A DNA stretch of 64,000 nucleotides from Phycisphaerae bacterium (GTDB lineage: Bacteria; Planctomycetota; Phycisphaerae; Phycisphaerales; Phycisphaeraceae). The notes beneath the pieces are model-generated. The model did no database searches, was not told where the DNA came from, and saw nothing but the letters and a program-made list of their open reading frames with translations. Shown here piece by piece: positions 1 through 64,000 of the stretch. The stretch is from the NCBI GenBank assembly GCA_030425705.1, contig JAUHZU010000001.1:186001-250000 (forward strand), in the 5' to 3' direction. The stretch's first letter is position 1; each line of letters begins with the position of its first letter. A program made the position numbers and the translations under genes.

Positions 1-1
1 C

Positions 2-1537
2 GCGCCGCCGGACATCGTCCGCGTGCTTCGGCCCCTCGCCGGCAAGCCGCGCGTCCGCGTCCGCTACCAGCCCGCGCTCGAGTACGGCCGGTACGACACC
101 ACCACCCGCCAGCTCCGCGACGGGCTCTACAAAAGCACGACCGTCGGCAAGACCACCGGCATCAACCACTACGAGTCGGTCTACCTCTACACCGATCTGC
201 CCGAGAAACAGGTCTGCGGCGGCAAGCCCTTCGCCCTCGAACGCGACGAGCACCTGCTGCTCACCTACAACGACAAGCTCCACCCCATCGACCGCGAACG
301 CGTCCGCCTCCTGCTCGCGCAGACCGAGGCGTACTGGCTGGCGTGGACCTCCTCGACCCACGCGCCCGGCCGGTACCGCGAGCACATCGTCCGCTCCGCG
401 CTCGCCCTCAAGCTCATGCAGTACAGCGAGACCGGCGCGCTCGTCGCCGCGCCCACCACCTCCCTGCCCGAGACCATCGGCGAGGTCCGTAACTGGGACT
501 ACCGCTTCTGCTGGATCCGCGACGCCTCCATGACCGTCTCGGTCCTCAACAAGATCGGCCACCACGACATGGCCCACCAGTTCGTCCACTGGGTCATGGA
601 CAACACCCCGACCAAGGACGACCCGCTGCAGATCATGTACGGCATCCGCGGCGAACGCACGCTCACCGAGAAGACGCTCGGCCACCTCGCCGGCTACCAG
701 GGCTCGTCGCCCGTCCGCATCGGCAACGCCGCGTACAAGCAGAAGCAGCACGACATCTACGGCGCGGTGCTCGACGTGTTCTGGCAGTCGCTGGACCACT
801 TCGCGACCCGGCTGGACGTCATCGAAGACCTGTGGACCCGCGTCCGCTCGGTGTTCCGCACCGTCGAGCTGATCTGGAAGAAACCCGACCGCGGGATATG
901 GGAGTTCCGCGGCGCGAAGCGGCACTTCGTGTTCAGCAAGGTCCTGTGCTGGGTCGCCGCCGACCGCGCGGTCCGCATCGCCGAGCGGCTCGGGCAGGCC
1001 CGCTGGGCCGAGTCCCACCGCGGCCTGGCCGACGCCATCCGCGCCGACATCTGCAGGCACGGCTGGTCGGAGAAGCTCGGCGCGTTCGTGCAGACCTACG
1101 GCTCCGAGGCGCTGGACGCCTCGAACCTGCTCATGGCCGACTACGGCTTCTGCGCCCCTGACGACCCGCAGTACGTCGCGACGGTGCACAAGACCTGGGA
1201 CGACCTGGGCCGGGGCGAGGGGCTGCTGATGCGCTACCAGGCCGCCGACGACTTCGGCGAGCCGACCAGCGCGTTCACCGTCTGCTGCTTCTGGGGCGTC
1301 AAGGCGCTGATCCACATCGGCGAGTACGGCCGGGCCCGCGCCGCCTTCGAGCGCCTGCTCGAGGACACCAACCACCTGGGCCTGCTGGCCGAGGACCTGG
1401 ACGTGAACAACCGCCGGCAGCTCGGCAACTTCCCACAGGCCTACTCCCACCTCGCGCTGATCGACACCGCGCTCGCGCTGGACGAGCTGGAGCGCCGCAA
1501 CGGCGAAGACAACCTCCTCGACCAGGCGGCGCGGTAG
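2..1537 (+). CDS. Glycoside hydrolase family 15 protein (glucoamylase/trehalase-like), 5' truncated by window edge
   Basis: The reading frame is open from base 2, so the true start lies upstream. About 511 residues are visible against roughly 600 for the family, so only an N-terminal part is missing. GH15 enzymes are (alpha/alpha)6-barrel inverting glycosidases acting on alpha-glucosides or trehalose. Visible signatures are RNWDYRFCWIRDAS (near residue 165 of the visible part), which carries the substrate-binding W-x-R-D, and LGNFPQAYSHLALID near the C-terminus, preceded by an acidic AEDLD stretch that holds the likely catalytic base. No signal peptide can be judged because the start is missing. 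The exact substrate cannot be assigned; cytoplasmic trehalase or oligosaccharide glucosidase are both possible. Confidence 0.85.
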   Translation, partial: APPDIVRVLRPLAGKPRVRVRYQPALEYGRYDTTTRQLRDGLYKSTTVGKTTGINHYESVYLYTDLPEKQVCGGKPFALERDEHLLLTYNDKLHPIDRERVRLLLAQTEAYWLAWTSSTHAPGRYREHIVRSALALKLMQYSETGALVAAPTTSLPETIGEVRNWDYRFCWIRDASMTVSVLNKIGHHDMAHQFVHWVMDNTPTKDDPLQIMYGIRGERTLTEKTLGHLAGYQGSSPVRIGNAAYKQKQHDIYGAVLDVFWQSLDHFATRLDVIEDLWTRVRSVFRTVELIWKKPDRGIWEFRGAKRHFVFSKVLCWVAADRAVRIAERLGQARWAESHRGLADAIRADICRHGWSEKLGAFVQTYGSEALDASNLLMADYGFCAPDDPQYVATVHKTWDDLGRGEGLLMRYQAADDFGEPTSAFTVCCFWGVKALIHIGEYGRARAAFERLLEDTNHLGLLAEDLDVNNRRQLGNFPQAYSHLALIDTALALDELERRNGEDNLLDQAAR

Positions 1538-1559
1538 GCGGCTGCCGAGCCTGGGGTGG

Positions 1560-1835
1560 CTACATGCTCGCGACCCATCGGGTGACGGCCGCGGCCGCCA
1601 TCGCGAAGGTGAACAGGGTTGCACCATCCAAAACGCAGAACAGTGTCGGGGTGATCGGTTCGCTGCGCAACCCGAGGATCCCGTTCATCCGCGAGGCGGC
1701 GAAGGCGTTCCGCTCGTCGCTGCGTGCCAGGCACCAGAGCATCCGCACCAGTGCCAGCAACATGGCAACCCACAGGATGGTTGACCAGCTCCCGGCCAAC
1801 GCGCCGAGCAGGATGCCGACCAGTAGTCCTCGCAT
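1560..1835 (-). CDS. Small two-to-three-TM membrane protein, unknown
   Basis: This 91-residue frame starts at MRGLLVGILLGALAG and contains hydrophobic segments at about 2-15, 18-37 and 68-85, separated by a short basic/acidic loop (ARSDERNAFAASR). It is convergent with the GH15 gene, whose stop lies about 20 bases away. The frame could be opened further upstream to 1901, but that adds a hydrophilic leader overlapping the next gene, so the ATG at 1835 directly before the hydrophobic segment is preferred. I do not recognise the family. The regular alternation of hydrophobic segments suggests a real inner-membrane protein, but a non-coding shadow is not excluded. Confidence 0.5.
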   Translation of the reverse strand: MRGLLVGILLGALAGSWSTILWVAMLLALVRMLWCLARSDERNAFAASRMNGILGLRSEPITPTLFCVLDGATLFTFAMAAAAVTRWVASM

Positions 1836-1912
1836 GGCGGGATTGTAACCCTGTGCCGCAACCGAACGGCGATCTATGATGTGGCAACCCTCCACCCCCA
1901 CCGGGCCCCCCT

Positions 1913-3775
1913 ATGTTCTTCTGGCGAAAGATTGGCAAGACCCTGCGCGGGTCGGCGAAGCCCTACCAGGTCGTCTGCGCCGCGGTGCTCGGCGGGCTCA
2001 TCGGCTTCGCGCCGCCGCTGCTGCACGGCCCGCTATACCTCGCGGCCGTGCTCATCCTCCTGGCCGTCCTCAACGCCAACCTCTTTGTCGCGACCGTCTC
2101 GGCCGGGGCGTGCAAGCTGTTGTCGTACCTGCTGCTGCCGGTCAGCTTCCAGCTCGGGCTGCTCCTGCTCGATGGTCCGACGCGGCCGCTGTTCGTCTGG
2201 CTCATCAATGCGCCGGTCACCGCGCTCATGGGCTTTGACTACTACACCACGGCCGGGGGCATGGGGCTGGGGATCGCGATCGGCGCGGTGTTCGGCGTCG
2301 CGCTCGTGAAGCTGCTGCGCACCTTCCGCAAACAGATGGCCCGGCTCGAGGCCGGCTCGGAGAAGTACCACGCCTGGGCGGGCAAGGGCTGGGTGCGGGC
2401 GTTGTCGTGGGTGTTCTTCGGCGGGCGGGCGAAGCAGTCGTACGCCGAGCTGATGGAGCAGAAGAAGCTGGGCAACCCCGTCCGCCCGCTAGGCATCGTG
2501 TTCGCGGTGCTGCTGGTCGCGTTCCTGTGGGTGGTGCAGCAGTTCGGCTCCGGCCCGATCGTCGCGTGGGCGTTGCAGGACGGCCTGCAACGTTTCACAG
2601 GCGCGACCGTGGATGTCGACGATGCGCAGATCGACCTCGCCGCGGGGAAGCTGACCGTGGGCCGGCTCGCCGTCGCCGACCCCAACGCGCTGGGCACCGA
2701 CATGCTCCGTGCCGAGCGGCTGACGGCGGACATCTCCTCGGCCGACCTGCTGCGCAAGCGCGTCACGCTCGACGCGGTGGTGGTCGATGACGCGCAGGCC
2801 GGCGTGCCGCGGCAGTTCCCGGGCCGACGCGTCGGCGGGCCCGCGCCCGATCCGCCGCCGTCCGAGGAGGAGGGCCGGACACTGGAGGAGTGGTTCCAGA
2901 CCGCGCAGGTCTGGCGCGACCGCCTGGAGACCGCCGCCGACCTGTTGGACCGCCTGCGCGGGCTGGGCGGCCCGGAGGAGGATCGGAAGACGATCGGCCA
3001 GCGGGCGCGCGAACGCGCCGAGCGGCTGGGCTACGCCAACGTGCGTGCGTCGCACCTGATCGAGGGCTCGCCGGCGCTGTTGGTGCGCGACCTGCGGGTC
3101 GAGACGATCCGCACCCGCTGGCCCGAGGGCGAGACGACGGACCTGCACGCGACGAACCTCTCGACCAACCCGCGCCTCGTCCCCGAGCGCCCGCGGGTGA
3201 CGGTCGCCACGTCGGCGGGCACGCTGGAGCTGGACGCGACGATCGCGCCGCGCGGCAGCGGCCAACCGACGGACCTGATGCTCGCGCTGCGGAACCAGAG
3301 CGTGGATGATGCGCTGGGCGCGATGGACCTGGGCAGCCAGTCGAGCGTGGCGGGCGGGACCTGGTCGGCCACGATCGACGGCGGGTGGTCCGGGGCTGCG
3401 CTGGACCTGCCGCTGACGCTCGCGCTGCAGGACACCGTGGTCGCGCTGCCGGGCGTGGACCCGGTGACGCTGGAGGAGCTGCCGGTCCGCTTCGGTCTCA
3501 CGGGCCGGCCGGGCGCGCCGCGGCTGACGCTCGACCGCGAGGCGTTGGTGCAGGCCCTGATGGACGCCGGGGCACGGCAGATCGCCGGGCAGTACCTGCA
3601 GCTCGGCGAGGACCGCCTGCGCGAAAGCATCCTCGAGGGGCTGGACGACGACACCCGCGACGCGCTCGAGCCGCTGCTGGGCGAGGAGGGCGAGCTGATC
3701 CAGCGCGGGCAGGACCTGCTGCGTGGGGCCCGGGACCGCCTGCGTGGCGGCGACGCCCCGGCCGAGCGGGAATAG
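1913..3775 (+). CDS. DUF2062/TIGR03546-like membrane domain fused to AsmA-like TIGR03545-type domain
   Basis: This 620-residue protein has two parts. Residues about 1-190 hold the FKIGKTLRG-like opening and GGLIGFAPPL motif with three or four TM helices (about 22-45, 47-75, 78-110, 118-140), resembling the TIGR03546 family. Residues about 195-620 begin with another TM helix (NPVRPLGIVFAVLLVAF) and continue as an extracytoplasmic beta-rich domain starting near FTGATVDVDDAQIDLAAGKL, which resembles AsmA/TIGR03545 proteins. In other bacteria, by recollection, these are two adjacent genes, so here they appear fused. The TM layout would place the large domain in the periplasm or cell-wall space. 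A role in envelope lipid transport or assembly is inference from the AsmA-like fold. Confidence 0.7.
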   Translation: MFFWRKIGKTLRGSAKPYQVVCAAVLGGLIGFAPPLLHGPLYLAAVLILLAVLNANLFVATVSAGACKLLSYLLLPVSFQLGLLLLDGPTRPLFVWLINAPVTALMGFDYYTTAGGMGLGIAIGAVFGVALVKLLRTFRKQMARLEAGSEKYHAWAGKGWVRALSWVFFGGRAKQSYAELMEQKKLGNPVRPLGIVFAVLLVAFLWVVQQFGSGPIVAWALQDGLQRFTGATVDVDDAQIDLAAGKLTVGRLAVADPNALGTDMLRAERLTADISSADLLRKRVTLDAVVVDDAQAGVPRQFPGRRVGGPAPDPPPSEEEGRTLEEWFQTAQVWRDRLETAADLLDRLRGLGGPEEDRKTIGQRARERAERLGYANVRASHLIEGSPALLVRDLRVETIRTRWPEGETTDLHATNLSTNPRLVPERPRVTVATSAGTLELDATIAPRGSGQPTDLMLALRNQSVDDALGAMDLGSQSSVAGGTWSATIDGGWSGAALDLPLTLALQDTVVALPGVDPVTLEELPVRFGLTGRPGAPRLTLDREALVQALMDAGARQIAGQYLQLGEDRLRESILEGLDDDTRDALEPLLGEEGELIQRGQDLLRGARDRLRGGDAPAERE

Positions 3776-3804
3776 CCCGCCCGAACAGTTTTTAGAGATC
3801 CCGC

Positions 3805-3833
3805 TTGACCTGCACGACACGGTGTCGTACATT
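3805..3833 (+). promoter_or_regulatory. Promoter of the BlaI/BlaR1-type operon
   Basis: TTGACC at 3805-3810 and TACATT at 3828-3833 are separated by exactly 17 bases, a good match to a housekeeping sigma-70 promoter. Transcription would start near 3840, about 20 bases before the regulator's ATG. One operator palindrome lies inside the spacer and a second overlaps the start site, which fits steric repression of its own operon. Confidence 0.7.
3814..3828. promoter_or_regulatory. BlaI-type operator 1
   Basis: ACGACACGGTGTCGT is a perfect inverted repeat (7-base arms around a central G) lying in the -35/-10 spacer. It matches the ACGACA...TGTCGT half-sites seen in the second operator 20 bases downstream, and the TACxACA/TGTxGTA type known for BlaI/MecI-family repressors. 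Confidence 0.65.
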
Positions 3834-3850
3834 ACGACACCGTGTCGTAA
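3832..3850. promoter_or_regulatory. BlaI-type operator 2
   Basis: TTACGACACCGTGTCGTAA is a 19-base perfect palindrome with 9-base arms, overlapping the end of the -10 element and the predicted transcription start. Its centre is 20 bases (two helical turns) from that of operator 1, so two repressor dimers could bind the same DNA face. The sequence between the two centres is itself an inverted repeat (TGTCGTA cat TACGACA). Confidence 0.7.
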
Positions 3851-3860
3851 ACTCCCGCTG

Positions 3861-4262
3861 ATGCTGATCCCCCCGATGCTGACACCCCTCGCCAACGCCG
3901 AACTCGCCGTCATGGACCTGCTCTGGGAGGGGCGGGGGCTGACGGCCCGGCAGATCCGCGAGCGGCTCTACCCCGACGCGACCAAGGCCCAGCACGGCAC
4001 GGTGCAGCGGCTGCTGCAGCGCCTCGAAGACAAGGGCTACGTCGAGCGCGACCGCTGGCTGCCGGTCCACGTCTTCAGCGCGACCGTCTCGCGCGAGGCC
4101 TACGCGGGCGGGCAGCTCGAGTCGCTGGCCGACAAGCTCACCGGCGGCTCACTGACGCCGCTGATCACGCACCTGGTCGAGCACAAGAAGATATCCCCGG
4201 CCGAGATCAAGCGCTTGCGCGCCGTGCTCGACGGGAACGCGAAGACGGGGGGGAAGCCGTGA
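3861..4262 (+). CDS. BlaI/MecI/CopY-family transcriptional repressor
   Basis: This 133-residue winged-helix repressor begins MLIPPMLTPLANAELAVMDLLW, the classic BlaI start with a conserved W before the first recognition region. It continues with TARQIRERLY and GTVQRLLQRLEDKGYV as the HTH core, followed by a dimerisation helix with HLVEHKKISPAEIKRL. The frame is open upstream to 3723, but the ATG at 3861 sits just after the promoter/operators and leaves a leader of about 20 bases; an ATG at 3876 is an alternative. No clear Shine-Dalgarno is present. Its stop overlaps the start of the M56 peptidase gene by 4 bases (GTGA), indicating translational coupling. Known members are released by proteolysis when the partner BlaR1/MecR1 senses a signal. 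Confidence 0.93.
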   Translation: MLIPPMLTPLANAELAVMDLLWEGRGLTARQIRERLYPDATKAQHGTVQRLLQRLEDKGYVERDRWLPVHVFSATVSREAYAGGQLESLADKLTGGSLTPLITHLVEHKKISPAEIKRLRAVLDGNAKTGGKP

Positions 4263-6721
4263 CCGACCTGCTGCTCCAGTTTGGGCTGAGCAACCTGGTG
4301 CTGTCGCTGCTCATCGCGGCGGCGGCGTGGGGCGTGCACCTTGCCGGGCGTTGGCCGTCGGTGGCGCACCTGCTCTGGCTGGTGGTGCTGGTGAAGCTGG
4401 TGACCCCGCCGGTGGTCGCGTTGCCGGGCGTGGCGCTGCCGGGCTGGATGGGACACGAAACAACCGGCCCTGCGGCCTCGGCCGTACTGGAAACAACCCC
4501 CGCCAACCCGGGTGCACTCGCGGAGGTGTCGGTGCTTCTGCCCGAGTCCGCCTCGTTGCCCGTGACGGACCGGGACCCCGCGCCTGCGGCAGACACGCCG
4601 TTACCTCTCAACCCGGTCGCGCCCTTAGCATCAACCAGCGCGGGGCCAATGGCTGTGCCAGGCGTTTGGCCGACGGTGCGCCGTGTTTTGGTCGGCGTCT
4701 GGCTGGCGGGCAGCGTGCTGGTGCTGGCGGTGACGCTGTGTCGCGTCGTCCGGTTCAACCGGCTGCTGACCCGCGCCAGCGTCGTCGCGCCGCCCGAGGT
4801 GCAGCGGCTGGCAGAAGACGTCGGCCGACAGCTCGGGCTGCGGCGGACGCCGACGGTCTACACCGCGCGGGCCAGGCTGTCGCCGATGGTCTGGTGGGTC
4901 GGCGGGCGGGTACGCGTCGTGCTCCCGGCCGACGTCGCCGAGGCGATGCCCGTCTCGCAGCTCCGGTGGGTACTCGCCCACGAACTGGCGCACGTCCGCC
5001 GGCGGGACCACGCCGTGCGGTGGATCGAGTGGCTGGCGTGCGTCGGGTTCTGGTGGAACCCCGCGGCCTGGTGGGCCCGGCGGAACCTCCGCGCGAACGA
5101 AGAGGCCTGCTGCGACGCGCTCGTGCTCGACTGCTTGGCGGGCACGCACCACACCCCGAAACACTACGCGGACGCGATCCTCAGTGTGGTCGAGTCCCTC
5201 GCCCTGCCGGCCCTCCGCCCCCCGGCGATCGCGAGCGAGATCAACAGCGGCGGCACCCTTGAACGGAGGTTTGACATGATCCTGTCGTCGAAAACACTTA
5301 AGAAGTCGCCGCGCTGGGTGCACGGCCTGGTCCTCGCCGGCGCGGCCGGGCTCCTGCCCCTCGGTCTGGCGCAGGCCGGTGAACTGGAGGCGAAGCAGGC
5401 CGACCGCCCCGCGGAGCAGGCGGACCTGGAACGTGTGGCCGAGCGCATCCGCCGCGCGGTCGAGGCGGGGGACCTCTCGGCCGAGGAGGCCCGCCGGAAG
5501 ATGCAGGAGGTCCGCGCGATGATGCAGGCGCAGGCCGAGCGGGGCGACGCGCGTCGCCGGGGCGATCAACGCGACGGCGAACGATCGGGCGAACGCGAAG
5601 CGAACTTCCGTGCGATGGGGATCGACGAGGCGACCTATGACGCGGTGGTGGGTTTCCTGGCGGAGCAGGGCGTCGGCCGGATCCAGATGGACGCGGCGAT
5701 GGGTGCGTTGGCACGGATCAGCCACGCGATGCGCGAGCAGCCCGGCGCGTTCGAGCTTAACGAAGAACTCGCCGGCTACCTCACACGCGAGGTCGGGCTG
5801 GACCGCGGGCAGGTCCGGGCGCTGCTCGAGGTCGCGGCGAAGCTGGCGGCCGAGGCGTCACACGCCGCCGACCAGGCGGCGCACGGCGACGATGTCGATA
5901 TCCGCGGCTACTTCCTGCGGATGGGCGTCGATGAGGCCACGCTCGACCACATCATCGGCGCGCTGCGCGAGCACGGCGTCGGCCGGGTGCAGATCGAGCC
6001 GACACTCGGCGGGCTGTTCCACACGATCCTCGCGATCAAGGAGTACGGCATGGAGGAGGCGATGTCGTCGATCGACGCCCACGCCTTCTTCTCCGAACAG
6101 GTGGGGCTGAGCGACGAGCAGATCGAACTGGTCGCGGGCATCGCCCGGCGGGTTTTCGAGGGCCTGCGTGAACGCCACGAAGAGCGGGGCGGGCTGCTTC
6201 GTGAACAGATCGAGCGGTCTGGGGCCGATGTGCAGATGGAGGCGGTGCTGGCCCGGCTGAAGGCCGCGGTCGAGGCCGAAGAGCTGAGCGCGGCGCAGGC
6301 GCGCGAGCGGTTGGAGGCGCTGCGTCTCCAGTTGGCCGAGCGTGCCGCGGCCGAGGAAATGCGTCGGCAGCGCGAGGGTGAACGGCGGGGCGATGCGGCC
6401 CGCCGCGACGGCGAGCGTGCCGCGCGCGAGCAGGACGGGGACCGTGTCCGCCGGGAGCAGGAACGCCGCGACAATGCCGAGCGTGACGCCGAGAAGCCCG
6501 ACCCCCACGCCCAGGCCGAGCGGGTGCGTGGTGCCTACGCGTCGGGCGCGCTGTCCGCCGACGCCGCCGAGGATTACCTCTCGGCGATCCGCGAAGAACT
6601 GATCCACCAGGTCGAGCTCGCCCTCGAAGCCGGCAAGATCACCCGCGACGAGGCGCGTGAGAAGGTCGCCGCCATCCGCGCGATGACCCGGCTCCCCGAA
6701 CGCGAAGGCGCAGGCCGGTAA
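4259..6721 (+). CDS. BlaR1-type M56 membrane zinc metallopeptidase with long repeated C-terminal sensor region
   Basis: An 820-residue membrane protein starting at GTG, overlapping the BlaI gene by 4 bases. N-terminal TM helices (about 8-30, 35-55 and 140-160) precede the M56 peptidase: HELAH at 241-245 binds zinc, with ANEEACCDALVL near 280 supplying the third ligand. Another TM segment lies near 345-370 (HGLVLAGAAGLLPLGLAQA). The C-terminus is not a penicillin-binding domain as in classical BlaR1 but a charged helical region with two related stretches of about 90 residues (450-537 and 552-645) and four shorter helix-hairpin motifs (396-424, 661-692, 754-781, 783-809). The protein probably senses an envelope signal and triggers removal of the BlaI partner. 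The ligand is unknown. Confidence 0.88.
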   Translation: MTDLLLQFGLSNLVLSLLIAAAAWGVHLAGRWPSVAHLLWLVVLVKLVTPPVVALPGVALPGWMGHETTGPAASAVLETTPANPGALAEVSVLLPESASLPVTDRDPAPAADTPLPLNPVAPLASTSAGPMAVPGVWPTVRRVLVGVWLAGSVLVLAVTLCRVVRFNRLLTRASVVAPPEVQRLAEDVGRQLGLRRTPTVYTARARLSPMVWWVGGRVRVVLPADVAEAMPVSQLRWVLAHELAHVRRRDHAVRWIEWLACVGFWWNPAAWWARRNLRANEEACCDALVLDCLAGTHHTPKHYADAILSVVESLALPALRPPAIASEINSGGTLERRFDMILSSKTLKKSPRWVHGLVLAGAAGLLPLGLAQAGELEAKQADRPAEQADLERVAERIRRAVEAGDLSAEEARRKMQEVRAMMQAQAERGDARRRGDQRDGERSGEREANFRAMGIDEATYDAVVGFLAEQGVGRIQMDAAMGALARISHAMREQPGAFELNEELAGYLTREVGLDRGQVRALLEVAAKLAAEASHAADQAAHGDDVDIRGYFLRMGVDEATLDHIIGALREHGVGRVQIEPTLGGLFHTILAIKEYGMEEAMSSIDAHAFFSEQVGLSDEQIELVAGIARRVFEGLRERHEERGGLLREQIERSGADVQMEAVLARLKAAVEAEELSAAQARERLEALRLQLAERAAAEEMRRQREGERRGDAARRDGERAAREQDGDRVRREQERRDNAERDAEKPDPHAQAERVRGAYASGALSADAAEDYLSAIREELIHQVELALEAGKITRDEAREKVAAIRAMTRLPEREGAGR

Positions 6722-6764
6722 GCGTCAAAGCACTTCGCTGCAGCGACATGATCCTTTCACCCAG

Positions 6765-6791
6765 ACCCCCCGCTGCAAGGCGGGGGGTTTT
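6765..6791 (+). terminator. Rho-independent terminator after the BlaI/M56 operon
   Basis: ACCCCCCGC and GCGGGGGGT form a 9-bp perfect stem with a TGCAAG loop, followed by TTTT. It lies about 45 bases after the M56 stop codon. Confidence 0.8.
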
Positions 6792-6891
6792 CATGGCACA
6801 ACGGTGACGCAGAGGTCAGGGTCGGTGCCGCGCTCTGGCCCGGCTTTGAAAGCCGTTTGAAACATGCGGCCTGCGGTTCACTTCCGCCGTT

Positions 6892-8781
6892 TCACCGCCG
6901 TCGCCTCAACACAGCAATCGCGCCCAGCGCCAGCAGCGACGCGCCGCCGGGCTCGGGGACGTTGCGGGGGGCGATGCCATCGCCCCAGTGGTTGAGGACG
7001 ATGTCCAGGTCGACCTGGTTCACCCACCCGTCGCCCGAGGCGTCGCCGAGCGTGAGGTTGCTGGCGGCGACGGAACTGCCCCAGTTCGCGAGGAGGATGT
7101 CCAGGTCCTCTACCCCGACGAAGCCGTCACCGTTCAGGTCGCCCGCGAGGAAGCCGGTGGTGTTGACGACGAACAGCCCGTTGCTGCCGCCCTGGAACTG
7201 GAGGCGGAAGGCGATCTCGCCGTGGTCGCTGAATCCGCTGGTCCGGCCGTCCTGGTTGCCCGACCCGCCGAGGAAGCTGATCTCGGTGATGGTGCGGGTC
7301 TCGCCGCCGGGCAGCGTCCACGATTCGCCGGTGGCGACGATGAGCTGGAGGACGCCGTCGACCTCGGCGAAGAGGCCGAAGTCCAGCGAGTTGTCTGGCC
7401 GGCGGATCTGCGCGTAGAAGGCGACGTCGTCGTTGGCGTTGATGACGACGTTGTTGATGTTGGCGAGGGCGATGTTGTTGAAGGTGGTCCCGGGCGCGAG
7501 GCCGGGCACCTGATCGCCGTCGAGCGCGATGGGCTGGAGGGAGGTGAGGGTGCCGGTGCGGTCGGTCCAGAGGCCGGTGTGCGACAGGGAGTTGTCGGGG
7601 GTGGAGGCGCGTGCCCAGAAGACGGTGTTGCCCTGCGCGTTGAGCAGGGGGGCGGAGCCGCTGCCGAAGTGGTTGAAGGTGAAGTCGGGGACGCCGTCGC
7701 CGGAGAGGTCGGGCGTGCCGTTGGCGATGATGCCCTCGGTGGCGATGATGCCGTTGGGGTCGTTGGACTTGAAGATGCCGGAGTTGCTGTCGGGCAGGTC
7801 GCTGAACCCGGCGACGAAGGCGGCCTGGCCGGCCTGGTTGAAGCCCGGCAGGCCGGAGAAGCCGGTGAAGGTGATGTCACCGCCGGCGTCGGAGCCGGAC
7901 TGGGCGATGTAGCTGATGTCGTTGGTGTAGGTGGCGATCGCGTTGAATGTGCCGCCGTCACCGGGCGAGACGCTGCTAAGAAACATCACCTCGCCGATGG
8001 GGCTGATCGACAGCGTATCCTGCGGGTTGAAGTCGGTATCGGCCCCGGAGCGCGCGACGACGCCGAGACCGGTCGGCGGCCCGCCCAGCGGCCGCTCGGT
8101 CCAGATGCCCTGGAGCGAGCCCGGGCCGTCGGGGTTGGTGATCGACGCCTGGAACGCGACCTGGTTGCCGTTGAAGACGAACTGCTCGCCGTTGTACGGG
8201 TTGATGAAGTTGACGCCCGCGCCCAGCGAGCTGAACTCCCAGCCGAACACCAGCGACTGCGGGTCGGGCTGGGGCACGGTCTGCCCGACGTAGACCGCGG
8301 TGCGCAGCGGCACCGCGCCGCCGACCATGATCGCCTGGTCCGTGCCCCCGGCGTGGTCGAACTGGATGTTGAACGCGACGCCCCCGGCGTGGTCGATGAT
8401 CAGCCGCCGGCCCAGGACGCTGTCGTAGGTCGCGCCGTGCATCGTCGGGATGGACTGGCCCGCGACGGCGAGCGGGGTGATCACGCCGTTCTGCTCAAAG
8501 AAGATCGCGTTGCCCGTCGCGCCCCCGCCGATCGGGTTCAGGTTCGCCCAGAACGCCAGGTCGCCCGCCGCGTTGATTACCGGCGCGGCATACACATCGA
8601 AACCACCAGGCGCATCGAACGTGTTGTACTCCATCCCCGGCACGCCCGGCGCGGGCTGGTCGGTCAGCCCGATCATCCGCGAGGTAAACCCGCCGGCCAG
8701 CGCCGGCGTGGCATGCAACACGGTCCCCGAAGTGAGAACCGCCGTGGCGAACGTACCAAAGCGTAGGCGTGTGATGGGCAA
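6892..8781 (-). CDS. Exported NxxGxxAF-repeat protein with dockerin-like and PEP-CTERM tail
   Basis: A 629-residue exported protein starting at a TTG codon (8779-8781), 7 bases after a good AGGAG ribosome-binding site, which decides the start. A signal peptide ends near ATPALAGG. The body carries repeated NxxGxxAF units (INAAGDLAFWANL, NQAGQAAFVAGF, NAQGNTVFWARA and others), the known choice-of-anchor tandem repeat. Residues about 548-603 form two EF-hand-like dockerin segments (GDLNGDGFVGVEDLDILLANWG and a second GDASGDGWVNQVDLDIVL unit). The C-terminus is a PEP-CTERM tail (VPEPGGASLLALG, then RRRR), so it should be processed by an exosortase and displayed on or released from the cell surface. 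Function otherwise unknown. Confidence 0.85.
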   Translation of the reverse strand: MPITRLRFGTFATAVLTSGTVLHATPALAGGFTSRMIGLTDQPAPGVPGMEYNTFDAPGGFDVYAAPVINAAGDLAFWANLNPIGGGATGNAIFFEQNGVITPLAVAGQSIPTMHGATYDSVLGRRLIIDHAGGVAFNIQFDHAGGTDQAIMVGGAVPLRTAVYVGQTVPQPDPQSLVFGWEFSSLGAGVNFINPYNGEQFVFNGNQVAFQASITNPDGPGSLQGIWTERPLGGPPTGLGVVARSGADTDFNPQDTLSISPIGEVMFLSSVSPGDGGTFNAIATYTNDISYIAQSGSDAGGDITFTGFSGLPGFNQAGQAAFVAGFSDLPDSNSGIFKSNDPNGIIATEGIIANGTPDLSGDGVPDFTFNHFGSGSAPLLNAQGNTVFWARASTPDNSLSHTGLWTDRTGTLTSLQPIALDGDQVPGLAPGTTFNNIALANINNVVINANDDVAFYAQIRRPDNSLDFGLFAEVDGVLQLIVATGESWTLPGGETRTITEISFLGGSGNQDGRTSGFSDHGEIAFRLQFQGGSNGLFVVNTTGFLAGDLNGDGFVGVEDLDILLANWGSSVAASNLTLGDASGDGWVNQVDLDIVLNHWGDGIAPRNVPEPGGASLLALGAIAVLRRRR

Positions 8782-8979
8782 GGTTCTTCTCCTGTCGCGG
8801 CATGTGGGCCGAGGGCAACCACGGATGAATGGTCACGGGCAATCAGTCGGCCGCGAGACAGGGCCCCACGTATGCAGCCAACCTACGACTCTCGCAGCAT
8901 ACCACGTCACATGCCCGCGTTGAAGCATGAATGGCCGTGTTTTCTTGCGTTTCCGTACCGCCTAGCCCCCGCAGAGCGC

Positions 8980-11820
8980 CTACCCCGCCACGGGCTCGGG
9001 CTCTTCCTGTCCGGCGACCACCGGGATGTAGTTGTCGCCTTCTTCCAGGACCCGGCCGTCGGTCGTGCGGATCTCCGGCAGCGGGTTGTCCTTGAGGTGC
9101 TGCTTCCACTGCTTCTCGAGCTGCGCCTGCTTGTCCTCGTCCAGCTTGTTGAACGCCTCGCGTCCGCGGCACTTGGGGAAGGCGGAGCAGCTCAGCCACA
9201 GCCCGCGCTTCGAGTCGCGGACGTACAGCATCGAATCGCACTTGCTGCAGGTGAGGTCCGTGTGCATCGGCGGGGGCTTGGGCAGCTCGACCGCGCCGGT
9301 CTTCGCGTTGAGCTTCACGATGTACTGCACGTCCGGGTAGCTCGCCGCGGCGAGGAACGGGCCGAACCGCCCGGTCCGCTTGATCATCGGCTGGCCGTCA
9401 CCCACCGGCGGGTCGGGGCAGAGGATGTCGGTCTGCTCGGGCTCCATCGGTCGGCCGTCCTGGTCGATCGGCGCGGCGTAGGTGCACGGCTCGGGCATCT
9501 CGTCGGACAGGCGCTGGAACGTTTTCTTGTCGTCCGCGGTCAGCTTGGTCCAGTTGACCTTCTCGCTCTGGTCTGCGTTCATCACCTTCGGGCGGGCCTT
9601 GCCCTTGGCCTTGTGCAGGTACCACGTGCCGGGGTGGCCCTCGACGGCGACCTCGATCGGCGGGACGTTGAACGCGGTGCACGAGAGGAACCGGCCGTTG
9701 CGGCCGAACTTGTACTCGGTCGGGCTGCCGCACTTGGGGCAGACCAGATCGTCGGGCGCGGGCTGGGTCTCGGCCTTGGCGTGCTTGAGGTTCTCGTGGG
9801 CGTGCTCGAGCGCGACCTTGAACGGGTCGTAGAACTCATGCAGCGTCTGCCGCCAGTCCTTGTTCTCCGACTCGATCTCGTCGAGGTGGGCCTCCATCTC
9901 GCGGGTGTAGCCGACGTCGAGGATGGTGGGGAAGGCCTGGACGAGCATGTCGGTGACGACCTTGCCCATGTCGGTCGCGCGCAGCCGGCGGTCGCGCGGG
10001 GTCACGGTCTCGACGTACTTGCGGTCCTGGATCGTGCCGATGATCGCGGCGTAGGTCGACGGCCGGCCGATACCCTCTTCTTCCAGCTTCTTCTGCAGCG
10101 ACGCCTCGTTGTACCGGGGCGGCGGGCTGGTGAAGTGCTGGGTCGGGTTCAGGTCCACCGGCCCCAGCGGCTGGTCTTCTTCGAGCGGCGGGAGGATGAC
10201 GTCGTCGGACTTGGGCACGCCCATGACCTTGAGGAACCCGTCGAAGACGAGCGTCCGACCGGTCGCGCGGAAGCGTGCATCCACACGGTCGGGCTTGATC
10301 GTGATGCTGGTCGAGTCCCACTGCGCGGGCACCATCTGGCAGGCGACGAAGCGGCGCCAGATCAGGTCGTAGAGCTTGAACTGCTCGTCGCTGAGCACGC
10401 CGCGGATCGACTCAGGCGTGATCGTCGCGTCGGTGGGGCGGATCGCCTCGTGGGCCTCCTGCGCGTCCTTGTTGGAGGACTTGAAGAAGTTGGGCTTGTC
10501 GGGGAGGTAGCGGTCGCCGTGCTTCTGCTTGACGAAGTCGCGGGCCATCGCGATCGCCTCGCCCGACAGGTGCGTCGAGTCGGTCCGCATGTAGGTGATC
10601 AGGCCGGTCTGCCCGCGCGCGCCCTTCAGGTCGATGCCCTCGTAGAGCTGCTGGGCGACGCGCATCGTCCGCTTGAGCTGGAACCCCAGCCGGGTCGAGG
10701 CCTGCTGCTGCATCGTCGACGTGATGAACGGCGGGGACGGCCGGCTGGTTGTCCGCTTGGTCTCGATCGACTCGATGGTGAACGACGGCGCGTCCCCGGC
10801 GATCCCGCCCAGGTAGACGCAGCGGTCCTTCGCCGGGCCCTTGCCCTTCTCGTCTTCCCAGGTCTTCGTGTCGGTCTTCGCGAAGCCCAGGGCCTCCGCC
10901 GCGGCGAGTGCCTGCGTGCGGTCGGTCGGCTTGAACGGCTTGCCGGCAAACTCGACCAGCTCGCTGCGCAGGCAGCCGTGCTCGCTGAGCCAGGCGTTCT
11001 GCTCCTTCACGGTCTTGTCGTTCTCGTCGTCCCCGACGTAGAAGAAGCCGTGCCACTGCTCGGAGAGCTTCGCCGCCTTGGTGGGGTCCGTGGCGAAGAT
11101 GCCGCCGAGGCGCCAGTACTCCTCGGGGATAAACGCCTCGATCTCGCGTTCGCGCTCAACGACTAAACGCGTCGCGACCGACTGCACCCGCCCGGCGCTC
11201 AGGCCCCCGGCGACCTTCTTCCACAAGAGCGGCGAGACCTGGTACCCCACGATCCGGTCGAGGATCCGCCGGGCCTGCTGCGCATCCACGCGGTGGGTCT
11301 CCAGCGGCCGGGGGTGGCTGAAGGCCTCCTCGATTGCCTGCTTGGTGATGGCGTTGAAGACGACGCGCTTCGCGTCCTTGATCGGGTACTTCAGGGCGTG
11401 CGCGACGTGCCAGGCGATCGCCTCCCCCTCGCGGTCGAGGTCGGTCGCGAACCACACATCCTCCGCCAGCTTCGCCGCCTGACGCAGCTCGCTCACCGTC
11501 TTCTTCGAGTCGGACATGACCTCGTAGTCCGGCTCGAAGTCGTTGTCCAGGTCGACCCCCGGCACGGGCCGCTTCACGCCCTTGGGGTTGCGGGGGGGCA
11601 GGTCGCGGACGTGACCAACACTGGCCATGACGTGGTAGCCCGGGCCGAGGTACTTGTTAATAGTCTTGGCCTTGGTCGGCGACTCGACGATGACCAGGTG
11701 CTTGCCCTCGGCCTGCTTGGGGTTGGCGGTCCACTTGCCCCGGCCGCCCGACCGCGCCGCCGACTTCTTGCGGGTCGTGGTCTTCTTCGTGGACTTCTTT
11801 TTCGTCGATTTCTTGGCCAT
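8980..11820 (-). CDS. topA: DNA topoisomerase I
   Basis: A 946-residue type IA topoisomerase that relaxes negative supercoils. The start chosen is the ATG at 11820 (MAKKSTKKK); the frame extends upstream but that leader has no family similarity. Residues 1-30 are a lysine-rich extension, unusual at the N-terminus and probably DNA-binding. The TOPRIM domain starts at HLVIVESPTKAKTI (about 41) with DLDREGEA at 127-134, and the catalytic tyrosine is Y410 in ITYMRTDS. The C-terminal part has zinc-ribbon repeats: CPKCGS...FLSC and CSKCDS...CSAFPKC, while the middle repeat has lost part of its cysteines. It is transcribed away from miaA's stop with a 237-base spacer that holds its promoter region. 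No Shine-Dalgarno is evident. Confidence 0.96.
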   Translation of the reverse strand: MAKKSTKKKSTKKTTTRKKSAARSGGRGKWTANPKQAEGKHLVIVESPTKAKTINKYLGPGYHVMASVGHVRDLPPRNPKGVKRPVPGVDLDNDFEPDYEVMSDSKKTVSELRQAAKLAEDVWFATDLDREGEAIAWHVAHALKYPIKDAKRVVFNAITKQAIEEAFSHPRPLETHRVDAQQARRILDRIVGYQVSPLLWKKVAGGLSAGRVQSVATRLVVEREREIEAFIPEEYWRLGGIFATDPTKAAKLSEQWHGFFYVGDDENDKTVKEQNAWLSEHGCLRSELVEFAGKPFKPTDRTQALAAAEALGFAKTDTKTWEDEKGKGPAKDRCVYLGGIAGDAPSFTIESIETKRTTSRPSPPFITSTMQQQASTRLGFQLKRTMRVAQQLYEGIDLKGARGQTGLITYMRTDSTHLSGEAIAMARDFVKQKHGDRYLPDKPNFFKSSNKDAQEAHEAIRPTDATITPESIRGVLSDEQFKLYDLIWRRFVACQMVPAQWDSTSITIKPDRVDARFRATGRTLVFDGFLKVMGVPKSDDVILPPLEEDQPLGPVDLNPTQHFTSPPPRYNEASLQKKLEEEGIGRPSTYAAIIGTIQDRKYVETVTPRDRRLRATDMGKVVTDMLVQAFPTILDVGYTREMEAHLDEIESENKDWRQTLHEFYDPFKVALEHAHENLKHAKAETQPAPDDLVCPKCGSPTEYKFGRNGRFLSCTAFNVPPIEVAVEGHPGTWYLHKAKGKARPKVMNADQSEKVNWTKLTADDKKTFQRLSDEMPEPCTYAAPIDQDGRPMEPEQTDILCPDPPVGDGQPMIKRTGRFGPFLAAASYPDVQYIVKLNAKTGAVELPKPPPMHTDLTCSKCDSMLYVRDSKRGLWLSCSAFPKCRGREAFNKLDEDKQAQLEKQWKQHLKDNPLPEIRTTDGRVLEEGDNYIPVVAGQEEPEPVAG

Positions 11821-12057
11821 AACAAAGGGTTCTGCGTCGCCTGGGGGCGTGGGGGTCGTGCCGTGCGCCGGCCCGCATCGGGATCCGGACCGGCCGCCGG
11901 GCGGGGGTCTCCCGGGGCGGAGTCCCTGCGGTCTATCGCCCCGGATGGGCGGAACACTTGAGCAGGGCAAACGCCGGATGTCAAGCCGATTGTGTAAATT
12001 GCTGAAAACAAGCGATTTACGGGATGGCATGGTCGGAAGTGCTGAGTCCGAGTGGGT

Positions 12058-13173
12058 TTATCTGCCACCAGCGGGCAGTTCCGCCCACGCCAGGGCGGCG
12101 TCGGCGGTGGCCTTGGGGTCGGCGTGGTCGCAGTCGAGCCAGTGTGTGCCGGTGAACCGCTTGAGCCAGGTCCGCTGCTGCTTGGCGAACCGGCGGGTGA
12201 GGACCTTGGTGCGTTCGTAGGCGTCGTCGATCGTGCGGAGCTTGGGGTCGGTCCGCTCGATCACCGCGAGCAACTGCTTGTAGCCGAGCGCCTCGCGGGC
12301 CTGGTTGGGGGTGGTGGGAGCACCCGCCGCCTCGTCGCGCCGCGCCTCAGCGTCGGCGTGGGTCGCCGAAGGGAGCGGATCGAAACGCCCCTCGTCTTTG
12401 AGGCGCTTGGTCTCGTCGATCAGGGACTCGCCGTGGATGCAGACGTCTGCGGCGAGCTGCGGATCGACCTTGTCGGGGTAGAACATCGCCTTGACGCGGA
12501 GGTTGATGCGCGGGTTGATCTGCTCGGCGGACCAGCGGAGGCCCAGGAGGCGACAATGCGGGTACCGGGTTCCGGGTTCCGGGTCTTGGCCGAGACCCGA
12601 GCCCCCAGCCCCGGCACCCGATCCCTCCCACTGCGTCTGCATCGCGCTGATGGGTTGGCCGGTGAGTGCGTAGACCTCCAGCGCGCGGACGATGCGTTGG
12701 CGGTCGGCGGGCTTGACGCGGTCGGCGGTGTCGGGGTCGACCTGCCGGAGCCGGTCGTGCAGCGCGGCGGTTTCGGTGCCGTCGAGCGTGGCGCGGAAGG
12801 CGGGGTCCTGGCCCGGGCCGTCGAACAGCCCGTCGAGCAGGGCCTTGAGGTAGAGGTTGGTCCCGCCGACGATGACGGGCGTGCCCCCGGCCGACCGGAC
12901 CCGGGCGATCTCGGCGTGTGCCCGCTTGAGCCAGTCGTGGACGGTGAAGCGCTGCGTGGGCTCGACGATATCGATCAGCCGGTGGGGGACGCGTTGCCGC
13001 AGCGCCGGCGGGGGCTTGGCGGTGCCGGCGTCGAGGCGGCGGTACACCTGCATCGAGTCCGCGCCGATGACCTCCCCGCCCAGGCGCTCGGCCAGGGCGG
13101 CGGCGAGGTCGCTCTTGCCCCCGGCGGTGGGGCCCAGGAGCACGATCGGGCGGGTGTCGGCGGGGGCGGGCAT
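12058..13173 (-). CDS. miaA: tRNA dimethylallyltransferase MiaA
   Basis: A 371-residue enzyme that transfers a dimethylallyl group to N6 of A37 in tRNAs reading UNN codons. The P-loop GPTAGGKS is at residues 14-21, followed by GADSMQVYRRLDAGTAKP, then VGGTNLYLKALL and the RALEVYALTG region, all conserved in MiaA. Length is somewhat above the usual 300-320 residues; part of the excess is a Gly/Pro-rich insertion near residues 187-210 encoded by a 7-base tandem repeat. The C-terminal helix containing QRTWLKRF is retained. The gene is on the same strand as topA, upstream of it. Confidence 0.95.
   Translation of the reverse strand: MPAPADTRPIVLLGPTAGGKSDLAAALAERLGGEVIGADSMQVYRRLDAGTAKPPPALRQRVPHRLIDIVEPTQRFTVHDWLKRAHAEIARVRSAGGTPVIVGGTNLYLKALLDGLFDGPGQDPAFRATLDGTETAALHDRLRQVDPDTADRVKPADRQRIVRALEVYALTGQPISAMQTQWEGSGAGAGGSGLGQDPEPGTRYPHCRLLGLRWSAEQINPRINLRVKAMFYPDKVDPQLAADVCIHGESLIDETKRLKDEGRFDPLPSATHADAEARRDEAAGAPTTPNQAREALGYKQLLAVIERTDPKLRTIDDAYERTKVLTRRFAKQQRTWLKRFTGTHWLDCDHADPKATADAALAWAELPAGGR
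12556..12615. repeat. 7-bp tandem repeat tract inside miaA
   Basis: Three adjacent copies of CCGGGTT/C (period 7) are followed by a GC-rich partly palindromic stretch (CTTGGCCGAGACC). The tract falls in the coding sequence of miaA and encodes the Gly/Pro-rich insertion there. A period of 7 reads through all frames, which is typical of an inserted simple repeat rather than of a selected protein motif. Boundaries are approximate. Confidence 0.55.
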
Positions 13174-13300
13174 GGCGGCAGTGTAGCCGTGGGTGCCGTA
13201 AGAATGCGGGAACCCCGCGAACGGGTGCTACGTCCAAGGCGTAGGGCTGGGTATAGTGGGGTAGTGGCGGCCCGGCGTCGTCCACCACAGAGAACACGGC

Positions 13301-14398
13301 ATGAAGACCAGCAAGGGCATCATCGGCGGGGCGGGGCTAGGCGGGGCGGCGCTGTCGCTGGCGCTGCTCTCGGGCGCGCTGGCGCAGGATGCGGCGGAGG
13401 CCCCCGACCCGGCCGAGGCCCAACCCGTTGAAGACGCGCAGGAAGCGGGGGAAGCCGCGCTGACTGTGCAAGCCGACCGGGTGATCATCCAGGTGCAGGG
13501 CCGGCTCGATCAAGAGGACGAGATGCTCCGCCAGATCTACAAGGACCTGGTCGAGTCGGGGGTGCCGGCCGCGGAGGCGCGCGAGATGCTTGGGCTGGAC
13601 GCCACGCCGGCCGAGCAGGGCGGCGTGATCGACGCGGACGCGCCGGTGGTCAACACCTCGTCCGATGGGCAGGCGTTGTATCTGCCGCTGGGCACGACGA
13701 TGTCGTTCGAGCTGGAAGCGGGCACGACCCTCGAGCTGCCGTTCACGGCCGACGGGCCGGGGCTGCTGACCATCGCGTACGGGGGGGACGTGACGTCGCT
13801 GGGCCTGGTGGTTGCGGATGCGCGGGAGCGGCACCTGGGCTGGGAGACGACGCGGGACTGGTCGGGCCGGCGTGCCTCGCCGGTGCTGCACGCGTTGGTG
13901 CCGGTCGGCCGGGCGGGCGAGTACCGCGTGCGTTTGAGCCGGCCCGGCGGGGGGACGGTCAAGCTGGGGGCCGAGTGGCTGCCCTTCGCGGAGATGCGTG
14001 GCCAGGAGGCGGCGGTCGTCCCGATGCCGAACGAGAACAACGAGGTCGCGCTCGTGCCGGGCCGGCTGATCACCGCGCAGCTCCAGACGGACGACCCGGA
14101 TGCGCAGTACCTCTGGTGCCGGTTCGACGCGGAGGCGGACGGCCAGCTCGCGGTGCTCGCGAACGCGGACCGGGGCGACATCATCATGGAGACGTTCGAG
14201 CCGGGCCGGTACGCCAACGCGCTGGAGTACCACGACGACGACCTGAACGGCACGGTCGCGAACGAGGGGCTGGTGCTGGATGTTGTCGCGGGCCAGACGT
14301 ACTACGTCCGCGTGTCGATGCGCAGCGGCAACCGCTGCGGGCTGGAGGTCCGGGCCGGCTGGGTGCAGGGCCCCGATGATGAGGACGAACAGGAATAA
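13301..14398 (+). CDS. Exported PPC-like domain protein, tandem paralogue 1
   Basis: A 365-residue exported protein with a signal peptide (basic MKTSK, hydrophobic core, ALA-QD cleavage site). An acidic linker and a helical region with a QIYKDLVESGVPAAEAREML helix-hairpin follow. Two beta-sandwich-like domains occupy about 120-235 and 245-355, each with the prepeptidase-C-terminal style (PPC) pattern, e.g. ADGPGLLTIAYGG and GDIIMETFEPGRYANALEY. It is the first of three consecutive genes sharing this architecture (next start 51 bases downstream). No catalytic residues are recognised. A periplasmic or surface binding role is inference. Confidence 0.65.
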   Translation: MKTSKGIIGGAGLGGAALSLALLSGALAQDAAEAPDPAEAQPVEDAQEAGEAALTVQADRVIIQVQGRLDQEDEMLRQIYKDLVESGVPAAEAREMLGLDATPAEQGGVIDADAPVVNTSSDGQALYLPLGTTMSFELEAGTTLELPFTADGPGLLTIAYGGDVTSLGLVVADARERHLGWETTRDWSGRRASPVLHALVPVGRAGEYRVRLSRPGGGTVKLGAEWLPFAEMRGQEAAVVPMPNENNEVALVPGRLITAQLQTDDPDAQYLWCRFDAEADGQLAVLANADRGDIIMETFEPGRYANALEYHDDDLNGTVANEGLVLDVVAGQTYYVRVSMRSGNRCGLEVRAGWVQGPDDEDEQE

Positions 14399-14449
14399 CA
14401 CGCCCCCGCGCTGCCGGGGATGCGATGGACGAGTGACAGGATGCCAACG

Positions 14450-15478
14450 ATGAAACGAACCTTATCGACCGTTGCCGCAACCCTGGCCGCGCTGCTGCTG
14501 ATCGTGGCGGTGCCCCCGCTGTTGGCGCAGCAGGACGACCCCCCCGCGCCGCCCGCCGAGCCCGCCGGAGACCCGCCGGCCGAGGACGCACCCCAAGGCG
14601 ATGAGCCGGGTGACGCGGACCCGGTCGAGTTTGAGGAGATCGAGGTAGACGAGATCGAAGGGGTTGAGTTCATCGAGGTCCAGCCGGCGCAGCTCGGCGT
14701 GCAGCGGGCCGTGGTGCTTCAGGGCGCCGCGCTCGGCGGCCGGATCGACGGCGGGATCGCGCGGCAGTTCAGCGACGACCTCTCCGGCCTCGACGAGCTG
14801 GTGCTCGGCGCGGTGGCGGACGGCGTCACCAACGACTCGAACCCGACGGCCTACCGCTTCGTGGCCGAGGGCCCGGGCCTGCTCACCGTCGCGGTGCGGG
14901 CCAAGCAGGGCGACGACATGACGATCGAGATCTACGACGCGAACGGCTCGCAGCTGGGCCGGTGCGATATCGACTTCGGCGGCGACACCGGGGCCGAGCA
15001 CATGGCCGTGCCCATCGCCGAGGCCGGCGCGTACCGCGTCGTGGTCGACCCGCTGGGCAACGGCGGGCCGTACTGGGTCGGGGCGTCGTGGCTGATGTTC
15101 GAGGAGCTCGAAGCGATGGCACCCAGCCGGCCCGATGACGCGGTCGAGATCACGCCCGGCGAGGCGGCGCAGGACCTCGCCCTCGCCGCCAACGGCCCGG
15201 CCGAGCAGTGGCTGACCTTCACCGCCCCGGCCGAGGGACTGCTGGTCTTCAGCACCACCGCCGACAGCGGCGACCTGGTGCTCGAAGCCTACATGGACGG
15301 CCGGTTCGACAACGCCTACCAGTACTCCGACCAGGACCGCGGCGGCAACGGCGCACGCGAACGCCTCCTGCTCGACCTCGTCGAGGGGCAGGTGATCTTT
15401 ATCAAGGCGCGCTCGCTCAGCAGCGGACGCGACATCGACTTCTCCGTCCGTTCCCAGTTCCTCGAAACCCCCGAGTAA
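14450..15478 (+). CDS. Exported PPC-like domain protein, tandem paralogue 2
   Basis: A 342-residue exported protein. The start MKRTLSTVAATLAALLL gives a clean signal peptide with LLAQQ cleavage; an ATG three codons upstream is also possible. A long acidic, proline-rich linker follows (about 26-70). The two PPC-like beta domains contain AEGPGLLTVAVRA and DSGDLVLEAYMDGRFDNAYQY, directly comparable to [12 protein letters not shown] and [20 protein letters not shown] in the next gene. The third gene begins 4 bases after its stop, so the two are surely co-transcribed. Function unknown. Confidence 0.65.
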   Translation: MKRTLSTVAATLAALLLIVAVPPLLAQQDDPPAPPAEPAGDPPAEDAPQGDEPGDADPVEFEEIEVDEIEGVEFIEVQPAQLGVQRAVVLQGAALGGRIDGGIARQFSDDLSGLDELVLGAVADGVTNDSNPTAYRFVAEGPGLLTVAVRAKQGDDMTIEIYDANGSQLGRCDIDFGGDTGAEHMAVPIAEAGAYRVVVDPLGNGGPYWVGASWLMFEELEAMAPSRPDDAVEITPGEAAQDLALAANGPAEQWLTFTAPAEGLLVFSTTADSGDLVLEAYMDGRFDNAYQYSDQDRGGNGARERLLLDLVEGQVIFIKARSLSSGRDIDFSVRSQFLETPE

Positions 15479-15482
15479 CCCG

Positions 15483-16535
15483 ATGCGCCACGGCCGACCC
15501 CACCCGCGATGGACCACCGCCGCACTGCTCGCGGCGCTCGGCGTGACACTGGCGATCCCGCCCGCCACCGCGCAGGACGACCCGCCGCCGCCCGCCGCCG
15601 ACCCCGCGCCCCCGGCGGCCGAAGGCGACTCGGGTCTCTTCGCCGACCCCGATGACGCCGACACCAACGACCCCGCCGTCCCCGAGGGCCAGCGCGTCGA
15701 CGCGGAAGACCTCACGCTGGGCGAGACCGTCGAGCTGGACAGCGACCTGTCCCGCTTCCGCTTCCACGCCGAGGAGCCGGGCATCCTGACACTGCTCACC
15801 TACGCGCCCAACAACAGCGCGAGTCTCTCGCTGCAACTCCAGGACCCCGACGGCCGGGCCGTGCCCGGCGGGGTGTTCCACGGCAACAACGTCAACCAGC
15901 TTGGCGCGCGCATCGTCGTTGATGCCCGCGGCAACCGGCAGGGCGTGCTCCCCGGCTTCGCGTACACGACCGTCGTCGTCACCGAGCCCGGCGAGTACCA
16001 GCTCCAGGTCTCGGTCGACGGCGAGCCGGAGGACCGCCCGAGCATCGGCGCCGCGTGGATGCCGTTTGAACAGGTCGGCGGGTTCGAGCGGCAGCGGCCG
16101 GTCGCGCCGCCGCCGCCCGCCGTGCCGCCGCCGCCCCCCGTCGACCCGACCGAGGACGCGGTGGAGCTCGCTGTCGGCGCGGGCCTGCAGCTGGAGGTCG
16201 AGAACGGCACCGGCTGGGTCAAGCTCACCGCCGAGGACCAGGGCACGCTCGTGTTCACCACCCGCGCCGAGCGCGGCGACGTGAACCTGATGCTCTATGC
16301 CGAGGACGACCTGGACAACCCGCAGGAGTACGCGGACTACGACCGCAACGGCCGGCCCGGCCACGAGGCGCTGCTGTTCCACGCCGACGCCGGCGAGGTC
16401 TGGTACATCCAGGTCAGCTACGGCCGGGGCGGCGAGGTCCCCGTCTACGCCGGCTTCGTCCCCGACGACCTCGAGGCCGTGGACGACCCGGCCGAAGGCG
16501 ACAACGCCGCCGAGCCCGACGCCGCAGAGGAGTAG
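15483..16535 (+). CDS. Exported PPC-like domain protein, tandem paralogue 3
   Basis: A 350-residue exported protein with a signal peptide ([21 protein letters not shown]), an acidic Pro/Ala linker and two PPC-like beta domains separated by a proline run ([15 protein letters not shown], about 205-222). The second domain has [18 protein letters not shown] and [12 protein letters not shown], matching the last domain of the two upstream paralogues. It starts 4 bases after the preceding stop without its own Shine-Dalgarno, suggesting re-initiation. The acidic C-terminus is common to the group. Confidence 0.65.
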
Positions 16536-16735
16536 CCCGCTCGCCCGGCGGGCGGTGCCCCGCGTCCGCCCCAACCGACGGCGCTGCAACCGACTCACAA
16601 CTTGCTTCCCGCCCCCCCGCGCCCGATGATGGGGTGCTCGGCGGTAGCTGCACCGGAGCACAACATCCGCCGAATGCCCCAGAAAGCCGTACCCCTGCAA
16701 CGCAAGGGTGCGGACGCGATCGGAAAGACCACCCC

Positions 16736-19576
<2,841 letters not shown>

Positions 19577-19613
19577 GCCCCCGCCGCGGATTATGGGTAT
19601 GATGTGTGGTCCT

Positions 19614-19635
19614 GTTACCCGGCCCGCCGGGTAAC
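19614..19635 (+). other. Hairpin downstream of acnA / in the leader of the RRM gene
   Basis: GTTACCCGG and CCGGGTAAC form a 9-bp perfect stem with a 4-base CCCG loop. No T-tract follows, so it is either a Rho-dependent 3' end stabiliser for acnA or part of the roughly 110-base leader of the RNA-binding protein gene. Confidence 0.5.
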
Positions 19636-19746
19636 GCCCTAGAAACCGGCCGGGACATCCCCGGCCACAATGAACTGAGCCGCTCGATAAGCCCCCCGGT
19701 CTGTTGCCGGACGCCCACCGTTCGTCTCGCAACCCGGAGCTCACTT

Positions 19747-20049
19747 ATGAAGCTTTACGTAGGCAACATGGCATTCTCAACCACCCAGGAGGGCCTCGAA
19801 GGCCTCTTCTCCAACTACGGCGACGTCCGGGAAGTCGCGGTCGTCACCGACCGCGACACCGGCCGGCCCCGCGGCTTCGCCTTCGTCACCATGGCGGACG
19901 AGGGCGGCAAGCAGGCCATCGATGCCCTGAACGGCCAGGAGTTCGAAGGCCGGACCCTCACCGTCAACGAAGCCAAGCCCCGCGAAAACCGCGGCGGCGG
20001 CGGCGGTGGTGGCTACCGTGGTGGTGGCGGCGGCGGCGGCCGCTGGTAA
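19747..20049 (+). CDS. Glycine-tailed RRM RNA-binding protein
   Basis: A 100-residue protein with one RNA recognition motif: RNP2 is KLYVGNM at residues 2-8 and RNP1 is RGFAFVTM near 40. A glycine-rich tail follows ([18 protein letters not shown]). This is the small bacterial/cyanobacterial Rbp type, generally binding single-stranded RNA and often cold-responsive; regulation here is not shown. The ATG at 19747 starts the RRM directly, and upstream in-frame codons are ignored. A terminator lies 50 bases after the stop. Confidence 0.92.
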
Positions 20050-20098
20050 CCCCCCGGGGCCGGGCCCACGCCCACCCCACAACAACGACCCCCGTTGG

Positions 20099-20130
20099 CA
20101 ACCCCGTCTTCACTGGCGGGGTTGTTTTTT
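20099..20130 (+). terminator. Rho-independent terminator after the RRM gene
   Basis: CAACCCCG and CGGGGTTG form an 8-bp stem with a 10-base loop, followed by six T residues (20125-20130). Confidence 0.85.
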
Positions 20131-20195
20131 GAAGCGACCCTCCCGCGCAGACCCACTATCGTGTGGCGGTCCCCCTGGCTGGGCGTGGCCCCGCG

Positions 20196-20966
20196 ATGAA
20201 TCAACAACCCCCACACGACATCGCGGTGTTCGGCGCGACCGGGGCGACGGGCCGGCTGCTGGTGGCCGAGCTGTTGTCCCGCGGGGCGCGGGTGCGTGCG
20301 GTCGCCCGCTCGGCCCAGAAGATGCGCGGTGTCTTGCCCGAGCCGCTGCGCGGCCACGACGGGTTGGCCGTGATCGAGGCGTCGGTGTCGGAGCTGCCTG
20401 ACGCCGAGCTGGCCGGCCACCTGCGCGGCTGCTCGGCCGCGGCGTCAACGCTGGGGCACACGCTCTCCTTCCGCGGCGTCTACGGCAAGCCCCGCCGCCT
20501 CGTCGCCGACACCGCCCGCCGCGTCTGCGACGCGCTGGCGGCCCAGGCCACCCCCGACGCCCCCGCCCGGTTCGTCCTGATGGGCTCCGCCGGCGTCCGC
20601 CACCGGGGGCAGCAGGAACCCATCCCCCTCGCCCAGCACGCCGTGCTCGCGCTGCTCCGCCTGCTGGTCCCGCCCCACGCCGACAACGAGCAGGCCGCCG
20701 AACACCTGCGGACGCGGGTGCCTTCGGTTTCCGGGGGCGACCCGGCCGGCCCCGTCCAGTGGGCCGTGGTCCGCCCCGACACGCTGGTGGACCACGACGC
20801 CGTGACACCGTACGACGCCCACCCCTCCCCGACGCGGAGCGCGATCTTCAACGCCGGCCAGACCAGCCGGATCAACACCGCCCACTTCATGGCCGACCTG
20901 CTCACCGACGACACCCGCTTCGCGGAGTGGCGCGGGAAGATGCCGGTGTTGTACAATCAGGATTGA
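20196..20966 (+). CDS. NAD(P)-binding Rossmann protein (atypical SDR, NmrA-like)
   Basis: A 256-residue protein with the dinucleotide-binding motif VFGATGATGRLL near residues 10-21, followed by RGARVRAVARS, where the arginines favour NADP(H). The usual YxxxK pair of classical SDRs is not evident, and the rest resembles the NAD(P)-binding/NmrA group used as reductases, isomerases or redox sensors. MNQQPPHDIAVFG is chosen as start because it directly precedes the first beta strand. Substrate unknown. Confidence 0.8.
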   Translation: MNQQPPHDIAVFGATGATGRLLVAELLSRGARVRAVARSAQKMRGVLPEPLRGHDGLAVIEASVSELPDAELAGHLRGCSAAASTLGHTLSFRGVYGKPRRLVADTARRVCDALAAQATPDAPARFVLMGSAGVRHRGQQEPIPLAQHAVLALLRLLVPPHADNEQAAEHLRTRVPSVSGGDPAGPVQWAVVRPDTLVDHDAVTPYDAHPSPTRSAIFNAGQTSRINTAHFMADLLTDDTRFAEWRGKMPVLYNQD

Positions 20967-20988
20967 CCCGTTTCCGGAGATGTCTCAG

Positions 20989-21111
20989 ATGGCAATGCCA
21001 CCCCGACAACCGATCGTAGAGGCCTGCCACATCGATCCCTCCGTCGCAATCGAGGACTACCGCAACGGCGGCATCTTCCACACGGTCCTCCGTAGTATGG
21101 CGAAAAACTAG
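20989..21111 (+). pseudogene. Stray copy of the aconitase C-terminal tail (40-codon ORF)
   Basis: A 40-codon open frame, preceded by GGAG about 9 bases upstream, ends with a peptide that aligns to the last 28 residues of the AcnA encoded 1.5 kb upstream (CRID...[17 protein letters not shown] there, CHID...YRNGGIFHTVLRSMAKN here; 18 of 28 identical by eye). The DNA shares an 18-base exact run over TACCGCAACGGCGGCATC. The first dozen residues are unrelated to aconitase. It is either the decayed end of another acnA or a 3'-end copy carried by an inserted element. It lies 17 bases before the AT-richer DUF262 gene on the same strand. Confidence 0.6.
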
Positions 21112-21128
21112 TTTAGAGCGAGAGTGTT

Positions 21129-22877
21129 ATGCCTGGAATAGACTCAATTGATTTCAAAATGCCGGGCATCGGCGAGTTGTCTAAGCAGCAGTTACTGCGT
21201 GTACCGTCGTATCAGCGATCATATGCATGGACTAAATCTCATGTTAATGATCTGATGGATGATGTAGGGGGTGCCATTCAAGCAGGTAACTCAGATTATT
21301 TTCTTGGCACGGTAGTGCTCAAGCAGAATGACGACGGTACTTGTGATGTAGTGGATGGACAGCAGAGATTGGCAACGTTTCAACTGCTTGTGTCATCTGT
21401 TTGTGACTATCTGCGCCAAACTAATGAAGTGGAACGAGCTGATTTGATTGCAGCCGAGTACATCGCTACTACCGATGTGATGACATTGGAGAAGCAGGCG
21501 CGCTTGACATTGAACGATATCGATAACCCGATCTTCGATCAGATTGCAGTTCAGTCGGTGCCCCTAAGTCAGATCGCCACAGGTAGAACATCTCACACAT
21601 TGTTGCACGAAGCAAAATCTACCTTGAATGAGCGTGTGCGGAGCATTGCAGTCTCTTCAGGATCAAGAGCAACCGATGAACTCTTGGCTTGGATCAAGTA
21701 TTTTAAGCAATCTGTTAAGGTAATATCTGTCACTGTAGCAAGTCACTCCAACGCTTTTGTTATCTTTGAAACCCTGAATGATCGTGGGTTGGATCTTGCG
21801 ATCTCTGACTTGCTGAAAAACTACTTGTTTTCCAAGTCTGGTCGACGTATTGATGAGGTTCAAGCCAGATGGCTTGGTATGTTGGCGATTATCGAATCTT
21901 TGCCGGATGATTTGACAGTGACATTCATTCGGCACTATTGGTCGTCTATCCAAGGCCTGACTCGAGAAAAGGAACTATATGAGGAGATTCGTTCATCTGT
22001 CGGGAATCCTGCACAAGTCATGGATTTCATGGGAGACATAGAGAGGGCTGCAAAGTTTTATGTTGGGTTGATGAACCCGAGTTCTGCTGTCTGGAGAGGC
22101 TACCCACCATCTGTCCGAAGGTTGTTGTCAATTTTTGTAACGCTTCGTGTAGAGCAAGTGAGACCACTCTTGCTTGCAATTGCGTTGCATTTCAATCCAG
22201 AGAACACTGCAAAAGCGTTTCGGTTTGTTTTGTCTTGCGTCGTCAGGGTCATTGTCGTCGGTGTACGCGGCGGCACCTATGAAAAACTGTACTCACGCAT
22301 TGCGGCAAAAATTTCTAAGGGCGAGATCACGGGCTCTACCGATCTCTCTGTTGCAATGAAAGAGGAAGTGCCTAGTGATTCGGCGTTTGAATCGTCTTTC
22401 GCTTCGATGTCGGTAAGCAAGGCTTATCTAGCCCGGTACTATCTCGGAAGTATAGAGGAGCACATTAACACTAGTAATCGCGAGTGGGTACTCAGTGGCG
22501 ACGAATCGCATGTTGATCTTGAGCATGTCTTGCCCCAGACGCTTATGGATGGTTGGGGTGTCTTTGATCGTGATGAACAGCGAGGTTACCGTCATAGATT
22601 AGGAAATCAAACTCTAGTCGATGCAACGGACAACTCTGTTATGGGGTCCGAAGAATATGATGTTAAGCGGCCTATTCTAGCGGAGTCTTCTTTGGAGATC
22701 ACAAAATACTTGGCTCAGTCCAGTGAATGGGATCAGAATGCGATTAACTTACACCAAGCATGGTTGGCTACACATGCGAAGCAAGTGTGGCCGCTTTCGA
22801 CCAGTCCGCCTAGACGGAGTAAGAAAAAAGCTGCTAAGAAAAAAACAAAGAAGCGCCAGGTGAAAAAAAAGACATGA
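21129..22877 (+). CDS. DUF262/DUF1524 (GmrSD-like) protein, putative defence nuclease
   Basis: A 582-residue protein. The N-terminal DUF262 domain has PSYQRSYAWT (about 26-35), DGQQRL (76-81), the nucleotide-handling signature of the family, and FETLNDRGLDL near 210. The C-terminal DUF1524 HNH-type nuclease contains LEHVLPQ (near 464-470) and HRLGNQTLV. Relatives (GmrSD type IV restriction, SspE, BrxU) use NTP-dependent cleavage of modified or phage DNA; this one stands alone with no modification or Pgl/Dnd partners in the window. The C-terminus is lysine-rich (KKKAAKKKTKKRQVKKK). Base composition and codon choice are clearly AT-richer than all neighbours, indicating horizontal transfer. Confidence 0.85.
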   Translation: MPGIDSIDFKMPGIGELSKQQLLRVPSYQRSYAWTKSHVNDLMDDVGGAIQAGNSDYFLGTVVLKQNDDGTCDVVDGQQRLATFQLLVSSVCDYLRQTNEVERADLIAAEYIATTDVMTLEKQARLTLNDIDNPIFDQIAVQSVPLSQIATGRTSHTLLHEAKSTLNERVRSIAVSSGSRATDELLAWIKYFKQSVKVISVTVASHSNAFVIFETLNDRGLDLAISDLLKNYLFSKSGRRIDEVQARWLGMLAIIESLPDDLTVTFIRHYWSSIQGLTREKELYEEIRSSVGNPAQVMDFMGDIERAAKFYVGLMNPSSAVWRGYPPSVRRLLSIFVTLRVEQVRPLLLAIALHFNPENTAKAFRFVLSCVVRVIVVGVRGGTYEKLYSRIAAKISKGEITGSTDLSVAMKEEVPSDSAFESSFASMSVSKAYLARYYLGSIEEHINTSNREWVLSGDESHVDLEHVLPQTLMDGWGVFDRDEQRGYRHRLGNQTLVDATDNSVMGSEEYDVKRPILAESSLEITKYLAQSSEWDQNAINLHQAWLATHAKQVWPLSTSPPRRSKKKAAKKKTKKRQVKKKT

Positions 22878-23018
22878 GCATGTGCTCAACGTGAGTTTTC
22901 AACTTTACCTGGGTAGCGAACAGGGACGGACCCCGTTACTGTCTCGCGGGAACAGAGATGTCCGATGCCGTTTTCTCGCGGATGCAACACATCGCACGTT
23001 TATACTCCTGTCAGAGCG

Positions 23019-23261
23019 ATGAAGAAGCACAAGATTCACAAGGCGAGGATGCTTAATTTTCTTAGCCTTGGCTGTGTCGGTCTTGGTGCGTTGTTCTATC
23101 AGGCATCTGCTGTCATGGCGTGGGTCTGTTTCATTGCCGCGCTGTTCTTCATGTTCGCTTCGAGTTGGGCGAGCCATTGCCCGCACTGCGGTGAGTACCT
23201 GACGTTCAAGCGGAACTGGATCGGCAAGTTCTGTAAGCACTGTGGTGAGAAGATCGAGTAA
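23019..23261 (+). CDS. Small membrane protein with C-terminal zinc ribbon
   Basis: An 80-residue protein: a basic N-terminus (MKKHKIHKARM), two hydrophobic segments (about 12-26 and 31-48) and a C-terminal CPHCG...CKHCG four-cysteine ribbon. The ATG at 23019 is chosen because earlier codons add an unrelated leader. Its base composition is intermediate between the AT-richer DUF262 gene and the surrounding genome, so it may belong to the same acquired patch. Function unknown. Confidence 0.65.
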   Translation: MKKHKIHKARMLNFLSLGCVGLGALFYQASAVMAWVCFIAALFFMFASSWASHCPHCGEYLTFKRNWIGKFCKHCGEKIE

Positions 23262-23339
23262 CGCATCCGCGACCTCTGCCGAGGTGTTGCTTATCCCCGG
23301 GCAATGGGTCTGGTTTGTTTTGCCTTGATTCCCCCACGA

Positions 23340-23549
23340 GGACCCGGGGACGGGGGTTTTGTGTCGGGGGACGCGCCGATGGCATCCGGGGACGGGACTT
23401 CCGTTCCCGGGAACAGAAGGTTGGGACCCGGGGACGGGCGCTCGGGATCGGGGGACGCGGGGCGGGTGCCCGGGGGCGGGGGGTTGGGGCCGGGGGACGG
23501 CTTATCCGGTCCCGGGGGCGGGGGTATCGGACCGGGAGACGGGCAGTGG
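23340..23549. repeat. 21-bp minisatellite, about ten imperfect units
   Basis: Ten consecutive 21-base units built around CCCGGGGACGGG occupy this 396-base interval between genes. Translated in the + frame they read as 7-residue units such as GPGDGGF, GPGDGRS, VPGGGGL, GPGDGLS and GPGGGGI without stop codons, in the frame of the S41-like gene downstream. The downstream gene has a better start at 23658, so this tract is treated as a non-coding or leader repeat. The rest of the interval (23262-23339 and 23550-23657) shows nothing recognisable beyond the ribosome-binding site at 23645. Confidence 0.75.
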
Positions 23550-23657
23550 CATCAGGCGCGTGGGGTGGCCGATAGGGCGGTTAGACGGCGGTACATGCCC
23601 CTGGGGCTCAGCAACTCTGTCTATGTTTGTTCTTCGCCTTTTCTGGGAGCTTCCACG

Positions 23658-24734
23658 ATGTCAGGCAGATTGCCCAGGCGGGATATGGCGCGGGTGCGTC
23701 CGGGGCGTCCGGGGCGTCCGGGGCGGGCGGTGTTCTGGGCGGTGCTGCTGGGTGCGTGGGGGGTGAGCCAGGCGGGGTGCGCGGGGCGGTCGGCGGGGGT
23801 TATGGACCCGGTGGTGAGGCGGGCGATGGAGACGTCGCTGTATGCCGACCGGGTGGACTGGCCGGCGGTGGACGCGGAATACAAACGATTGGTCGCGGAC
23901 GGCGGCTCGGCCGAGGCGTTGCGGCCGGGGCTGGCGTACCTGATTAGTGCGATGGGGGACGAGCACGGGGCGGTGCGTTCGGCGGCGGACGGGCTGCCGA
24001 TCGCGTGGTACACGGGGGAGCGCGGGGCGGACGCGTTGCCCTGGGACGACGGGTTTGTGCGCGCCGTGTTGCACGATACGAGCGCGGAGTTTTCGTATGC
24101 GCTGCTTGCCGGCGGCGTGGGGTACCTGCGGGTGGTGGGGATCGGGCCGGGGGATGTCGACGCGCAGGCGGCGCAGATCCGGGAGGGGTTGTTGGCGCTC
24201 AAGGCCGAGGGGGTGGAGCGGTGGGTGGTGGACCTGCGGTTTAATGGGGGCGGGAACATGAACCCGATGCTGGCGGGGCTTGGGCCGCTGGTGGGCGAGG
24301 GGTTTGTCGGCGGCGCGGTGGATGCGGAGGGCGAATGGGTCCGGCGGTACGCGGTGGTGGGCGGGGTGTTTTTTGATAGCGGGCGTCGGGTGAGCGAGCT
24401 GGAGCCGGGGCCGGCGATCGGGGCGGGCGAGAAAGTGGCGGTGCTGCTGAGCCGGTACACGATGAGCTCGGGGGAGCTGGTGGCGATCGCGTTCAAGGGC
24501 CGGGCCGGGACGCGGTTCTTCGGCGAGAGGAGCGCGGGCTACACGACCGGGACGGGGTACGAGGACATCGGCCACGGGCTGGTGATGACGATCTCCGAGT
24601 CGGTGATGGCCGACCGCGACGGCAACACATACCCGCATGGATTGAGCGTGGATGTCGAATCGACGTTTCGGCCAGAGCGCGGCGGCGGGCAGGATGCGCA
24701 GCTCAACGCGGCGCTTGAGTGGTTTGCCGATTGA
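23658..24734 (+). CDS. S41-family peptidase-like exported protein (probable lipoprotein)
   Basis: A 358-residue protein. GGGAG lies 8 bases before the ATG at 23658, deciding the start. The N-terminus is arginine-rich (RPGRPGRPGR) followed by a hydrophobic segment and SQAGC, an imperfect lipobox. The peptidase part has VVDLRFNGGGNM and YTMSSGELVAIAFKG, with the catalytic serine in SSGE, then GERSAGYTTG. The lysine typical of C-terminal processing proteases in the latter motif is absent, so it fits the S41B/tricorn-like group. Substrate unknown. Confidence 0.7.
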   Translation: MSGRLPRRDMARVRPGRPGRPGRAVFWAVLLGAWGVSQAGCAGRSAGVMDPVVRRAMETSLYADRVDWPAVDAEYKRLVADGGSAEALRPGLAYLISAMGDEHGAVRSAADGLPIAWYTGERGADALPWDDGFVRAVLHDTSAEFSYALLAGGVGYLRVVGIGPGDVDAQAAQIREGLLALKAEGVERWVVDLRFNGGGNMNPMLAGLGPLVGEGFVGGAVDAEGEWVRRYAVVGGVFFDSGRRVSELEPGPAIGAGEKVAVLLSRYTMSSGELVAIAFKGRAGTRFFGERSAGYTTGTGYEDIGHGLVMTISESVMADRDGNTYPHGLSVDVESTFRPERGGGQDAQLNAALEWFAD

Positions 24735-24802
24735 CGGCGGGCAGAGGCGTGCGGCCTTGGGCAGGCATTGGATACTTGTTTCTTCTTATGGGAGCGATAG
24801 CG

Positions 24803-25498
24803 ATGGCAGACTTTATCCCCCGGCGTGATGTGGACGTGGTGCAGTTCACGCAGAATTTCGCGAGGCAGATCCAGGCCGACCCGTCGCGTTTCGCGCTCTC
24901 GGCCGAGCAGGCGGCGGCGTATACCGCCGACCAGGAGGCGTTTGCCGCGGCGTACAAGGCGGCGGTCAACCCCGGCACGCGCGGGCTGGCGACGGTGCTG
25001 GCGAAGGACACGGCGCGCAAGGCGGTGGTGCAACAGACGCGGGAGCTGGCGCGGTTCATCCGGGTGCAGCCGGGCGTGACATCGATGATGCGGTTTGACC
25101 TGGGGCTGCTGGGCGCGGGGGGCGAGGCGGCGGGGGCCGGGGGTGAGGGGGAGTCGGTGTATAAGGCCCGTGGGCCTCGGCTGAAGGTGTCGGCCCCGGG
25201 GCGGCGGGTGAAGGTGTCGGTGCGTCGCACGGATGGCGGGCGCCGGCGGCCGGCGGACGCGGTGGGCGCGGCGGTGTACTGGTTTATCGGGGAGCAGACG
25301 CCCGCGGAGCTGGGGCGTTGGCACTGGGCGGGGAACACGACGCGGCCGGAGATGTCGTTTGTGCTGCCGGGCGATGCGTGCGTGCCGGGCGCGAAGCTGT
25401 GGGTGATGGGGGTGTGGTTGGACCGCAGGTTGCAGCCCGGCCAGCCGGGCACGGCGGAGTACACCGCGGTGGGCTACGGCCTGGCGTTGGCGGCGTGA
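24803..25498 (+). CDS. Unknown-family protein (MADFIPRRD type), intact copy
   Basis: A 231-residue protein starting MADFIPRRDVDVVQF, preceded by GGGAG 9 bases upstream. The first 110 residues are helical with a FTQNFARQIQADP start; a Gly-rich linker (GAGGEAAGAGGEGES) leads to a beta-rich C-terminal domain ending VWLDRRLQPGQ...YTAVGYGLALAA. No signal peptide or TM segment. I do not recognise a named family. Two C-terminal fragments of paralogues lie at 27151-27201 and 27218-27388, so the gene belonged to a tandem array. The last 50 bases are strongly similar to the first fragment. Confidence 0.6.
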   Translation: MADFIPRRDVDVVQFTQNFARQIQADPSRFALSAEQAAAYTADQEAFAAAYKAAVNPGTRGLATVLAKDTARKAVVQQTRELARFIRVQPGVTSMMRFDLGLLGAGGEAAGAGGEGESVYKARGPRLKVSAPGRRVKVSVRRTDGGRRRPADAVGAAVYWFIGEQTPAELGRWHWAGNTTRPEMSFVLPGDACVPGAKLWVMGVWLDRRLQPGQPGTAEYTAVGYGLALAA

Positions 25499-25595
25499 GG
25501 GCGGCGGCTCTGTTCAAGCAGAACATGCGGGGTTGTGGCGGGGGGGGGGTGTGATTGACGGGCTGTCGGCGCGGGGTGTTTTCGTTTTTTGTACG

Positions 25596-26363
25596 ATGCG
25601 GCCATACTGGGTGCAGGGCTTTCCCGTCTGCAGGGGTGGGAGCGAATGGGTGGTTCATTTTGGCGGGCGGTTGGAGATCGGCCTTCGGGGTGCTTTGCAT
25701 GTGCGGGTGGAGCGGCTGACCGCGCGTGCCGACGCGTGCCGGCTGGTGTATGTGAGTGATCTGCATCTGCGGCGTGGGCGGTCGGTGCTGCTTTCGCGTC
25801 GGGTGGTGGAGGCGGTGGGGGGGTGTGGTGCCCGGGCGGTGCTATTGGGCGGCGATCTGGTGGATGGGGCTTCGGAGTTGGGGGCGCTGAGCGCGTTGGT
25901 GAGCGAGCTGGGCGCGGTCGGGCCGGTGCTGGCGGTGGGGGGCAACCACGACAGGCGGGTGGGGTTGGATCGTGTGCGGGCGGCGGTGGAGGACGGGGGC
26001 GGCGTGTGGATTCAGGATACGACCTACCGACTATCGCACGGGTCTCGGTTGGTTTCGATCGCGGGGCCGGGTGCGGCGGTGCCGGGCGGCGGTGATGTGC
26101 GAGTGTTGTGCGCGCACCACCCGCGGGTGTGGCATTGGGCGCGTCGGGCGGGTTACGACCTGGTGCTGGCTGGGCATCTCCATGGCTGCCAGGTGGTGGC
26201 GTTTGCGTATCGCGGCCGGCTGTTCCCGGGGGGCATTTTGTATTCGAATTGTTGTGAGAGCCGCCAGGTCGGCTGCAGCCGGCTTGTGGTCAGCCGGGGG
26301 GTGAGCGATTTGGTCCCGATCCGTTGGTGTTGTCCGCGAGAGGTGGTCGTGTGTGATGTCTGA
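25596..26363 (+). CDS. Calcineurin-like metallophosphoesterase
   Basis: A 255-residue protein with all five metal-binding blocks of the family: SDLHLR, GGDLVDG, GGNHD, AHHPR and GHLHGCQ. The final block carries an added C, as in membrane-associated YkuE/LpxH-like phosphoesterases, but no TM segment is evident. The ATG at 25596 is one of several possible starts (GTG at 25551 is another); the N-terminal 45 residues are not conserved. It overlaps the next gene by 8 bases, so the two form a translationally coupled pair. Substrate unknown; lipid or nucleotide phosphoesters are possible. Confidence 0.82.
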   Translation: MRPYWVQGFPVCRGGSEWVVHFGGRLEIGLRGALHVRVERLTARADACRLVYVSDLHLRRGRSVLLSRRVVEAVGGCGARAVLLGGDLVDGASELGALSALVSELGAVGPVLAVGGNHDRRVGLDRVRAAVEDGGGVWIQDTTYRLSHGSRLVSIAGPGAAVPGGGDVRVLCAHHPRVWHWARRAGYDLVLAGHLHGCQVVAFAYRGRLFPGGILYSNCCESRQVGCSRLVVSRGVSDLVPIRWCCPREVVVCDV

Positions 26364-27150
26364 CGATGTTGCGGCTCGGGGGGAGGCGCATGGTGGCCGG
26401 TTGCGGGCGGTTGCGGCTTCGTTGGTAAGCGTGCTGCGCGGGTCGTTGTTGTTGGTGTCGTCTCGGCCGGGCACGCCGCTGCGTGTGCTGTGCGTGGTGG
26501 CGTTCGACACGCTGTATGCGTTACGGTCGCGTCGTCGGTTGCCGATGCATCGGCTACGGGCGGTCGCGGGGCTACTTGATCTGGGGGCGTGTGTGAACAG
26601 GTTTTTTGATGGCAAGGGGTTCAGCCGTGGGGAGTATCGCGCGACGCGCGAGCTGGCGCGGCAGGCGGGTGCGGACGGCCTGGTGGAGGCGTACCTGCGG
26701 AGGCTGCGTCGGGTAGAAGGGGGCCGGCCGGTGCCGGGGGGCGGGCGGCTGTGTTATGAGCAGACGCGGGCGTATCGCGAGGCGGTGGTGCGTTTGTCGC
26801 TTGAATGTATCACCGCATTGGTGTTCGACGCCGAGAGCATGGAAATGGGTGCGGGGGTGTTCGGCGGCGATGATGACTTTGAGGTCCTATTCCGCATCGT
26901 GATGCTGTGCCAGCTCGCGGATGATGTGCTTGACCGGCGGGCGGATGCGCGGTCGGGGCTGCCGAGCTTGATGACCGCGACGGCTTCGGTCTCGGAGGCG
27001 CATGCGTTGAACGGCCGTGCCCTGGCGTCGTACCGGGATGTCGGGGGGTTGTCGCCGTCGCGGTCGGCCTTCCCGTTTCGGGTAGCGTTGTTCGTGGTCT
27101 GGGCCTGTACCCGGGTGGTGCTCGGCGTGTCGCGTCGGTGGTCGGGTTGA
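26356..27150 (+). CDS. All-helical protein resembling class I terpenoid/prenyl synthases (tentative)
   Basis: A 264-residue protein that starts inside the end of the metallophosphoesterase gene (GTG at 26353 or ATG at 26356). It appears all alpha-helical. CQLADDVLDRRADARSGLPS near residues 188-207 resembles the second aspartate-rich region (Q-x-x-DD-x-x-D) of prenyltransferases and squalene/phytoene synthases. The first Asp-rich motif is not clear (VFDAESMEMG, near 160, is the best candidate). Coupling to a phosphoesterase would fit isoprenoid-diphosphate chemistry, but this is inference and the assignment is weak. Confidence 0.45.
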   Translation: MSDDVAARGEAHGGRLRAVAASLVSVLRGSLLLVSSRPGTPLRVLCVVAFDTLYALRSRRRLPMHRLRAVAGLLDLGACVNRFFDGKGFSRGEYRATRELARQAGADGLVEAYLRRLRRVEGGRPVPGGGRLCYEQTRAYREAVVRLSLECITALVFDAESMEMGAGVFGGDDDFEVLFRIVMLCQLADDVLDRRADARSGLPSLMTATASVSEAHALNGRALASYRDVGGLSPSRSAFPFRVALFVVWACTRVVLGVSRRWSG

Positions 27151-27201
27151 GGCGCGGCGGTGTACACGGCGGTGGGCTACGGCATCGCGCTGGCGGCGTG
27201 A
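27151..27201 (+). pseudogene. C-terminal remnant of a MADFIPRRD-family paralogue (1)
   Basis: This stretch encodes GAAVYTAVGYGIALAA and a stop, matching the last 16 residues of the intact gene at 24803-25498 (GTAEYTAVGYGLALAA) with strong DNA identity including the bases after the stop. It begins immediately after the stop codon of the terpenoid-synthase-like gene and has no start of its own. Confidence 0.7.
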
Positions 27202-27217
27202 GGGGTAGACGCCTGCC

Positions 27218-27388
27218 GGGAACCCGACGAAGCCGGCGATGTCATTTGGGTTGTCGTCGGCTGTCGCGCCGCCGGGGACGCAGGTGTGGGTGACGGCGTG
27301 CTGGCTGGATGCGCGTTTGCAGCCGGGCCCGGCCGAGCATGCGGTCCCCGTGCGGGTGGGTTACCTGCCGCTGATGCGCGCGGCGTGA
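27218..27388 (+). pseudogene. C-terminal remnant of a MADFIPRRD-family paralogue (2)
   Basis: Fifty-six codons and a stop read NPTKPAMSFGLS...PPGTQVWVTACWLDARLQPG, aligning to the last 55 residues of the intact gene (NTTRPEMSFVLP...PGAKLWVMGVWLDRRLQPG) and ending RVGYLPLMRAA versus AVGYGLALAA. There is no matching N-terminal two thirds, so it is a truncated paralogue. Confidence 0.7.
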
Positions 27389-27409
27389 GGGGTTTGGGCC
27401 GTCGCTGGC

Positions 27410-28339
27410 TCAGCGTCGTCGGCGGAGCAGGGGGAACGCGGCGAGGGCGAGGAGGGCGAGGGAGGAGGGCTCGGGGACGCCGTTGACGAAGCCCTCGCTG
27501 AACTCGAGCTGGTAGTAGCTGGCGAGGTCGAAGGTGTCGGCGCCCATCATCTGGTCGAAGGTGGCCTGGTCGAAGGTGAAGACGGGGTCGGTGCTGGCGG
27601 TGGCGCTGCCGGTGTATTCGCCGGCGTTGATGACGTCGGTGATGCCGATGTTGATCGAGGCGCGTTTGTAGAAGTAGTTGGGGTCGTCGGTGCTGAGGGT
27701 GATCGTGGCGCTGGACACGACGGGGTCGGGCATGGCGATGCCGCTGCTGCTGGCGATGAGCTGTGCGATGTGCGGGTTGCCGATGCCGACGACGCCGAAG
27801 GTGGCGGTGGCGGAGGCGGAGACGGGTTGGCTGGCGGAGGCGGTGGCTTCGAGGTTGAAGTACGCGATGACGGGGATGTCGCCGTTGTAGCCGGCGGGGT
27901 TGGCGGCGGTGGCGACGGGGTTGACGGCGAAGATGATCTCGCCGCGAGCGGCGAGGACGTAGTTGGGCAGGGCGTTGCCGTCGGGTGATTCCGGGATGTA
28001 GGTGACGGTGAACTCGCCCTGCACGGTGGCGAGAGCGGGCGAGACGAATTCGCCGTTGGTGCCGACGATGCCGCCGTTGATGTTGACCGAGGCGGTGAGC
28101 TGTGCAACGAGTTCGCCCAGGTCGTCCTGGGCGTTGATGAAGCCCGAGCCGTCAAAGGCGTTGCCCGAGGCGACGACGTCTTCGCTGATCGGGTCGACGA
28201 TGTTCGCGCCGAATCGCGTTGCCTGCAGGTCGACCGAGCCGGTGGTCGGCTCGGCGGCGGCGGGCAGGGCGGCGCAGAGCGCGGCCAGCGTGACGGCGGG
28301 TGCGGACAGGCGCGGACGGCGGATGTGTGGTGTGTGCAT
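27410..28339 (-). CDS. PEP-CTERM exported protein
   Basis: A 309-residue exported protein. GGGGAG lies just before the ATG at 28339 (MHTPHIRRPRL). The signal peptide has a hydrophobic core and LPAAAEP cleavage region. The body is a beta-rich, Ala/Thr/Ser-rich domain without recognised motifs. The C-terminus is GVPEPSSLALLALAAFPLLRRRR, a standard PEP-CTERM exosortase signal. It is divergent from the PEP-CTERM gene at 28642. Confidence 0.8.
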   Translation of the reverse strand: MHTPHIRRPRLSAPAVTLAALCAALPAAAEPTTGSVDLQATRFGANIVDPISEDVVASGNAFDGSGFINAQDDLGELVAQLTASVNINGGIVGTNGEFVSPALATVQGEFTVTYIPESPDGNALPNYVLAARGEIIFAVNPVATAANPAGYNGDIPVIAYFNLEATASASQPVSASATATFGVVGIGNPHIAQLIASSSGIAMPDPVVSSATITLSTDDPNYFYKRASINIGITDVINAGEYTGSATASTDPVFTFDQATFDQMMGADTFDLASYYQLEFSEGFVNGVPEPSSLALLALAAFPLLRRRR

Positions 28340-28641
28340 GGTTCTCCCCACATTGAGATGTTGGACCGGGGATATCGTAGCGGGAGGCGACGGATCGACC
28401 TAGGGCTTTTGGTGAAGCGGGCTTGGGAGCGGGCGTGTGGTGGCGGTGGTGTCTGTTCTGCCGTGTTGAGCTTGCCCTGTTTAGCAGGGCGGGTTGAAGC
28501 GGGGGTGCTGGGGCGGGTTTCCCGCGGGCGGACTCGCTGGGTGGGTCGGGGCAAGAAAGTGCTGGCCATCCGGGGCGGATCCGGTAGCATGGGGGTGGTT
28601 CATTTGGGGATCCTTTCACCGGCGAAGCAGAGAAGAGAACC
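28340..28641. other. Divergent intergenic region between two PEP-CTERM genes
   Basis: This roughly 300-base spacer must hold both promoters, but no convincing -35/-10 pair was found. A 6-bp hairpin (GCCCTG, loop TTTAG, CAGGGC) lies at 28474-28490. Nothing else is recognised. Confidence 0.4.
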
Positions 28642-29250
28642 ATGCGGAGCGAGAACACCCTGGGGTGTGTGTTGGCGTTGGTGTGCCCGGCGGCGGGGGC
28701 GTGGGCGGGTTCGACCAACTACAGCGACCTGGTGAGCTGGGAGGCGGCGGTGTCGGCCCCGGTGACGCTGGTCGATTTCGACGGCCTGACGAACGGCACA
28801 CTGGCGGGGGGCATGGACTTCGGCCCCGGCGCGGTGGTGCAGGACTACCAGGGGCTCGCGACCTCGCCGCGCGTGGACAACGACTCGCCCTACGGCGGGG
28901 GCTGGCTGACGAACCGGAACAACCCGGGCTTTGACGAGTTTGTGAACGGCTTCCGTATCGACTTCACCACGCCGGTCTACGCGGTGAGTCTGCTGGATAA
29001 TCCCAACGAGGCGAACCGGCTGCGGCTGTACGACGCGAACGACCAGCTCGTCGGGGAGATGAGCAACACGACGGGGCAGAACTTCCTGGGCATCGTGACG
29101 GACACGCCGGTGGCGTACATGACGGTGGTGAACCTGCCGCCGGAGGACGGCGCGTTCGCGATCGACGACCTGCGTTTCGCGGTGCCCGAGCCGGGGTCGC
29201 TGGCGCTGCTGGGCCTGGGCGGCTGGACGCTGCTGCGGCGACGGCGGTAG
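28642..29250 (+). CDS. PEP-CTERM exported protein
   Basis: A 202-residue exported protein with a short signal peptide (CVLALVCPAAGAWAG). The body begins with YSDLVSWEAAV and VDFDGLTNGTLAGGMDFGPG, resembling the jelly-roll VPxxxF-type choice-of-anchor domains, and includes RLRLYDANDQLVGE. The tail VPEPGSLALLGLGGWTLLRRRR is a canonical PEP-CTERM signal. GAAGAGAA provides a weak ribosome-binding site. Function unknown. Confidence 0.82.
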   Translation: MRSENTLGCVLALVCPAAGAWAGSTNYSDLVSWEAAVSAPVTLVDFDGLTNGTLAGGMDFGPGAVVQDYQGLATSPRVDNDSPYGGGWLTNRNNPGFDEFVNGFRIDFTTPVYAVSLLDNPNEANRLRLYDANDQLVGEMSNTTGQNFLGIVTDTPVAYMTVVNLPPEDGAFAIDDLRFAVPEPGSLALLGLGGWTLLRRRR

Positions 29251-29273
29251 CTCGGCCTTCGATCGATAGGCGA

Positions 29274-30293
29274 CTAAGGCGTTTCCGGCGCGTTGCGGTC
29301 CCGGCGAGCGCGGGGGTTGTCGGGGTTGCGGCGGCGGCGCTGGTCGCTCATGGGGCGGTCGGACATGCGGATCGCTTCTTCCCACGTGATGCCCTGGTCG
29401 TGGCCGGCGGCGACGTGCGCTTCGTAGGGCAGCTTCTCGAACGTCGCGGCGAAGGTGTCGAGCGCGCCGTGCAGCGCGGCCTGCTGATCGGCGAGTGGGG
29501 CGGAAGGGTCGAGCGTGCCGATCACGGCGGCGGACCGGCCGAACGGTTCAGGCTGGAGGATGACGACGCCGGCCTCGGTGTCCGGCAGGTCGGGGACGAA
29601 GGCGCGAAGCTCGGCCGCGTCGTCGTGGGCGAAGTCCCAGTGGACCCGGCCGATGAAGTCGGGCGACCAGGCGAGCGCGCGGAGCTGCGCTTCGTAGGCG
29701 GCGCAGGTCTCGGCGTCGGGCCCGTAGGCGAGGACCAGCGGCCGGCCGTCGCAGGCGGCGAAGTTGATCGCCTCGCGGACGGCGGAGAAGTCGGGCGTGT
29801 GCGCGGGGGCGTCGGGCTGCCGGTCGGGGTAGCCGTCGGCGATGCGGTGTAGGGATTCAACGATGTCGCGGCCGGCAAACGCGAGGCGGGGCGAACGCGC
29901 GGGCCGGGAGAGCCGGGTCTCGCCGTCGGGCGCATAGAGGACGAAGACGGTATTGAGCAGGCTGCCGTCCATCAGCACCATGGACCGGTCCATGTTGGCC
30001 TGGTTCTCGTAGCTGTCGAGCCGGACGCAGACGTAGTTTCGGGTGGCGTCGATGAAGGTCTGAGAGAAGAAACTCTCCTCTGTCTGGGTGTAGCCCTCTC
30101 AGAACACGCCGGACACGCCCCGGCAGGCGGGGCGGACGAAGTAGAGGAGGATGGGGCGCTGGCTGCGCTCGGCCTCGGCGCGTGCGGCGTCCCAGTCGCC
30201 GTACCACGCGACGCCGGGCTCGACGGCGGGTGGCTGGGTTTCGGCGGGTGCCGCGGTGAAGGCGGACAGCACGAGCAGGGCAGGGATGAGCAT
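29274..30293 (-). CDS. Exported thioredoxin-like protein interrupted by an in-frame TGA
   Basis: Read across a single TGA (30099-30101), this is one continuous 339-codon frame. A signal peptide (MLIPALLVLSAFTAAPAE) leads to VAWYGDWDAARAEAERSQRPILLYFVRPAC, the typical opening of a thioredoxin-fold protein, with C57 at the usual first active-site region. The TGA is codon 65, followed without frame change by EGYTQTEESFFSQTFI, NYVCVRLDSYE and a beta strand NTVFVLYAPDG, then a C-terminal extension and arginine-rich tail. Both halves look coding. The TGA is either selenocysteine (an inverted repeat brackets it), a nonsense mutation or a sequencing error. Without readthrough the downstream half could only start at an internal ATG. 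Confidence 0.6.
30059..30103 (-). promoter_or_regulatory. Inverted repeat bracketing the in-frame TGA (possible SECIS)
   Basis: On the mRNA strand TCTGAGAG (containing the TGA) pairs perfectly with CTCTCAGA 29 bases downstream, giving a hairpin of about 45 nt with the UGA in its base and the apex about 20 nt downstream. That geometry resembles the bacterial fdhF SECIS, though the apical part is only weakly paired. Confidence 0.3.
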
Positions 30294-30396
30294 GGCGGTC
30301 TCCCGTGTTGGGTGTCGTGTGCTGCGGGTCGAACGCGTGGGGTGTCGCGGTATTGCGTCGGCGCGGGAGGCGGTGCGGCGCTGGTATGCTTCGGCG

Positions 30397-30777
30397 ATGG
30401 TGAGCGTGCCGTTCAAGGTGAAGAAGGTGCTCGAGGGCTGGGCGGAGGCGAGCGGCCTGCTGGTGCTGGACGGCCACGCGTTGTCGTTCCAGTTCCAGAC
30501 GAAGGACGCGGTGCTGGGGCTGATCCGGTCGGGGGTGCGGGAGGTGCGGGTGGACCTGACGGACGTGGTTGAGGCGCGGTACCGGCGGAAGATGCTCGGG
30601 GCCGGGGTGCTGACGGTGCGGCTGGCGGACATGAAACTCGCGTCGGGGCTGCCCGGCCAGGAATCGGGCACGGTGGAACTGCTGATCGCGCGGGGCCATG
30701 CGGTCGCAGCGCAGGACCTCGCGTCGTCGCTGAACCTCGCGTCGGCCGAGGCCCGTCTGCGGCGGACGATGGGCTGA
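30397..30777 (+). CDS. Small hypothetical protein
   Basis: A 126-residue protein starting MVSVPFKVKKVLEGWAEASG. It looks like a small beta-barrel followed by a helix: LVLDGHALSFQFQ, VREVRVDLTDVVEARYRR, GVLTVRLADM and AAQDLASSLNLASAEARLRR. The pattern recalls bacterial PH-like domains, but no named family is recognised. It is soluble and divergent from the thioredoxin-like gene, whose start is 104 bases away. Confidence 0.6.
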   Translation: MVSVPFKVKKVLEGWAEASGLLVLDGHALSFQFQTKDAVLGLIRSGVREVRVDLTDVVEARYRRKMLGAGVLTVRLADMKLASGLPGQESGTVELLIARGHAVAAQDLASSLNLASAEARLRRTMG

Positions 30778-31124
30778 GGCCGGGGGGCTGTGCAGTGCTC
30801 GTCAGGCGTTGGGGCACGTCATTGACCGTTGGCCATTAGCCATAACGCGTTATGTGCAATACGTCACAATAGGGGGTTTAGGGAAATGCGAATCGCGAAT
30901 CGCCAGCCGTCTGCTCGGCCGGTTCGCCGAGCCGACACCGGGGTACGGCGACAGCAGGCCGCCACTACATCTACTAATCGCCTCTCGCGGCGTCTTGAAA
31001 TGGGCCCAAGAAAAAAAATCGGATCCGATGTCCAAGGTTGAGGGTCTCGCGCCTTATAAAGGTGGGGTTCTTGTGCGTGCCCCCCGCTTTGCACTGTCTC
31101 ACTGTCACTTCATGGAGTAGATTG
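30778..31124. other. Intergenic region with a perfect 14-bp palindrome
   Basis: This 347-base, AT-richer spacer precedes a PEP-CTERM gene. It contains CATAACGCGTTATG at 30841-30854, a perfect palindrome that could be an operator, and a direct repeat GCGAATCGCGAATCGCC near 30885-30905. No convincing gene, terminator or promoter hexamers were found. Confidence 0.4.
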
Positions 31125-32252
31125 ATGTCCACGCCCCTTGCCCTGACCCGTTTTGGAACGCTCGCCCTCGTCGCCGCGCTGCCCGCGGCCGGTGCCTTCG
31201 GCGAAGCCCTGCTGTCGTCCGGCGACTTCATCATCGCGATCGACCACAGCCTCAACCCCTCCAGCAGCTACCCGGGTGGTGAGCCCCCGAGCGCCGCGAT
31301 CGACGGGGACGACTTCTCCAAGTACCTGAACTTCGGTGGCTCGGGCTCGGGCTTTATCGTGACCCCCGGCAGCAGCGTCATCCAGAGCATGCTGCTGGTC
31401 ACCGGCAACGATGCGCCGGGCCGTGACCCCCTCAGCTTCGAGCTCTACGGCACAAACGATGCCATCACAAGCACGGACAACAGCCTTGGCAACCTCGAGA
31501 ACTGGCAGCTGATCAGCAGCGGTGGCCTGGCCCCGCCCGCCGGCCGCAACACCGCGTACCCCACGGTCGATTTTGCGAATGCCATGTCGTTCTCCTCGTA
31601 CCAACTGATCTTCCCGACCCTCAGCGGCGGGCCCACCGAGACCCTCATGCAGATCTCCGAGGTCCAGTTCTTTACGGGCTTGGGCGGCGCGGGCTCGGCG
31701 GTGCTCAATTTCAACGACCCGATTATCGCGATCGACACCATCACGACCCTCTCGCCCGCGGCCGAGAGTGCCGCCAACCTGCTCGACGGCGATACCAGCA
31801 CCAAGTGGCTCAGCTTCGGCCAGGACGGCAGCGGCGTCATCGTGACTCCCTCCGGCGGGCCGTCCACCGTGGTGGCGATGCAGCTCGCCACCGCCAACGA
31901 CTTCGACGTCCGTGACCCTACGAGCTTCGAGATCTATGGCACCAACGACGCGATCACCTCCTCGGAAAACAGCGAAGGCAACAACGAGAACTGGGTGCTT
32001 ATCGACTCCGGCTCGATCTCCCTGCCGACCGACCGCGAAACCCTTGGCGACGTGATCCTGATCGACAACGACACCGCCTACACCAGCTACAAGATCGTCT
32101 TCCCGACGATCGTCGACAACAGCGGTGTCTTCCCGGCCGACTCGCTGCAGATCTCCGAGCTCCAGCTCTTCGACGAGGTGCCGATCCCCGAGCCCGGCTC
32201 GCTCGCGCTGCTCGGCCTCGGCGGGCTCGCGCTGCTTCGCCGCCGCCGCTGA
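31125..32252 (+). CDS. PEP-CTERM exported protein with two discoidin-like domains
   Basis: A 375-residue exported protein (signal peptide MSTPLALTRFGTLALVAAL...AFGEA). Two tandem domains of about 160 residues share DGDDFSKYLNFG / DGDTSTKWLSFG, SMLLVTGND / AMQLATAND, DPLSFELYGTNDAITS / DPTSFEIYGTNDAITS, and end ISEVQFF / ISELQLF. This is the galactose-binding (F5/8 type C, discoidin) pattern, suggesting carbohydrate or surface binding. The C-terminus is a PEP-CTERM tail. The last 78 bases of its 3' end are nearly identical to those of the next gene. A terminator follows. Confidence 0.85.
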   Translation: MSTPLALTRFGTLALVAALPAAGAFGEALLSSGDFIIAIDHSLNPSSSYPGGEPPSAAIDGDDFSKYLNFGGSGSGFIVTPGSSVIQSMLLVTGNDAPGRDPLSFELYGTNDAITSTDNSLGNLENWQLISSGGLAPPAGRNTAYPTVDFANAMSFSSYQLIFPTLSGGPTETLMQISEVQFFTGLGGAGSAVLNFNDPIIAIDTITTLSPAAESAANLLDGDTSTKWLSFGQDGSGVIVTPSGGPSTVVAMQLATANDFDVRDPTSFEIYGTNDAITSSENSEGNNENWVLIDSGSISLPTDRETLGDVILIDNDTAYTSYKIVFPTIVDNSGVFPADSLQISELQLFDEVPIPEPGSLALLGLGGLALLRRRR

Positions 32253-32283
32253 GCCGGCAACAGATTGCGTGTCATCTCCTCCT

Positions 32284-32312
32284 GGCCGTCCCGTCTCCAC
32301 GGGGCGGCTTTT
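32284..32312 (+). terminator. Rho-independent terminator
   Basis: GCCGTCCCG and CGGGGCGGC form a 9-bp stem (one G-T pair), loop TCTCCA, followed by five T residues, 31 bases after the discoidin-like PEP-CTERM gene. Confidence 0.8.
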
Positions 32313-32496
32313 TCTATGCACCAGGGTCCAAGGCGACCTCTTGGCCGTGACGCGGTGAGACAGAGTGGGCTACAAACAGCAAAAAACGTCGCTTCGGACC
32401 TGTTTTTTACTACCTCTTCCCGGTTCGCTCAGGTAGACTTTATATCGTTGTGTTTCTATGGCACGGCGACGCATATCGCATCGATCGATTCATCTC

Positions 32497-32502
32497 AGGA
32501 GG
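32497..32502 (+). promoter_or_regulatory. Strong Shine-Dalgarno AGGAGG
   Basis: AGGAGG lies 8 bases before the ATG at 32511 and fixes that start. Consensus-quality sites are rare in this window. Confidence 0.85.
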
Positions 32503-32510
32503 CCACGAGA

Positions 32511-33227
32511 ATGATACGCTATCTTTCCACATCGGGTGCCGCGCTGGCGTGCGCCCTGGTCGTGCCCGGTGCCGCGGACGCAACGCTGCTCGACGACGGC
32601 GCGTTCGACAACGCGACCTCCGGCTCCACCACCAGCGGCAGCGCCTGGCAACTGATTACCAACATGCCTGATGGTGCAAACCTGGGAGCCCAGTTCCAGA
32701 CCGGCTTCGCCAACGCCAACAACACCGGTGTCGGCGGCACCCAGGCCCCCGGTGTCGGCACCGGCATCTGGCTCCGCTCTTTCGAAGGCAACCAGGGCAA
32801 CACCGGCGAAGCACTCGCGCAGATGGTCCTGACCCAGTCTGTCTTCGCCGCTGTGGACGGCGACTATGTGCTCGACTTCGTCGCCGGGCGTGAATCCATG
32901 TTTACCGCGCGCGTCTTCGAGGTCACCCTCTCCACCAACAGCCAGTCCGTTACCGTCGACCTGCTCACCGCGGTCATCCCCGATGGCAACCTCGGCGGCG
33001 CGGCCTCGGGCAACCCCGGCGGCACCCCCTTCCAACTCACGCTCACCGGCGTCACCACCGGCGAACTGGTCACCGTCACCGCCACCATGCTCGACGGCGA
33101 AGACTCCCAGGTCCCCGGCGGACAGTCCGCCTTCCTCGACGACTTCGAGCTCAACGTCATCCCCGAGCCCGGCTCGCTCGCGCTGCTCGGCCTCGGCGGG
33201 CTCGCGCTGCTCCGCCGCCGCCGCTGA
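32511..33227 (+). CDS. PEP-CTERM exported protein
   Basis: A 238-residue exported protein with the best ribosome-binding site in the window. A signal peptide (ALACALVVPGAADA) is followed by LLDDGAFDNATSGSTTSGSAW and a beta-sandwich domain with carbohydrate-binding-module-like features: GQFQTGFANANN-type turns, DGDYVLDFVAGRE, and SAFLDDFELNVI just before the tail. The PEP-CTERM tail (IPEPGSLALLGLGGLALLRRRR) is shared almost base for base with the preceding gene. Function unknown; surface or extracellular matrix placement is inferred from the tail. Confidence 0.85.
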   Translation: MIRYLSTSGAALACALVVPGAADATLLDDGAFDNATSGSTTSGSAWQLITNMPDGANLGAQFQTGFANANNTGVGGTQAPGVGTGIWLRSFEGNQGNTGEALAQMVLTQSVFAAVDGDYVLDFVAGRESMFTARVFEVTLSTNSQSVTVDLLTAVIPDGNLGGAASGNPGGTPFQLTLTGVTTGELVTVTATMLDGEDSQVPGGQSAFLDDFELNVIPEPGSLALLGLGGLALLRRRR

Positions 33228-33258
33228 GCCGGCAACCCATCACCGTGACCGACACTCG

Positions 33259-33286
33259 GCCGCCCCACACCCGTGGGGCGGCTTTT
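33259..33286 (+). terminator. Rho-independent terminator
   Basis: GCCGCCCCAC and GTGGGGCGGC form a perfect 10-bp stem with an ACCC loop and TTTT, 31 bases after the stop. Confidence 0.85.
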
Positions 33287-33406
33287 CTGTGCTCCCGTGG
33301 CTGCGGCATGGATCGCATCGCAGCGGCGTGTCTCTTTGCCGGCGCCGCGCTTCCTGCTACGCTGGAAGTTGCCGACGGGAGACGTTGACCGACCACGGAG
33401 CGACCG

Positions 33407-34117
33407 ATGCCGACCGATGAATCCACACGCGTCCTGCCCGTCTGCCGCGCCCTCGCGGTGCTGGGGCTGTTGGCGCTTGCGCTCGCCTGGCCGGGCGCGC
33501 TCTGCGCGCAGGGCGACGTGCCCGACGACGCCCCGGCCGACCTCAACGCGGAGGTGATCGAAGAGGCCGAGCGCCACGCCGGCGGCGGGTACAACAACCG
33601 CTGGGCCGGCTCGGGCACCATGCAGGAGATCCGCTTCAAGGGCGAGCGCATCCTCGCCGCCGGCCAGGGCGGCACCTACTGCTGCGGCTACACGTTCAAT
33701 GTCTTTATGAACGTCGCCCAGCAGCACCGCCTGCTCGACGACCACACCGTCGCTCAGGTCCGCGCGCTGCAGAAGCACTGGTACGGCGCGGTCCCCGACA
33801 GCCACGACCAGGCCGAGCTCATCCGCGAGACCCAGATCCGCTACGCCCTCACCCTGCTGGGCCTGGGCACCGGCGTCGAGCCCGAAGACGCCCGGCCCGG
33901 CGACTTCCTCCAGTTCTGGCGCCAACGCTCCGGCCACAGCGTCGTCTTCCTCGGCTGGGTCCGCGAAGACGGCGAGGTCGTCGGCCTCCGCTACCGCAGC
34001 TCCCAGGGCGTGACCGACGGCATCGGCGAACACACCGAACGCTTCGCCGGCCACGGCGGCAGCGTCGACCCCCAACGCATGTACTTCGCCCGCCTCCACG
34101 CCCCGGCCGAGGACTAG
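33407..34117 (+). CDS. Exported NlpC/P60-CHAP-like protein (tentative)
   Basis: A 236-residue exported protein with signal peptide (ALAVLGLLALALAWPGALCAQ). The mature part has GGTYCCGYTFNVFMN, GDFLQFWRQRSGHSVVFLGW and GLRYRSSQGV in the order expected for a papain-fold amidase (nucleophile Cys, then His, then polar residue), like CHAP or NlpC/P60 domains. That would mean peptidoglycan or peptide hydrolysis in the periplasm. The fold assignment is from motif order only. Its stop is 4 bases before the DUF1697 gene. Confidence 0.6.
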   Translation: MPTDESTRVLPVCRALAVLGLLALALAWPGALCAQGDVPDDAPADLNAEVIEEAERHAGGGYNNRWAGSGTMQEIRFKGERILAAGQGGTYCCGYTFNVFMNVAQQHRLLDDHTVAQVRALQKHWYGAVPDSHDQAELIRETQIRYALTLLGLGTGVEPEDARPGDFLQFWRQRSGHSVVFLGWVREDGEVVGLRYRSSQGVTDGIGEHTERFAGHGGSVDPQRMYFARLHAPAED

Positions 34118-34121
34118 GCCC

Positions 34122-34661
34122 ATGCCCACCTGGATCGCGCTGCTCCGTGGGATCAACGTCGGCGGCAACCACCCCCTGCCCATACGCGACCTCGCCGGCC
34201 ACCTCGAAGCGGTCGGCTGCAACGACGTGCGGACCTACATCCAGAGCGGAAACGCCGTCTTCACCGCGCCGCGCAAGAGCGGGGCCGCGCGCGGCAAACA
34301 GATCGCCGACCGCATCGAAGCGCACCACGGCTTCCGCCCCAGCGTGCTGGTTCTCTGTGCCGACGAGCTGAAGCAGATCGCCGACGAGAACCCCTTCCCC
34401 GAGGGGCAGCGCGACCCCAAGACCCTGCACGTCTTCTTCCTAACGGCCCCGGCCCGGTCGCCGGACCGGGCCGCCATCGAGGCACTCCGCTCGCCCACCG
34501 AACGGTACACGCTCACCGAACGCGCCTTCTACCTCCACGCCCCCGATGGCATCGGCCGCTCCAAGCTCGCCAGCCGGGCCGAGCGGCTCCTGGCCACCCC
34601 CACGACCGCCCGCAACTGGCGCACGGTGCAGAAGCTGCTCGATCTCGCCGCCGCCGGCTAG
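34122..34661 (+). CDS. DUF1697 family protein
   Basis: A 179-residue cytoplasmic protein beginning MPTWIALLRGINVGGNHPLP, the family signature, with DVRTYIQSGNAVF near 30-45. Length is typical. Biochemical function is not established. GAGG inside the preceding gene's last codons serves as ribosome-binding site, and the two genes are 4 bases apart, so they are co-transcribed. Confidence 0.9.
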   Translation: MPTWIALLRGINVGGNHPLPIRDLAGHLEAVGCNDVRTYIQSGNAVFTAPRKSGAARGKQIADRIEAHHGFRPSVLVLCADELKQIADENPFPEGQRDPKTLHVFFLTAPARSPDRAAIEALRSPTERYTLTERAFYLHAPDGIGRSKLASRAERLLATPTTARNWRTVQKLLDLAAAG

Positions 34662-34836
34662 TCTGGCCCCCGTGACCCGCCAACGCCGTTGGCCAGACCT
34701 GCGCCCCGGCCCGCCTGATCCATTCGTGCCAGGGACTTCCCGCCGCGTGAAACATTCCCGACCGCGCCGACGTTTGGTCTCTACCGCCCCGTCGTGTGCC
34801 GGCGCGGTCTCTTTTCCCCCTATGCAGGAGCTACCC

Positions 34837-35352
34837 ATGCATCGATTCGCCAAGGCCCCGTTCCTCATCGCCGTGCTCGCGCTGCTGGCCGCGACCACCA
34901 CCACCTTCGCCGACAACGACGAGGTCTCGCTGGACGGCGTAAACCTCGGCACCCACGTCTACGGCCCCGAGGTCGATGCCGACGACCTTGAGAACAAGGT
35001 CGTCGTCTACGAGTACTGGGGCGACCGCTGCGGGCCGTGCCTCCGCGCCATTCCCCACGTCGTCGAGCTCCAGGCCGAGTACGGCTCGGACAAGCTCGTC
35101 GTCATCGCCAACCAGGTCTGGACCCAGGACACCGACGCCGCGAAGGACGCCTGGATCAACGCCGGCGGCAGCGACGACATCACCGTCATCAACCACGGCG
35201 GGCTCGTCGGCGCCCAGGTCCGCGGCGTCCCGCACTCGTTCATCTTCAGCCACACCGGCGAGCTGCTCTGGCACGGCCACCCCATGCGCATGGATGAGCC
35301 CCTCGCCGCCGCTATCGCCGCCCGTGACGCGGACATCGCCGAGCAGAACTGA
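34837..35352 (+). CDS. Exported TlpA-like thioredoxin
   Basis: A 171-residue exported thioredoxin-fold protein. AGGAG lies 6 bases before the ATG at 34837, selecting MHRFAKAPFLIAVLALLA over earlier in-frame codons. A signal peptide ends near TTTFADND. The active site is WGDRCGPCLRAIPHV with C65 and C68, and the cis-proline loop is RGVPHSFIF. It probably reduces or exchanges disulfides in envelope proteins. A terminator follows the gene. Confidence 0.88.
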   Translation: MHRFAKAPFLIAVLALLAATTTTFADNDEVSLDGVNLGTHVYGPEVDADDLENKVVVYEYWGDRCGPCLRAIPHVVELQAEYGSDKLVVIANQVWTQDTDAAKDAWINAGGSDDITVINHGGLVGAQVRGVPHSFIFSHTGELLWHGHPMRMDEPLAAAIAARDADIAEQN

Positions 35353-35395
35353 CACGCCCCGCGCTGGTCGGTCCGACCATGTCTGACCCCCTAAG

Positions 35396-35423
35396 CCCTC
35401 GGCGGCCGACCGTCGAGGGTTTT
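35396..35423 (+). terminator. Rho-independent terminator
   Basis: CCCTCG and CGAGGG, extended by CGG/CCG across one mismatch, form the stem, followed by TTTT, 43 bases after the thioredoxin stop. Confidence 0.75.
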
Positions 35424-35519
35424 CCATGCGCCCCACGCAAAGCAACAACGCCCGGGGCTCGGGCGTTGTGCGTCGGTTTCCTTGATGTCTGTCCTCCGGC
35501 GGCTGGGCCGGCCCGGGTT

Positions 35520-36170
35520 TTAGGCCCGGCGGCGTCGGCGGCTCGCGCCCACCAGCATCGCCAGGCCCAGGGCCGCGGCGCTCGGGGTCGGCACGCCGGT
35601 GGGCGTGTCCCCGCCGGTGACGAACGACTCGCTCCCGCCGTTGGCGAACGACTGGGCGTGCACGCCGATGCGCAGGTCGCCCGCGGCGATCGCGTCGAGC
35701 ACGTCCTGGTACGACGCCGTCAGGCTGAACGCCACACCCAGCGACTCGCCGACGCCGATGCCGTTGTGCGGCTGCGGGTTGTTCGGCTCGGTCGCGAAGT
35801 CGGCGTTGAAGCTGATCGTGCTCCACCCGGGCAGGTTGCCGGGGTTCACGCTCGACCCCAGCGACTCGTAGTCCACGCCGGGGTCGGTGTCGAAGATGTC
35901 GGTCATCGCCTGCAGCACGCCGGCGTCGTCGTCCCAGTACAGCTCGGACATGACCGAGTCCGCCGGGCCGTGGTTGTAGAACGTGAACAGCGCGGTGCTG
36001 CCGCCCGTCTGGCTGACCTGCAGCTCGAACTGCGCCTCGCCCGCCGCGGTGTTCGCCGCGTTGTTGTTCGTCACGCCGGTGAACGAGTAGCTCGTAAACG
36101 CCCCGCCCGCCGAGGCAACGCCCGCCACACCCACGGCCAACGCCGCGCCCATCATGCTCTGCCTGTTCAT
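35520..36170 (-). CDS. Exported protein with variant PEP-CTERM-like anchor
   Basis: A 216-residue protein with signal peptide (MMGAALAVGVAGVASAGG). The beta-rich body contains AGEAQFELQVSQTGG and ALFTFYNHGPADSVMSELYWDD, similar to choice-of-anchor domains of planctomycete surface proteins. The C-terminus is GVPTPSAAALGLAMLVGASRRRRRA: the PEP is replaced by PTP, while the hydrophobic segment and arginine cluster remain. It is probably sorted by a related exosortase, or is merely membrane-anchored. Confidence 0.72.
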   Translation of the reverse strand: MNRQSMMGAALAVGVAGVASAGGAFTSYSFTGVTNNNAANTAAGEAQFELQVSQTGGSTALFTFYNHGPADSVMSELYWDDDAGVLQAMTDIFDTDPGVDYESLGSSVNPGNLPGWSTISFNADFATEPNNPQPHNGIGVGESLGVAFSLTASYQDVLDAIAAGDLRIGVHAQSFANGGSESFVTGGDTPTGVPTPSAAALGLAMLVGASRRRRRA

Positions 36171-36335
36171 CCCTCGTCCTGTTCTTTTCTGTCCTGGAAT
36201 CCCATCGGCGGAGCCACGCCCCGCTCACAATCCAAGTATACGTTATAGAAGAGCCCGCATTACCGGTTTTTTGTCAGGGAACCCCTGTTTTTCTTGCACC
36301 AGATGGCAGGATAGGCAAGCTGGGAGGATTGCAGC

Positions 36336-36512
36336 GTGTGCCACGACGGCCAATGCCTAGGCGACTATGTCTACAACCACAGCGAAGGCAACATCATCAA
36401 GACCGAGGTCAACAAGGCGGGCGAACGTATCGAGAGGCGAGAAGAGGAGTGCACCTGTATGAACAGATGTGAAACGGAGAGTCAACGCTTTGAGAGCCAA
36501 CTGCGCGTTTAG
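36336..36512 (+). CDS. Small Cys-rich protein (58 aa), unknown
   Basis: A GTG start follows GGGAGG by 8 bases, a strong ribosome-binding site. The 58-residue product is hydrophilic, with six cysteines grouped as VCHDGQC and ECTCMNRC around a charged helix (AGERIERREEE), a plausible zinc- or disulfide-stabilised fold. Third codon positions in the first half are mostly G or C despite the AT-richer surroundings, which supports coding. The stop overlaps the stop of the convergent small membrane ORF by two bases. No family is recognised. Confidence 0.45.
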   Translation: MCHDGQCLGDYVYNHSEGNIIKTEVNKAGERIERREEECTCMNRCETESQRFESQLRV

Positions 36513-36661
36513 GAACGACGGCGCCACCACCAACAAAGTAGAGCAATTAGAAGAACAGCACCAAAGACATAACGCATGGGTTCGGGGAGGTGCCATGGGT
36601 GCCCATAGCGGAAAGCAACGAGTCCACCGAGTGCAACCATTTGCTGGTATGCACACACCAT
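36509..36661 (-). CDS. Small two-TM membrane protein (50 aa), unknown
   Basis: A 50-residue frame starting MVCAYQQMVALGGLVAFRYG and ending with VFGAVLLIALLCWWWRRRS; GAGG lies about 9 bases before the ATG. Two hydrophobic segments flank the loop HPWHLPEP. The P-E-P, hydrophobic stretch and RRR order imitates a PEP-CTERM tail, so it could also be the remnant of such a gene's 3' end. The gene is convergent with the small Cys-rich ORF. From 36662 to 36789 nothing further is recognised. Confidence 0.4.
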   Translation of the reverse strand: MVCAYQQMVALGGLVAFRYGHPWHLPEPMRYVFGAVLLIALLCWWWRRRS

Positions 36662-36789
36662 TTTCTAAACCTCACTCTAAGGTTTGCTTCCGCATATGAC
36701 ACTAGTTCATTCGTTCAGTCAGGCGATTGCCGTGCTGGTTCCGGCACGCTTGGCCGAATACCGGTTCCGATCTTGAAGCGTCAGTTAGC

Positions 36790-37728
36790 TTAGTCTGCAT
36801 CTTCTCCGTTGTTGCTTGTCACCCACGCAAACAGGTTCAGCGCGAGCTGGGCGTTGTCGAAGCGGGTGAGGTCCGTGCCGGCTCCGCCTTCGTTGAAGAA
36901 GGTGTTGCGGTCGAAGTAGCCGATGAGCCGGCCTTCGCCGATGGTGGCGGCGAGGAGGACGGCGTCGCGGCCGGTGGCGGGGGTGGTGGGGCCCAGCCGG
37001 CGGTCGCCGAAGGGGCCGTGGTTGCGGCGGACGTTCCCCTTGGCGGCGACGAGGATGTCGACGCGGACGCCCTCGGGCTGCTCGTCCTGGACGGTGATGG
37101 GGGTGACGCCCTCGCCGTCGAACCGGTCGACGCCCGCGAGCAGGGGGTGGTCGGGCAGGAGGTAGTCGCCCCGGTCGCGGTCGAGGGTGTACGTGCCGTG
37201 GTCCTGGTTGACGGTGAGGCCGAAGCGTTCGAGGAACGGGCGGTCGGACTCGGGGGCGTCGGCCCAGTCGGAGCCGAAGTTGGTATCGCTGATGAAGACC
37301 GCGCCGCCGCCGTCGCGGAGGTACTGCTCGATGGCGTCGGCCTGCGCGTCGCTGTAGCGGGCGTTGTTGGAGGCGAAGACGATGGCGTCGTACCGGGAGA
37401 GGTCCATGTCGGCGAAGTCGATGGGCCGGCCGTGTGACTGGCCCTCGGTGCTGCCGGGCTCGACGGTTTCGGTGATCTGGGTGAGGGTGTAGCCGTGCTC
37501 GGTGAGGAGGTCGGCGAGCTGCTTCCAGCCGTGGTTGCCCGGGGCGGTGTTGTCGTTGTCGATGCCGGCGAGCTGCTCGGTGCGTTGCGCATCGTTGCGG
37601 GCTTCGAGGAACCCGCCGCTGCGTTCGGCCCCGCGGACGAAGAGGATGTGCTGGGCGGCGGCCGCGGGGGTGAGGAAGGGGCAGAGCGCGGCGGCGAGGA
37701 GGAGCAGCAGGGGGGTGCGGTGGGGCAT
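36790..37728 (-). CDS. Exported class I glutamine-amidotransferase-like (DUF4159/ThuA-like) protein
   Basis: A 312-residue exported protein (signal peptide LLLLLAAALCPFLTPAAAA, then QHILFVRGAER). The body resembles flavodoxin/GATase1-like domains found in planctomycete ThuA-type proteins: DLLTEHGYTLTQI, YDAIVFASNNARYS, AIEQYLRDGGGAVFISDT, and GEGRLIGYFDRNTFFN near the end. The catalytic cysteine of true amidotransferases is absent at the nucleophile turn (FASNN). A carbohydrate-related role would be inference. Confidence 0.6.
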   Translation of the reverse strand: MPHRTPLLLLLAAALCPFLTPAAAAQHILFVRGAERSGGFLEARNDAQRTEQLAGIDNDNTAPGNHGWKQLADLLTEHGYTLTQITETVEPGSTEGQSHGRPIDFADMDLSRYDAIVFASNNARYSDAQADAIEQYLRDGGGAVFISDTNFGSDWADAPESDRPFLERFGLTVNQDHGTYTLDRDRGDYLLPDHPLLAGVDRFDGEGVTPITVQDEQPEGVRVDILVAAKGNVRRNHGPFGDRRLGPTTPATGRDAVLLAATIGEGRLIGYFDRNTFFNEGGAGTDLTRFDNAQLALNLFAWVTSNNGEDAD

Positions 37729-37783
37729 GGTCCTATCTTACGGCGGGCGGGTGGCTGGGGCGGGATGGGATACACTCGTACCC

Positions 37784-38449
37784 ATGCAGACGCCGGGCTA
37801 CACCAAAGCGCACTGGGGGATCGTCCTGGCGACGGCGGGGTACCTGCTGGCGGCGGCGGTGGGGGCGTTCGTCACGGGCAACGGGGAGTTTGTGTTCTAC
37901 CTGGTGGTGATGGTCGTGCTGTGCGCGGCGGTGGGGTGGATCGATCGGCGGGTGGGGTTTTCGGTGGGGGTGCTGGCGGCGTTGTCGGCGTGGGGCGCGA
38001 TGCACATGGCCGGGGGGCTGCTGCCCGTGCCCGAAAGCTGGCCGATCAACGGCGACCAGCGGGTGGTGTATTCGTGGTGGGTGCTGCCGGCGGTGTGGGG
38101 GGAGGATGGGAAGGTGGTGTGGGGGATCAAGTACGACCACGTGACGCACGCGTACGGGTTCGGTGTGACGTGCTGGGCGTGCTGGGAGGGGCTGCGCGCG
38201 GCGATGCGGGGCCAGGCATCCGACGCGACGGACGCGGGCCGCGTGATCCGCCCGACGTTCGGCCTGGTGGTGCTGTGCGTGGTGGGGGCGTTGGGCTTTG
38301 GGGCGCTCAACGAGGTGGTGGAGTTTGTCGCGACAATGCTCGGCCCGACGAACGTGGGTGGCTACGAAAACACGGGCTGGGACCTGGTGTCGAACACCGT
38401 CGGTGCCGTCGTCGCGGGCGCGGCGGTGTGGGTGTGGGGGAAGCGGTAA
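37784..38449 (+). CDS. DUF2238 (YjdF)-like integral membrane protein
   Basis: A 221-residue protein with about six TM helices (for example 12-30, 34-52, 54-72 and 155-180). Conserved polar positions typical of the DUF2238/YjdF group are visible: DHVTHAYGFGV, LNEVVEF and YENTGWDLVSNTVGA. The start MQTPGYTKAHWG is chosen because it immediately precedes the first TM helix. Its TAA stop overlaps the ATG of the next small gene by one base. Biochemical role unknown. Confidence 0.65.
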   Translation: MQTPGYTKAHWGIVLATAGYLLAAAVGAFVTGNGEFVFYLVVMVVLCAAVGWIDRRVGFSVGVLAALSAWGAMHMAGGLLPVPESWPINGDQRVVYSWWVLPAVWGEDGKVVWGIKYDHVTHAYGFGVTCWACWEGLRAAMRGQASDATDAGRVIRPTFGLVVLCVVGALGFGALNEVVEFVATMLGPTNVGGYENTGWDLVSNTVGAVVAGAAVWVWGKR

Positions 38450-38652
38450 TGATCGATCTAATCGTGATGCTGTTCTTGGCGTTTCTGGAAATGGCTGTCC
38501 GCGTTGTGTTTGTCGTTATTGTGGTTTTTCTTGCGCCGCCGGTGGCTCTATACGTAGTTTGGCGAAGACCCGCCCGGCCAATATGGCCAGAGTTTTGTAC
38601 GCTCTATCGCGAGTGGCTGGGCCGGGCCATTCACCTGTCGTTTGGAGCGTGA
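38449..38652 (+). CDS. Small membrane protein coupled to the DUF2238 gene
   Basis: A 67-residue protein starting at ATG overlapping the previous stop (TAATG). One long or two short hydrophobic segments (MIDLIVMLFLAFLEMAV and VVFVVIVVFLAPPVALYVV) are followed by a cytoplasmic-type basic tail. The overlap argues for translational coupling. Function unknown. Confidence 0.5.
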   Translation: MIDLIVMLFLAFLEMAVRVVFVVIVVFLAPPVALYVVWRRPARPIWPEFCTLYREWLGRAIHLSFGA

Positions 38653-38704
38653 TCCAGCAGGGATAACGCCCGCTGAAGCGAACTTTGCCGCGGCAAGCGA
38701 CAGT

Positions 38705-38752
38705 CAGGCATGCCTGTCTTGCGGGGAGCATCACACAGGCAGGATGCCTGTG
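38705..38752. repeat. Palindromic repeat pair of the CAGGCA...TGCCTG type
   Basis: Two palindromes lie here: CAGGCATGCCTG (38705-38716) and CACAGGCA gga TGCCTGTG (38734-38752). A related element (CACAGGCA tcg TGCCTG) occurs at 62543-62559. Such short dispersed palindromes between genes look like a REP-like family of this genome. No gene is present in 38653-38760. Confidence 0.55.
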
Positions 38753-38760
38753 CCACCGTG

Positions 38761-39660
38761 TTAGTCGAGTTCGATCTCGAACGTGTAGCCGTCGCCGGTG
38801 GGCTGGTTGGGCTCGATGGTGGCGAGGTCGGCGTGGCCGTCGAGGTAGGTCATGGCGGACTGGTTGGGTCGGCCGAAGTCGGCCTCGACGACGGGCAGGC
38901 CCGAGGACCAGGGGGTGAGGATGACGTCGGCGACCTGGTCGTGGTAGAGGACGAAGTTGGACGGGTCCAGGCCGGTGCTGGTGCGGAAGCGTCGGTGCCC
39001 GAGCTCGAAGGCCTCGTCGTAGGAGTAGCCGGCGTTATCGAGCTGGAGCAGCCACTTCATGTTCGAGTGGTAGGAGGTGCCGACGTCGTCGTAGCTGCTG
39101 ACACCGTCGGTGGTGTTGGGCCAGTTGCGTTGCATAGTGCGTGCATCGCGTGGCGAGCGGAAGACCTCGAGCTCGATGGGGGTGCGTTGGCTGTTGTTGG
39201 CGGGGTTCTGCGGGCCGTTGTAGCCGGATGCGCCGGTGACATCGGGGTGGAGGTTCTCGGTGTAGACGTAGGGGTTGATGGGGCGGGCATCGGGCGCGAG
39301 GTCGAAGTAGCCCAGGGAGCGGGTGGCCCAGTAGGGGTCGGCGAACTTGCCGCCGAAGGACCAGGAGCACCAGCCGACGGTGGAGACCGACGAGCCGAAG
39401 CCCCGGCCGACGGGGGTGATGGGGGGCGAGCCCTTGAAGTCGGCGGCGTAGGCCCCGGAGCCGATGCCGATCTGGCGGAGGTTGGAGAGGGTCTGCGCGA
39501 GCTGGGCAGACTTGCGGCTGGCGCTGAGCGCGGGCAGGAGGATGGAGATCAGCAGCGCGATGATGGAGATGACCACCAGCAACTCGACGAGCGTGAAGCC
39601 GGCGGGGCGCAGCCGCTGTGTGGTCCGCGGGGCACGGTGGACGGGGTGAGTTAGAAGCAA
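38761..39660 (-). CDS. Pseudopilin-like protein with type II secretion/prepilin N-terminal signal
   Basis: A 299-residue protein beginning at TTG (39658-39660), 7 bases after GGAG. It has a basic leader (RTTQRLRPA), then [17 protein letters not shown], the class III prepilin peptidase site followed by the hydrophobic helix. The C-terminal part is the large beta domain of planctomycete prepilin-like proteins, ending with an [12 protein letters not shown] segment (the common D-G-H motif). Phycisphaerae encode many such proteins; individual roles are unknown. Confidence 0.88.
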
Positions 39661-39783
39661 GATGGGGCTCCGGCCGGAGTCGGCGGGGGGAGAGATGAGA
39701 AAGAGGAGACATTCGTAGTGTACGACGAATCAGGGGAAATGTGTAGGGGAAAACATGGACCTGCCGCGGTCAGCAATGGCATG

Positions 39784-39810
39784 AAAAAGCCCCGCGGTGG
39801 GCGCGGGGCT
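39784..39810 (-). terminator. Rho-independent terminator of the CAP-domain gene
   Basis: On the minus strand AGCCCCGCG and CGCGGGGCT form a 9-bp stem with a CCCAC loop, followed by five T residues, 27 bases after the CAP gene stop. Confidence 0.85.
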
Positions 39811-39836
39811 GGGTGGGGTTTGATTTGGGGATGGGG

Positions 39837-40802
39837 TCAGCGGCCGAAGAGCTGGGTGTAGTGCTTGCCGTGGGTGCCCAGGCCGATGCGGTTGTGGCCC
39901 TGGCCCATCATGTTTTTGAGGTGGCCGGGGGAGTACCACCAGCCCTGGGTAGCCTGGAGCTCGTTGCCGTAGCCCGCGGCGATGTTCTCGCCCGAGGCGG
40001 TGGTGCCGAAGTTCTCGGCCCGTTTCCAGGGGGTCTCCTTGCCGGGGACGGGCGAGTCGTGGGCGAAGAAGCCGAGGGTAGCCATGTCGTTGGAGTGGTC
40101 CCGGCCGGCCTCGACGAGCTTGAAGTCGACGGCGAGGGGGTTGAGCCCGAGGACCATGCGGAGGCGGTTGCAGCGGTCGATGCCGTCGCACTCGCCGGTC
40201 ATGCCGTACTGCTCGGTGTTGCGGTACTCGATGTTGCCGGCGATGACCTCGCGGTCGCGGTTGTTGGCGGCGAGGGCGTACTGGATGGCGATCTCTTCGA
40301 TCCAGTCGACGTCGTTGCCGTTGCCCGGGGCGATCTGCCGGCGGAGGGCGAGCAGGTCGGCGTTGACGGCGTAGAGCTGCTCCTGGGTGGGGACGAGCAG
40401 CTCTTCGAGACGGTTGTAGATCGGGTCGAGCTCCTGCTGGACCATGGCCTTGGTGAGGTTGGGCCGGTCGATGATCGCGCGGGCCTCGTCGCGGAGTTGC
40501 TGGACCTGCTGGGGGTCGGCGCGGCGGGCCTTGGCTTCGACGGCGGCCATCGCGGTGCGGCGCGCGGCGCCGAGGTACTGCTGGTAGGCCTGACGGAGGC
40601 GGGACTGCTCCTCGAGGCGCTCGCGGTGCTCGCGCTCGGCGGCGGCCTGGGCGCGGGCCTCACGGGCCGCGACCTCTTCCTCGCCCAGCGTCTGGATCAG
40701 GTCGATCTCGGTCTCGCCCTGCGCGGCAGCGGGGGGGCAGAGTGAGAGGCAGACGGCACACGCCAGCAGCATCGCCAAAAGACTTGGCCGGACAAATGCC
40801 AT
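39837..40802 (-). CDS. Exported CAP-domain (SCP/PR-1-like) protein
   Basis: A 321-residue exported protein with signal peptide (LLACAVCLSLCPPAAAQ). A long coiled-coil segment (about 30-130, rich in E, R, A, Q) precedes the C-terminal CAP domain: RDHSNDMATLGFFAHDSP, SGENIAAGY and WYSPGHLKNMM...RIGLG, which contain the His/Glu/Ser/His cavity residues of the family. CAP proteins bind small molecules or act in the envelope; the specific role here is unknown. Confidence 0.85.
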   Translation of the reverse strand: MAFVRPSLLAMLLACAVCLSLCPPAAAQGETEIDLIQTLGEEEVAAREARAQAAAEREHRERLEEQSRLRQAYQQYLGAARRTAMAAVEAKARRADPQQVQQLRDEARAIIDRPNLTKAMVQQELDPIYNRLEELLVPTQEQLYAVNADLLALRRQIAPGNGNDVDWIEEIAIQYALAANNRDREVIAGNIEYRNTEQYGMTGECDGIDRCNRLRMVLGLNPLAVDFKLVEAGRDHSNDMATLGFFAHDSPVPGKETPWKRAENFGTTASGENIAAGYGNELQATQGWWYSPGHLKNMMGQGHNRIGLGTHGKHYTQLFGR

Positions 40803-41014
40803 GAGGAACTCCGTGGGGCTGGGGTTGGCGGAACAGGCGGGACGGAACGTAGCAGCCCCTTTATACTATCGTCCACGCGGGCCCCCGCCTAGCCCCCGCC
40901 CGCGGATTGGTGGCGATGATCGGGGTGTAGCGTGCGGTGGGTGATTCCACTCCGCTGCATCACGCGGTCTCCGCACCGGGCACGCCGATACCTCCCCGAA
41001 CCCGGAGCCCTCCC

Positions 41015-43192
41015 TTGGCCGATGTGACCTGCCCCTACTGTGGTACGACCCAGCAGGACAGCGTTCGGTGCGGTGCCTGCGGGGGGTACTTCGAGCCGCT
41101 GAGCCGAGATGCGACGCAGTTGGCGATGGGCCCGTGGTACATCCGCGACGAGGCGAAACCGTTTATGCCCGGGTTCAGCACCGAGGTGCTCCGGCACCAG
41201 GCCATGGCCGGCCGGATCAAGGCCGACACGGTCCTCCGCGGGCCGACGACGCACCAGTTCTGGATGCCCGCGGCGAGGGTGCCGGGGGTGTCGCGGCTGC
41301 TGGGGTTCTGCCACGCGTGCGCCGCGTCCGTCGCGCCGCACGCCAAGTCCTGTCCCCAATGCCAGGCCGACCTCACCCTGCCCGAAGAGGCAGACACGCT
41401 GGGGCTGAAGTTTACCACGGATGAATCAAGGGCCCAGGCGCAGCGCGAACTCGCCGCGCAGCGCAACCAGCCCCCGGCCAAGCCCGCCGCGCCGCGCACC
41501 GCACCGTCAAGTCCTGCCAGCCCGACATCGCCGCAGACGCCGCGTCCACAGACCGGCCAGGCCACACCGCCGCCGCGCGAGATCGTACGCGAGACGCCCG
41601 AACCGCCGACCACCACACACGAAACCGCCGGCTACACCGACCCGGCCGGACACGACATCGAAGAACTGTGGGACGCCGCGCCGGCCCACCGGCCGCGCCG
41701 TACGCGACGCGGCGGCGCCGACCCGATGGTCATCGGGCTCATCGCGGTGACCGTGTTGGCGGTGATCGTCGCCGGCTACTTCGCGATGAGCGCCGCGTCC
41801 AAGCAGCACGACAAGCAGATCGCCGACCAGACCCCGCCCCCCCAGCGCACCGGACCGGCCCAGCCCCAGCCGCAGGACCGGCCGACCCGCCCGGCACGCG
41901 ACCGCACCGATGACGAGGTCCAGGCCCTGCTCGCGCAGGTGCTCCCCGTGCTCGACCGGCTCAATCAGTCCGGTCTGCCCGCGCACCTGCACGAGGCCTA
42001 CGACACCCTCGCGGACAACGTAGACCGGGCCCAGGCCCTCCAGGCCGACGGCGACCTCAACGGCGCGTACCTCATCCTGGCCGAGGCCGACCGCGCCGCG
42101 GGGGTGCTCGACGTCGAGTTGGCCGAGTACGCCGCGAACATGGACGACCGCGCCGCCGCGACGGACATGCAGGCCGCGGCCTACCGGGCGCGCGAGCAGG
42201 CGCTGGCCGACGACGCCGAGCGCTGGGCCCCGCCGGACTGGGCGCTGGCCGAGGAAGCGCTCGCGCGCGGCGAAGAAGCGCTGGCGGTCGGTGACGCCGA
42301 GGGCCTGTACCTGGCGTACGAGGAGTTCCGCGGCGCGCAGTCCGACTTCGAGTACGCCCGGTCGCAGGCGTCGCTGGGCTTCCTCGCGGTGCAGGCCGGG
42401 GAGAAGCTCGACCAGCTGATCGCCGATAGCTTCAGCCCGCCGGAGTTCGCCGAGTTCGGCGGCGAGGCGTACCCGCAGATGCAGGCCCTCCGCGAACGCG
42501 GCCATCAGCACCTGGACGCCTACGAGTACTACGAAGCGCTCGACGCGTTCGAAACCGCTCAGCTCCGCCTCACCCAGGCCGAGCGCGGCGTCAAGCGGGC
42601 CTACGGCGTGAAGTTCTACGCCTTCGCCGCCGGCTACGCAGCGACCGACGCGCTCATCGCGATCGCCGCGGGCGACGGGCTGTCCAACGAGAAACGCGCC
42701 TTGGTGCGCGAGGCCTTCGACGACCTGTCCCTCGCCGACGACCCCGTCGACGCCGTGCCGGATGGCCCGACACCCGACTACACCGCCAGCGCACAGGCGC
42801 TGGTGACCCGGGCCCGCCAGGCCATCGCCGACGAGTTGGGCGCCGAAGCGCAGCTCAGCTACAGCATCGGCTTCCAGTTCCGCATCGTGCAGCAGACGCT
42901 CGACAACCCCCGGCTGAGCTCCGCGCACAGCCGGCGCATCGAACGCGCCCTCCACACCATCCAGACCCAGGCCAACGACGCCGGCTACAGCGGACAGATC
43001 CAGAACCTGCTCGACGCGTTCCAGCAGACCGTCCGTACCGCCAACGAGGGCGAGCCGCTCGAACGCGCCCGCGCCGAATGGCGCGACCTGATCATCCTGC
43101 TCCGCACCTACGAACAAGCCATGCCCATCGTCAACCCCGGGGCCGGCGACCTGCCCCCCGACCCCGAATTGTTCCCCGGCAGCGGGGACTAA
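41015..43192 (+). CDS. Zinc-ribbon membrane protein with coiled-coil extracytoplasmic region
   Basis: A 725-residue protein. TTG at 41015, 8 bases after GGAG, is taken as the start; GTG at 40937 or 41024 are alternatives. The cytoplasmic N-terminus has two zinc ribbons, CPYCGTTQQDSVRCGACG (residues 5-22) and CHACAASVAPHAKSCPQC (about 95-115), with a GYF/DUF4339-like stretch (GPWYIRDEAKPFMPG) between them. A Pro/Ala-rich linker leads to one TM helix (MVIGLIAVTVLAVIVAGYF). The C-terminal 450 residues are helical repeats. It might link a cytoplasmic sensor to an envelope scaffold. No known family covers the whole protein. Confidence 0.65.
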   Translation: MADVTCPYCGTTQQDSVRCGACGGYFEPLSRDATQLAMGPWYIRDEAKPFMPGFSTEVLRHQAMAGRIKADTVLRGPTTHQFWMPAARVPGVSRLLGFCHACAASVAPHAKSCPQCQADLTLPEEADTLGLKFTTDESRAQAQRELAAQRNQPPAKPAAPRTAPSSPASPTSPQTPRPQTGQATPPPREIVRETPEPPTTTHETAGYTDPAGHDIEELWDAAPAHRPRRTRRGGADPMVIGLIAVTVLAVIVAGYFAMSAASKQHDKQIADQTPPPQRTGPAQPQPQDRPTRPARDRTDDEVQALLAQVLPVLDRLNQSGLPAHLHEAYDTLADNVDRAQALQADGDLNGAYLILAEADRAAGVLDVELAEYAANMDDRAAATDMQAAAYRAREQALADDAERWAPPDWALAEEALARGEEALAVGDAEGLYLAYEEFRGAQSDFEYARSQASLGFLAVQAGEKLDQLIADSFSPPEFAEFGGEAYPQMQALRERGHQHLDAYEYYEALDAFETAQLRLTQAERGVKRAYGVKFYAFAAGYAATDALIAIAAGDGLSNEKRALVREAFDDLSLADDPVDAVPDGPTPDYTASAQALVTRARQAIADELGAEAQLSYSIGFQFRIVQQTLDNPRLSSAHSRRIERALHTIQTQANDAGYSGQIQNLLDAFQQTVRTANEGEPLERARAEWRDLIILLRTYEQAMPIVNPGAGDLPPDPELFPGSGD

Positions 43193-43201
43193 GCACGCCA
43201 T

Positions 43202-43247
43202 AAAAAAGCCGGCCCGGGGCGTCCCACCAGACGCGCCGCGGGCCGGC
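43202..43247 (-). terminator. Terminator (minus strand; possibly bidirectional)
   Basis: GCCGGCCCG and CGGGCCGGC form a 9-bp outer stem with a GC-rich inner region. Reading on the minus strand, six T residues follow the stem, placing it 50 bases after the small HTH-like gene. Confidence 0.7.
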
Positions 43248-43297
43248 AACACGTGCGACCCGTCGTCACCGGCCGCACCTGCTGAGGGACTTGTTTC

Positions 43298-43576
43298 TTA
43301 AGACGCCGCCATCTCCTCGAACGCACGCTTCATCCCCTCGGCCGTGATCTCCGGCCGGGGCTCGTTGAGCCGTGCGCGGTACCGCTCCAGGTCCCGCACC
43401 CGCACCGCCCGTAGCACCCGGCCGTCGCTCGCGCGGAAGGTGTGCAGCCGCAGCCGCCCCGTGTTCACCGCACGCACCACCGCCATCGACGGCACGCCCA
43501 GCCGCCCCGGTACCCGCTCCAGCATCTCGTGCGGCCCGAGCATCGCCCGCCACTGCCCCAACGTCATCTGTGCCAT
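43298..43576 (-). CDS. Small HTH/excisionase-like protein (tentative)
   Basis: A 92-residue protein starting MAQMTLGQWRAM, 7 bases after GGAG; a GTG at 43603 would add nine residues. The core has a VPGRLGVPSMAVVRAVNTGRL helix-turn-helix like that of MerR/excisionase proteins, then a wing-like RASDGRVLRAVRVRDLERYRARL. It lacks a signal peptide. A DNA-binding role is inferred only from this pattern. Confidence 0.5.
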   Translation of the reverse strand: MAQMTLGQWRAMLGPHEMLERVPGRLGVPSMAVVRAVNTGRLRLHTFRASDGRVLRAVRVRDLERYRARLNEPRPEITAEGMKRAFEEMAAS

Positions 43577-43697
43577 CGCCGCGCTCCACGTGAAGTCTTC
43601 CACAACCCATCGGCGTATCGCCGCGTGGCTGCTGAGACATGGGTCCGCGGGCAGTTATCGGAATCCCCGCCCGGTTGCGTGGGCGGGGGGAATCGCC

Positions 43698-44666
43698 ATG
43701 ATGCCCGCGATGTTGTTGGCCCAGATCCATACTACGCACGCGCTTTTCGGCCTCGCGGCCGCGGCCACCGCCGCGATGTTCTGGGCCTGCGCGACGGTCA
43801 TGTACCGACGGATCGGCCGGGTCATGCCGCCGGTCCGTATGAATCTGACCAAGAACCTGCTCGCGACGGCGCTCCTGCTCGCGGTGGTCGGCGCGGTCGC
43901 GTGGCGGACGGGCGATGCGCCGTTCGCGCTCGCGGCCCCGCTGATGGCCCTGCTCGTCCTCAGCGGGGTGGTGGGCATCGGTATCGGCGACACGTGCTTC
44001 TTCGCCGCGCTCAACCGGATCGGCGCCCGCCGGACCCTGCTACTGTTCATGCTCGCGCCGGTCTGCACCGCGGCGCTGGCCTGGCCCGTGCTGGGCGAGT
44101 CGCTCGGGCCGCTGCAGGTGCTGGGCATCACGCTCACCGTCGCCGGCGTCGCGTGGGTCATCGCCGAGCGCAACCACGCCGCGTCCGACGGCCACGTCGA
44201 TGCGCTGGGCCTCGCCTTCGCCGCCGCCGCCGCGCTCTGCCAGGCCGGCGGCGCCCTCATGACCCGGCACGTCTTCGCCCACAGCACGATCGGCTCGGCC
44301 CCCAGCGCCGTTGTCCGCATCGTCGCGGGCTCGGCCATCCTCGTGCTCATGCTCCCGCTGGACCGCCGCTTCCCCGAGGCCGGCGGCAGCGACGCCAACC
44401 ACCCCGAGCGCCCCGGCCGCGGCAAGACCTGGCTGCTCCTGGGCCTCGCCATGTTCCTGGGCACCTTCCTGGGCATCTGGCTCCAGCAGGTCGCCTTCAA
44501 GAGCGACGCGAAGGTCGGCGTCGCCCAGACCCTGCTCTCGACCAGCCCGCTGTTTGTCCTGCCCATCGTCGCGGTGCTGGGCGACCCCGTCACCCGCCGC
44601 GCGGTGCTCGGCGCCGCTGTCTCGCTCCTCGGGGTCGCGCTGCTGTTCCTCCGCACCGGCGGTTGA
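43698..44666 (+). CDS. EamA/DMT-family transporter
   Basis: A 322-residue membrane protein with ten predicted TM helices in two EamA repeats (about 10-150 and 165-320). Characteristic stretches are FWACATVMYRRIG, GIGDTCFFAALNRIGARR near the end of repeat one, and VAQTLLSTSPLFVLPIVAVLG in repeat two. A GGGGG run precedes the start at 43698. Substrates of the family are small metabolites or amino acids; none can be assigned. Confidence 0.88.
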   Translation: MMPAMLLAQIHTTHALFGLAAAATAAMFWACATVMYRRIGRVMPPVRMNLTKNLLATALLLAVVGAVAWRTGDAPFALAAPLMALLVLSGVVGIGIGDTCFFAALNRIGARRTLLLFMLAPVCTAALAWPVLGESLGPLQVLGITLTVAGVAWVIAERNHAASDGHVDALGLAFAAAAALCQAGGALMTRHVFAHSTIGSAPSAVVRIVAGSAILVLMLPLDRRFPEAGGSDANHPERPGRGKTWLLLGLAMFLGTFLGIWLQQVAFKSDAKVGVAQTLLSTSPLFVLPIVAVLGDPVTRRAVLGAAVSLLGVALLFLRTGG

Positions 44667-44677
44667 CCCCGCCCGGT

Positions 44678-45349
44678 TCAGCCGCGGTACAGCAGGAACA
44701 TCCCCAGCCCGACGCAGAAGCAGAAGCAGCCGTACAGCGCGTGCTCGAGTGTCGCGAGCAGCAGCGACCGGTGCCGCAGGTAGGTGCGGGTAAACAGTAC
44801 GCCGCCGACGAACGTCAGCGCGAGCACGACCCAGTTGCCGAACATGACGTGGCCGAAGCTGAACAGCGCGGCGTTGAGGAGGATCATGCCCCAGCCCGCG
44901 CCGAGGATCGGGCGGTAGCGGTGGCAGAAGAACGCGCGGTAGATCAGGTTCTGCGGGTAGACCGACACCCACGGGTAGAACAGCATGATGATGACCCACA
45001 GCGCCGGGATCAGCCGGGGCACGGGGAAGAGCCCGGTCGGGAAGCGTTCGCCGCCGACGACCTGCCCCGCGATCAGGCCGTAGAGCCACAGCCCGACGAA
45101 GCACAGGATCAGCCAGCGGAGCACGACGACGCCGAACCGGTCGTACGCGGCGTGCAGGTTCCAGAGCTTCGTGCGGTCAAACCCCTTGTCCCGCAGCAGC
45201 GCGACCAGGCACAGGACACCCCCCAGCCACAGCAGCGGGAACAGCCCGGCCCCGCGCAGCACGGCGGGCACCAGCGCCAGCACCACCGGGCCGCCGACAA
45301 AGATCAGCAGCATCTCGGCCCAGAGCCAGGCGCGACGGGCCCGGCTCAC
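44678..45349 (-). CDS. CPBP/Abi-like membrane protein with substituted catalytic glutamate
   Basis: A 223-residue protein starting at GTG, overlapping the recQ stop by 4 bases. Seven or so TM helices. It matches the CPBP glutamic-protease fold: motif 1 is YPQNLIYRAFFCHRY, motif 2 FSFGHVMFG, motif 3 LEHALYG. In active members motif 1 has E before xxxR (PQE in this subgroup), but here the position is N, so proteolytic activity is doubtful. It may be a scaffold or binding protein. It is co-transcribed with recQ. Confidence 0.7.
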   Translation of the reverse strand: MSRARRAWLWAEMLLIFVGGPVVLALVPAVLRGAGLFPLLWLGGVLCLVALLRDKGFDRTKLWNLHAAYDRFGVVVLRWLILCFVGLWLYGLIAGQVVGGERFPTGLFPVPRLIPALWVIIMLFYPWVSVYPQNLIYRAFFCHRYRPILGAGWGMILLNAALFSFGHVMFGNWVVLALTFVGGVLFTRTYLRHRSLLLATLEHALYGCFCFCVGLGMFLLYRG

Positions 45350-46857
45350 GCCCGATCCCCTTTAGGCGATGCGACGCCTACACCGAAGTAGCCGTTCAGG
45401 AGCGCCCGGCGGTCGCCGGTGCACCGCACGTACTCGACCATGCCGTACAGCCGCTGCTGGTCGCCGCGCAGCTTCTCGGCCAGCGCGTCTGCGTCCAGCA
45501 ACGCCTCGGGCAGCCCCGCGACAACGTCCAGCAGGCCGTCCTGCATCGCGTCTTCGATGGCCAGCGGCTTGGCCCCTTCGCTGGACTCCCGCGCATCGAT
45601 CACGCCGTGGCGGTACAGCAGGTTCAGCGCGGTCTCCAGGCGGAAGTCGCCGCGTTGTCGGCCGTGCAACTGTTCGCGCAGCCAGTCGATGCCGAAGGCG
45701 TGTACCCGCTCCGCGTCGTGCTCGAGCAGGTGCACCACGCGCTGCAGGTACTCCGGCCCGGGGTTGGACCAGCGGATGAACATCATCTGTGTCTCGAGGT
45801 CGCGCTCGTCGTAGAGCAGCTTGCAGACCGCGGGCCGGCCGTCGCGCCCCGCGCGGCCGATCTCCTGGTAGTAGCCCTCGACCGAGCCGGGCACCTCGGC
45901 GTGGAGGACGAAGCGGATGTCGGGCTTGTCGATGCCCATGCCGAACGCGTTGGTCGCGAGCACGAGGGACGCGCCGTCGCCCCCACGCATGAAGCGGTCC
46001 TGCGCTCGCCGGCGGGTGGGCCGGTCCAGCTTGCCGTGGTAGCAGACGTGCGGAACGCCGCGTTCGCGCAGCCGGTCGCTGAACGCTTCGAGCGTGCGGA
46101 TCAGGGCGAAGTAGACGAGGCCGCTGCCGGCGGTTGGCCCGAGGGTCTGGGCCGCCTGCACGATGGCGTCCAGCTTGTCGTCGTCGCCCCAGACCTCGGC
46201 GACCTCGAGCGACAGGTTCGGCCGATCGATCCCCGCGCTGAGCACGGCCATCTCCTCGGCGAGGCCGAGTTGCTCTGCGATGTCGGCCTGCACGCGCGGC
46301 GTCGCCGTCGCGGTCAGCGCGAGGGTCGTGGGGCCGCCCATGAGCCTGCGCAGCTCGGACAACCGGGTGTAGTCCGGGCGGAAGTCGTGGCCCCAGCCGC
46401 TGACGCAGTGCGCCTCATCGACCGCGAGCAGCGCGATGTGGCGCGTCGCCAGCGCGGCGCGGAAGTCCTCCTTGCGGAAACGCTCGGGCGTGACGTAGAG
46501 CAGCTTGTACCGCCCGGCACGCAGCGCGTCGTACCGCTCGTCCCGCTGCTGGCGGGTAAGCGTCGCGTTGATGTACGCCGCATCGACGCCCCGGGCGACC
46601 AGCGCATCGACCTGGTCCTTCATTAACGCGACCAGCGGCGAGAGCACCACCGTCAGGCCGTCGAACAGCAACGCGGGCACCTGGTAGCAGACCGACTTGC
46701 CCCCGCCCGTGGGCATGAGCACGAGGGTGTGCCGGCTCGACAGAGTGCGCTCGATCGCCCGCGCCTGGTGGCCATGGAACGCCGTGTGGCCGAACGTGTT
46801 GCGCAGGACCGCGCGGGCGTCATTGAGCGTGGGCGGTTGGGTGTCGGCGGGTGACAT
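45346..46857 (-). CDS. recQ: RecQ-type ATP-dependent DNA helicase (short form)
   Basis: A 503-residue 3'-5' superfamily-2 helicase. Walker A is TGGGKSVCYQ (near 50), motif II VDEAHCVSGWGHDFRPDY, motif V TNAFGMGIDKPD and motif VI QEIGRAGRDGRP. The RQC winged-helix and HRDC domains of full RecQ (about 600 residues) are largely replaced by a shorter C-terminus, as in several planctomycete RecQ paralogues. It works in recombination and replication-fork repair. The last four bases overlap the CPBP-like gene. Confidence 0.9.
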   Translation of the reverse strand: MSPADTQPPTLNDARAVLRNTFGHTAFHGHQARAIERTLSSRHTLVLMPTGGGKSVCYQVPALLFDGLTVVLSPLVALMKDQVDALVARGVDAAYINATLTRQQRDERYDALRAGRYKLLYVTPERFRKEDFRAALATRHIALLAVDEAHCVSGWGHDFRPDYTRLSELRRLMGGPTTLALTATATPRVQADIAEQLGLAEEMAVLSAGIDRPNLSLEVAEVWGDDDKLDAIVQAAQTLGPTAGSGLVYFALIRTLEAFSDRLRERGVPHVCYHGKLDRPTRRRAQDRFMRGGDGASLVLATNAFGMGIDKPDIRFVLHAEVPGSVEGYYQEIGRAGRDGRPAVCKLLYDERDLETQMMFIRWSNPGPEYLQRVVHLLEHDAERVHAFGIDWLREQLHGRQRGDFRLETALNLLYRHGVIDARESSEGAKPLAIEDAMQDGLLDVVAGLPEALLDADALAEKLRGDQQRLYGMVEYVRCTGDRRALLNGYFGVGVASPKGDRA

Positions 46858-46891
46858 CGGCGGGACATCGTAGCGGGCCGACCGGGCGTGT

Positions 46892-47284
46892 TCAGCACGG
46901 CAGCTCGGCGAGCTTAATGTGGACGGCTTCGAGCGGCATCTCGCCGACGACCGATGCGGTGTGGCCGTGGACTTCGGGGTCGAACGCCTCGCCGTCGGGC
47001 AGGGCGTCGGCGGCGATGAAGGCGTCCCCGGCCGAGAAGTCCCGGTGCCCCCCGCCGCGCAGCCCGATGCGCAGCGTGCCCGCCCGTACGACGATCAGCA
47101 CCGGCTCGCCCGCGACGTGCCAGTCGGCGTGGTAGCCCGGCGCGCTGCGGCGCAGACGCAGCGACGACGCGCCGAGTCGCGGCGACAGCACCAGCCCGCC
47201 ACGCACCTCCTCGGGCCATGCCGCGTCGACAAATGCCGACACGCCCGCTTCGCCGGTGATGAGGGTGGGGAGGGTGTGCATCAA
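46892..47284 (-). CDS. Cupin-like small protein
   Basis: A 130-residue cytoplasmic protein with a single cupin-like beta barrel: GYHADWHVAGEPVLIVVRAG and the second motif GHRDFSAGDAFIAADALPDG. The metal ligands H and E of motif 1 are partly present (H-x-D-x-H). Two adjacent ATGs (47284 and 47281) start the gene. Function unknown. Confidence 0.6.
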   Translation of the reverse strand: MMHTLPTLITGEAGVSAFVDAAWPEEVRGGLVLSPRLGASSLRLRRSAPGYHADWHVAGEPVLIVVRAGTLRIGLRGGGHRDFSAGDAFIAADALPDGEAFDPEVHGHTASVVGEMPLEAVHIKLAELPC

Positions 47285-47327
47285 TTTCTGAATATGGTTT
47301 CGGTTTGTCTAAGCAAGACTGCCGGGT

Positions 47328-47657
47328 TCAGGCCGACCATGGGCGACCTGTATACCAGCTCGGCGGGTCTTTTGTGCCAAACCAGCCCCAGTCATTCAGG
47401 GTATCTACCCACATCGCGCGATCAAAACGGCTGTAACTCTTAGGGTTGAGCTGAGATGTGAAGTAACCGGCTTCTCCTGCGATATTGAGCAGGTTTGTGT
47501 CACCGATCAACACCGGAAGCGTTCCGTTACACGAACCGAAATCGCGGACCAACAGAGGGAATGTCGTTCCCGCAACGCTAAGGCCCGTGCGCACATCGAT
47601 TCCAAGGCGGGCCGCCGCAGTGAGCCAGGCTTGCGTTACTTCTTCCGGCCAGTTCAA
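47328..47657 (-). CDS. Hypothetical protein
   Basis: A 109-residue frame beginning at TTG (47657) after GAGGG with 8-base spacing; GTG at 47666 is an alternative. It contains NWPEEVTQAWLTAAARLGIDV, TFPLLVRDFGSCNGTLPVLI and NDWGWFGTKDPPSWYTG. Base composition is somewhat lower in GC than its neighbours. No family is recognised. Confidence 0.5.
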   Translation of the reverse strand: MNWPEEVTQAWLTAAARLGIDVRTGLSVAGTTFPLLVRDFGSCNGTLPVLIGDTNLLNIAGEAGYFTSQLNPKSYSRFDRAMWVDTLNDWGWFGTKDPPSWYTGRPWSA

Positions 47658-47698
47658 GCCCGACACCCTCTAGCGATAGGCTGGTCTCGGAGTTTCGG

Positions 47699-48160
47699 CT
47701 ACCGCTGCTTGAGCGTGATGCCCAGGTTGTGGGTGCCCGTGTTGCTGTTCGCGTCGAGCTCGGCCTTCTTGCGGTCGTGGGTGCGCATCTTTTCGAGGTG
47801 GTCGCCGTAGAGCCGCTCGCAGGCCTTGAGGAAGGTGTCGACCGGGCTGTTGTCGTCCAGGTCCTTATTGACGAAGACCAGCAGCGTGTGGCCGATCTGG
47901 ACGATGTCGCCGTCGTGGATTTCCTGGGAGTGGTTGATCTTCGTGCCGTTGACGCGGACGCCGTTGCGCGAGCCCAGGTCGATGATGAAGCACTCGTCGT
48001 CGTCGTGGCGGATGAACTCGACGTGTCGGCGGGAGATGCCCGCGTCGCCGGTGAGCTGCGCGAGCAGGGACTCGTCCCGGCCGATGACCAGCTCTGCCTT
48101 GCGCTGAAGGTTGAAGTAGTCCCCGCGTCGGGTGCCGTGGATCACGACCAGTGCCGGCAT
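47699..48160 (-). CDS. FHA-domain protein
   Basis: A 153-residue protein with one forkhead-associated phosphothreonine-binding domain: LVIGRDESLL, ISRRHVEFIR, FIIDLGSRNGVRVNG and LQIGHTLLVF-type strand order. A short helical C-terminus with KMRTHDRKKAEL follows. The start at 48160 (MPALVVIHGTRRGDYF) fits the domain. It is divergent from the TolQ-like gene, 218 bases away. Binding of a Ser/Thr-phosphorylated partner is expected from the fold. Confidence 0.88.
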   Translation of the reverse strand: MPALVVIHGTRRGDYFNLQRKAELVIGRDESLLAQLTGDAGISRRHVEFIRHDDDECFIIDLGSRNGVRVNGTKINHSQEIHDGDIVQIGHTLLVFVNKDLDDNSPVDTFLKACERLYGDHLEKMRTHDRKKAELDANSNTGTHNLGITLKQR

Positions 48161-48378
48161 GGTTGGATACCCCTGTGTAGCCAGTGCTGAGAAAGGACGG
48201 GTGAGCCGGTCGAGGCGGCGGCCCCACCTCACGAGACGGTCCCCTGCCTGAGCGGTATCGGCACAAAGCGGGCCGGCCGCCGACAAATTCAGTCTACCCG
48301 ACGGACGGGTGTCCCCCAAGACAATTACGCCGACCGCCCGCCGCGGGGTCGCGCAGCGGGGCCGGTATAATCCCCACC

Positions 48379-49407
48379 ATGTCCAGCCCGCCTCACCCCG
48401 GCCCGCCCGCGCCGGGCCCACACGACCGCCCGAGCCCGACCGGTGCCCCCGCGCCGTCCCCCGCGCCCGCGGCCGGCTCGTCCCGACCCCGGCCCGGCCA
48501 CATCCACACCCACCGCTCCAGCCGGGTCGACCTGGGCAAGCGCCGCCGGCCGCTGCTGGAGTGGTCGCTCTACGTCGTCGCGCTGGGCGTCATGGTCACC
48601 GTCCTCGCCGGGCAGATCATCTTCGACGCGCTGCGGGGCGACGCCTGGATCATTACCACGATCATCCTGGGCATCTTCGCCTTCGCGCTGGTCAAGAACT
48701 TCCTGGACGTCCACTTCATCGCCCGCCAGCGCCGCCTCACCAGCGTCCAGATCGATCAGCTCCGCGAGACGAACAACATCTTCGTCTTCCTGCAGAACTC
48801 CGAGCCGAGTCTTTTCCGCGACCACATCGACAACCTGCACGAGATCTTCCGCCGGGACTACAACATCTCGCAGGACAACCTCATCACGCTGCTGCAGGCC
48901 CGGCTCCTCTCCAAGACCAAGGTGGTCGACTTCGCCTCGAGCATCCTTGTCACCCTCGGGCTGGTGGGCACGATCATCGGGCTCATCCAGTCGGCCGGCG
49001 GGCTGGGGGACGTACTCCGGGCGATGAGCGCCGGCGACACATCGATCCTGGCCGGTGTCGACCAGGCGCTCGAGGGCATGGGGCTGGCGTTCTATACGAC
49101 GCTGCTGGGCGCGATCCTCGGCGGGGTGTGCCTCCGGCTGCTGAGCAACCTCGTCGACGCGAACATCGACCACGTCGTCAGCCACATCGCCGAGCTCACG
49201 GAGATCTACATCCTGCCGATCCTCCGCCGGGCGGGGCGGATCAACGAGGAACACCAGCGCAAGCTCCGCGAGCAGGGTATCGGCCTGCCCGTCGGCGTGC
49301 CGACACCCGGCTCGGTGCCCGGTGCCCGCGTCACCGACACCGCCCGCGCCGCGCCGGCCCACCCGCCGCCGACACCCCCCGACGCCTCCGGCGAGACGAT
49401 GGCGTGA
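48379..49407 (+). CDS. MotA/TolQ/ExbB proton-channel family protein
   Basis: A 342-residue protein. A Pro-rich cytoplasmic N-terminus (1-55) precedes three TM helices (about 60-83, 88-110 and 180-210). The channel signature is LGLVGTIIGLIQSAGGLGD in the second block, followed by VDQALEGMGLAFYTTLLGAILG. A long helical section (RREIF...LRETNNIF) spans between TM segments, and another Pro-rich tail ends the protein. It pairs with the MotB/TolR-like gene downstream (143 bases away) as the stator of an ion-driven complex. Confidence 0.85.
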   Translation: MSSPPHPGPPAPGPHDRPSPTGAPAPSPAPAAGSSRPRPGHIHTHRSSRVDLGKRRRPLLEWSLYVVALGVMVTVLAGQIIFDALRGDAWIITTIILGIFAFALVKNFLDVHFIARQRRLTSVQIDQLRETNNIFVFLQNSEPSLFRDHIDNLHEIFRRDYNISQDNLITLLQARLLSKTKVVDFASSILVTLGLVGTIIGLIQSAGGLGDVLRAMSAGDTSILAGVDQALEGMGLAFYTTLLGAILGGVCLRLLSNLVDANIDHVVSHIAELTEIYILPILRRAGRINEEHQRKLREQGIGLPVGVPTPGSVPGARVTDTARAAPAHPPPTPPDASGETMA

Positions 49408-49550
49408 CAGGGGGAAGTGGCCGGGTGGCCGAACGCCAAGCGGGGGGACATCCGACCTGCCATACACGTACAAGGGCGTGAACCGCTACAGACATCGTAA
49501 GGAACCATAGCACCAGCTCACTCGGCCACTCGGCCACTCTCCTTCCCCGC

Positions 49551-50912
49551 ATGCTCCACCTCCCCCAGCGCAAGTCGACGTTCAACTTCTTCGAGTCGTT
49601 CAGCGACCTGGTGTTCTGCACGCTGGTGCTGTTTCTGGTGCTGGTGCTGTTCCTGGCGATGAACGTGAACCAGAAGGTGCAGGCGGTTCGGGTCGATGAG
49701 GAGGCGGTCGCTGCCCAGAGCGCCGCGCTGGAGGAGGACGTCGCGGCGCTGGAGCGGGAACGGGCCGAGGCCGAGCGGCTGGCGGAAGAGGCGCGGCTCG
49801 CGGCGCTGGAGGCCGAGCGCCAGCAGGCGATGCAGGAAGAGCAGCTCGCGGCCCAGCGTGCGGCGGTCGAGCGCGAGCGGCAGCGTTACGAGCAGGCCCT
49901 GGGCGCGAACCGCTTCACCGACCCGGACGCCGCGCCTCGGCTGGTCGTGGCCTACCAGTGGGAAGACCGGCGGGTGCTCGTGCACCCGGTGCCGGCCTGG
50001 CTGGTCACGCAGCTCAACACGACCCCCGCCGGGCTCAGCGACGCGCAGCGCGCCGAGTACCAGGCCGCGCTGCGGGGTCAGTTCCTCATCACCTCCGCCG
50101 AGGTCGAACCGCTCTCGGCCAAGCAGTACCGGGCGCTGGTCCGCGCGATGTCGCTGGGCATCCAGCCGATGACCCAGCGCGACCGCCAACGCCCCGGCGA
50201 CCTGGGCGTCGCGTTCCGCGTCGCGTCCGACGGCACGCCGACAACCTTCGTTGCGCGCGTGCTGCCCGGCGGCAACGCCGACCGCGCCGGGGTCCTGCCG
50301 GACGACGAGCTGCTCGCCCTGGACGATGCGCTCCTGACGCCGGACACCGCCGCGGGGGTCCTCGCCGGGTACACGCCGGGCGACCGGGCCCGGCTGCTGC
50401 TGAAACGCGAGGGGCAGGTGATGGACCTGGGCTTCGCGTTCCAGGAGACCCGGCTGGTCGAGCTGGTCGAGGCGTACCGCACGGACCTGAGCATGGTCGC
50501 CAGCGGCGCGGTGGATGCGCAGTACCGCTACCTCTGGGAGCCGGCGCTCGCCGACGCGCTGCGGAACCGGCTGCAGCAGGACGAGGCCTCCGCCGCGGTC
50601 TGGCAGAACTACAGCCGGACCGAGGGCAAGCGCGCAGTGCCCGGTCGGCCGACGCTGTTGTTCGACCTCGACCCGTCGTCGCAGGAGGTGCTCATCGAGC
50701 GCGAGCGGTTTACGGCCGAGCAGTTCCGCCGCGTGCTCGAAGCGCTCGGTGGCGGGGGGGTGGTGGTCGAGTATCGCCCGGCCCGTGGCCCGGCGGCGCT
50801 GCCCGCGTGGGTGATGGAGCGGTGCCTGCAGCCGACCGGCTTCGTGAACCGCGCGCCGCAGCTCGAACTGCTCGACGACCCCGAGCCAAGTGAGGACGAC
50901 GGCGAGGGCTAG
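49551..50912 (+). CDS. MotB/TolR-like protein with coiled coil and PDZ domain
   Basis: A 453-residue protein. One N-terminal TM helix (FESFSDLVFCTLVLFLVLVLF, about 14-36) contains the aspartate of MotB/TolR/ExbD stators. A coiled coil follows (about 45-125, rich in E/A/R). There is no OmpA-like peptidoglycan-binding domain; instead residues about 215-300 form a PDZ domain (GDLGVAFRVASDGTPTT...PGGNADRAGVLPDDELLALDD). The C-terminus is unknown. It is expected to be driven by the upstream MotA/TolQ-like channel. Confidence 0.78.
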   Translation: MLHLPQRKSTFNFFESFSDLVFCTLVLFLVLVLFLAMNVNQKVQAVRVDEEAVAAQSAALEEDVAALERERAEAERLAEEARLAALEAERQQAMQEEQLAAQRAAVERERQRYEQALGANRFTDPDAAPRLVVAYQWEDRRVLVHPVPAWLVTQLNTTPAGLSDAQRAEYQAALRGQFLITSAEVEPLSAKQYRALVRAMSLGIQPMTQRDRQRPGDLGVAFRVASDGTPTTFVARVLPGGNADRAGVLPDDELLALDDALLTPDTAAGVLAGYTPGDRARLLLKREGQVMDLGFAFQETRLVELVEAYRTDLSMVASGAVDAQYRYLWEPALADALRNRLQQDEASAAVWQNYSRTEGKRAVPGRPTLLFDLDPSSQEVLIERERFTAEQFRRVLEALGGGGVVVEYRPARGPAALPAWVMERCLQPTGFVNRAPQLELLDDPEPSEDDGEG

Positions 50913-50937
50913 GGGCGGTTTGCAAACCTCCGGCCGT

Positions 50938-51210
50938 TCAGAACCGCCGGTGCATCTTGACGTGCGACGCGGCGCGGGCGGCCTTTACCGTGTCGTCCAC
51001 CTCGAACCCCCGCTGGTACGACAGCAGCCGTTCGTGGATATCGGTGAGCACCCGGGCGTCGGCCATGTGCCCGGCCTGGCTGAGCAGCCGCCGGGTCCGG
51101 TGGATCATCACCTCCAGCCGCGGACGCACCCGCTCCCGGCCGACCATGAGCTGCGCCCCCAGGTCCGCCAGGTCGCGCTCCAACTGCTCGATGTCCTGCG
51201 GCTGGGTCAT
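50938..51210 (-). CDS. Small helical hypothetical protein
   Basis: A 90-residue cytoplasmic helical protein (MTQPQDIEQLERDLADLGAQ start, RLEVMIHRTRRLLSQAG, RVLTDIHERLLSYQRG). Convergent with the MotB-like gene and divergent from bioD, 193 bases away. No family recognised. Confidence 0.6.
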   Translation of the reverse strand: MTQPQDIEQLERDLADLGAQLMVGRERVRPRLEVMIHRTRRLLSQAGHMADARVLTDIHERLLSYQRGFEVDDTVKAARAASHVKMHRRF

Positions 51211-51402
51211 GGTGTCGCTCGGCGGTCCGCCCCGTCCCACTCCCCGCGTTCGGCACAATAGCCCACCGGGCCCCAGCGGGCTGTACGAATACTGGCGGCG
51301 GCGATGTTCTCGGACGTGGGGGGAAGGGGCCAGGGGGCCAAAGGGTCCAGAGCGGGGAGTGTGACTTGCGTCCCGGGGTGCCTCCCGCACTATGATCCCC
51401 GC

Positions 51403-52206
51403 ATGCTTGAGCTGCTCCCCAACCTCGGCAAGCCCGGGCTGCTGGTCACTGGCACGGACACGGATGTCGGCAAGACCGTGGTGTCCTGCGGGGTCGCGTG
51501 GGCGATGCGGCAGCAGCGGCCGGGCGCGCGGGTCGGCGTGTGCAAGCCGTTCGCGACGGGCTGCCGGCGGGAGCGGGGCGGGCTGGTCGCCGGCGACGCC
51601 GAGGCGCTGGCGCACTTCGCCGACTGCCGGCTGCCGCTGGACATCATCAACCCGGTCCGGTTCCGCGACGCGCTCGCCCCCGCGGTCGCGGCGGAGCAGG
51701 CGGGCGTGCCGACCGATTGGCCGGCGCTGGCGCACGCGCTGCAGCGCATCGACGAGGCCAGCGACGCCGTGGTCATCGAAGGCGTCGGCGGGCTGATGGT
51801 CCCGCTGGACCCGGCCGACCCGTCGCTGACGGTGCTCGACCTGGCGGAAGCGCTGGGCTACCCCGTGCTCGTCGTCGCCCGCGCGGGGCTGGGCACGCTC
51901 AACCACACGGCCATGACCGTCGCGCTACTCAAGTCGCGGCGGGTGCGCATCGCGGGCATCGTCATGAACGGCTACGACGCCGATGAGGCCGCCGCCATGG
52001 CCGACGACCCCTCGCGCGGCAGCAACCGGGTCTGGGTGACCAAACAGACCGGTGTGCCGGTGGTCGCCGCGCCGCCGTTTGCTTCCGACGGCGGCGTCGA
52101 CCCCTCGGCCGGCCGGATCGCCCGGCCCGTGCTGGACAACCTGGGCATGACCGACTGGTGGGGGTTGGCGAGAACGCCGAAGCGGGGCAGCCGCCGCGGC
52201 GGCTAG
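51403..52206 (+). CDS. bioD: Dethiobiotin synthase
   Basis: A 267-residue ATP-dependent carboxylase-type synthase of biotin biosynthesis, forming the ureido ring of dethiobiotin from 7,8-diaminopelargonate and CO2. The P-loop is GTDTDVGKTVVSCG (residues 16-29), K in GVCKPFATG and EGVGGLMVPLD follow in order. The start ATG at 51403 gives the typical length. Other bio genes are not in the window. The stop overlaps the convergent zinc-ribbon gene by 4 bases. Confidence 0.93.
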   Translation: MLELLPNLGKPGLLVTGTDTDVGKTVVSCGVAWAMRQQRPGARVGVCKPFATGCRRERGGLVAGDAEALAHFADCRLPLDIINPVRFRDALAPAVAAEQAGVPTDWPALAHALQRIDEASDAVVIEGVGGLMVPLDPADPSLTVLDLAEALGYPVLVVARAGLGTLNHTAMTVALLKSRRVRIAGIVMNGYDADEAAAMADDPSRGSNRVWVTKQTGVPVVAAPPFASDGGVDPSAGRIARPVLDNLGMTDWWGLARTPKRGSRRGG

Positions 52207-52766
52207 TCCATGAACCACGCCATGACGCCAATCGGGTCGCCACGGAGCAGGGCGATGGCCAGCATCCACCACCAGATGTACCCGATGCACTGCGAGACGA
52301 TGAGTGGGATGCTCCACTTCCGCAGGATGGCATAGAGGGTTGAAAGGAACAAGCCAGCGAAGAGCACGACCGGCAACAGAACGATCGCAGCGATACACAA
52401 GTAGTTGAATACGTTGTTGGCGACTGAGATCGATGCGGGGTCATCGATGTAGAGCACCGGCCGGTGCCCAAGCACGGCCCAGGCGATGAGCCAGTTGCCG
52501 TAGAACACCACGGAAAACAGCAGGGGGTAGCCCCAGCAGAACGCGGTCAGCCATCCTGCGACACGCAGGTACGGGGCGACTCGGGTGGCGCTTGTGCTCT
52601 GGGGGTCCGCCGGGTCAAAGGCCCGGCCGCACTCCGGGCAACCGCCGCGCGGCAGGGCGTGCAGGTTGTACCCGCAGCCGACACAATACCGCGGGGTGTC
52701 GGCCTGGGACGCTTGCACGTGTGACCCGTGCGTCGCTGCAGCATCCACGGGTTGCCCGTCGGCCAT
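52203..52766 (-). CDS. Zinc-ribbon membrane protein (CxxCGYNL type)
   Basis: A 187-residue protein with the planctomycete ribbon RYCVGCGYNL...GGCPECGRAFDPADP (about 27-55) and three or four TM helices (about 65-88, 105-130, 140-165). Such proteins are abundant in the phylum and have no known function. It precedes the AsmA-like gene on the same strand by 3 bases. Confidence 0.75.
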   Translation of the reverse strand: MADGQPVDAAATHGSHVQASQADTPRYCVGCGYNLHALPRGGCPECGRAFDPADPQSTSATRVAPYLRVAGWLTAFCWGYPLLFSVVFYGNWLIAWAVLGHRPVLYIDDPASISVANNVFNYLCIAAIVLLPVVLFAGLFLSTLYAILRKWSIPLIVSQCIGYIWWWMLAIALLRGDPIGVMAWFMD

Positions 52767-52769
52767 CGG

Positions 52770-55700
52770 CTACTCCCCGACCCGCGGCCGGCCGGTCATC
52801 AGTTCGTTCAGGGCGTCGCGCGTGTTCTGCAGGACGGTGTAGCCGACCTCCGGCTCGTCGAGCGTGCCCTGGACCTGGATACCGACCAGCTCCGAGCGGA
52901 GGGAGTTGAACACGTCGCCGAAGGGGATGGTGATGACCGACCCGCCGCGTTCGGTGCGGAAGCGCAGGTCCAGCGCGAGGTCCGGGAAGGTCATGGTGCC
53001 CTCGCCGTTGAGTTGCAGCGCCTGGCCGGTGATGGCGGCGGGGGGGGTGCGGAGGCGGATGCGGTTGAACAGAACGGTGTCGTCGACGATGGCGAAGTCG
53101 ATCGCGCCGGTGTCGAAGCCTCGGCCGGTGGGGAGGTTGAAGTTCAGCAACGAGAGGATGCCCATGCCCAGTGGGTTGTCGCCGTAGAGCGAGGCGTCCT
53201 CGATGTGGATCGCGCCCCGGCCGTGGCGTCGGCCCGCGTCGCCGTAGCCGCTGGTGACCGACACCTCGCCGGAGATCAGGCCGGTCGACCGGTCGCGGAC
53301 GGCCACGGCCCCGGGCGGGTTCTCGTCGCCGACCCCCTCGGGCTCCATGAACGCCTCGAGCCGGACATCGTGGACCGACGCGCGGAACGTCGAGCGGTCG
53401 AGGTCGCCCAGCCCGAACGCCGCCTCGACGACGACCGTCCCGCCGTACATCGACCCGGCCAGCCGGCTCGAACGCAGCACCTCGGCCCGGTCGGTGTTGT
53501 CGGCCCAGCCGCGCAGGCCCGTGACGTGCCGGCCCATGACCCGCAGCGACGGGCAGTCCAGGTCGAACCGCATCCGCGGGACCGCGCGGTCGGGTGTGTC
53601 ATCCACCACGACCCCGAGCGTCGCCGAGGCGTCGGTGAGGTCCATGCCCGCGACCCGCATCGAGACCCCCTCGAAGTGCGCCGTGCCGTCGAAGCTCGTT
53701 GCCTGCGCTTCGGAGCCGACGCCGGTCATTTCGAGGTGCGCGTCGCGCATCGCGAAGCCGCCCTGCCAGTCGATCGCGTCTAGCACGTCAAGCGTCGTGT
53801 CCGGCAGCAGCAGGCGCGCGGTCTGCCCGATCGCGCTCGAGTCGCCCACCATCCGCAGCACAACGTCGGGGTGCTCGGCGATGTGGATCGTCCCCGCCGC
53901 GCTCAGCCGGCCCGTTGCGCCGTCGGGGTCGGTAAACGTTCCCGTCATGTCCTCCAGGTTCAGCGCGTCGGGGGTGAGGTGGGCCCGGCCCTCGACCTCC
54001 CCCAGCGTCAGCCGGCCGCCGAGCAGGTTCAGCGCCAGCGTGTAGGGCGTGACCCACGCCGCGTAATCGTCGGGCGCATCGGGCACGCTCGTCGGCCGCC
54101 AGCGCAGCCGCGCGTCGAACACACCCTCCGGCTCGTAGGTGTCGAACAGGTCCGCCAGTTCTTCGCGGGTCGTGCTGTCCGCGGGCAGCAGGCCCAGCAG
54201 GTCGCGGGTGAAGAAGAAGCGATCGGCCGTAAACATCAGGTCGGCGGTGGTGATCGGCCCACCGGTCGCCGGGTCGCGCGTCGACCAGTCGACGCCTCCC
54301 TCGACCGTGAGGGACGCGCCGTCGCGCCAGTTCCCGGTGAGGCGCAGGTCGCGGATCGCGCCGGTGTGGAGCTGCAGTGCGCCGTTGATGTCGGTGAGCG
54401 TGACCGCGCCGCCGAACGGGTTGGCCGTGCCGTCGGTGAGGAGGATGTCCATCGCCATGCGGACGTCGGCGTCGCCGGGCGACTGATCGATCGGCCCGGT
54501 CACCCGGAGCATCCCCCCGACGCGCAGGTCCGTGAGCAGCTCGCGTGCGTCCCCGCCGATCGCCGCGAGCAGCAGCCCGTCGACGGGCAGCGTCCCATCG
54601 CTCACCATCAGCGACGGCAGGTACTCGCCCGACGCGTCGTCCTTGTCGGCCCGACCGTCGATGGTCAACGCGCCGCCGGTCAGCCCCATCAGCTCCATGC
54701 GGTCGACGACGACAAAGTCCGGCCCGATCGCCACGGTCCCGCGCGTGACCGTCACCGGGTAGGGGAAGTCGGTCATGAGCGCGCGGACGCCGGCGAGGTC
54801 GATCTCGGGCACGATGGAGTACCGGCCGTCCTCGCCGTAGCCGCGGTAGACCGGGACGTGGACATCGACCGTCCCGCCCAGCTCGAAGCGCGGCGCGTCC
54901 GTGCCGTCCGCGCTGACGAGGCCCTGCTCGACCAGCGCGCGGTAGGCCTGCGGGTTGAGGAAGCGGTCGAGGTTGTCACGCTCGCTGGGCGTGAGCACGG
55001 CGCGGAGGTGTTCGTCGATCGGCAGGTCTTCGATATCGACCGTCAGCACGACCTCGGCGATATCGCTGGCCGGCGTCGCGGTGCCCGAGATCGTGACCCG
55101 CCCGCCGCCGGGCGTCCGCGCGGTGAGCGGGTGGATACGGACCTGCTCGGCCGCGATGTCGATCGTCCCGCGCATCTGCTCCAGCGGCATCGGGAACATC
55201 TCGTGCACGATCCGCGCGTCGCGCAGATGGAGCTGGATCGCCCAGTCCGGCTCTGGCTGCTCCGCCTCGGCGATGAAGTCGGCCGTCAACGCGAACTCCC
55301 CGCTCGGGCGGAACCGCCGGTACGCCTCACCGGTCAGCGGCGAGAACGCGAGCAGAAACTCGAAACGGTCTCGCAGCGTGAACGGCTCGGTCTCGACGCG
55401 GATGTGGTACGGCTCGTCCAGGGAGAGCCCGCCCTCCGCGTCGATGTGGTAGTCCACGGTGCTCAGCCCGATGCCCACCTGACGCATCCGACCGCCGGCG
55501 TCCTCGAATCGCCAGCGCCCGTCCTCGAGCAGCAGCCGGCCGCGCAGGTCCGTCAGCCGGCTCTCCACGGTCGTCAGCAGCAGCGCGGCCTCCCGCAGGT
55601 CCGGGTCATGTGCGCCGAGGATGTCCAGGTTCAGCCCGATGTTCTCGAAGTCCATCTCCAGCGTGGCGTCCGCGAGCGCGAACCGGTTCTCCTCGTCCGG

Positions 55701-56519
55701 GCCGACGTGCAAGACCAGCCGGCTGACATCGCCGACCGGCGCGAGCCGGGCCCACAGCGCGCGGAACTCGCCGGGCACGAAGTAGCGCTGCTCCTGGGCC
55801 AGACTGAAGCGGTCGACCGTCAGGTCCAGCCGCGGGTGGGCGAGACTGAACTGACCGGTAAACGCGGCCCCCTCGGGGTCGGGGTTCATGCCCTCGCCAA
55901 GCGTCTCGCGCAGCGCGAACCGGTAGACACGCTGGTCGGGCTGCTCGGCGTCGAGCGCGCCCTGGACGTGGATCTCGCCCAGCGGCTGCACCGTTTCGCC
56001 GTCGCGCCGGCCGAAGCGGATCATACCGTCTTCGAGCAGGATCGTCGGGATGGCCGCCTCGGCCGTGTCGGCGTCGCCGCTTTCCGGGACGACCAGTTCC
56101 TCGAAGTTGAACGACTGCTGCTCGGTGTCCTCGGTGAGCCACAGCGTGAGCCCGCGGATCTCGACGCGGTCGGGCTGGTAGGTGCCGTCGAGCAGCGCGC
56201 CCGGCTCGCCGTAGAGGTCCAGCCGGCGGACCTGGGCGAGGGTGGCGTAGTCGCCGGTCCGGCCGGGGATGCGGAAGACGATGCCCTCGAGTTCGACCCG
56301 GCCGCTGCGGTTGACCCGGGCGTGGTCGACCGAGACGTCACAGCCGGTGAGCTGTTCCAGGGCGCGCTCGGCGACGGGGATCACCTGGGCCGGGCGGGTG
56401 TAGTAGTAGACCAACAGCAGCGGGGCGGACCCGGCCACGAGCAGCAGGATGAGCGCCGCGACCGCGAGCCGGCGGAACCAGCGGCGGCGGGGCCTGGGCT
56501 TGGCGGGGGGCGTGGGCAT
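52770..56519 (-). CDS. Large AsmA/TamB-like envelope protein
   Basis: A 1249-residue protein. The start at 56519 (MPTPPAKPRPRRRWFRRL) gives an N-in signal anchor with a TM helix (VAALILLLVAGSAPLLLVYYY). The long extracytoplasmic part is made of beta-groove repeats with recurring phrases such as LEGIVFRIPG, VEIRGLTLWL and LEDMTGTFTDPDGATGRLSAAG; the last 200 residues resemble the AsmA C-terminal region (TMTFPDLALDLRFRTERGG). AsmA-like proteins form bridges for phospholipid or lipid transport between membranes. It ends 3 bases after the start of the zinc-ribbon gene. Confidence 0.78.
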   Translation of the reverse strand: MPTPPAKPRPRRRWFRRLAVAALILLLVAGSAPLLLVYYYTRPAQVIPVAERALEQLTGCDVSVDHARVNRSGRVELEGIVFRIPGRTGDYATLAQVRRLDLYGEPGALLDGTYQPDRVEIRGLTLWLTEDTEQQSFNFEELVVPESGDADTAEAAIPTILLEDGMIRFGRRDGETVQPLGEIHVQGALDAEQPDQRVYRFALRETLGEGMNPDPEGAAFTGQFSLAHPRLDLTVDRFSLAQEQRYFVPGEFRALWARLAPVGDVSRLVLHVGPDEENRFALADATLEMDFENIGLNLDILGAHDPDLREAALLLTTVESRLTDLRGRLLLEDGRWRFEDAGGRMRQVGIGLSTVDYHIDAEGGLSLDEPYHIRVETEPFTLRDRFEFLLAFSPLTGEAYRRFRPSGEFALTADFIAEAEQPEPDWAIQLHLRDARIVHEMFPMPLEQMRGTIDIAAEQVRIHPLTARTPGGGRVTISGTATPASDIAEVVLTVDIEDLPIDEHLRAVLTPSERDNLDRFLNPQAYRALVEQGLVSADGTDAPRFELGGTVDVHVPVYRGYGEDGRYSIVPEIDLAGVRALMTDFPYPVTVTRGTVAIGPDFVVVDRMELMGLTGGALTIDGRADKDDASGEYLPSLMVSDGTLPVDGLLLAAIGGDARELLTDLRVGGMLRVTGPIDQSPGDADVRMAMDILLTDGTANPFGGAVTLTDINGALQLHTGAIRDLRLTGNWRDGASLTVEGGVDWSTRDPATGGPITTADLMFTADRFFFTRDLLGLLPADSTTREELADLFDTYEPEGVFDARLRWRPTSVPDAPDDYAAWVTPYTLALNLLGGRLTLGEVEGRAHLTPDALNLEDMTGTFTDPDGATGRLSAAGTIHIAEHPDVVLRMVGDSSAIGQTARLLLPDTTLDVLDAIDWQGGFAMRDAHLEMTGVGSEAQATSFDGTAHFEGVSMRVAGMDLTDASATLGVVVDDTPDRAVPRMRFDLDCPSLRVMGRHVTGLRGWADNTDRAEVLRSSRLAGSMYGGTVVVEAAFGLGDLDRSTFRASVHDVRLEAFMEPEGVGDENPPGAVAVRDRSTGLISGEVSVTSGYGDAGRRHGRGAIHIEDASLYGDNPLGMGILSLLNFNLPTGRGFDTGAIDFAIVDDTVLFNRIRLRTPPAAITGQALQLNGEGTMTFPDLALDLRFRTERGGSVITIPFGDVFNSLRSELVGIQVQGTLDEPEVGYTVLQNTRDALNELMTGRPRVGE

Positions 56520-56644
56520 ACAGCGTTCGTAGTGTATCCGCGTCGTCGGTCGCGCAACGCCGGCCACGCGCCGCGTGAATCCAGTATCCTTGCCCGGCTC
56601 CGGGTTCAACCCGTCCCGCCACCGCCTAACCCCGCAAGAGACCC

Positions 56645-56995
56645 ATGGACACCAAGCCCACCATCCAGTACGACGACTTCGCCAAGCTCGACCTCCGCGT
56701 CGCTACCGTCCTCGAAGCCGAGCACCACCCCAACGCCGACCGCCTGCTCAAGCTGCAGGTCGACCTGGGCACCGAGAAGCGGCAGATCTGTGCCGGCATT
56801 AAGCAGTTCTACAACCCCGAGGACCTGGTCGGCAAGCAGATCATCGTCGTCGCCAACCTCGCGCCGCGCACCATCCGCGGCGAGGAATCCAACGGCATGC
56901 TGATGGCCGCCAGCGCGATGGACGGCGAGACCCTGGCCGACGTCGTGCTGCTCACGCCCGGCAAGCCCGTGCCGGCGGGCTCGACCGTCGGTTGA
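56645..56995 (+). CDS. tRNA-binding protein (MetRS beta-like, Trbp111 type)
   Basis: A 116-residue OB-fold protein starting MDTKPTIQYDDFAKLDLRVATV, with HHPNADRLLKLQVDLGTEKRQICAGI and ESNGMLMAASAMDG, the conserved core of tRNA-binding domains homologous to the C-terminus of methionyl-tRNA synthetase. It binds the elbow of tRNA. Often annotated as metG beta subunit. It is convergent with the PpiD-like gene. Confidence 0.9.
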   Translation: MDTKPTIQYDDFAKLDLRVATVLEAEHHPNADRLLKLQVDLGTEKRQICAGIKQFYNPEDLVGKQIIVVANLAPRTIRGEESNGMLMAASAMDGETLADVVLLTPGKPVPAGSTVG

Positions 56996-57007
56996 GCGGT
57001 CGGCGGG

Positions 57008-59392
57008 TTACTCGCTGTCGGAGTCGTCCGCGTCGCTGGCGCCGTCGGCGGCGGGGCCGTAGCCCTCGGCCCACTTGAACTCGGTGAGCTTCATCAGCGA
57101 TTCGAGCGACAGCGCGTCGCGCATGCTCGTGTCGCCGGCGGGCATCGTGCGGTTCAGCGCGATGTTGGTGACCGCGTCGCCCATCGCCGGGTCGAGCCGG
57201 GCCCGGTAGTCACGTTGTGACAGCGGCACCTCTTCCTTGAGCAGGAAGACCAGGAGCTTGCGCTCGCGGGGCAGCTCGACCAGGATCAGCCGGTCGGCCG
57301 AGGGCGTCGCCCCGATGCCGGCCCCCTGGCGCAACTCGTCGGCGAGGCCGAACACCGCGTCGCCGAACGCCCGCATGCCCCGCGGCGTCACGCCCTCGAT
57401 GCGGGGCGGGTTGGCCCGGCTGAACCCTTCGAGTTCCTGCAGGTCCTCGGCCGGTGCGATGTTGTAGATCGAGTCGGTCTTCGCCTGCTCGAGCAGCGCG
57501 TCGGCGGTCGAGAGCAGCGTCTCGTAGCCCGCCAGCCGGCTCGCGTCACGCAGCACCTCCTCACGGACGTCGGCCAGCGACTCAGCCGGGTGGTCGGGGT
57601 CGGCCGCGGTCAGACGCGAAAGATAGATCGAACCCGTCTCGTCGATCGTCGCGCCGGGCAGGGCCACGCCCACCTGCGGCTGGTCGGGCATGACCGCCTC
57701 CGCATCGTTGCGGAGTTCCTTGGCCTGCGCGATGAGCCGGCCGAGCGAGACGGCCTGGTTCTGCGCGCCGGGGATGCCGCTGCTGAGCAGGCCCATCCGG
57801 CCCGAGAGCGTGGTGGACGACAGGCGCAGCTCCGAGATCGCGAACGCGCCCTCGTTGACGAACCACACCGAGCGGGTCGGCATCGTCCGCAGCATCGCCG
57901 AGACAAAGCCCATCGCGGACTCGAAGTCCCGCTGCGAGACCCACGAGCCGTCATCGGGGATGATCTCCAGCTCGACGCCGTGCTCTTCCTGGATCTTCTG
58001 GGCGATCTCGGCCAGCGGGGTCGGGGTGTAGTCGGCGGGGATGACCTTGAACCCGTCGCGCTCCTCGAGCACACGCGTGTCCTCGGCGAACAGGCGCTGC
58101 AGGTCGGTGGCGATCTCCTGCTGAAGCTCCTGGGTCTTCTGCATCACCAACGCCGCGCGGATCTCCGCGCGGAGGCGGAAGTCGATACGGACCCGCTCGT
58201 TGGCGGACGGGGCCTGCGGCTCGTCTTCGGTTTCGGCTTCGTTCTCGGCGTCGGCGGGTGCTGCGTCCGCATCGTCCGCGGGGGCGGCGTCGCCCTCGGG
58301 GGATTCGCTGCCCTCACCGGCGTCGGGGGACTCGGGGTCTTCTTCGGGAGCGGCTTCCTCGTCCGGCTCTTCGTCGCGCGGGGTCCATGAGGCGTAGAGC
58401 GCGGCGTGCTGGTCGTGGTACCGCCGGACGTCCGCCTCGGTGACCTGCGTCGCCGCGATCGCGCGGAGCTGCTCGACGGGGATGCGCAGCGACTCGAGGC
58501 GGACCCGGCCGGGCACGCGGTAGCCGAAGCCGTACGGCTCGCTGGTGCCAGTGAAGTCGCCCTTGTACTGCTCGAACAGCTCCAGGAGCTTGTCCTCGCT
58601 AGGGGGGAGGGTCGAGTCGTCGGCGTCGAAGACGACCAGCGCGCCGCTCAGCCGGGTCTGCTCCTGCATCAGCGTCTGCCGAATCGCCGCCTCGGAGATG
58701 CGCGGCCGGCCGATGAGTTGGCTGAAGATCAGCCGCTCGGCCATAGCGCGCTGCTCGGCCTCGTTGGGCATCCGGCCGTACTGCTGGATGAAGGCGAACA
58801 GGAGCTGCTGCTGGTTCTCGTCGATGAAGCGCAGCGACGCGTTCTCCTGCCGGACGCGGTTGAGCCCGACCGACGCGGGCAGCTCGCTGAAGTCGTCACG
58901 CACCTGGAACGTGTGGCCGAGCACGAGCTGGCGGTACTGCTCGGCGACGAGGTACTCGCGCACGGTGCCCAGGAGCTGCTGGGTCGAGAGGTTCATGTTC
59001 GCGGCGAAGGTCTCCAGCGACTCGCTGTCCTTGACCTCGGACTGCTTCATCGCCAGGGCGTTGAACGCCTCGGAGTCGCTGGACGACAGCCCGGCGTGGC
59101 GCGCGGCCTTGACCAGCAGCAGCCAGGCGAGCGCCTCGTCCGCGTCGTTCTCTTCGTTGGGGAACAGCCCCGCGCCGTAGAAGCCCAGCCGCTTGAGGCG
59201 GTCCAGCGTGTTAGCCGCGACCTGCTGGTCGCCCTGCGTGATCTCGTCCCCGCCGAAGACCGTGGCGAAGGTCCGGTTCTGGGGCTTGGGCATGAAGATT
59301 TCCATGACCGGCTGGATCAGGAACGCGACCATGAGGACGGCGCAGAACACCACCAGCAGCCACTTCTGGTATCGACGGATAAACTTAAACAC
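57008..59392 (-). CDS. PpiD/SurA-N-like membrane-anchored chaperone
   Basis: A 794-residue protein starting at GTG (MFKFIRRYQKWLLVVFCAV) with one TM helix (about 12-32). It has a SurA-N-like periplasmic helical region (ITQGDQQVAANTLDRLKRLG) and a very acidic linker (about 345-400, rich in E, D, P, A). No parvulin rotamase domain is clear. PpiD-type proteins assist folding of exported and outer-membrane proteins. It lies next to the LptD-like gene, on the same strand. Confidence 0.7.
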   Translation of the reverse strand: MFKFIRRYQKWLLVVFCAVLMVAFLIQPVMEIFMPKPQNRTFATVFGGDEITQGDQQVAANTLDRLKRLGFYGAGLFPNEENDADEALAWLLLVKAARHAGLSSSDSEAFNALAMKQSEVKDSESLETFAANMNLSTQQLLGTVREYLVAEQYRQLVLGHTFQVRDDFSELPASVGLNRVRQENASLRFIDENQQQLLFAFIQQYGRMPNEAEQRAMAERLIFSQLIGRPRISEAAIRQTLMQEQTRLSGALVVFDADDSTLPPSEDKLLELFEQYKGDFTGTSEPYGFGYRVPGRVRLESLRIPVEQLRAIAATQVTEADVRRYHDQHAALYASWTPRDEEPDEEAAPEEDPESPDAGEGSESPEGDAAPADDADAAPADAENEAETEDEPQAPSANERVRIDFRLRAEIRAALVMQKTQELQQEIATDLQRLFAEDTRVLEERDGFKVIPADYTPTPLAEIAQKIQEEHGVELEIIPDDGSWVSQRDFESAMGFVSAMLRTMPTRSVWFVNEGAFAISELRLSSTTLSGRMGLLSSGIPGAQNQAVSLGRLIAQAKELRNDAEAVMPDQPQVGVALPGATIDETGSIYLSRLTAADPDHPAESLADVREEVLRDASRLAGYETLLSTADALLEQAKTDSIYNIAPAEDLQELEGFSRANPPRIEGVTPRGMRAFGDAVFGLADELRQGAGIGATPSADRLILVELPRERKLLVFLLKEEVPLSQRDYRARLDPAMGDAVTNIALNRTMPAGDTSMRDALSLESLMKLTEFKWAEGYGPAADGASDADDSDSE

Positions 59393-59476
59393 GCGGCGGG
59401 CTCCACAGGGTCGTTCGGGGGCGAACCGAGGAGTATAGCCGGTTTCAGCCCCCCCTAACAGGGGCCGGCGGCCGAG

Positions 59477-62400
59477 TCACTGCCCGGCGTAGAGCCCGCC
59501 GGGGCCGGCCCCGGTGCCGAAGCCGTCGGGGATGAGGATGAGCCCGATCGTGGTGTCGTCGTCGATCTCGTCGTAGGCCAGCAGCAACTGCAGCCGGGCC
59601 CGGGGCAGCTTGCGGTCGAGCGTGAGGTTGATGCTGCGGGACTGGGAGTCGCCGAAATCGAGGGTGTGGGAGAAGGACAGGCGGTACTTGGTCGTCAGGT
59701 CCAGCGCGAAGCCGTAGGTCAAGAGCCGGGCATCGATCGGGTCGATCTCGCGGTAGTGGACGAAGGTGGACAGGTGGTCGGTGTGGCGCATCTCCTCGCC
59801 CAGGCGCCACTGCACGACGTTGCCCGACTCGAAGCCGTGCGTCAGCTCGCCGGTGACCGCGACGTTCTCGCTCACGGCCCAGAGCAGCTCGGCGTAGAAG
59901 TGGTCCCCGCCCAGGGAGTACTCCGGCCGGTGGTCGAAGAACCGGGGGATCGCCGTCGCCGTGTCCGCGTCTTCGGAACGCAGCACCACGTCTGTCCGAA
60001 GCTTGAGCCAGTCGACGGTGCGTTCCCGGCCTTCCTGCCCCCGACGGGTCTGGAGCGTGTGCAGCGCGCCGATGCGGATGACCGCGCCCTCCGCCAGGTC
60101 CTCGACCTCCGGGTCGTAGATCGGCAGGTCGCCGTCCTCCATCGACGAGCCGTAGATCGCGAGGGTCGCGCTGGGCTCGATGATGTGGCGCAGCCCGTTG
60201 AGGTCCAGCAGCTCGCTGGTGAAGCCGTAGGTGCGGGCGACCTCGGTGGAGATCTCGATGCCGCCGCCGCCCCAGAAGCGGACGCTGTCGTCGTTGCCGC
60301 CATTGAACGCGGCGAAGTCGTCGTCGTAGGCGGTGACGCGCCCGACGACGAAGGGTGTGACGTCGAAGATGCCGGCACGGAGCGGGACGGCCAGCTCGTT
60401 GCGGGTGTCGAACCGGCCGACGGTGCTGGTCGGGAAGCCCGCGGCGCGTGCGGCGTCGTCGAAGGCGGTGGTGTTGGGCAGGCCGAAGATGGCCATGGAC
60501 TGGGCGTTGGAGAAGCCGCGGTCGGCGGGGCTGTCGCTGCCGAATCGGGCGCGGACCGTACCGACGCGGGACTCGTGGTACCACGTCGCGGTGTCCTCGA
60601 ACACGCTGGTGCCGTTGCGGTAGTAGGCGACCTCGGGCAGCTTGTCGACGGTGTAGCCGGGCGTGAGCAATTGCGGGAGCTGGGCGGTGAACCGGTTGGT
60701 CTCGTACCGCAGCAGGCCGGTGAGCGCCCAGTCGTCCTCGGCCTTCTTGAGGTAGACGGAGGTCTCGTACGGCCGGGCGCTGTAGGCCTCGTCGCGGAAG
60801 AACTCTTCGAGCAGCGTCGGGTCGGAGACGTGGTTGCCCTCGACCGACAGCTCCCAGCCGTTGGGCAGGTCCTGGCGGTGCTGCAGGTGGATCAGCCCGC
60901 GGGCTTCGCTGTCGAAGGGCACGTCGTTGCGGTCGGCGACGTCGTCTTCGCCCGAGTCGCTGGGCAGGAAGTAGCCCAGCAGCGTGCCGCGCATCGTCTC
61001 GCGGTCGTAGTCGAGGTCCACGCCCACCGCGACGCCGTGGTCCCCGCGGTAGTCCAGGTTGCCCAGCAGCGTGACGCCCTCGGGGGCGCGCCGGCCCGCC
61101 AGCGCGTACACGTCCCACGCCGTCTGGATGTTCAGCCCGTTGCTGCTGCTGTACCCGACGTTGATCTGCTTCAACGGCAGCGCGTGCGCCGGCGCCGCGA
61201 GGAACGGCCAGTAGAAGAACGGCGTGTCCTCGCTCCGCAGCGTGATGCCCTCGGCCGTGACGTACCGCTCGACAAACCCGTCGTCCTGCCGGCTCTGACG
61301 CAGCGTGATCCGGTCCGCGCCCAGCGCGAGGTGCGGCTTCGCGAACTCGCTGGTCGTCAGCACCGCGCCCGTCGCCGAGAACGCGTCGGCCGACGACTGG
61401 CGGATCACCTCCGCCCGCATGTACAGCGGCACCTGACGCTGCACGTCCAGCGCGTACACCACCGCCTCCAGCAGCACCGCGCGGTTCTGCTTCAGGTCGT
61501 AGTACACCCGCGGCGCACGCACCGTCACGTCGCCGTCGGTGATCACCGCGTCGTCTTCGAGATACACCCCCTGGATGCGCGACGCGTCCAACTCCGCCGG
61601 CACATCCCCCGCCCGCTCCGCCTCCTGGTCGATAAAGATCACCACCCGCTCGGCGGTGAGCAGCACGTCCCGGCCCTCGTCCGCGTCCTCGTAGAGCACC
61701 CGCACGTTGCCGATCAGCATCACCGCGTCCTGCGTCTCGCCCATCTGGAACACCGCCCGGTCCCAGCTGTACCGCACCGTGCCGCGCGTCGGCAGCACGC
61801 TGCGGTCGACCAGCTCCGCATCGACACGCGGCGCGGCGAAGCGCGGGTCGGTCGGGTCGATGTGCTCGCGCTCGGCGTCGATCGCCGCCCGCCGAGCATC
61901 ACGTCGCGCCGCCGCCTCCGGCCCGAACGCCGGCCCCGCCTCCAGCGCCGCCATCGGCTGGTGCAGCGCGGCACGGTACTCGGCGAAACGCGCTTCCGCC
62001 TCGCCGAGGATCGCCGCGCCCGGCCGCGCATCAACGGGGTTGAACAGCGGCGTATCGACATCCACCCGGCCGGAGATCGCCGCCGTCACCACCAGCCCCG
62101 CCCCACGCATCTGCACGCCGCCCGCGCCCGTCGGCACCGCCGAATCAAAATAGACCGCCAGGTGCCGGACGCCCGGCCCGTAGCCCGGGGCGGTCTCGAT
62201 CCGCACCACCGCGTTCGCCGCACGGAAGCCCTGCACCCCGATCACGACCGAGGCGTCGCCCTCCAGCAGCAGCACCTGCGCCCCGCCGTCGCGGTAGACC
62301 GTCACACGGTTGGCCGAGGCGAGCAGGTCGCTGCCCAGGACCTGCGGCGCGTAGGGGTGGTCGGCGGGCAGCGGCGGGAGGATGCCGGGCCCGGCGGCGG

Positions 62401-62491
62401 CGGGCGGGGTGTCATGTGCGAGGGCGGCCGTCGCCGGGGGGACAGCCGCGAGGGCGGCGAGCAGCACGGCGGCGGTGAATCGCATCGGCAT
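59477..62491 (-). CDS. LptD-like outer-membrane assembly protein
   Basis: A 1004-residue exported protein starting MPMRFTAAVLLAALAAVPP (an ATG two codons later is also possible), with cleavage near ATAALAHD. The N-terminal half contains OstA/LptA-like beta-jellyroll repeats (VMLIGNVRVLYEDADEG...RVVIFID; VYLEDDAVITDGDVTVRAPRVYYDLK). The C-terminal 550 residues look like a large beta-barrel: YSSSNGLNIQTAWDVYAL, LGYFLPSDSGEDD, and repeated aromatic-ended strands to the terminus. LptD inserts lipopolysaccharide into the outer membrane, though planctomycete homologues may handle other lipids. Confidence 0.8.
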   Translation of the reverse strand: MPMRFTAAVLLAALAAVPPATAALAHDTPPAAAGPGILPPLPADHPYAPQVLGSDLLASANRVTVYRDGGAQVLLLEGDASVVIGVQGFRAANAVVRIETAPGYGPGVRHLAVYFDSAVPTGAGGVQMRGAGLVVTAAISGRVDVDTPLFNPVDARPGAAILGEAEARFAEYRAALHQPMAALEAGPAFGPEAAARRDARRAAIDAEREHIDPTDPRFAAPRVDAELVDRSVLPTRGTVRYSWDRAVFQMGETQDAVMLIGNVRVLYEDADEGRDVLLTAERVVIFIDQEAERAGDVPAELDASRIQGVYLEDDAVITDGDVTVRAPRVYYDLKQNRAVLLEAVVYALDVQRQVPLYMRAEVIRQSSADAFSATGAVLTTSEFAKPHLALGADRITLRQSRQDDGFVERYVTAEGITLRSEDTPFFYWPFLAAPAHALPLKQINVGYSSSNGLNIQTAWDVYALAGRRAPEGVTLLGNLDYRGDHGVAVGVDLDYDRETMRGTLLGYFLPSDSGEDDVADRNDVPFDSEARGLIHLQHRQDLPNGWELSVEGNHVSDPTLLEEFFRDEAYSARPYETSVYLKKAEDDWALTGLLRYETNRFTAQLPQLLTPGYTVDKLPEVAYYRNGTSVFEDTATWYHESRVGTVRARFGSDSPADRGFSNAQSMAIFGLPNTTAFDDAARAAGFPTSTVGRFDTRNELAVPLRAGIFDVTPFVVGRVTAYDDDFAAFNGGNDDSVRFWGGGGIEISTEVARTYGFTSELLDLNGLRHIIEPSATLAIYGSSMEDGDLPIYDPEVEDLAEGAVIRIGALHTLQTRRGQEGRERTVDWLKLRTDVVLRSEDADTATAIPRFFDHRPEYSLGGDHFYAELLWAVSENVAVTGELTHGFESGNVVQWRLGEEMRHTDHLSTFVHYREIDPIDARLLTYGFALDLTTKYRLSFSHTLDFGDSQSRSINLTLDRKLPRARLQLLLAYDEIDDDTTIGLILIPDGFGTGAGPGGLYAGQ

Positions 62492-62542
62492 CGCCGGATG
62501 ATACGTCGGTGGTGGGGTGCCGCAAGTAGCCCGCACCCGTGG

Positions 62543-62559
62543 CACAGGCATCGTGCCTG
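62543..62559. repeat. CAGGCA...TGCCTG palindrome
   Basis: CACAGGCA tcg TGCCTG, the same core as in the two palindromes at 38705-38752, lies in the spacer between the LptD-like start and the methyltransferase stop. It supports a dispersed palindromic repeat family. Confidence 0.5.
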
Positions 62560-62568
62560 CGAATCCCA

Positions 62569-63270
62569 TCACACCGCGGCCGCAACACCCCCGGGCACCG
62601 CGCCGGGCTCGCCCACGTCCGCGCCCGCCCGCAGCACCAGCGCCGGCCCCGTTGGGCTCAGCACCACGATCTGCCAGATGTCCACCACGCTCGTCTTGAA
62701 GTGGTACCGCACGTGCAGCCCCGTCCCCTCCAGACAATCCTCCAGCGACAGGTCGCTCTTCCAACCGATCTTCAGGAACACCGGGTTCAGCACCGTCTCG
62801 AAGAACGCCACCACCCGGTTGCTCGCGTGAAAATGGTTGAGCAGCACGATCGTCCCGCCAGGCTTCACCAGCCGCTCGGCCCACAACAGCAGCTTGTTCG
62901 GCTCGCTCACCACGCTGATCGTGTGTGCGATCATCACGTGGTCAAACACCCCCTCGGCCAACGGCGGGAACATCGCGTCCGCCTGCACCAGGTGCACATG
63001 CCCCAGCCCCTGCTCACGCTTCTTGTCCGCCGCCTTCCGCAGCATCCCCGCCGACAGGTCCGCGCCGACGACCGTGATGTCGCCCGGGTACTCCGGCAGC
63101 GTCATCCCCGTCCCCACCCCCAAATCCAGCACCAGCTCGCCGGGCCGGGTCTTGAGCTGCTTAATCGCCCGCACGTGCCGCTTGTGCACCAACGCCCCGA
63201 ACGTGTAGTCGTAAAACTTCGACCACAGGTCGTAGCACTTGGCCGTAAACGAGGTCTGCATCGTGCTCAT
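62569..63270 (-). CDS. Class I SAM-dependent methyltransferase (PmtA-like)
   Basis: A 233-residue protein; start MSTMQTSFTAKCYDLWSKFYDYTFG at 63270. The SAM-binding motif is LVLDLGVGTGMTLPEYP (near 55) followed by VVGADLSAGML and VQADAMFPPLAEGVFDHVM. The YDxWSxxYDxxFG opening is typical of phosphatidylethanolamine N-methyltransferase-like and quinone methyltransferases. Substrate is therefore probably a phospholipid, but this is inference. Confidence 0.78.
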   Translation of the reverse strand: MSTMQTSFTAKCYDLWSKFYDYTFGALVHKRHVRAIKQLKTRPGELVLDLGVGTGMTLPEYPGDITVVGADLSAGMLRKAADKKREQGLGHVHLVQADAMFPPLAEGVFDHVMIAHTISVVSEPNKLLLWAERLVKPGGTIVLLNHFHASNRVVAFFETVLNPVFLKIGWKSDLSLEDCLEGTGLHVRYHFKTSVVDIWQIVVLSPTGPALVLRAGADVGEPGAVPGGVAAAV

Positions 63271-63383
63271 GGCAATCGCTCCGAGCCGCATATGCTACCC
63301 GATGCCCCAAGCCCGCGGCTTGTCGTGCAGCGGCACGCCGCGCGACCGTGCTTCCACCATGTTGGCCCTGCTAAACTACCCCC

Positions 63384-63584
63384 ATGCCCACGATCACCCT
63401 CAACGGCCAGCCCCACACCACCGACGCCACCACCGTCGCCGATCTCCTCCGCGAGCAGGGCCTCGAAGGCCAGGCCGTCGCCGTCGAACTCAACCAGTCC
63501 GTCGTCCCCAAACGCGACCACCCCGGCCAGCCGCTCCAAAACGGCGACACGATCGAACTCGTCACCCTCGTCGGCGGGGGGTGA
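63384..63584 (+). CDS. thiS: Sulfur carrier protein ThiS
   Basis: A 66-residue ubiquitin-like protein ending in the functional GG (LVTLVGGG). Its C-terminal thiocarboxylate delivers sulfur to ThiG for the thiazole of thiamin. TVADLLREQGLEGQAVAVELN is the conserved helix and strand. No TPP riboswitch was found upstream. Confidence 0.92.
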   Translation: MPTITLNGQPHTTDATTVADLLREQGLEGQAVAVELNQSVVPKRDHPGQPLQNGDTIELVTLVGGG

Positions 63585-63589
63585 GTGCG

Positions 63590-63790
63590 ATGCCTCGCAA
63601 GCCAGGCCGATCAGCCAAGCACGACCGCTGGGAAGAGATCCGCGCCTCTCAATCGATCTTCCGGGCGTACCCCCGGAGCTTCTGGATCAGGGTGGTGGCC
63701 CTGGGGCTCGCCTCGTTCCTGGTCTTGTCCGCCGTCCTGTTCTTGCTCTACCTCCTTCAACGCGCCTGGTGGGCTAAAGTAATCCCGTAG
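63590..63790 (+). CDS. Small membrane protein between thiS and thiG
   Basis: A 66-residue protein ([17 protein letters not shown], then TM helix [20 protein letters not shown]). GTG at 63581 overlapping the thiS stop is an alternative start. The basic N-terminus and single TM helix suggest an inner-membrane protein. It is co-transcribed with thiS and thiG by position; a thiamin-related role is not shown. Confidence 0.55.
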
Positions 63791-63828
63791 CGACACGCAA
63801 CCCCGCCTCTCTACCCCCCGGAAACACG

Positions 63829-64000
63829 ATGACCGCCACCCTCGCCACCAACCTCGACGCCCCCCTCCACATCGCCGGCCGAACCCTCGCCTCCCGACTC
63901 ATCGTCGGCACCGGCAAGTACGCCTCCTACGAGCAGATGCAGCACGCCCTCGACGCCTCCGGAGCCGAGGTCATCACCGTCGCCGTCCGACGCGAACGCC
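63829..64000 (+). CDS. thiG: Thiazole synthase ThiG, 3' truncated by window edge
   Basis: Fifty-seven codons are visible, starting [17 protein letters not shown]. They include the family opening [20 protein letters not shown] and EVITVAVRR, where the lysine of TGK and the RLIVGTGK strand are the conserved start of the TIM barrel. ThiG makes the thiazole phosphate of thiamin with ThiS. The rest lies beyond the window. Confidence 0.92.

What the first reader, a model, noticed from the sequence alone, without database searches (positions are those of the whole stretch)
29274..30293. Thioredoxin-like exported protein with an in-frame TGA bracketed by a perfect inverted repeat: selenoprotein candidate or decaying gene
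Seen: codons on both sides of a single TGA (codon 65) are in one frame, and both halves look like one thioredoxin-fold protein. TCTGAGAG containing the TGA pairs perfectly with CTCTCAGA 29 bases later, placing the UGA at the base of a hairpin of about 45 nt with apex about 20 nt downstream. Known: bacterial SECIS elements (for example fdhF) lie directly after the UGA with similar size. Against: the inner stem is weak and no Cys-x-x-Sec is formed.
Basis: partly seen in the sequence, partly recalled or inferred. Interest (0 to 1): 0.65.

Follow-up and report, generated by a model that had tools for sequence, protein, structure and literature searches.

The report
Unlisted exported bacterial selenoprotein family
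The stop codon in the middle of this bacterial gene is almost certainly read as selenocysteine, the rare 21st amino acid: dozens of related genes carry the same stop at the same place followed by the same RNA hairpin, and together they form a selenium-protein family that I could not find in current catalogues.

Summary
All 55 homologous copies found that span the codon, from 15 numbered families, have TGA there, with open frames around it. A search of 397 genomes of the own class added one more TGA copy and the only exception: in the query's own order, Cys (TGC) at this column, hairpin lost, no selA match in the genome. The window's genome has selA, selB, tRNA-Sec (UCA) and a selD that itself carries a TGA. 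The true SECIS is a 7-bp stem with an AGUUU loop at 30081-30063, kept by compensatory changes (358 of 378 pairs; 1000 codon-preserving shuffles reach at most 275). The protein looks exported and thioredoxin-like, with invariant Sec65 and Cys89 and near-invariant Cys57 (C-x7-U, not CxxU). No NCBIfam model fits (best 14.8 bits, cut-off 300), and a 2026 catalogue of 119 prokaryotic selenoprotein families does not list it. Redox function is inferred, not shown.

The parts
29274..30293 (-). selenoprotein gene: 339 residues with Sec at position 65, TAG stop at 29276-29274
   Evidence: reading frame; homologues over most of the length
30099..30101 (-). TGA codon 65, read as selenocysteine
   Evidence: TGA in 55 of 55 homologous copies plus L114; TGC in L116
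30063..30081 (-). SECIS hairpin: 7-bp stem AGAGGAG/CTTCTCT, loop AGTTT (30074-30070)
   Evidence: 358 of 378 pairs kept in 54 members, at most 275 in 1000 codon-preserving shuffles; covariation score 0.459 against 0.193 shuffled
30237..30293 (-). putative signal peptide (about residues 1-19)
   Evidence: hydrophobic start with an AxA-like site, judged by eye, no predictor run; many other members also start with a hydrophobic stretch
29976..30209 (-). N-terminal thioredoxin-like domain (residues 29-106) holding Sec65
   Evidence: Pfam Thioredoxin_7, E 6.7e-5, under the curated cut-off; 24 of 28 members match at E up to 0.1
30123..30125 (-). Cys57, eight residues before Sec65, candidate resolving residue
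   Evidence: Cys in 51 of 53 members
30027..30029 (-). Cys89, candidate resolving residue or redox partner
   Evidence: Cys in 53 of 53 members
29436..29789 (-). C-terminal second thioredoxin-like domain (about residues 169-286), tentative
   Evidence: single-sequence AlphaFold2 model, block pLDDT 50-86 here, strand/helix order like a thioredoxin fold; Foldseek only weak thioredoxin-fold matches, best E 8.5e-3, none at 0.001
30096..30103 (-).
30059..30066 (-).

Best explanation
The gene encodes an exported thioredoxin-like selenoprotein of a family not listed in the sources searched. UGA codon 65 is decoded as selenocysteine by the genome's own SelA/SelB/SelD/tRNA-Sec system. A 7-bp, AGUUU-looped bacterial SECIS, whose stem starts 17 nt after the UGA inside the coding sequence, directs this (shown by comparative genomics, not by experiment). 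After export (inferred from the N terminus) the selenol of Sec65 most likely acts as the nucleophile of a thiol/selenol redox reaction such as peroxide or disulfide reduction. The oxidised selenium would be resolved by Cys57 or Cys89 (inferred from conservation alone). The confidence given is for selenocysteine decoding; for the redox role I would say about 0.7.
For: TGA at the same column in 55 of 55 homologous copies spanning it, never TAA or TAG, although the query shares only 27-37% identity with the other 27 rows of A2. One Cys homologue at that column (TGC, L116), in the query's own order; its hairpin is lost (4 of 7 pairs, -2.0 kcal/mol) and its 98%-complete genome has no selA match. 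dN below dS over the 59 codons after the UGA in 13 of 13 close pairs, which share some members. SECIS: 358 of 378 pairs against a mean of 250 (sd 8.3) in 1000 codon-preserving shuffles; 46 cells changed on both sides against 13.2 shuffled; covariation 0.459 against 0.193 shuffled and at most 0.147 slid. It fits the published bacterial SECIS limits (PMC13188914 passages). Sec machinery: selA 451 bits, tRNA-Sec 64.9 bits with anticodon UCA, selB 345 bits, selD 362 bits. selA in 39 of 40 family-bearing genomes tested against 4 of 40 without the family. U65 and C89 in 53 of 53, C57 in 51 of 53.
Against: No expression, labelling or mass data. One family-bearing genome, G132, has no selA match in two searches (340 contigs, 92% complete). 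The selA comparison is confounded by kinship: the genomes without the family all come from the query's own family and order. [quoted passage not shown] One of five covariation measures, the number of pairs with a change on both sides (5), is reached by 70 of 500 shuffles. Catalytic role, substrate and resolving residue are inferred; the neighbourhood gives no clue, and the single-sequence models of the Sec domain are poor.
Confidence: 0.95

Rival explanations
1. The TGA is a nonsense mutation or sequencing error and the gene is decaying.
For: A single TGA in an otherwise open frame is what an early pseudogene looks like.
Against: The same TGA in 55 of 55 homologous copies from 15 numbered families, never TAA or TAG; dN below dS after the UGA in 13 of 13 close pairs of relatives; covarying hairpin, present in the query too; Cys at this column in the carrier genome without selA.
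Confidence: 0.01
2. TGA is read as tryptophan or by unspecific read-through, not as selenocysteine.
For: 52 of 55 copies have C after the TGA, a context recalled as leaky.
Against: The preceding Trp is TGG in 53 of 55 copies; selA and selB have no in-frame TGA; the hairpin is conserved with covariation and is lost in the Cys homologue; the one alternative residue found is Cys, not Trp.
Confidence: 0.02
3. It is a selenoprotein, but only a divergent branch of a family already named: Trx7/PDZ (NF041199) or VPGUxxT (NF041382/NF041383).
For: These are its nearest NCBIfam models; all share a Thioredoxin_7-type start, and many members have a V-P-G tripeptide shortly before the Sec.
Against: The query scores 13.0-14.8 bits against cut-offs of 275-350, while L087, L090 and L089, members of those families found in the same survey, score 419, 394 and 365 bits. 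The Sec position differs (C-x7-U and mostly U-P-G-[KY] against VPGU or CxxU).
Confidence: 0.1
4. The Sec is not a redox nucleophile but a metal ligand (for example for mercury or copper) in an exported metal-handling protein.
For: No CxxU or UxxC motif; Sec is retained in all but one copy found; metal- and mercury-related selenoproteins are catalogued (PMC13188914 Table 1).
Against: Thioredoxin-like domain with an invariant Cys; no neighbour gene recurs widely that would point to metal handling (rough, neighbours not annotated).
Confidence: 0.2

Closest known systems
VPGUxxT family thioredoxin-like (seleno)protein, types 1 and 2 (NF041382, NF041383)
   Same: Thioredoxin_7-like N-terminal domain; Sec shortly after a V-P-G tripeptide in many members
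   Different: Query scores 13.0 and 13.9 bits against cut-offs of 350 and 275; here two more residues, the second Trp or Phe, separate V-P-G from the Sec, which is mostly followed by P-G-[KY]; Cys57 lies in an added loop
Trx7/PDZ domain-containing (seleno)protein (NF041199)
   Same: Thioredoxin_7 start, in-frame UGA; also occurs in this phylum (L087, L090)
   Different: 14.8 bits against 300; no PDZ match in Pfam for the query
Ordinary thioredoxin-like proteins with CxxC (example L091, Burkholderia multivorans, WCPSC)
   Same: Alignable over the N-terminal domain (hhalign probability 97%)
   Different: This family has 8 extra residues at the active site; whether Cys57 or Sec65 takes the place of the first Cys of CxxC depends on how the Sec column is coded
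Bacterial SECIS model (passages of PMC13188914)
   Different: Nothing outside the model for the query; 3 of 54 members lack G in the first two loop positions; the AGUUU-like loop is family-typical

Membership tests
bacterial selenoproteins | in-frame UGA conserved, or replaced by Cys, in homologues | tested here: met
   55 of 55 TGA, plus L114 TGA and L116 TGC
bacterial selenoproteins | SECIS directly after the UGA, within the published model | tested here: met
   limits from PMC13188914 passages
bacterial selenoproteins | selA, selB, selC, selD in the genome | tested here: met
bacterial selenoproteins | selenium present in the purified protein | not testable with these tools
   needs 75Se labelling or mass spectrometry
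VPGUxxT family (NF041382/NF041383) | score over the curated cut-off | tested here: not met
   13.0 and 13.9 bits against 350 and 275; member L089 scores 365 with NF041383
Trx7/PDZ family (NF041199) | score over the curated cut-off | tested here: not met
   14.8 bits against 300; members L087 and L090 score 419 and 394
Thioredoxin_7 (PF13899) | score over the curated cut-off | tested here: not met
   query 23.4 bits against 27; 24 of 28 members match at E up to 0.1, best 2.5e-7
classical thioredoxin | CxxC, CxxU or UxxC active site | tested here: not met
   nearest upstream Cys is 8 residues before U in 51 of 53 (9 and 11 in the others); the residue at U+3 is K, Y or F in 53 of 53

The most novel reading that the evidence does not exclude
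A selenoprotein family that is almost always Sec-encoded (56 Sec copies to 1 Cys copy found), with a C-x7-U plus distant-Cys active site not among the motifs listed in the 2026 catalogue, doing extracytoplasmic chemistry that thiols replace only rarely. Discovery methods built on Cys/Sec pairs would tend to miss it.
Probability: 0.4. Interest if true: 0.75.

Novelty: new member of a known kind. Interest (0 to 1): 0.62.

Why it matters
Several discovery methods rest on Cys homologues, and the 2026 review states that nearly all selenoproteins have them, usually in larger numbers (PMC13188914 sections 6 and 8); the deep-Sep authors say that their method may not correctly identify those that lack them (PMC12013277 passage). 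This family is the reverse: found in 50 of 392 genomes sampled across its phylum, nearly always Sec, with one Cys form found. It is a ready case for asking why Sec is kept. Standard gene calling should cut these genes in two at the UGA (seen here for the query). The one apparent Sec-to-Cys change, in a genome without selA, offers a direct comparison of the two chemistries.

Tried and rejected
First genome-contig scan with the query alone: 181 stretches, no relative. Second scan: the tool chose only a Cys-form motif, 34 stretches, none a homologue; that motif would not have matched the Cys homologue found later (GMWCPGKV), so it is no proof that Cys forms are absent, and I dropped my early idea (note) of a family without Cys forms. 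SelB-wing_2 Pfam search failed but TIGR00475 found selB. Plasmid tblastn: three Burkholderia hits; the one I read, L091, is an ordinary WCPSC thioredoxin-like protein. Viral contigs: two pattern matches, L092 in a frame full of stops, L093 without the peptide motif. Rfam on the locus: one match at E 0.93, chance. PDB by sequence profile: best E 0.12. AlphaFold2 single-sequence models: mean pLDDT 50.0 and 42.4, Sec domain unusable; Foldseek weak. Neighbourhood of 21 loci, rough ORF calling, 25 largest clusters viewed: apart from overlapping frames of the gene itself no gene recurs in more than 4 of 21, mostly among members of one numbered family. Text searches for the motif and for selenoproteins of this kind gave no description of this family (listings only). 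In PMC4807772 and PMC1088965 I read passages; the table of candidate planctomycete selenoproteins of PMC4807772 is a supplement I could not read. The groundwater study cited in the review was not read.

Rows dropped before counts: of 67 aligned rows, the duplicate query row, L077, L079, L080 and the second L075 frame (no column) and L083-L087, L089, L090 (other thioredoxin-like proteins) were left out, giving 55. L012, L013, L081, L082 and L088, weak hits, gave no row. The SECIS count also drops L075 (frameshifted), giving 54; conservation counts use 53 (also without L078). L114 and L116 came later and are outside these counts. One search was given 40 of the 51 family-bearing genomes then known (G000, one of the 51, was tested). 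In some searches at most five candidates per genome were scored, so carriers and Cys forms may be undercounted.

Full report
Where and what. The gene lies on the minus strand, 30293 to 29274, 339 codons plus a TAG stop, with one in-frame TGA at codon 65 (30101-30099). Standard ORF calling splits it: the downstream part is listed as a 239-residue ORF starting at a later ATG (29993). The N terminus looks like a signal peptide (by eye). Pfam gives a sub-threshold Thioredoxin_7 match across the TGA. A PEP-CTERM protein in the window, others by eye, and the kind of relatives suggest Planctomycetota to me, but that is recalled and was not tested.

Machinery. The genome (98.7% complete) has selA at C14:665069-666160 (451 bits), tRNA-Sec directly after it at 666251-666346 (64.9 bits; ARAGORN: anticodon UCA), selB at 662826-664715 (345 bits with both pieces) and selD at 658047-658976 (362 bits). 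selD itself carries one TGA in its N-terminal GGUAGK motif, so this genome appears to use Sec elsewhere too. selA and selB have no in-frame stop, so TGA is not a general sense codon.

Homologues. In the family search 4 of 51 genomes matched; apart from the query only G032 was a true homologue, and it has a TGA. A two-row profile over 392 genomes of the phylum gave 54 matches of 100 bits or more in 50 genomes and 15 numbered families (my count from its table; 68 genomes matched at E up to 0.001, the rest fragments or other thioredoxin-like proteins). Of the 54, 52 span the codon; the other two are a contig-end fragment (G378) and the downstream half of a frameshifted copy (G102). Adding G032, a 97.8-bit fragment (G234) and the upstream half of the G102 copy gives 55 copies with the column, and 55 of 55 have TGA. 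The codon before is TGG (Trp) in 53 and TTC (Phe) in 2. In 53 full copies Sec65, Cys89, Arg91, Glu96, Asn114 and Arg133 are invariant, and Cys57 is kept in 51. In the 28-row alignment the query shares 27-37% identity with the others. Over the 59 codons after the UGA, dN is below dS in 13 of 13 close pairs, some sharing members.

The Sec/Cys change. A search of 397 genomes of the own class found 3 carriers at E up to 1e-15: the query, G516 (TGA, hairpin 7 of 7 pairs, selA present) and G598, in the query's own order, with TGC at the column (GVSGMWCPGK). G598 is 98% complete and has no selA match (selB and tRNA-Sec were not searched there), and its sequence at the hairpin position forms 4 of 7 pairs with a fold of -2.0 kcal/mol. 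In a tree of 55 rows the Cys form falls inside the Sec forms (fork 94/81, below the starred threshold, long branch), which suggests that Sec was lost there; the query and G032 are sisters (99/97). Two further class searches, of 29 and 17 genomes, gave only TGA copies and two fragments that do not reach the column. Searches scored at most five candidates per genome, so absence from a listed genome is not proof.

The SECIS. In 54 members a 7-bp stem sits 20-38 nt after the first base of the UGA, with a 5-nt loop: AGTTT 25, AGTCT 9, AGTTA 9, AGTGT 4, others 7; [quoted passage not shown] 358 of 378 pairs form, while 1000 sets of synonymous codons drawn by each gene's own usage give a mean of 250.3 (sd 8.3, maximum 275); summed energy is -591 kcal/mol against -236 (sd 20, 200 sets). 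On the alignment (52 distinct rows) 94.5% of cells pair, 46 cells changed on both sides against 13.2 shuffled, and the covariation score is 0.459 against 0.193 shuffled and at most 0.147 when slid; the number of pairs with a double change, 5, is less telling (70 of 500 shuffles reach it). RNAalifold finds the same helix unaided, with one more outer pair. Amino-acid changes keep the pairing: the query's TEESFFS codons give AGAGGAG/CTTCTCT where most members have stems of the kind GGACAGG/CCTGTCC or GGACCAG/CTGGTCC. [quoted passage not shown] PMC13188914 passages).

Occurrence of selA. 39 of 40 family-bearing genomes tested have selA (one, G326, only a contig-end piece of 62 bits), against 4 of 40 without the family, G516 and G000 also have it. 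The exception G132 was negative twice. The comparison is not corrected for kinship: the 40 without the family are all from the query's family and order.

Family status. NCBIfam release 20.0 has no model for it: best 14.8 bits (cut-off 300) for the query, and over 28 members no model did better than E 3.5e-4. As positive controls, related proteins picked up in the same survey score 365-419 bits with the Trx7/PDZ and VPGUxxT models. The 2026 review's Table 1 (PMC13188914, section 7, parts 1 and 2 of 3 read, which hold the whole table) covers by its own count 119 families/subfamilies; I saw none with this motif or with PF13899. Text searches found no description (listings), but the library holds only openly licensed papers, and the supplement of PMC4807772, which lists candidate planctomycete selenoproteins, could not be read.

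How it may work (inferred). The N-terminal domain aligns with thioredoxin-like CxxC proteins but has 8 extra residues at the active site. With the Sec column coded as Cys, hhalign puts Sec65 on the first Cys of CxxC; with the column masked it puts Cys57 there. So which residue replaces the classical nucleophile is open. Sec65 with invariant Cys89 and nearly invariant Cys57 fits a selenol enzyme resolved by a distant Cys, such as a peroxidase or thiol-disulfide reductase. A single-sequence model suggests a second thioredoxin-like domain in the C-terminal half, with weak PDB support (best E 8.5e-3). Apart from overlapping frames of the gene itself, no neighbouring gene recurs in more than 4 of 21 loci (rough).

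Verdict. A real selenoprotein gene (0.95), in a family that appears unlisted; ordinary decoding machinery, unusual active-site spacing, function unproven (redox role about 0.7).

Noticed in passing
L084:1259-2125 (-) and L086:971-1894 (+): Two more exported-looking proteins of relatives with an in-frame TGA (motifs UGGC and YUPSCW) and no NCBIfam match at E up to 0.001: further unnamed selenoprotein candidates. L084 matches Thioredoxin_7 just under its cut-off; L086 has no Pfam match at E up to 0.001.
   Followed up: partly
L087:950-2224 (+), L090:941-2215 (+): Members of the Trx7/PDZ family (NF041199) with two in-frame TGAs three codons apart (FRUEPUKDC); the 2026 catalogue gives one Sec and CxxU for that family.
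   Followed up: partly
L014 (own genome C14:658047-658976): selD is itself probably a selenoprotein: TGA in the N-terminal GGUAGK motif.
   Followed up: partly
L053 (own genome C14:655000-671606): selD, selB, selA and tRNA-Sec lie within about 8.3 kb in this order on one strand.
   Followed up: partly
L064, L066 (same numbered family f70): Two members lack Cys at the Cys57 position (nearest upstream Cys 9 or 11 residues before the Sec) and have UKG instead of UPG: natural variants for testing the role of Cys57.
   Followed up: no
L075 (G102): One copy of the family gene is frameshifted roughly 15 codons after the Sec codon, with the SECIS stem still complete: a recent pseudogene or assembly error.
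   Followed up: no
window 28642-29250 (+), 31038-32252 (+), 32265-33227 (+), 27410-28351 (-): Several neighbouring proteins end in PEP-CTERM-like sorting signals (Pfam match for 31038-32252; none at E up to 0.001 for 27410-28351; three of the four by eye only).
   Followed up: no
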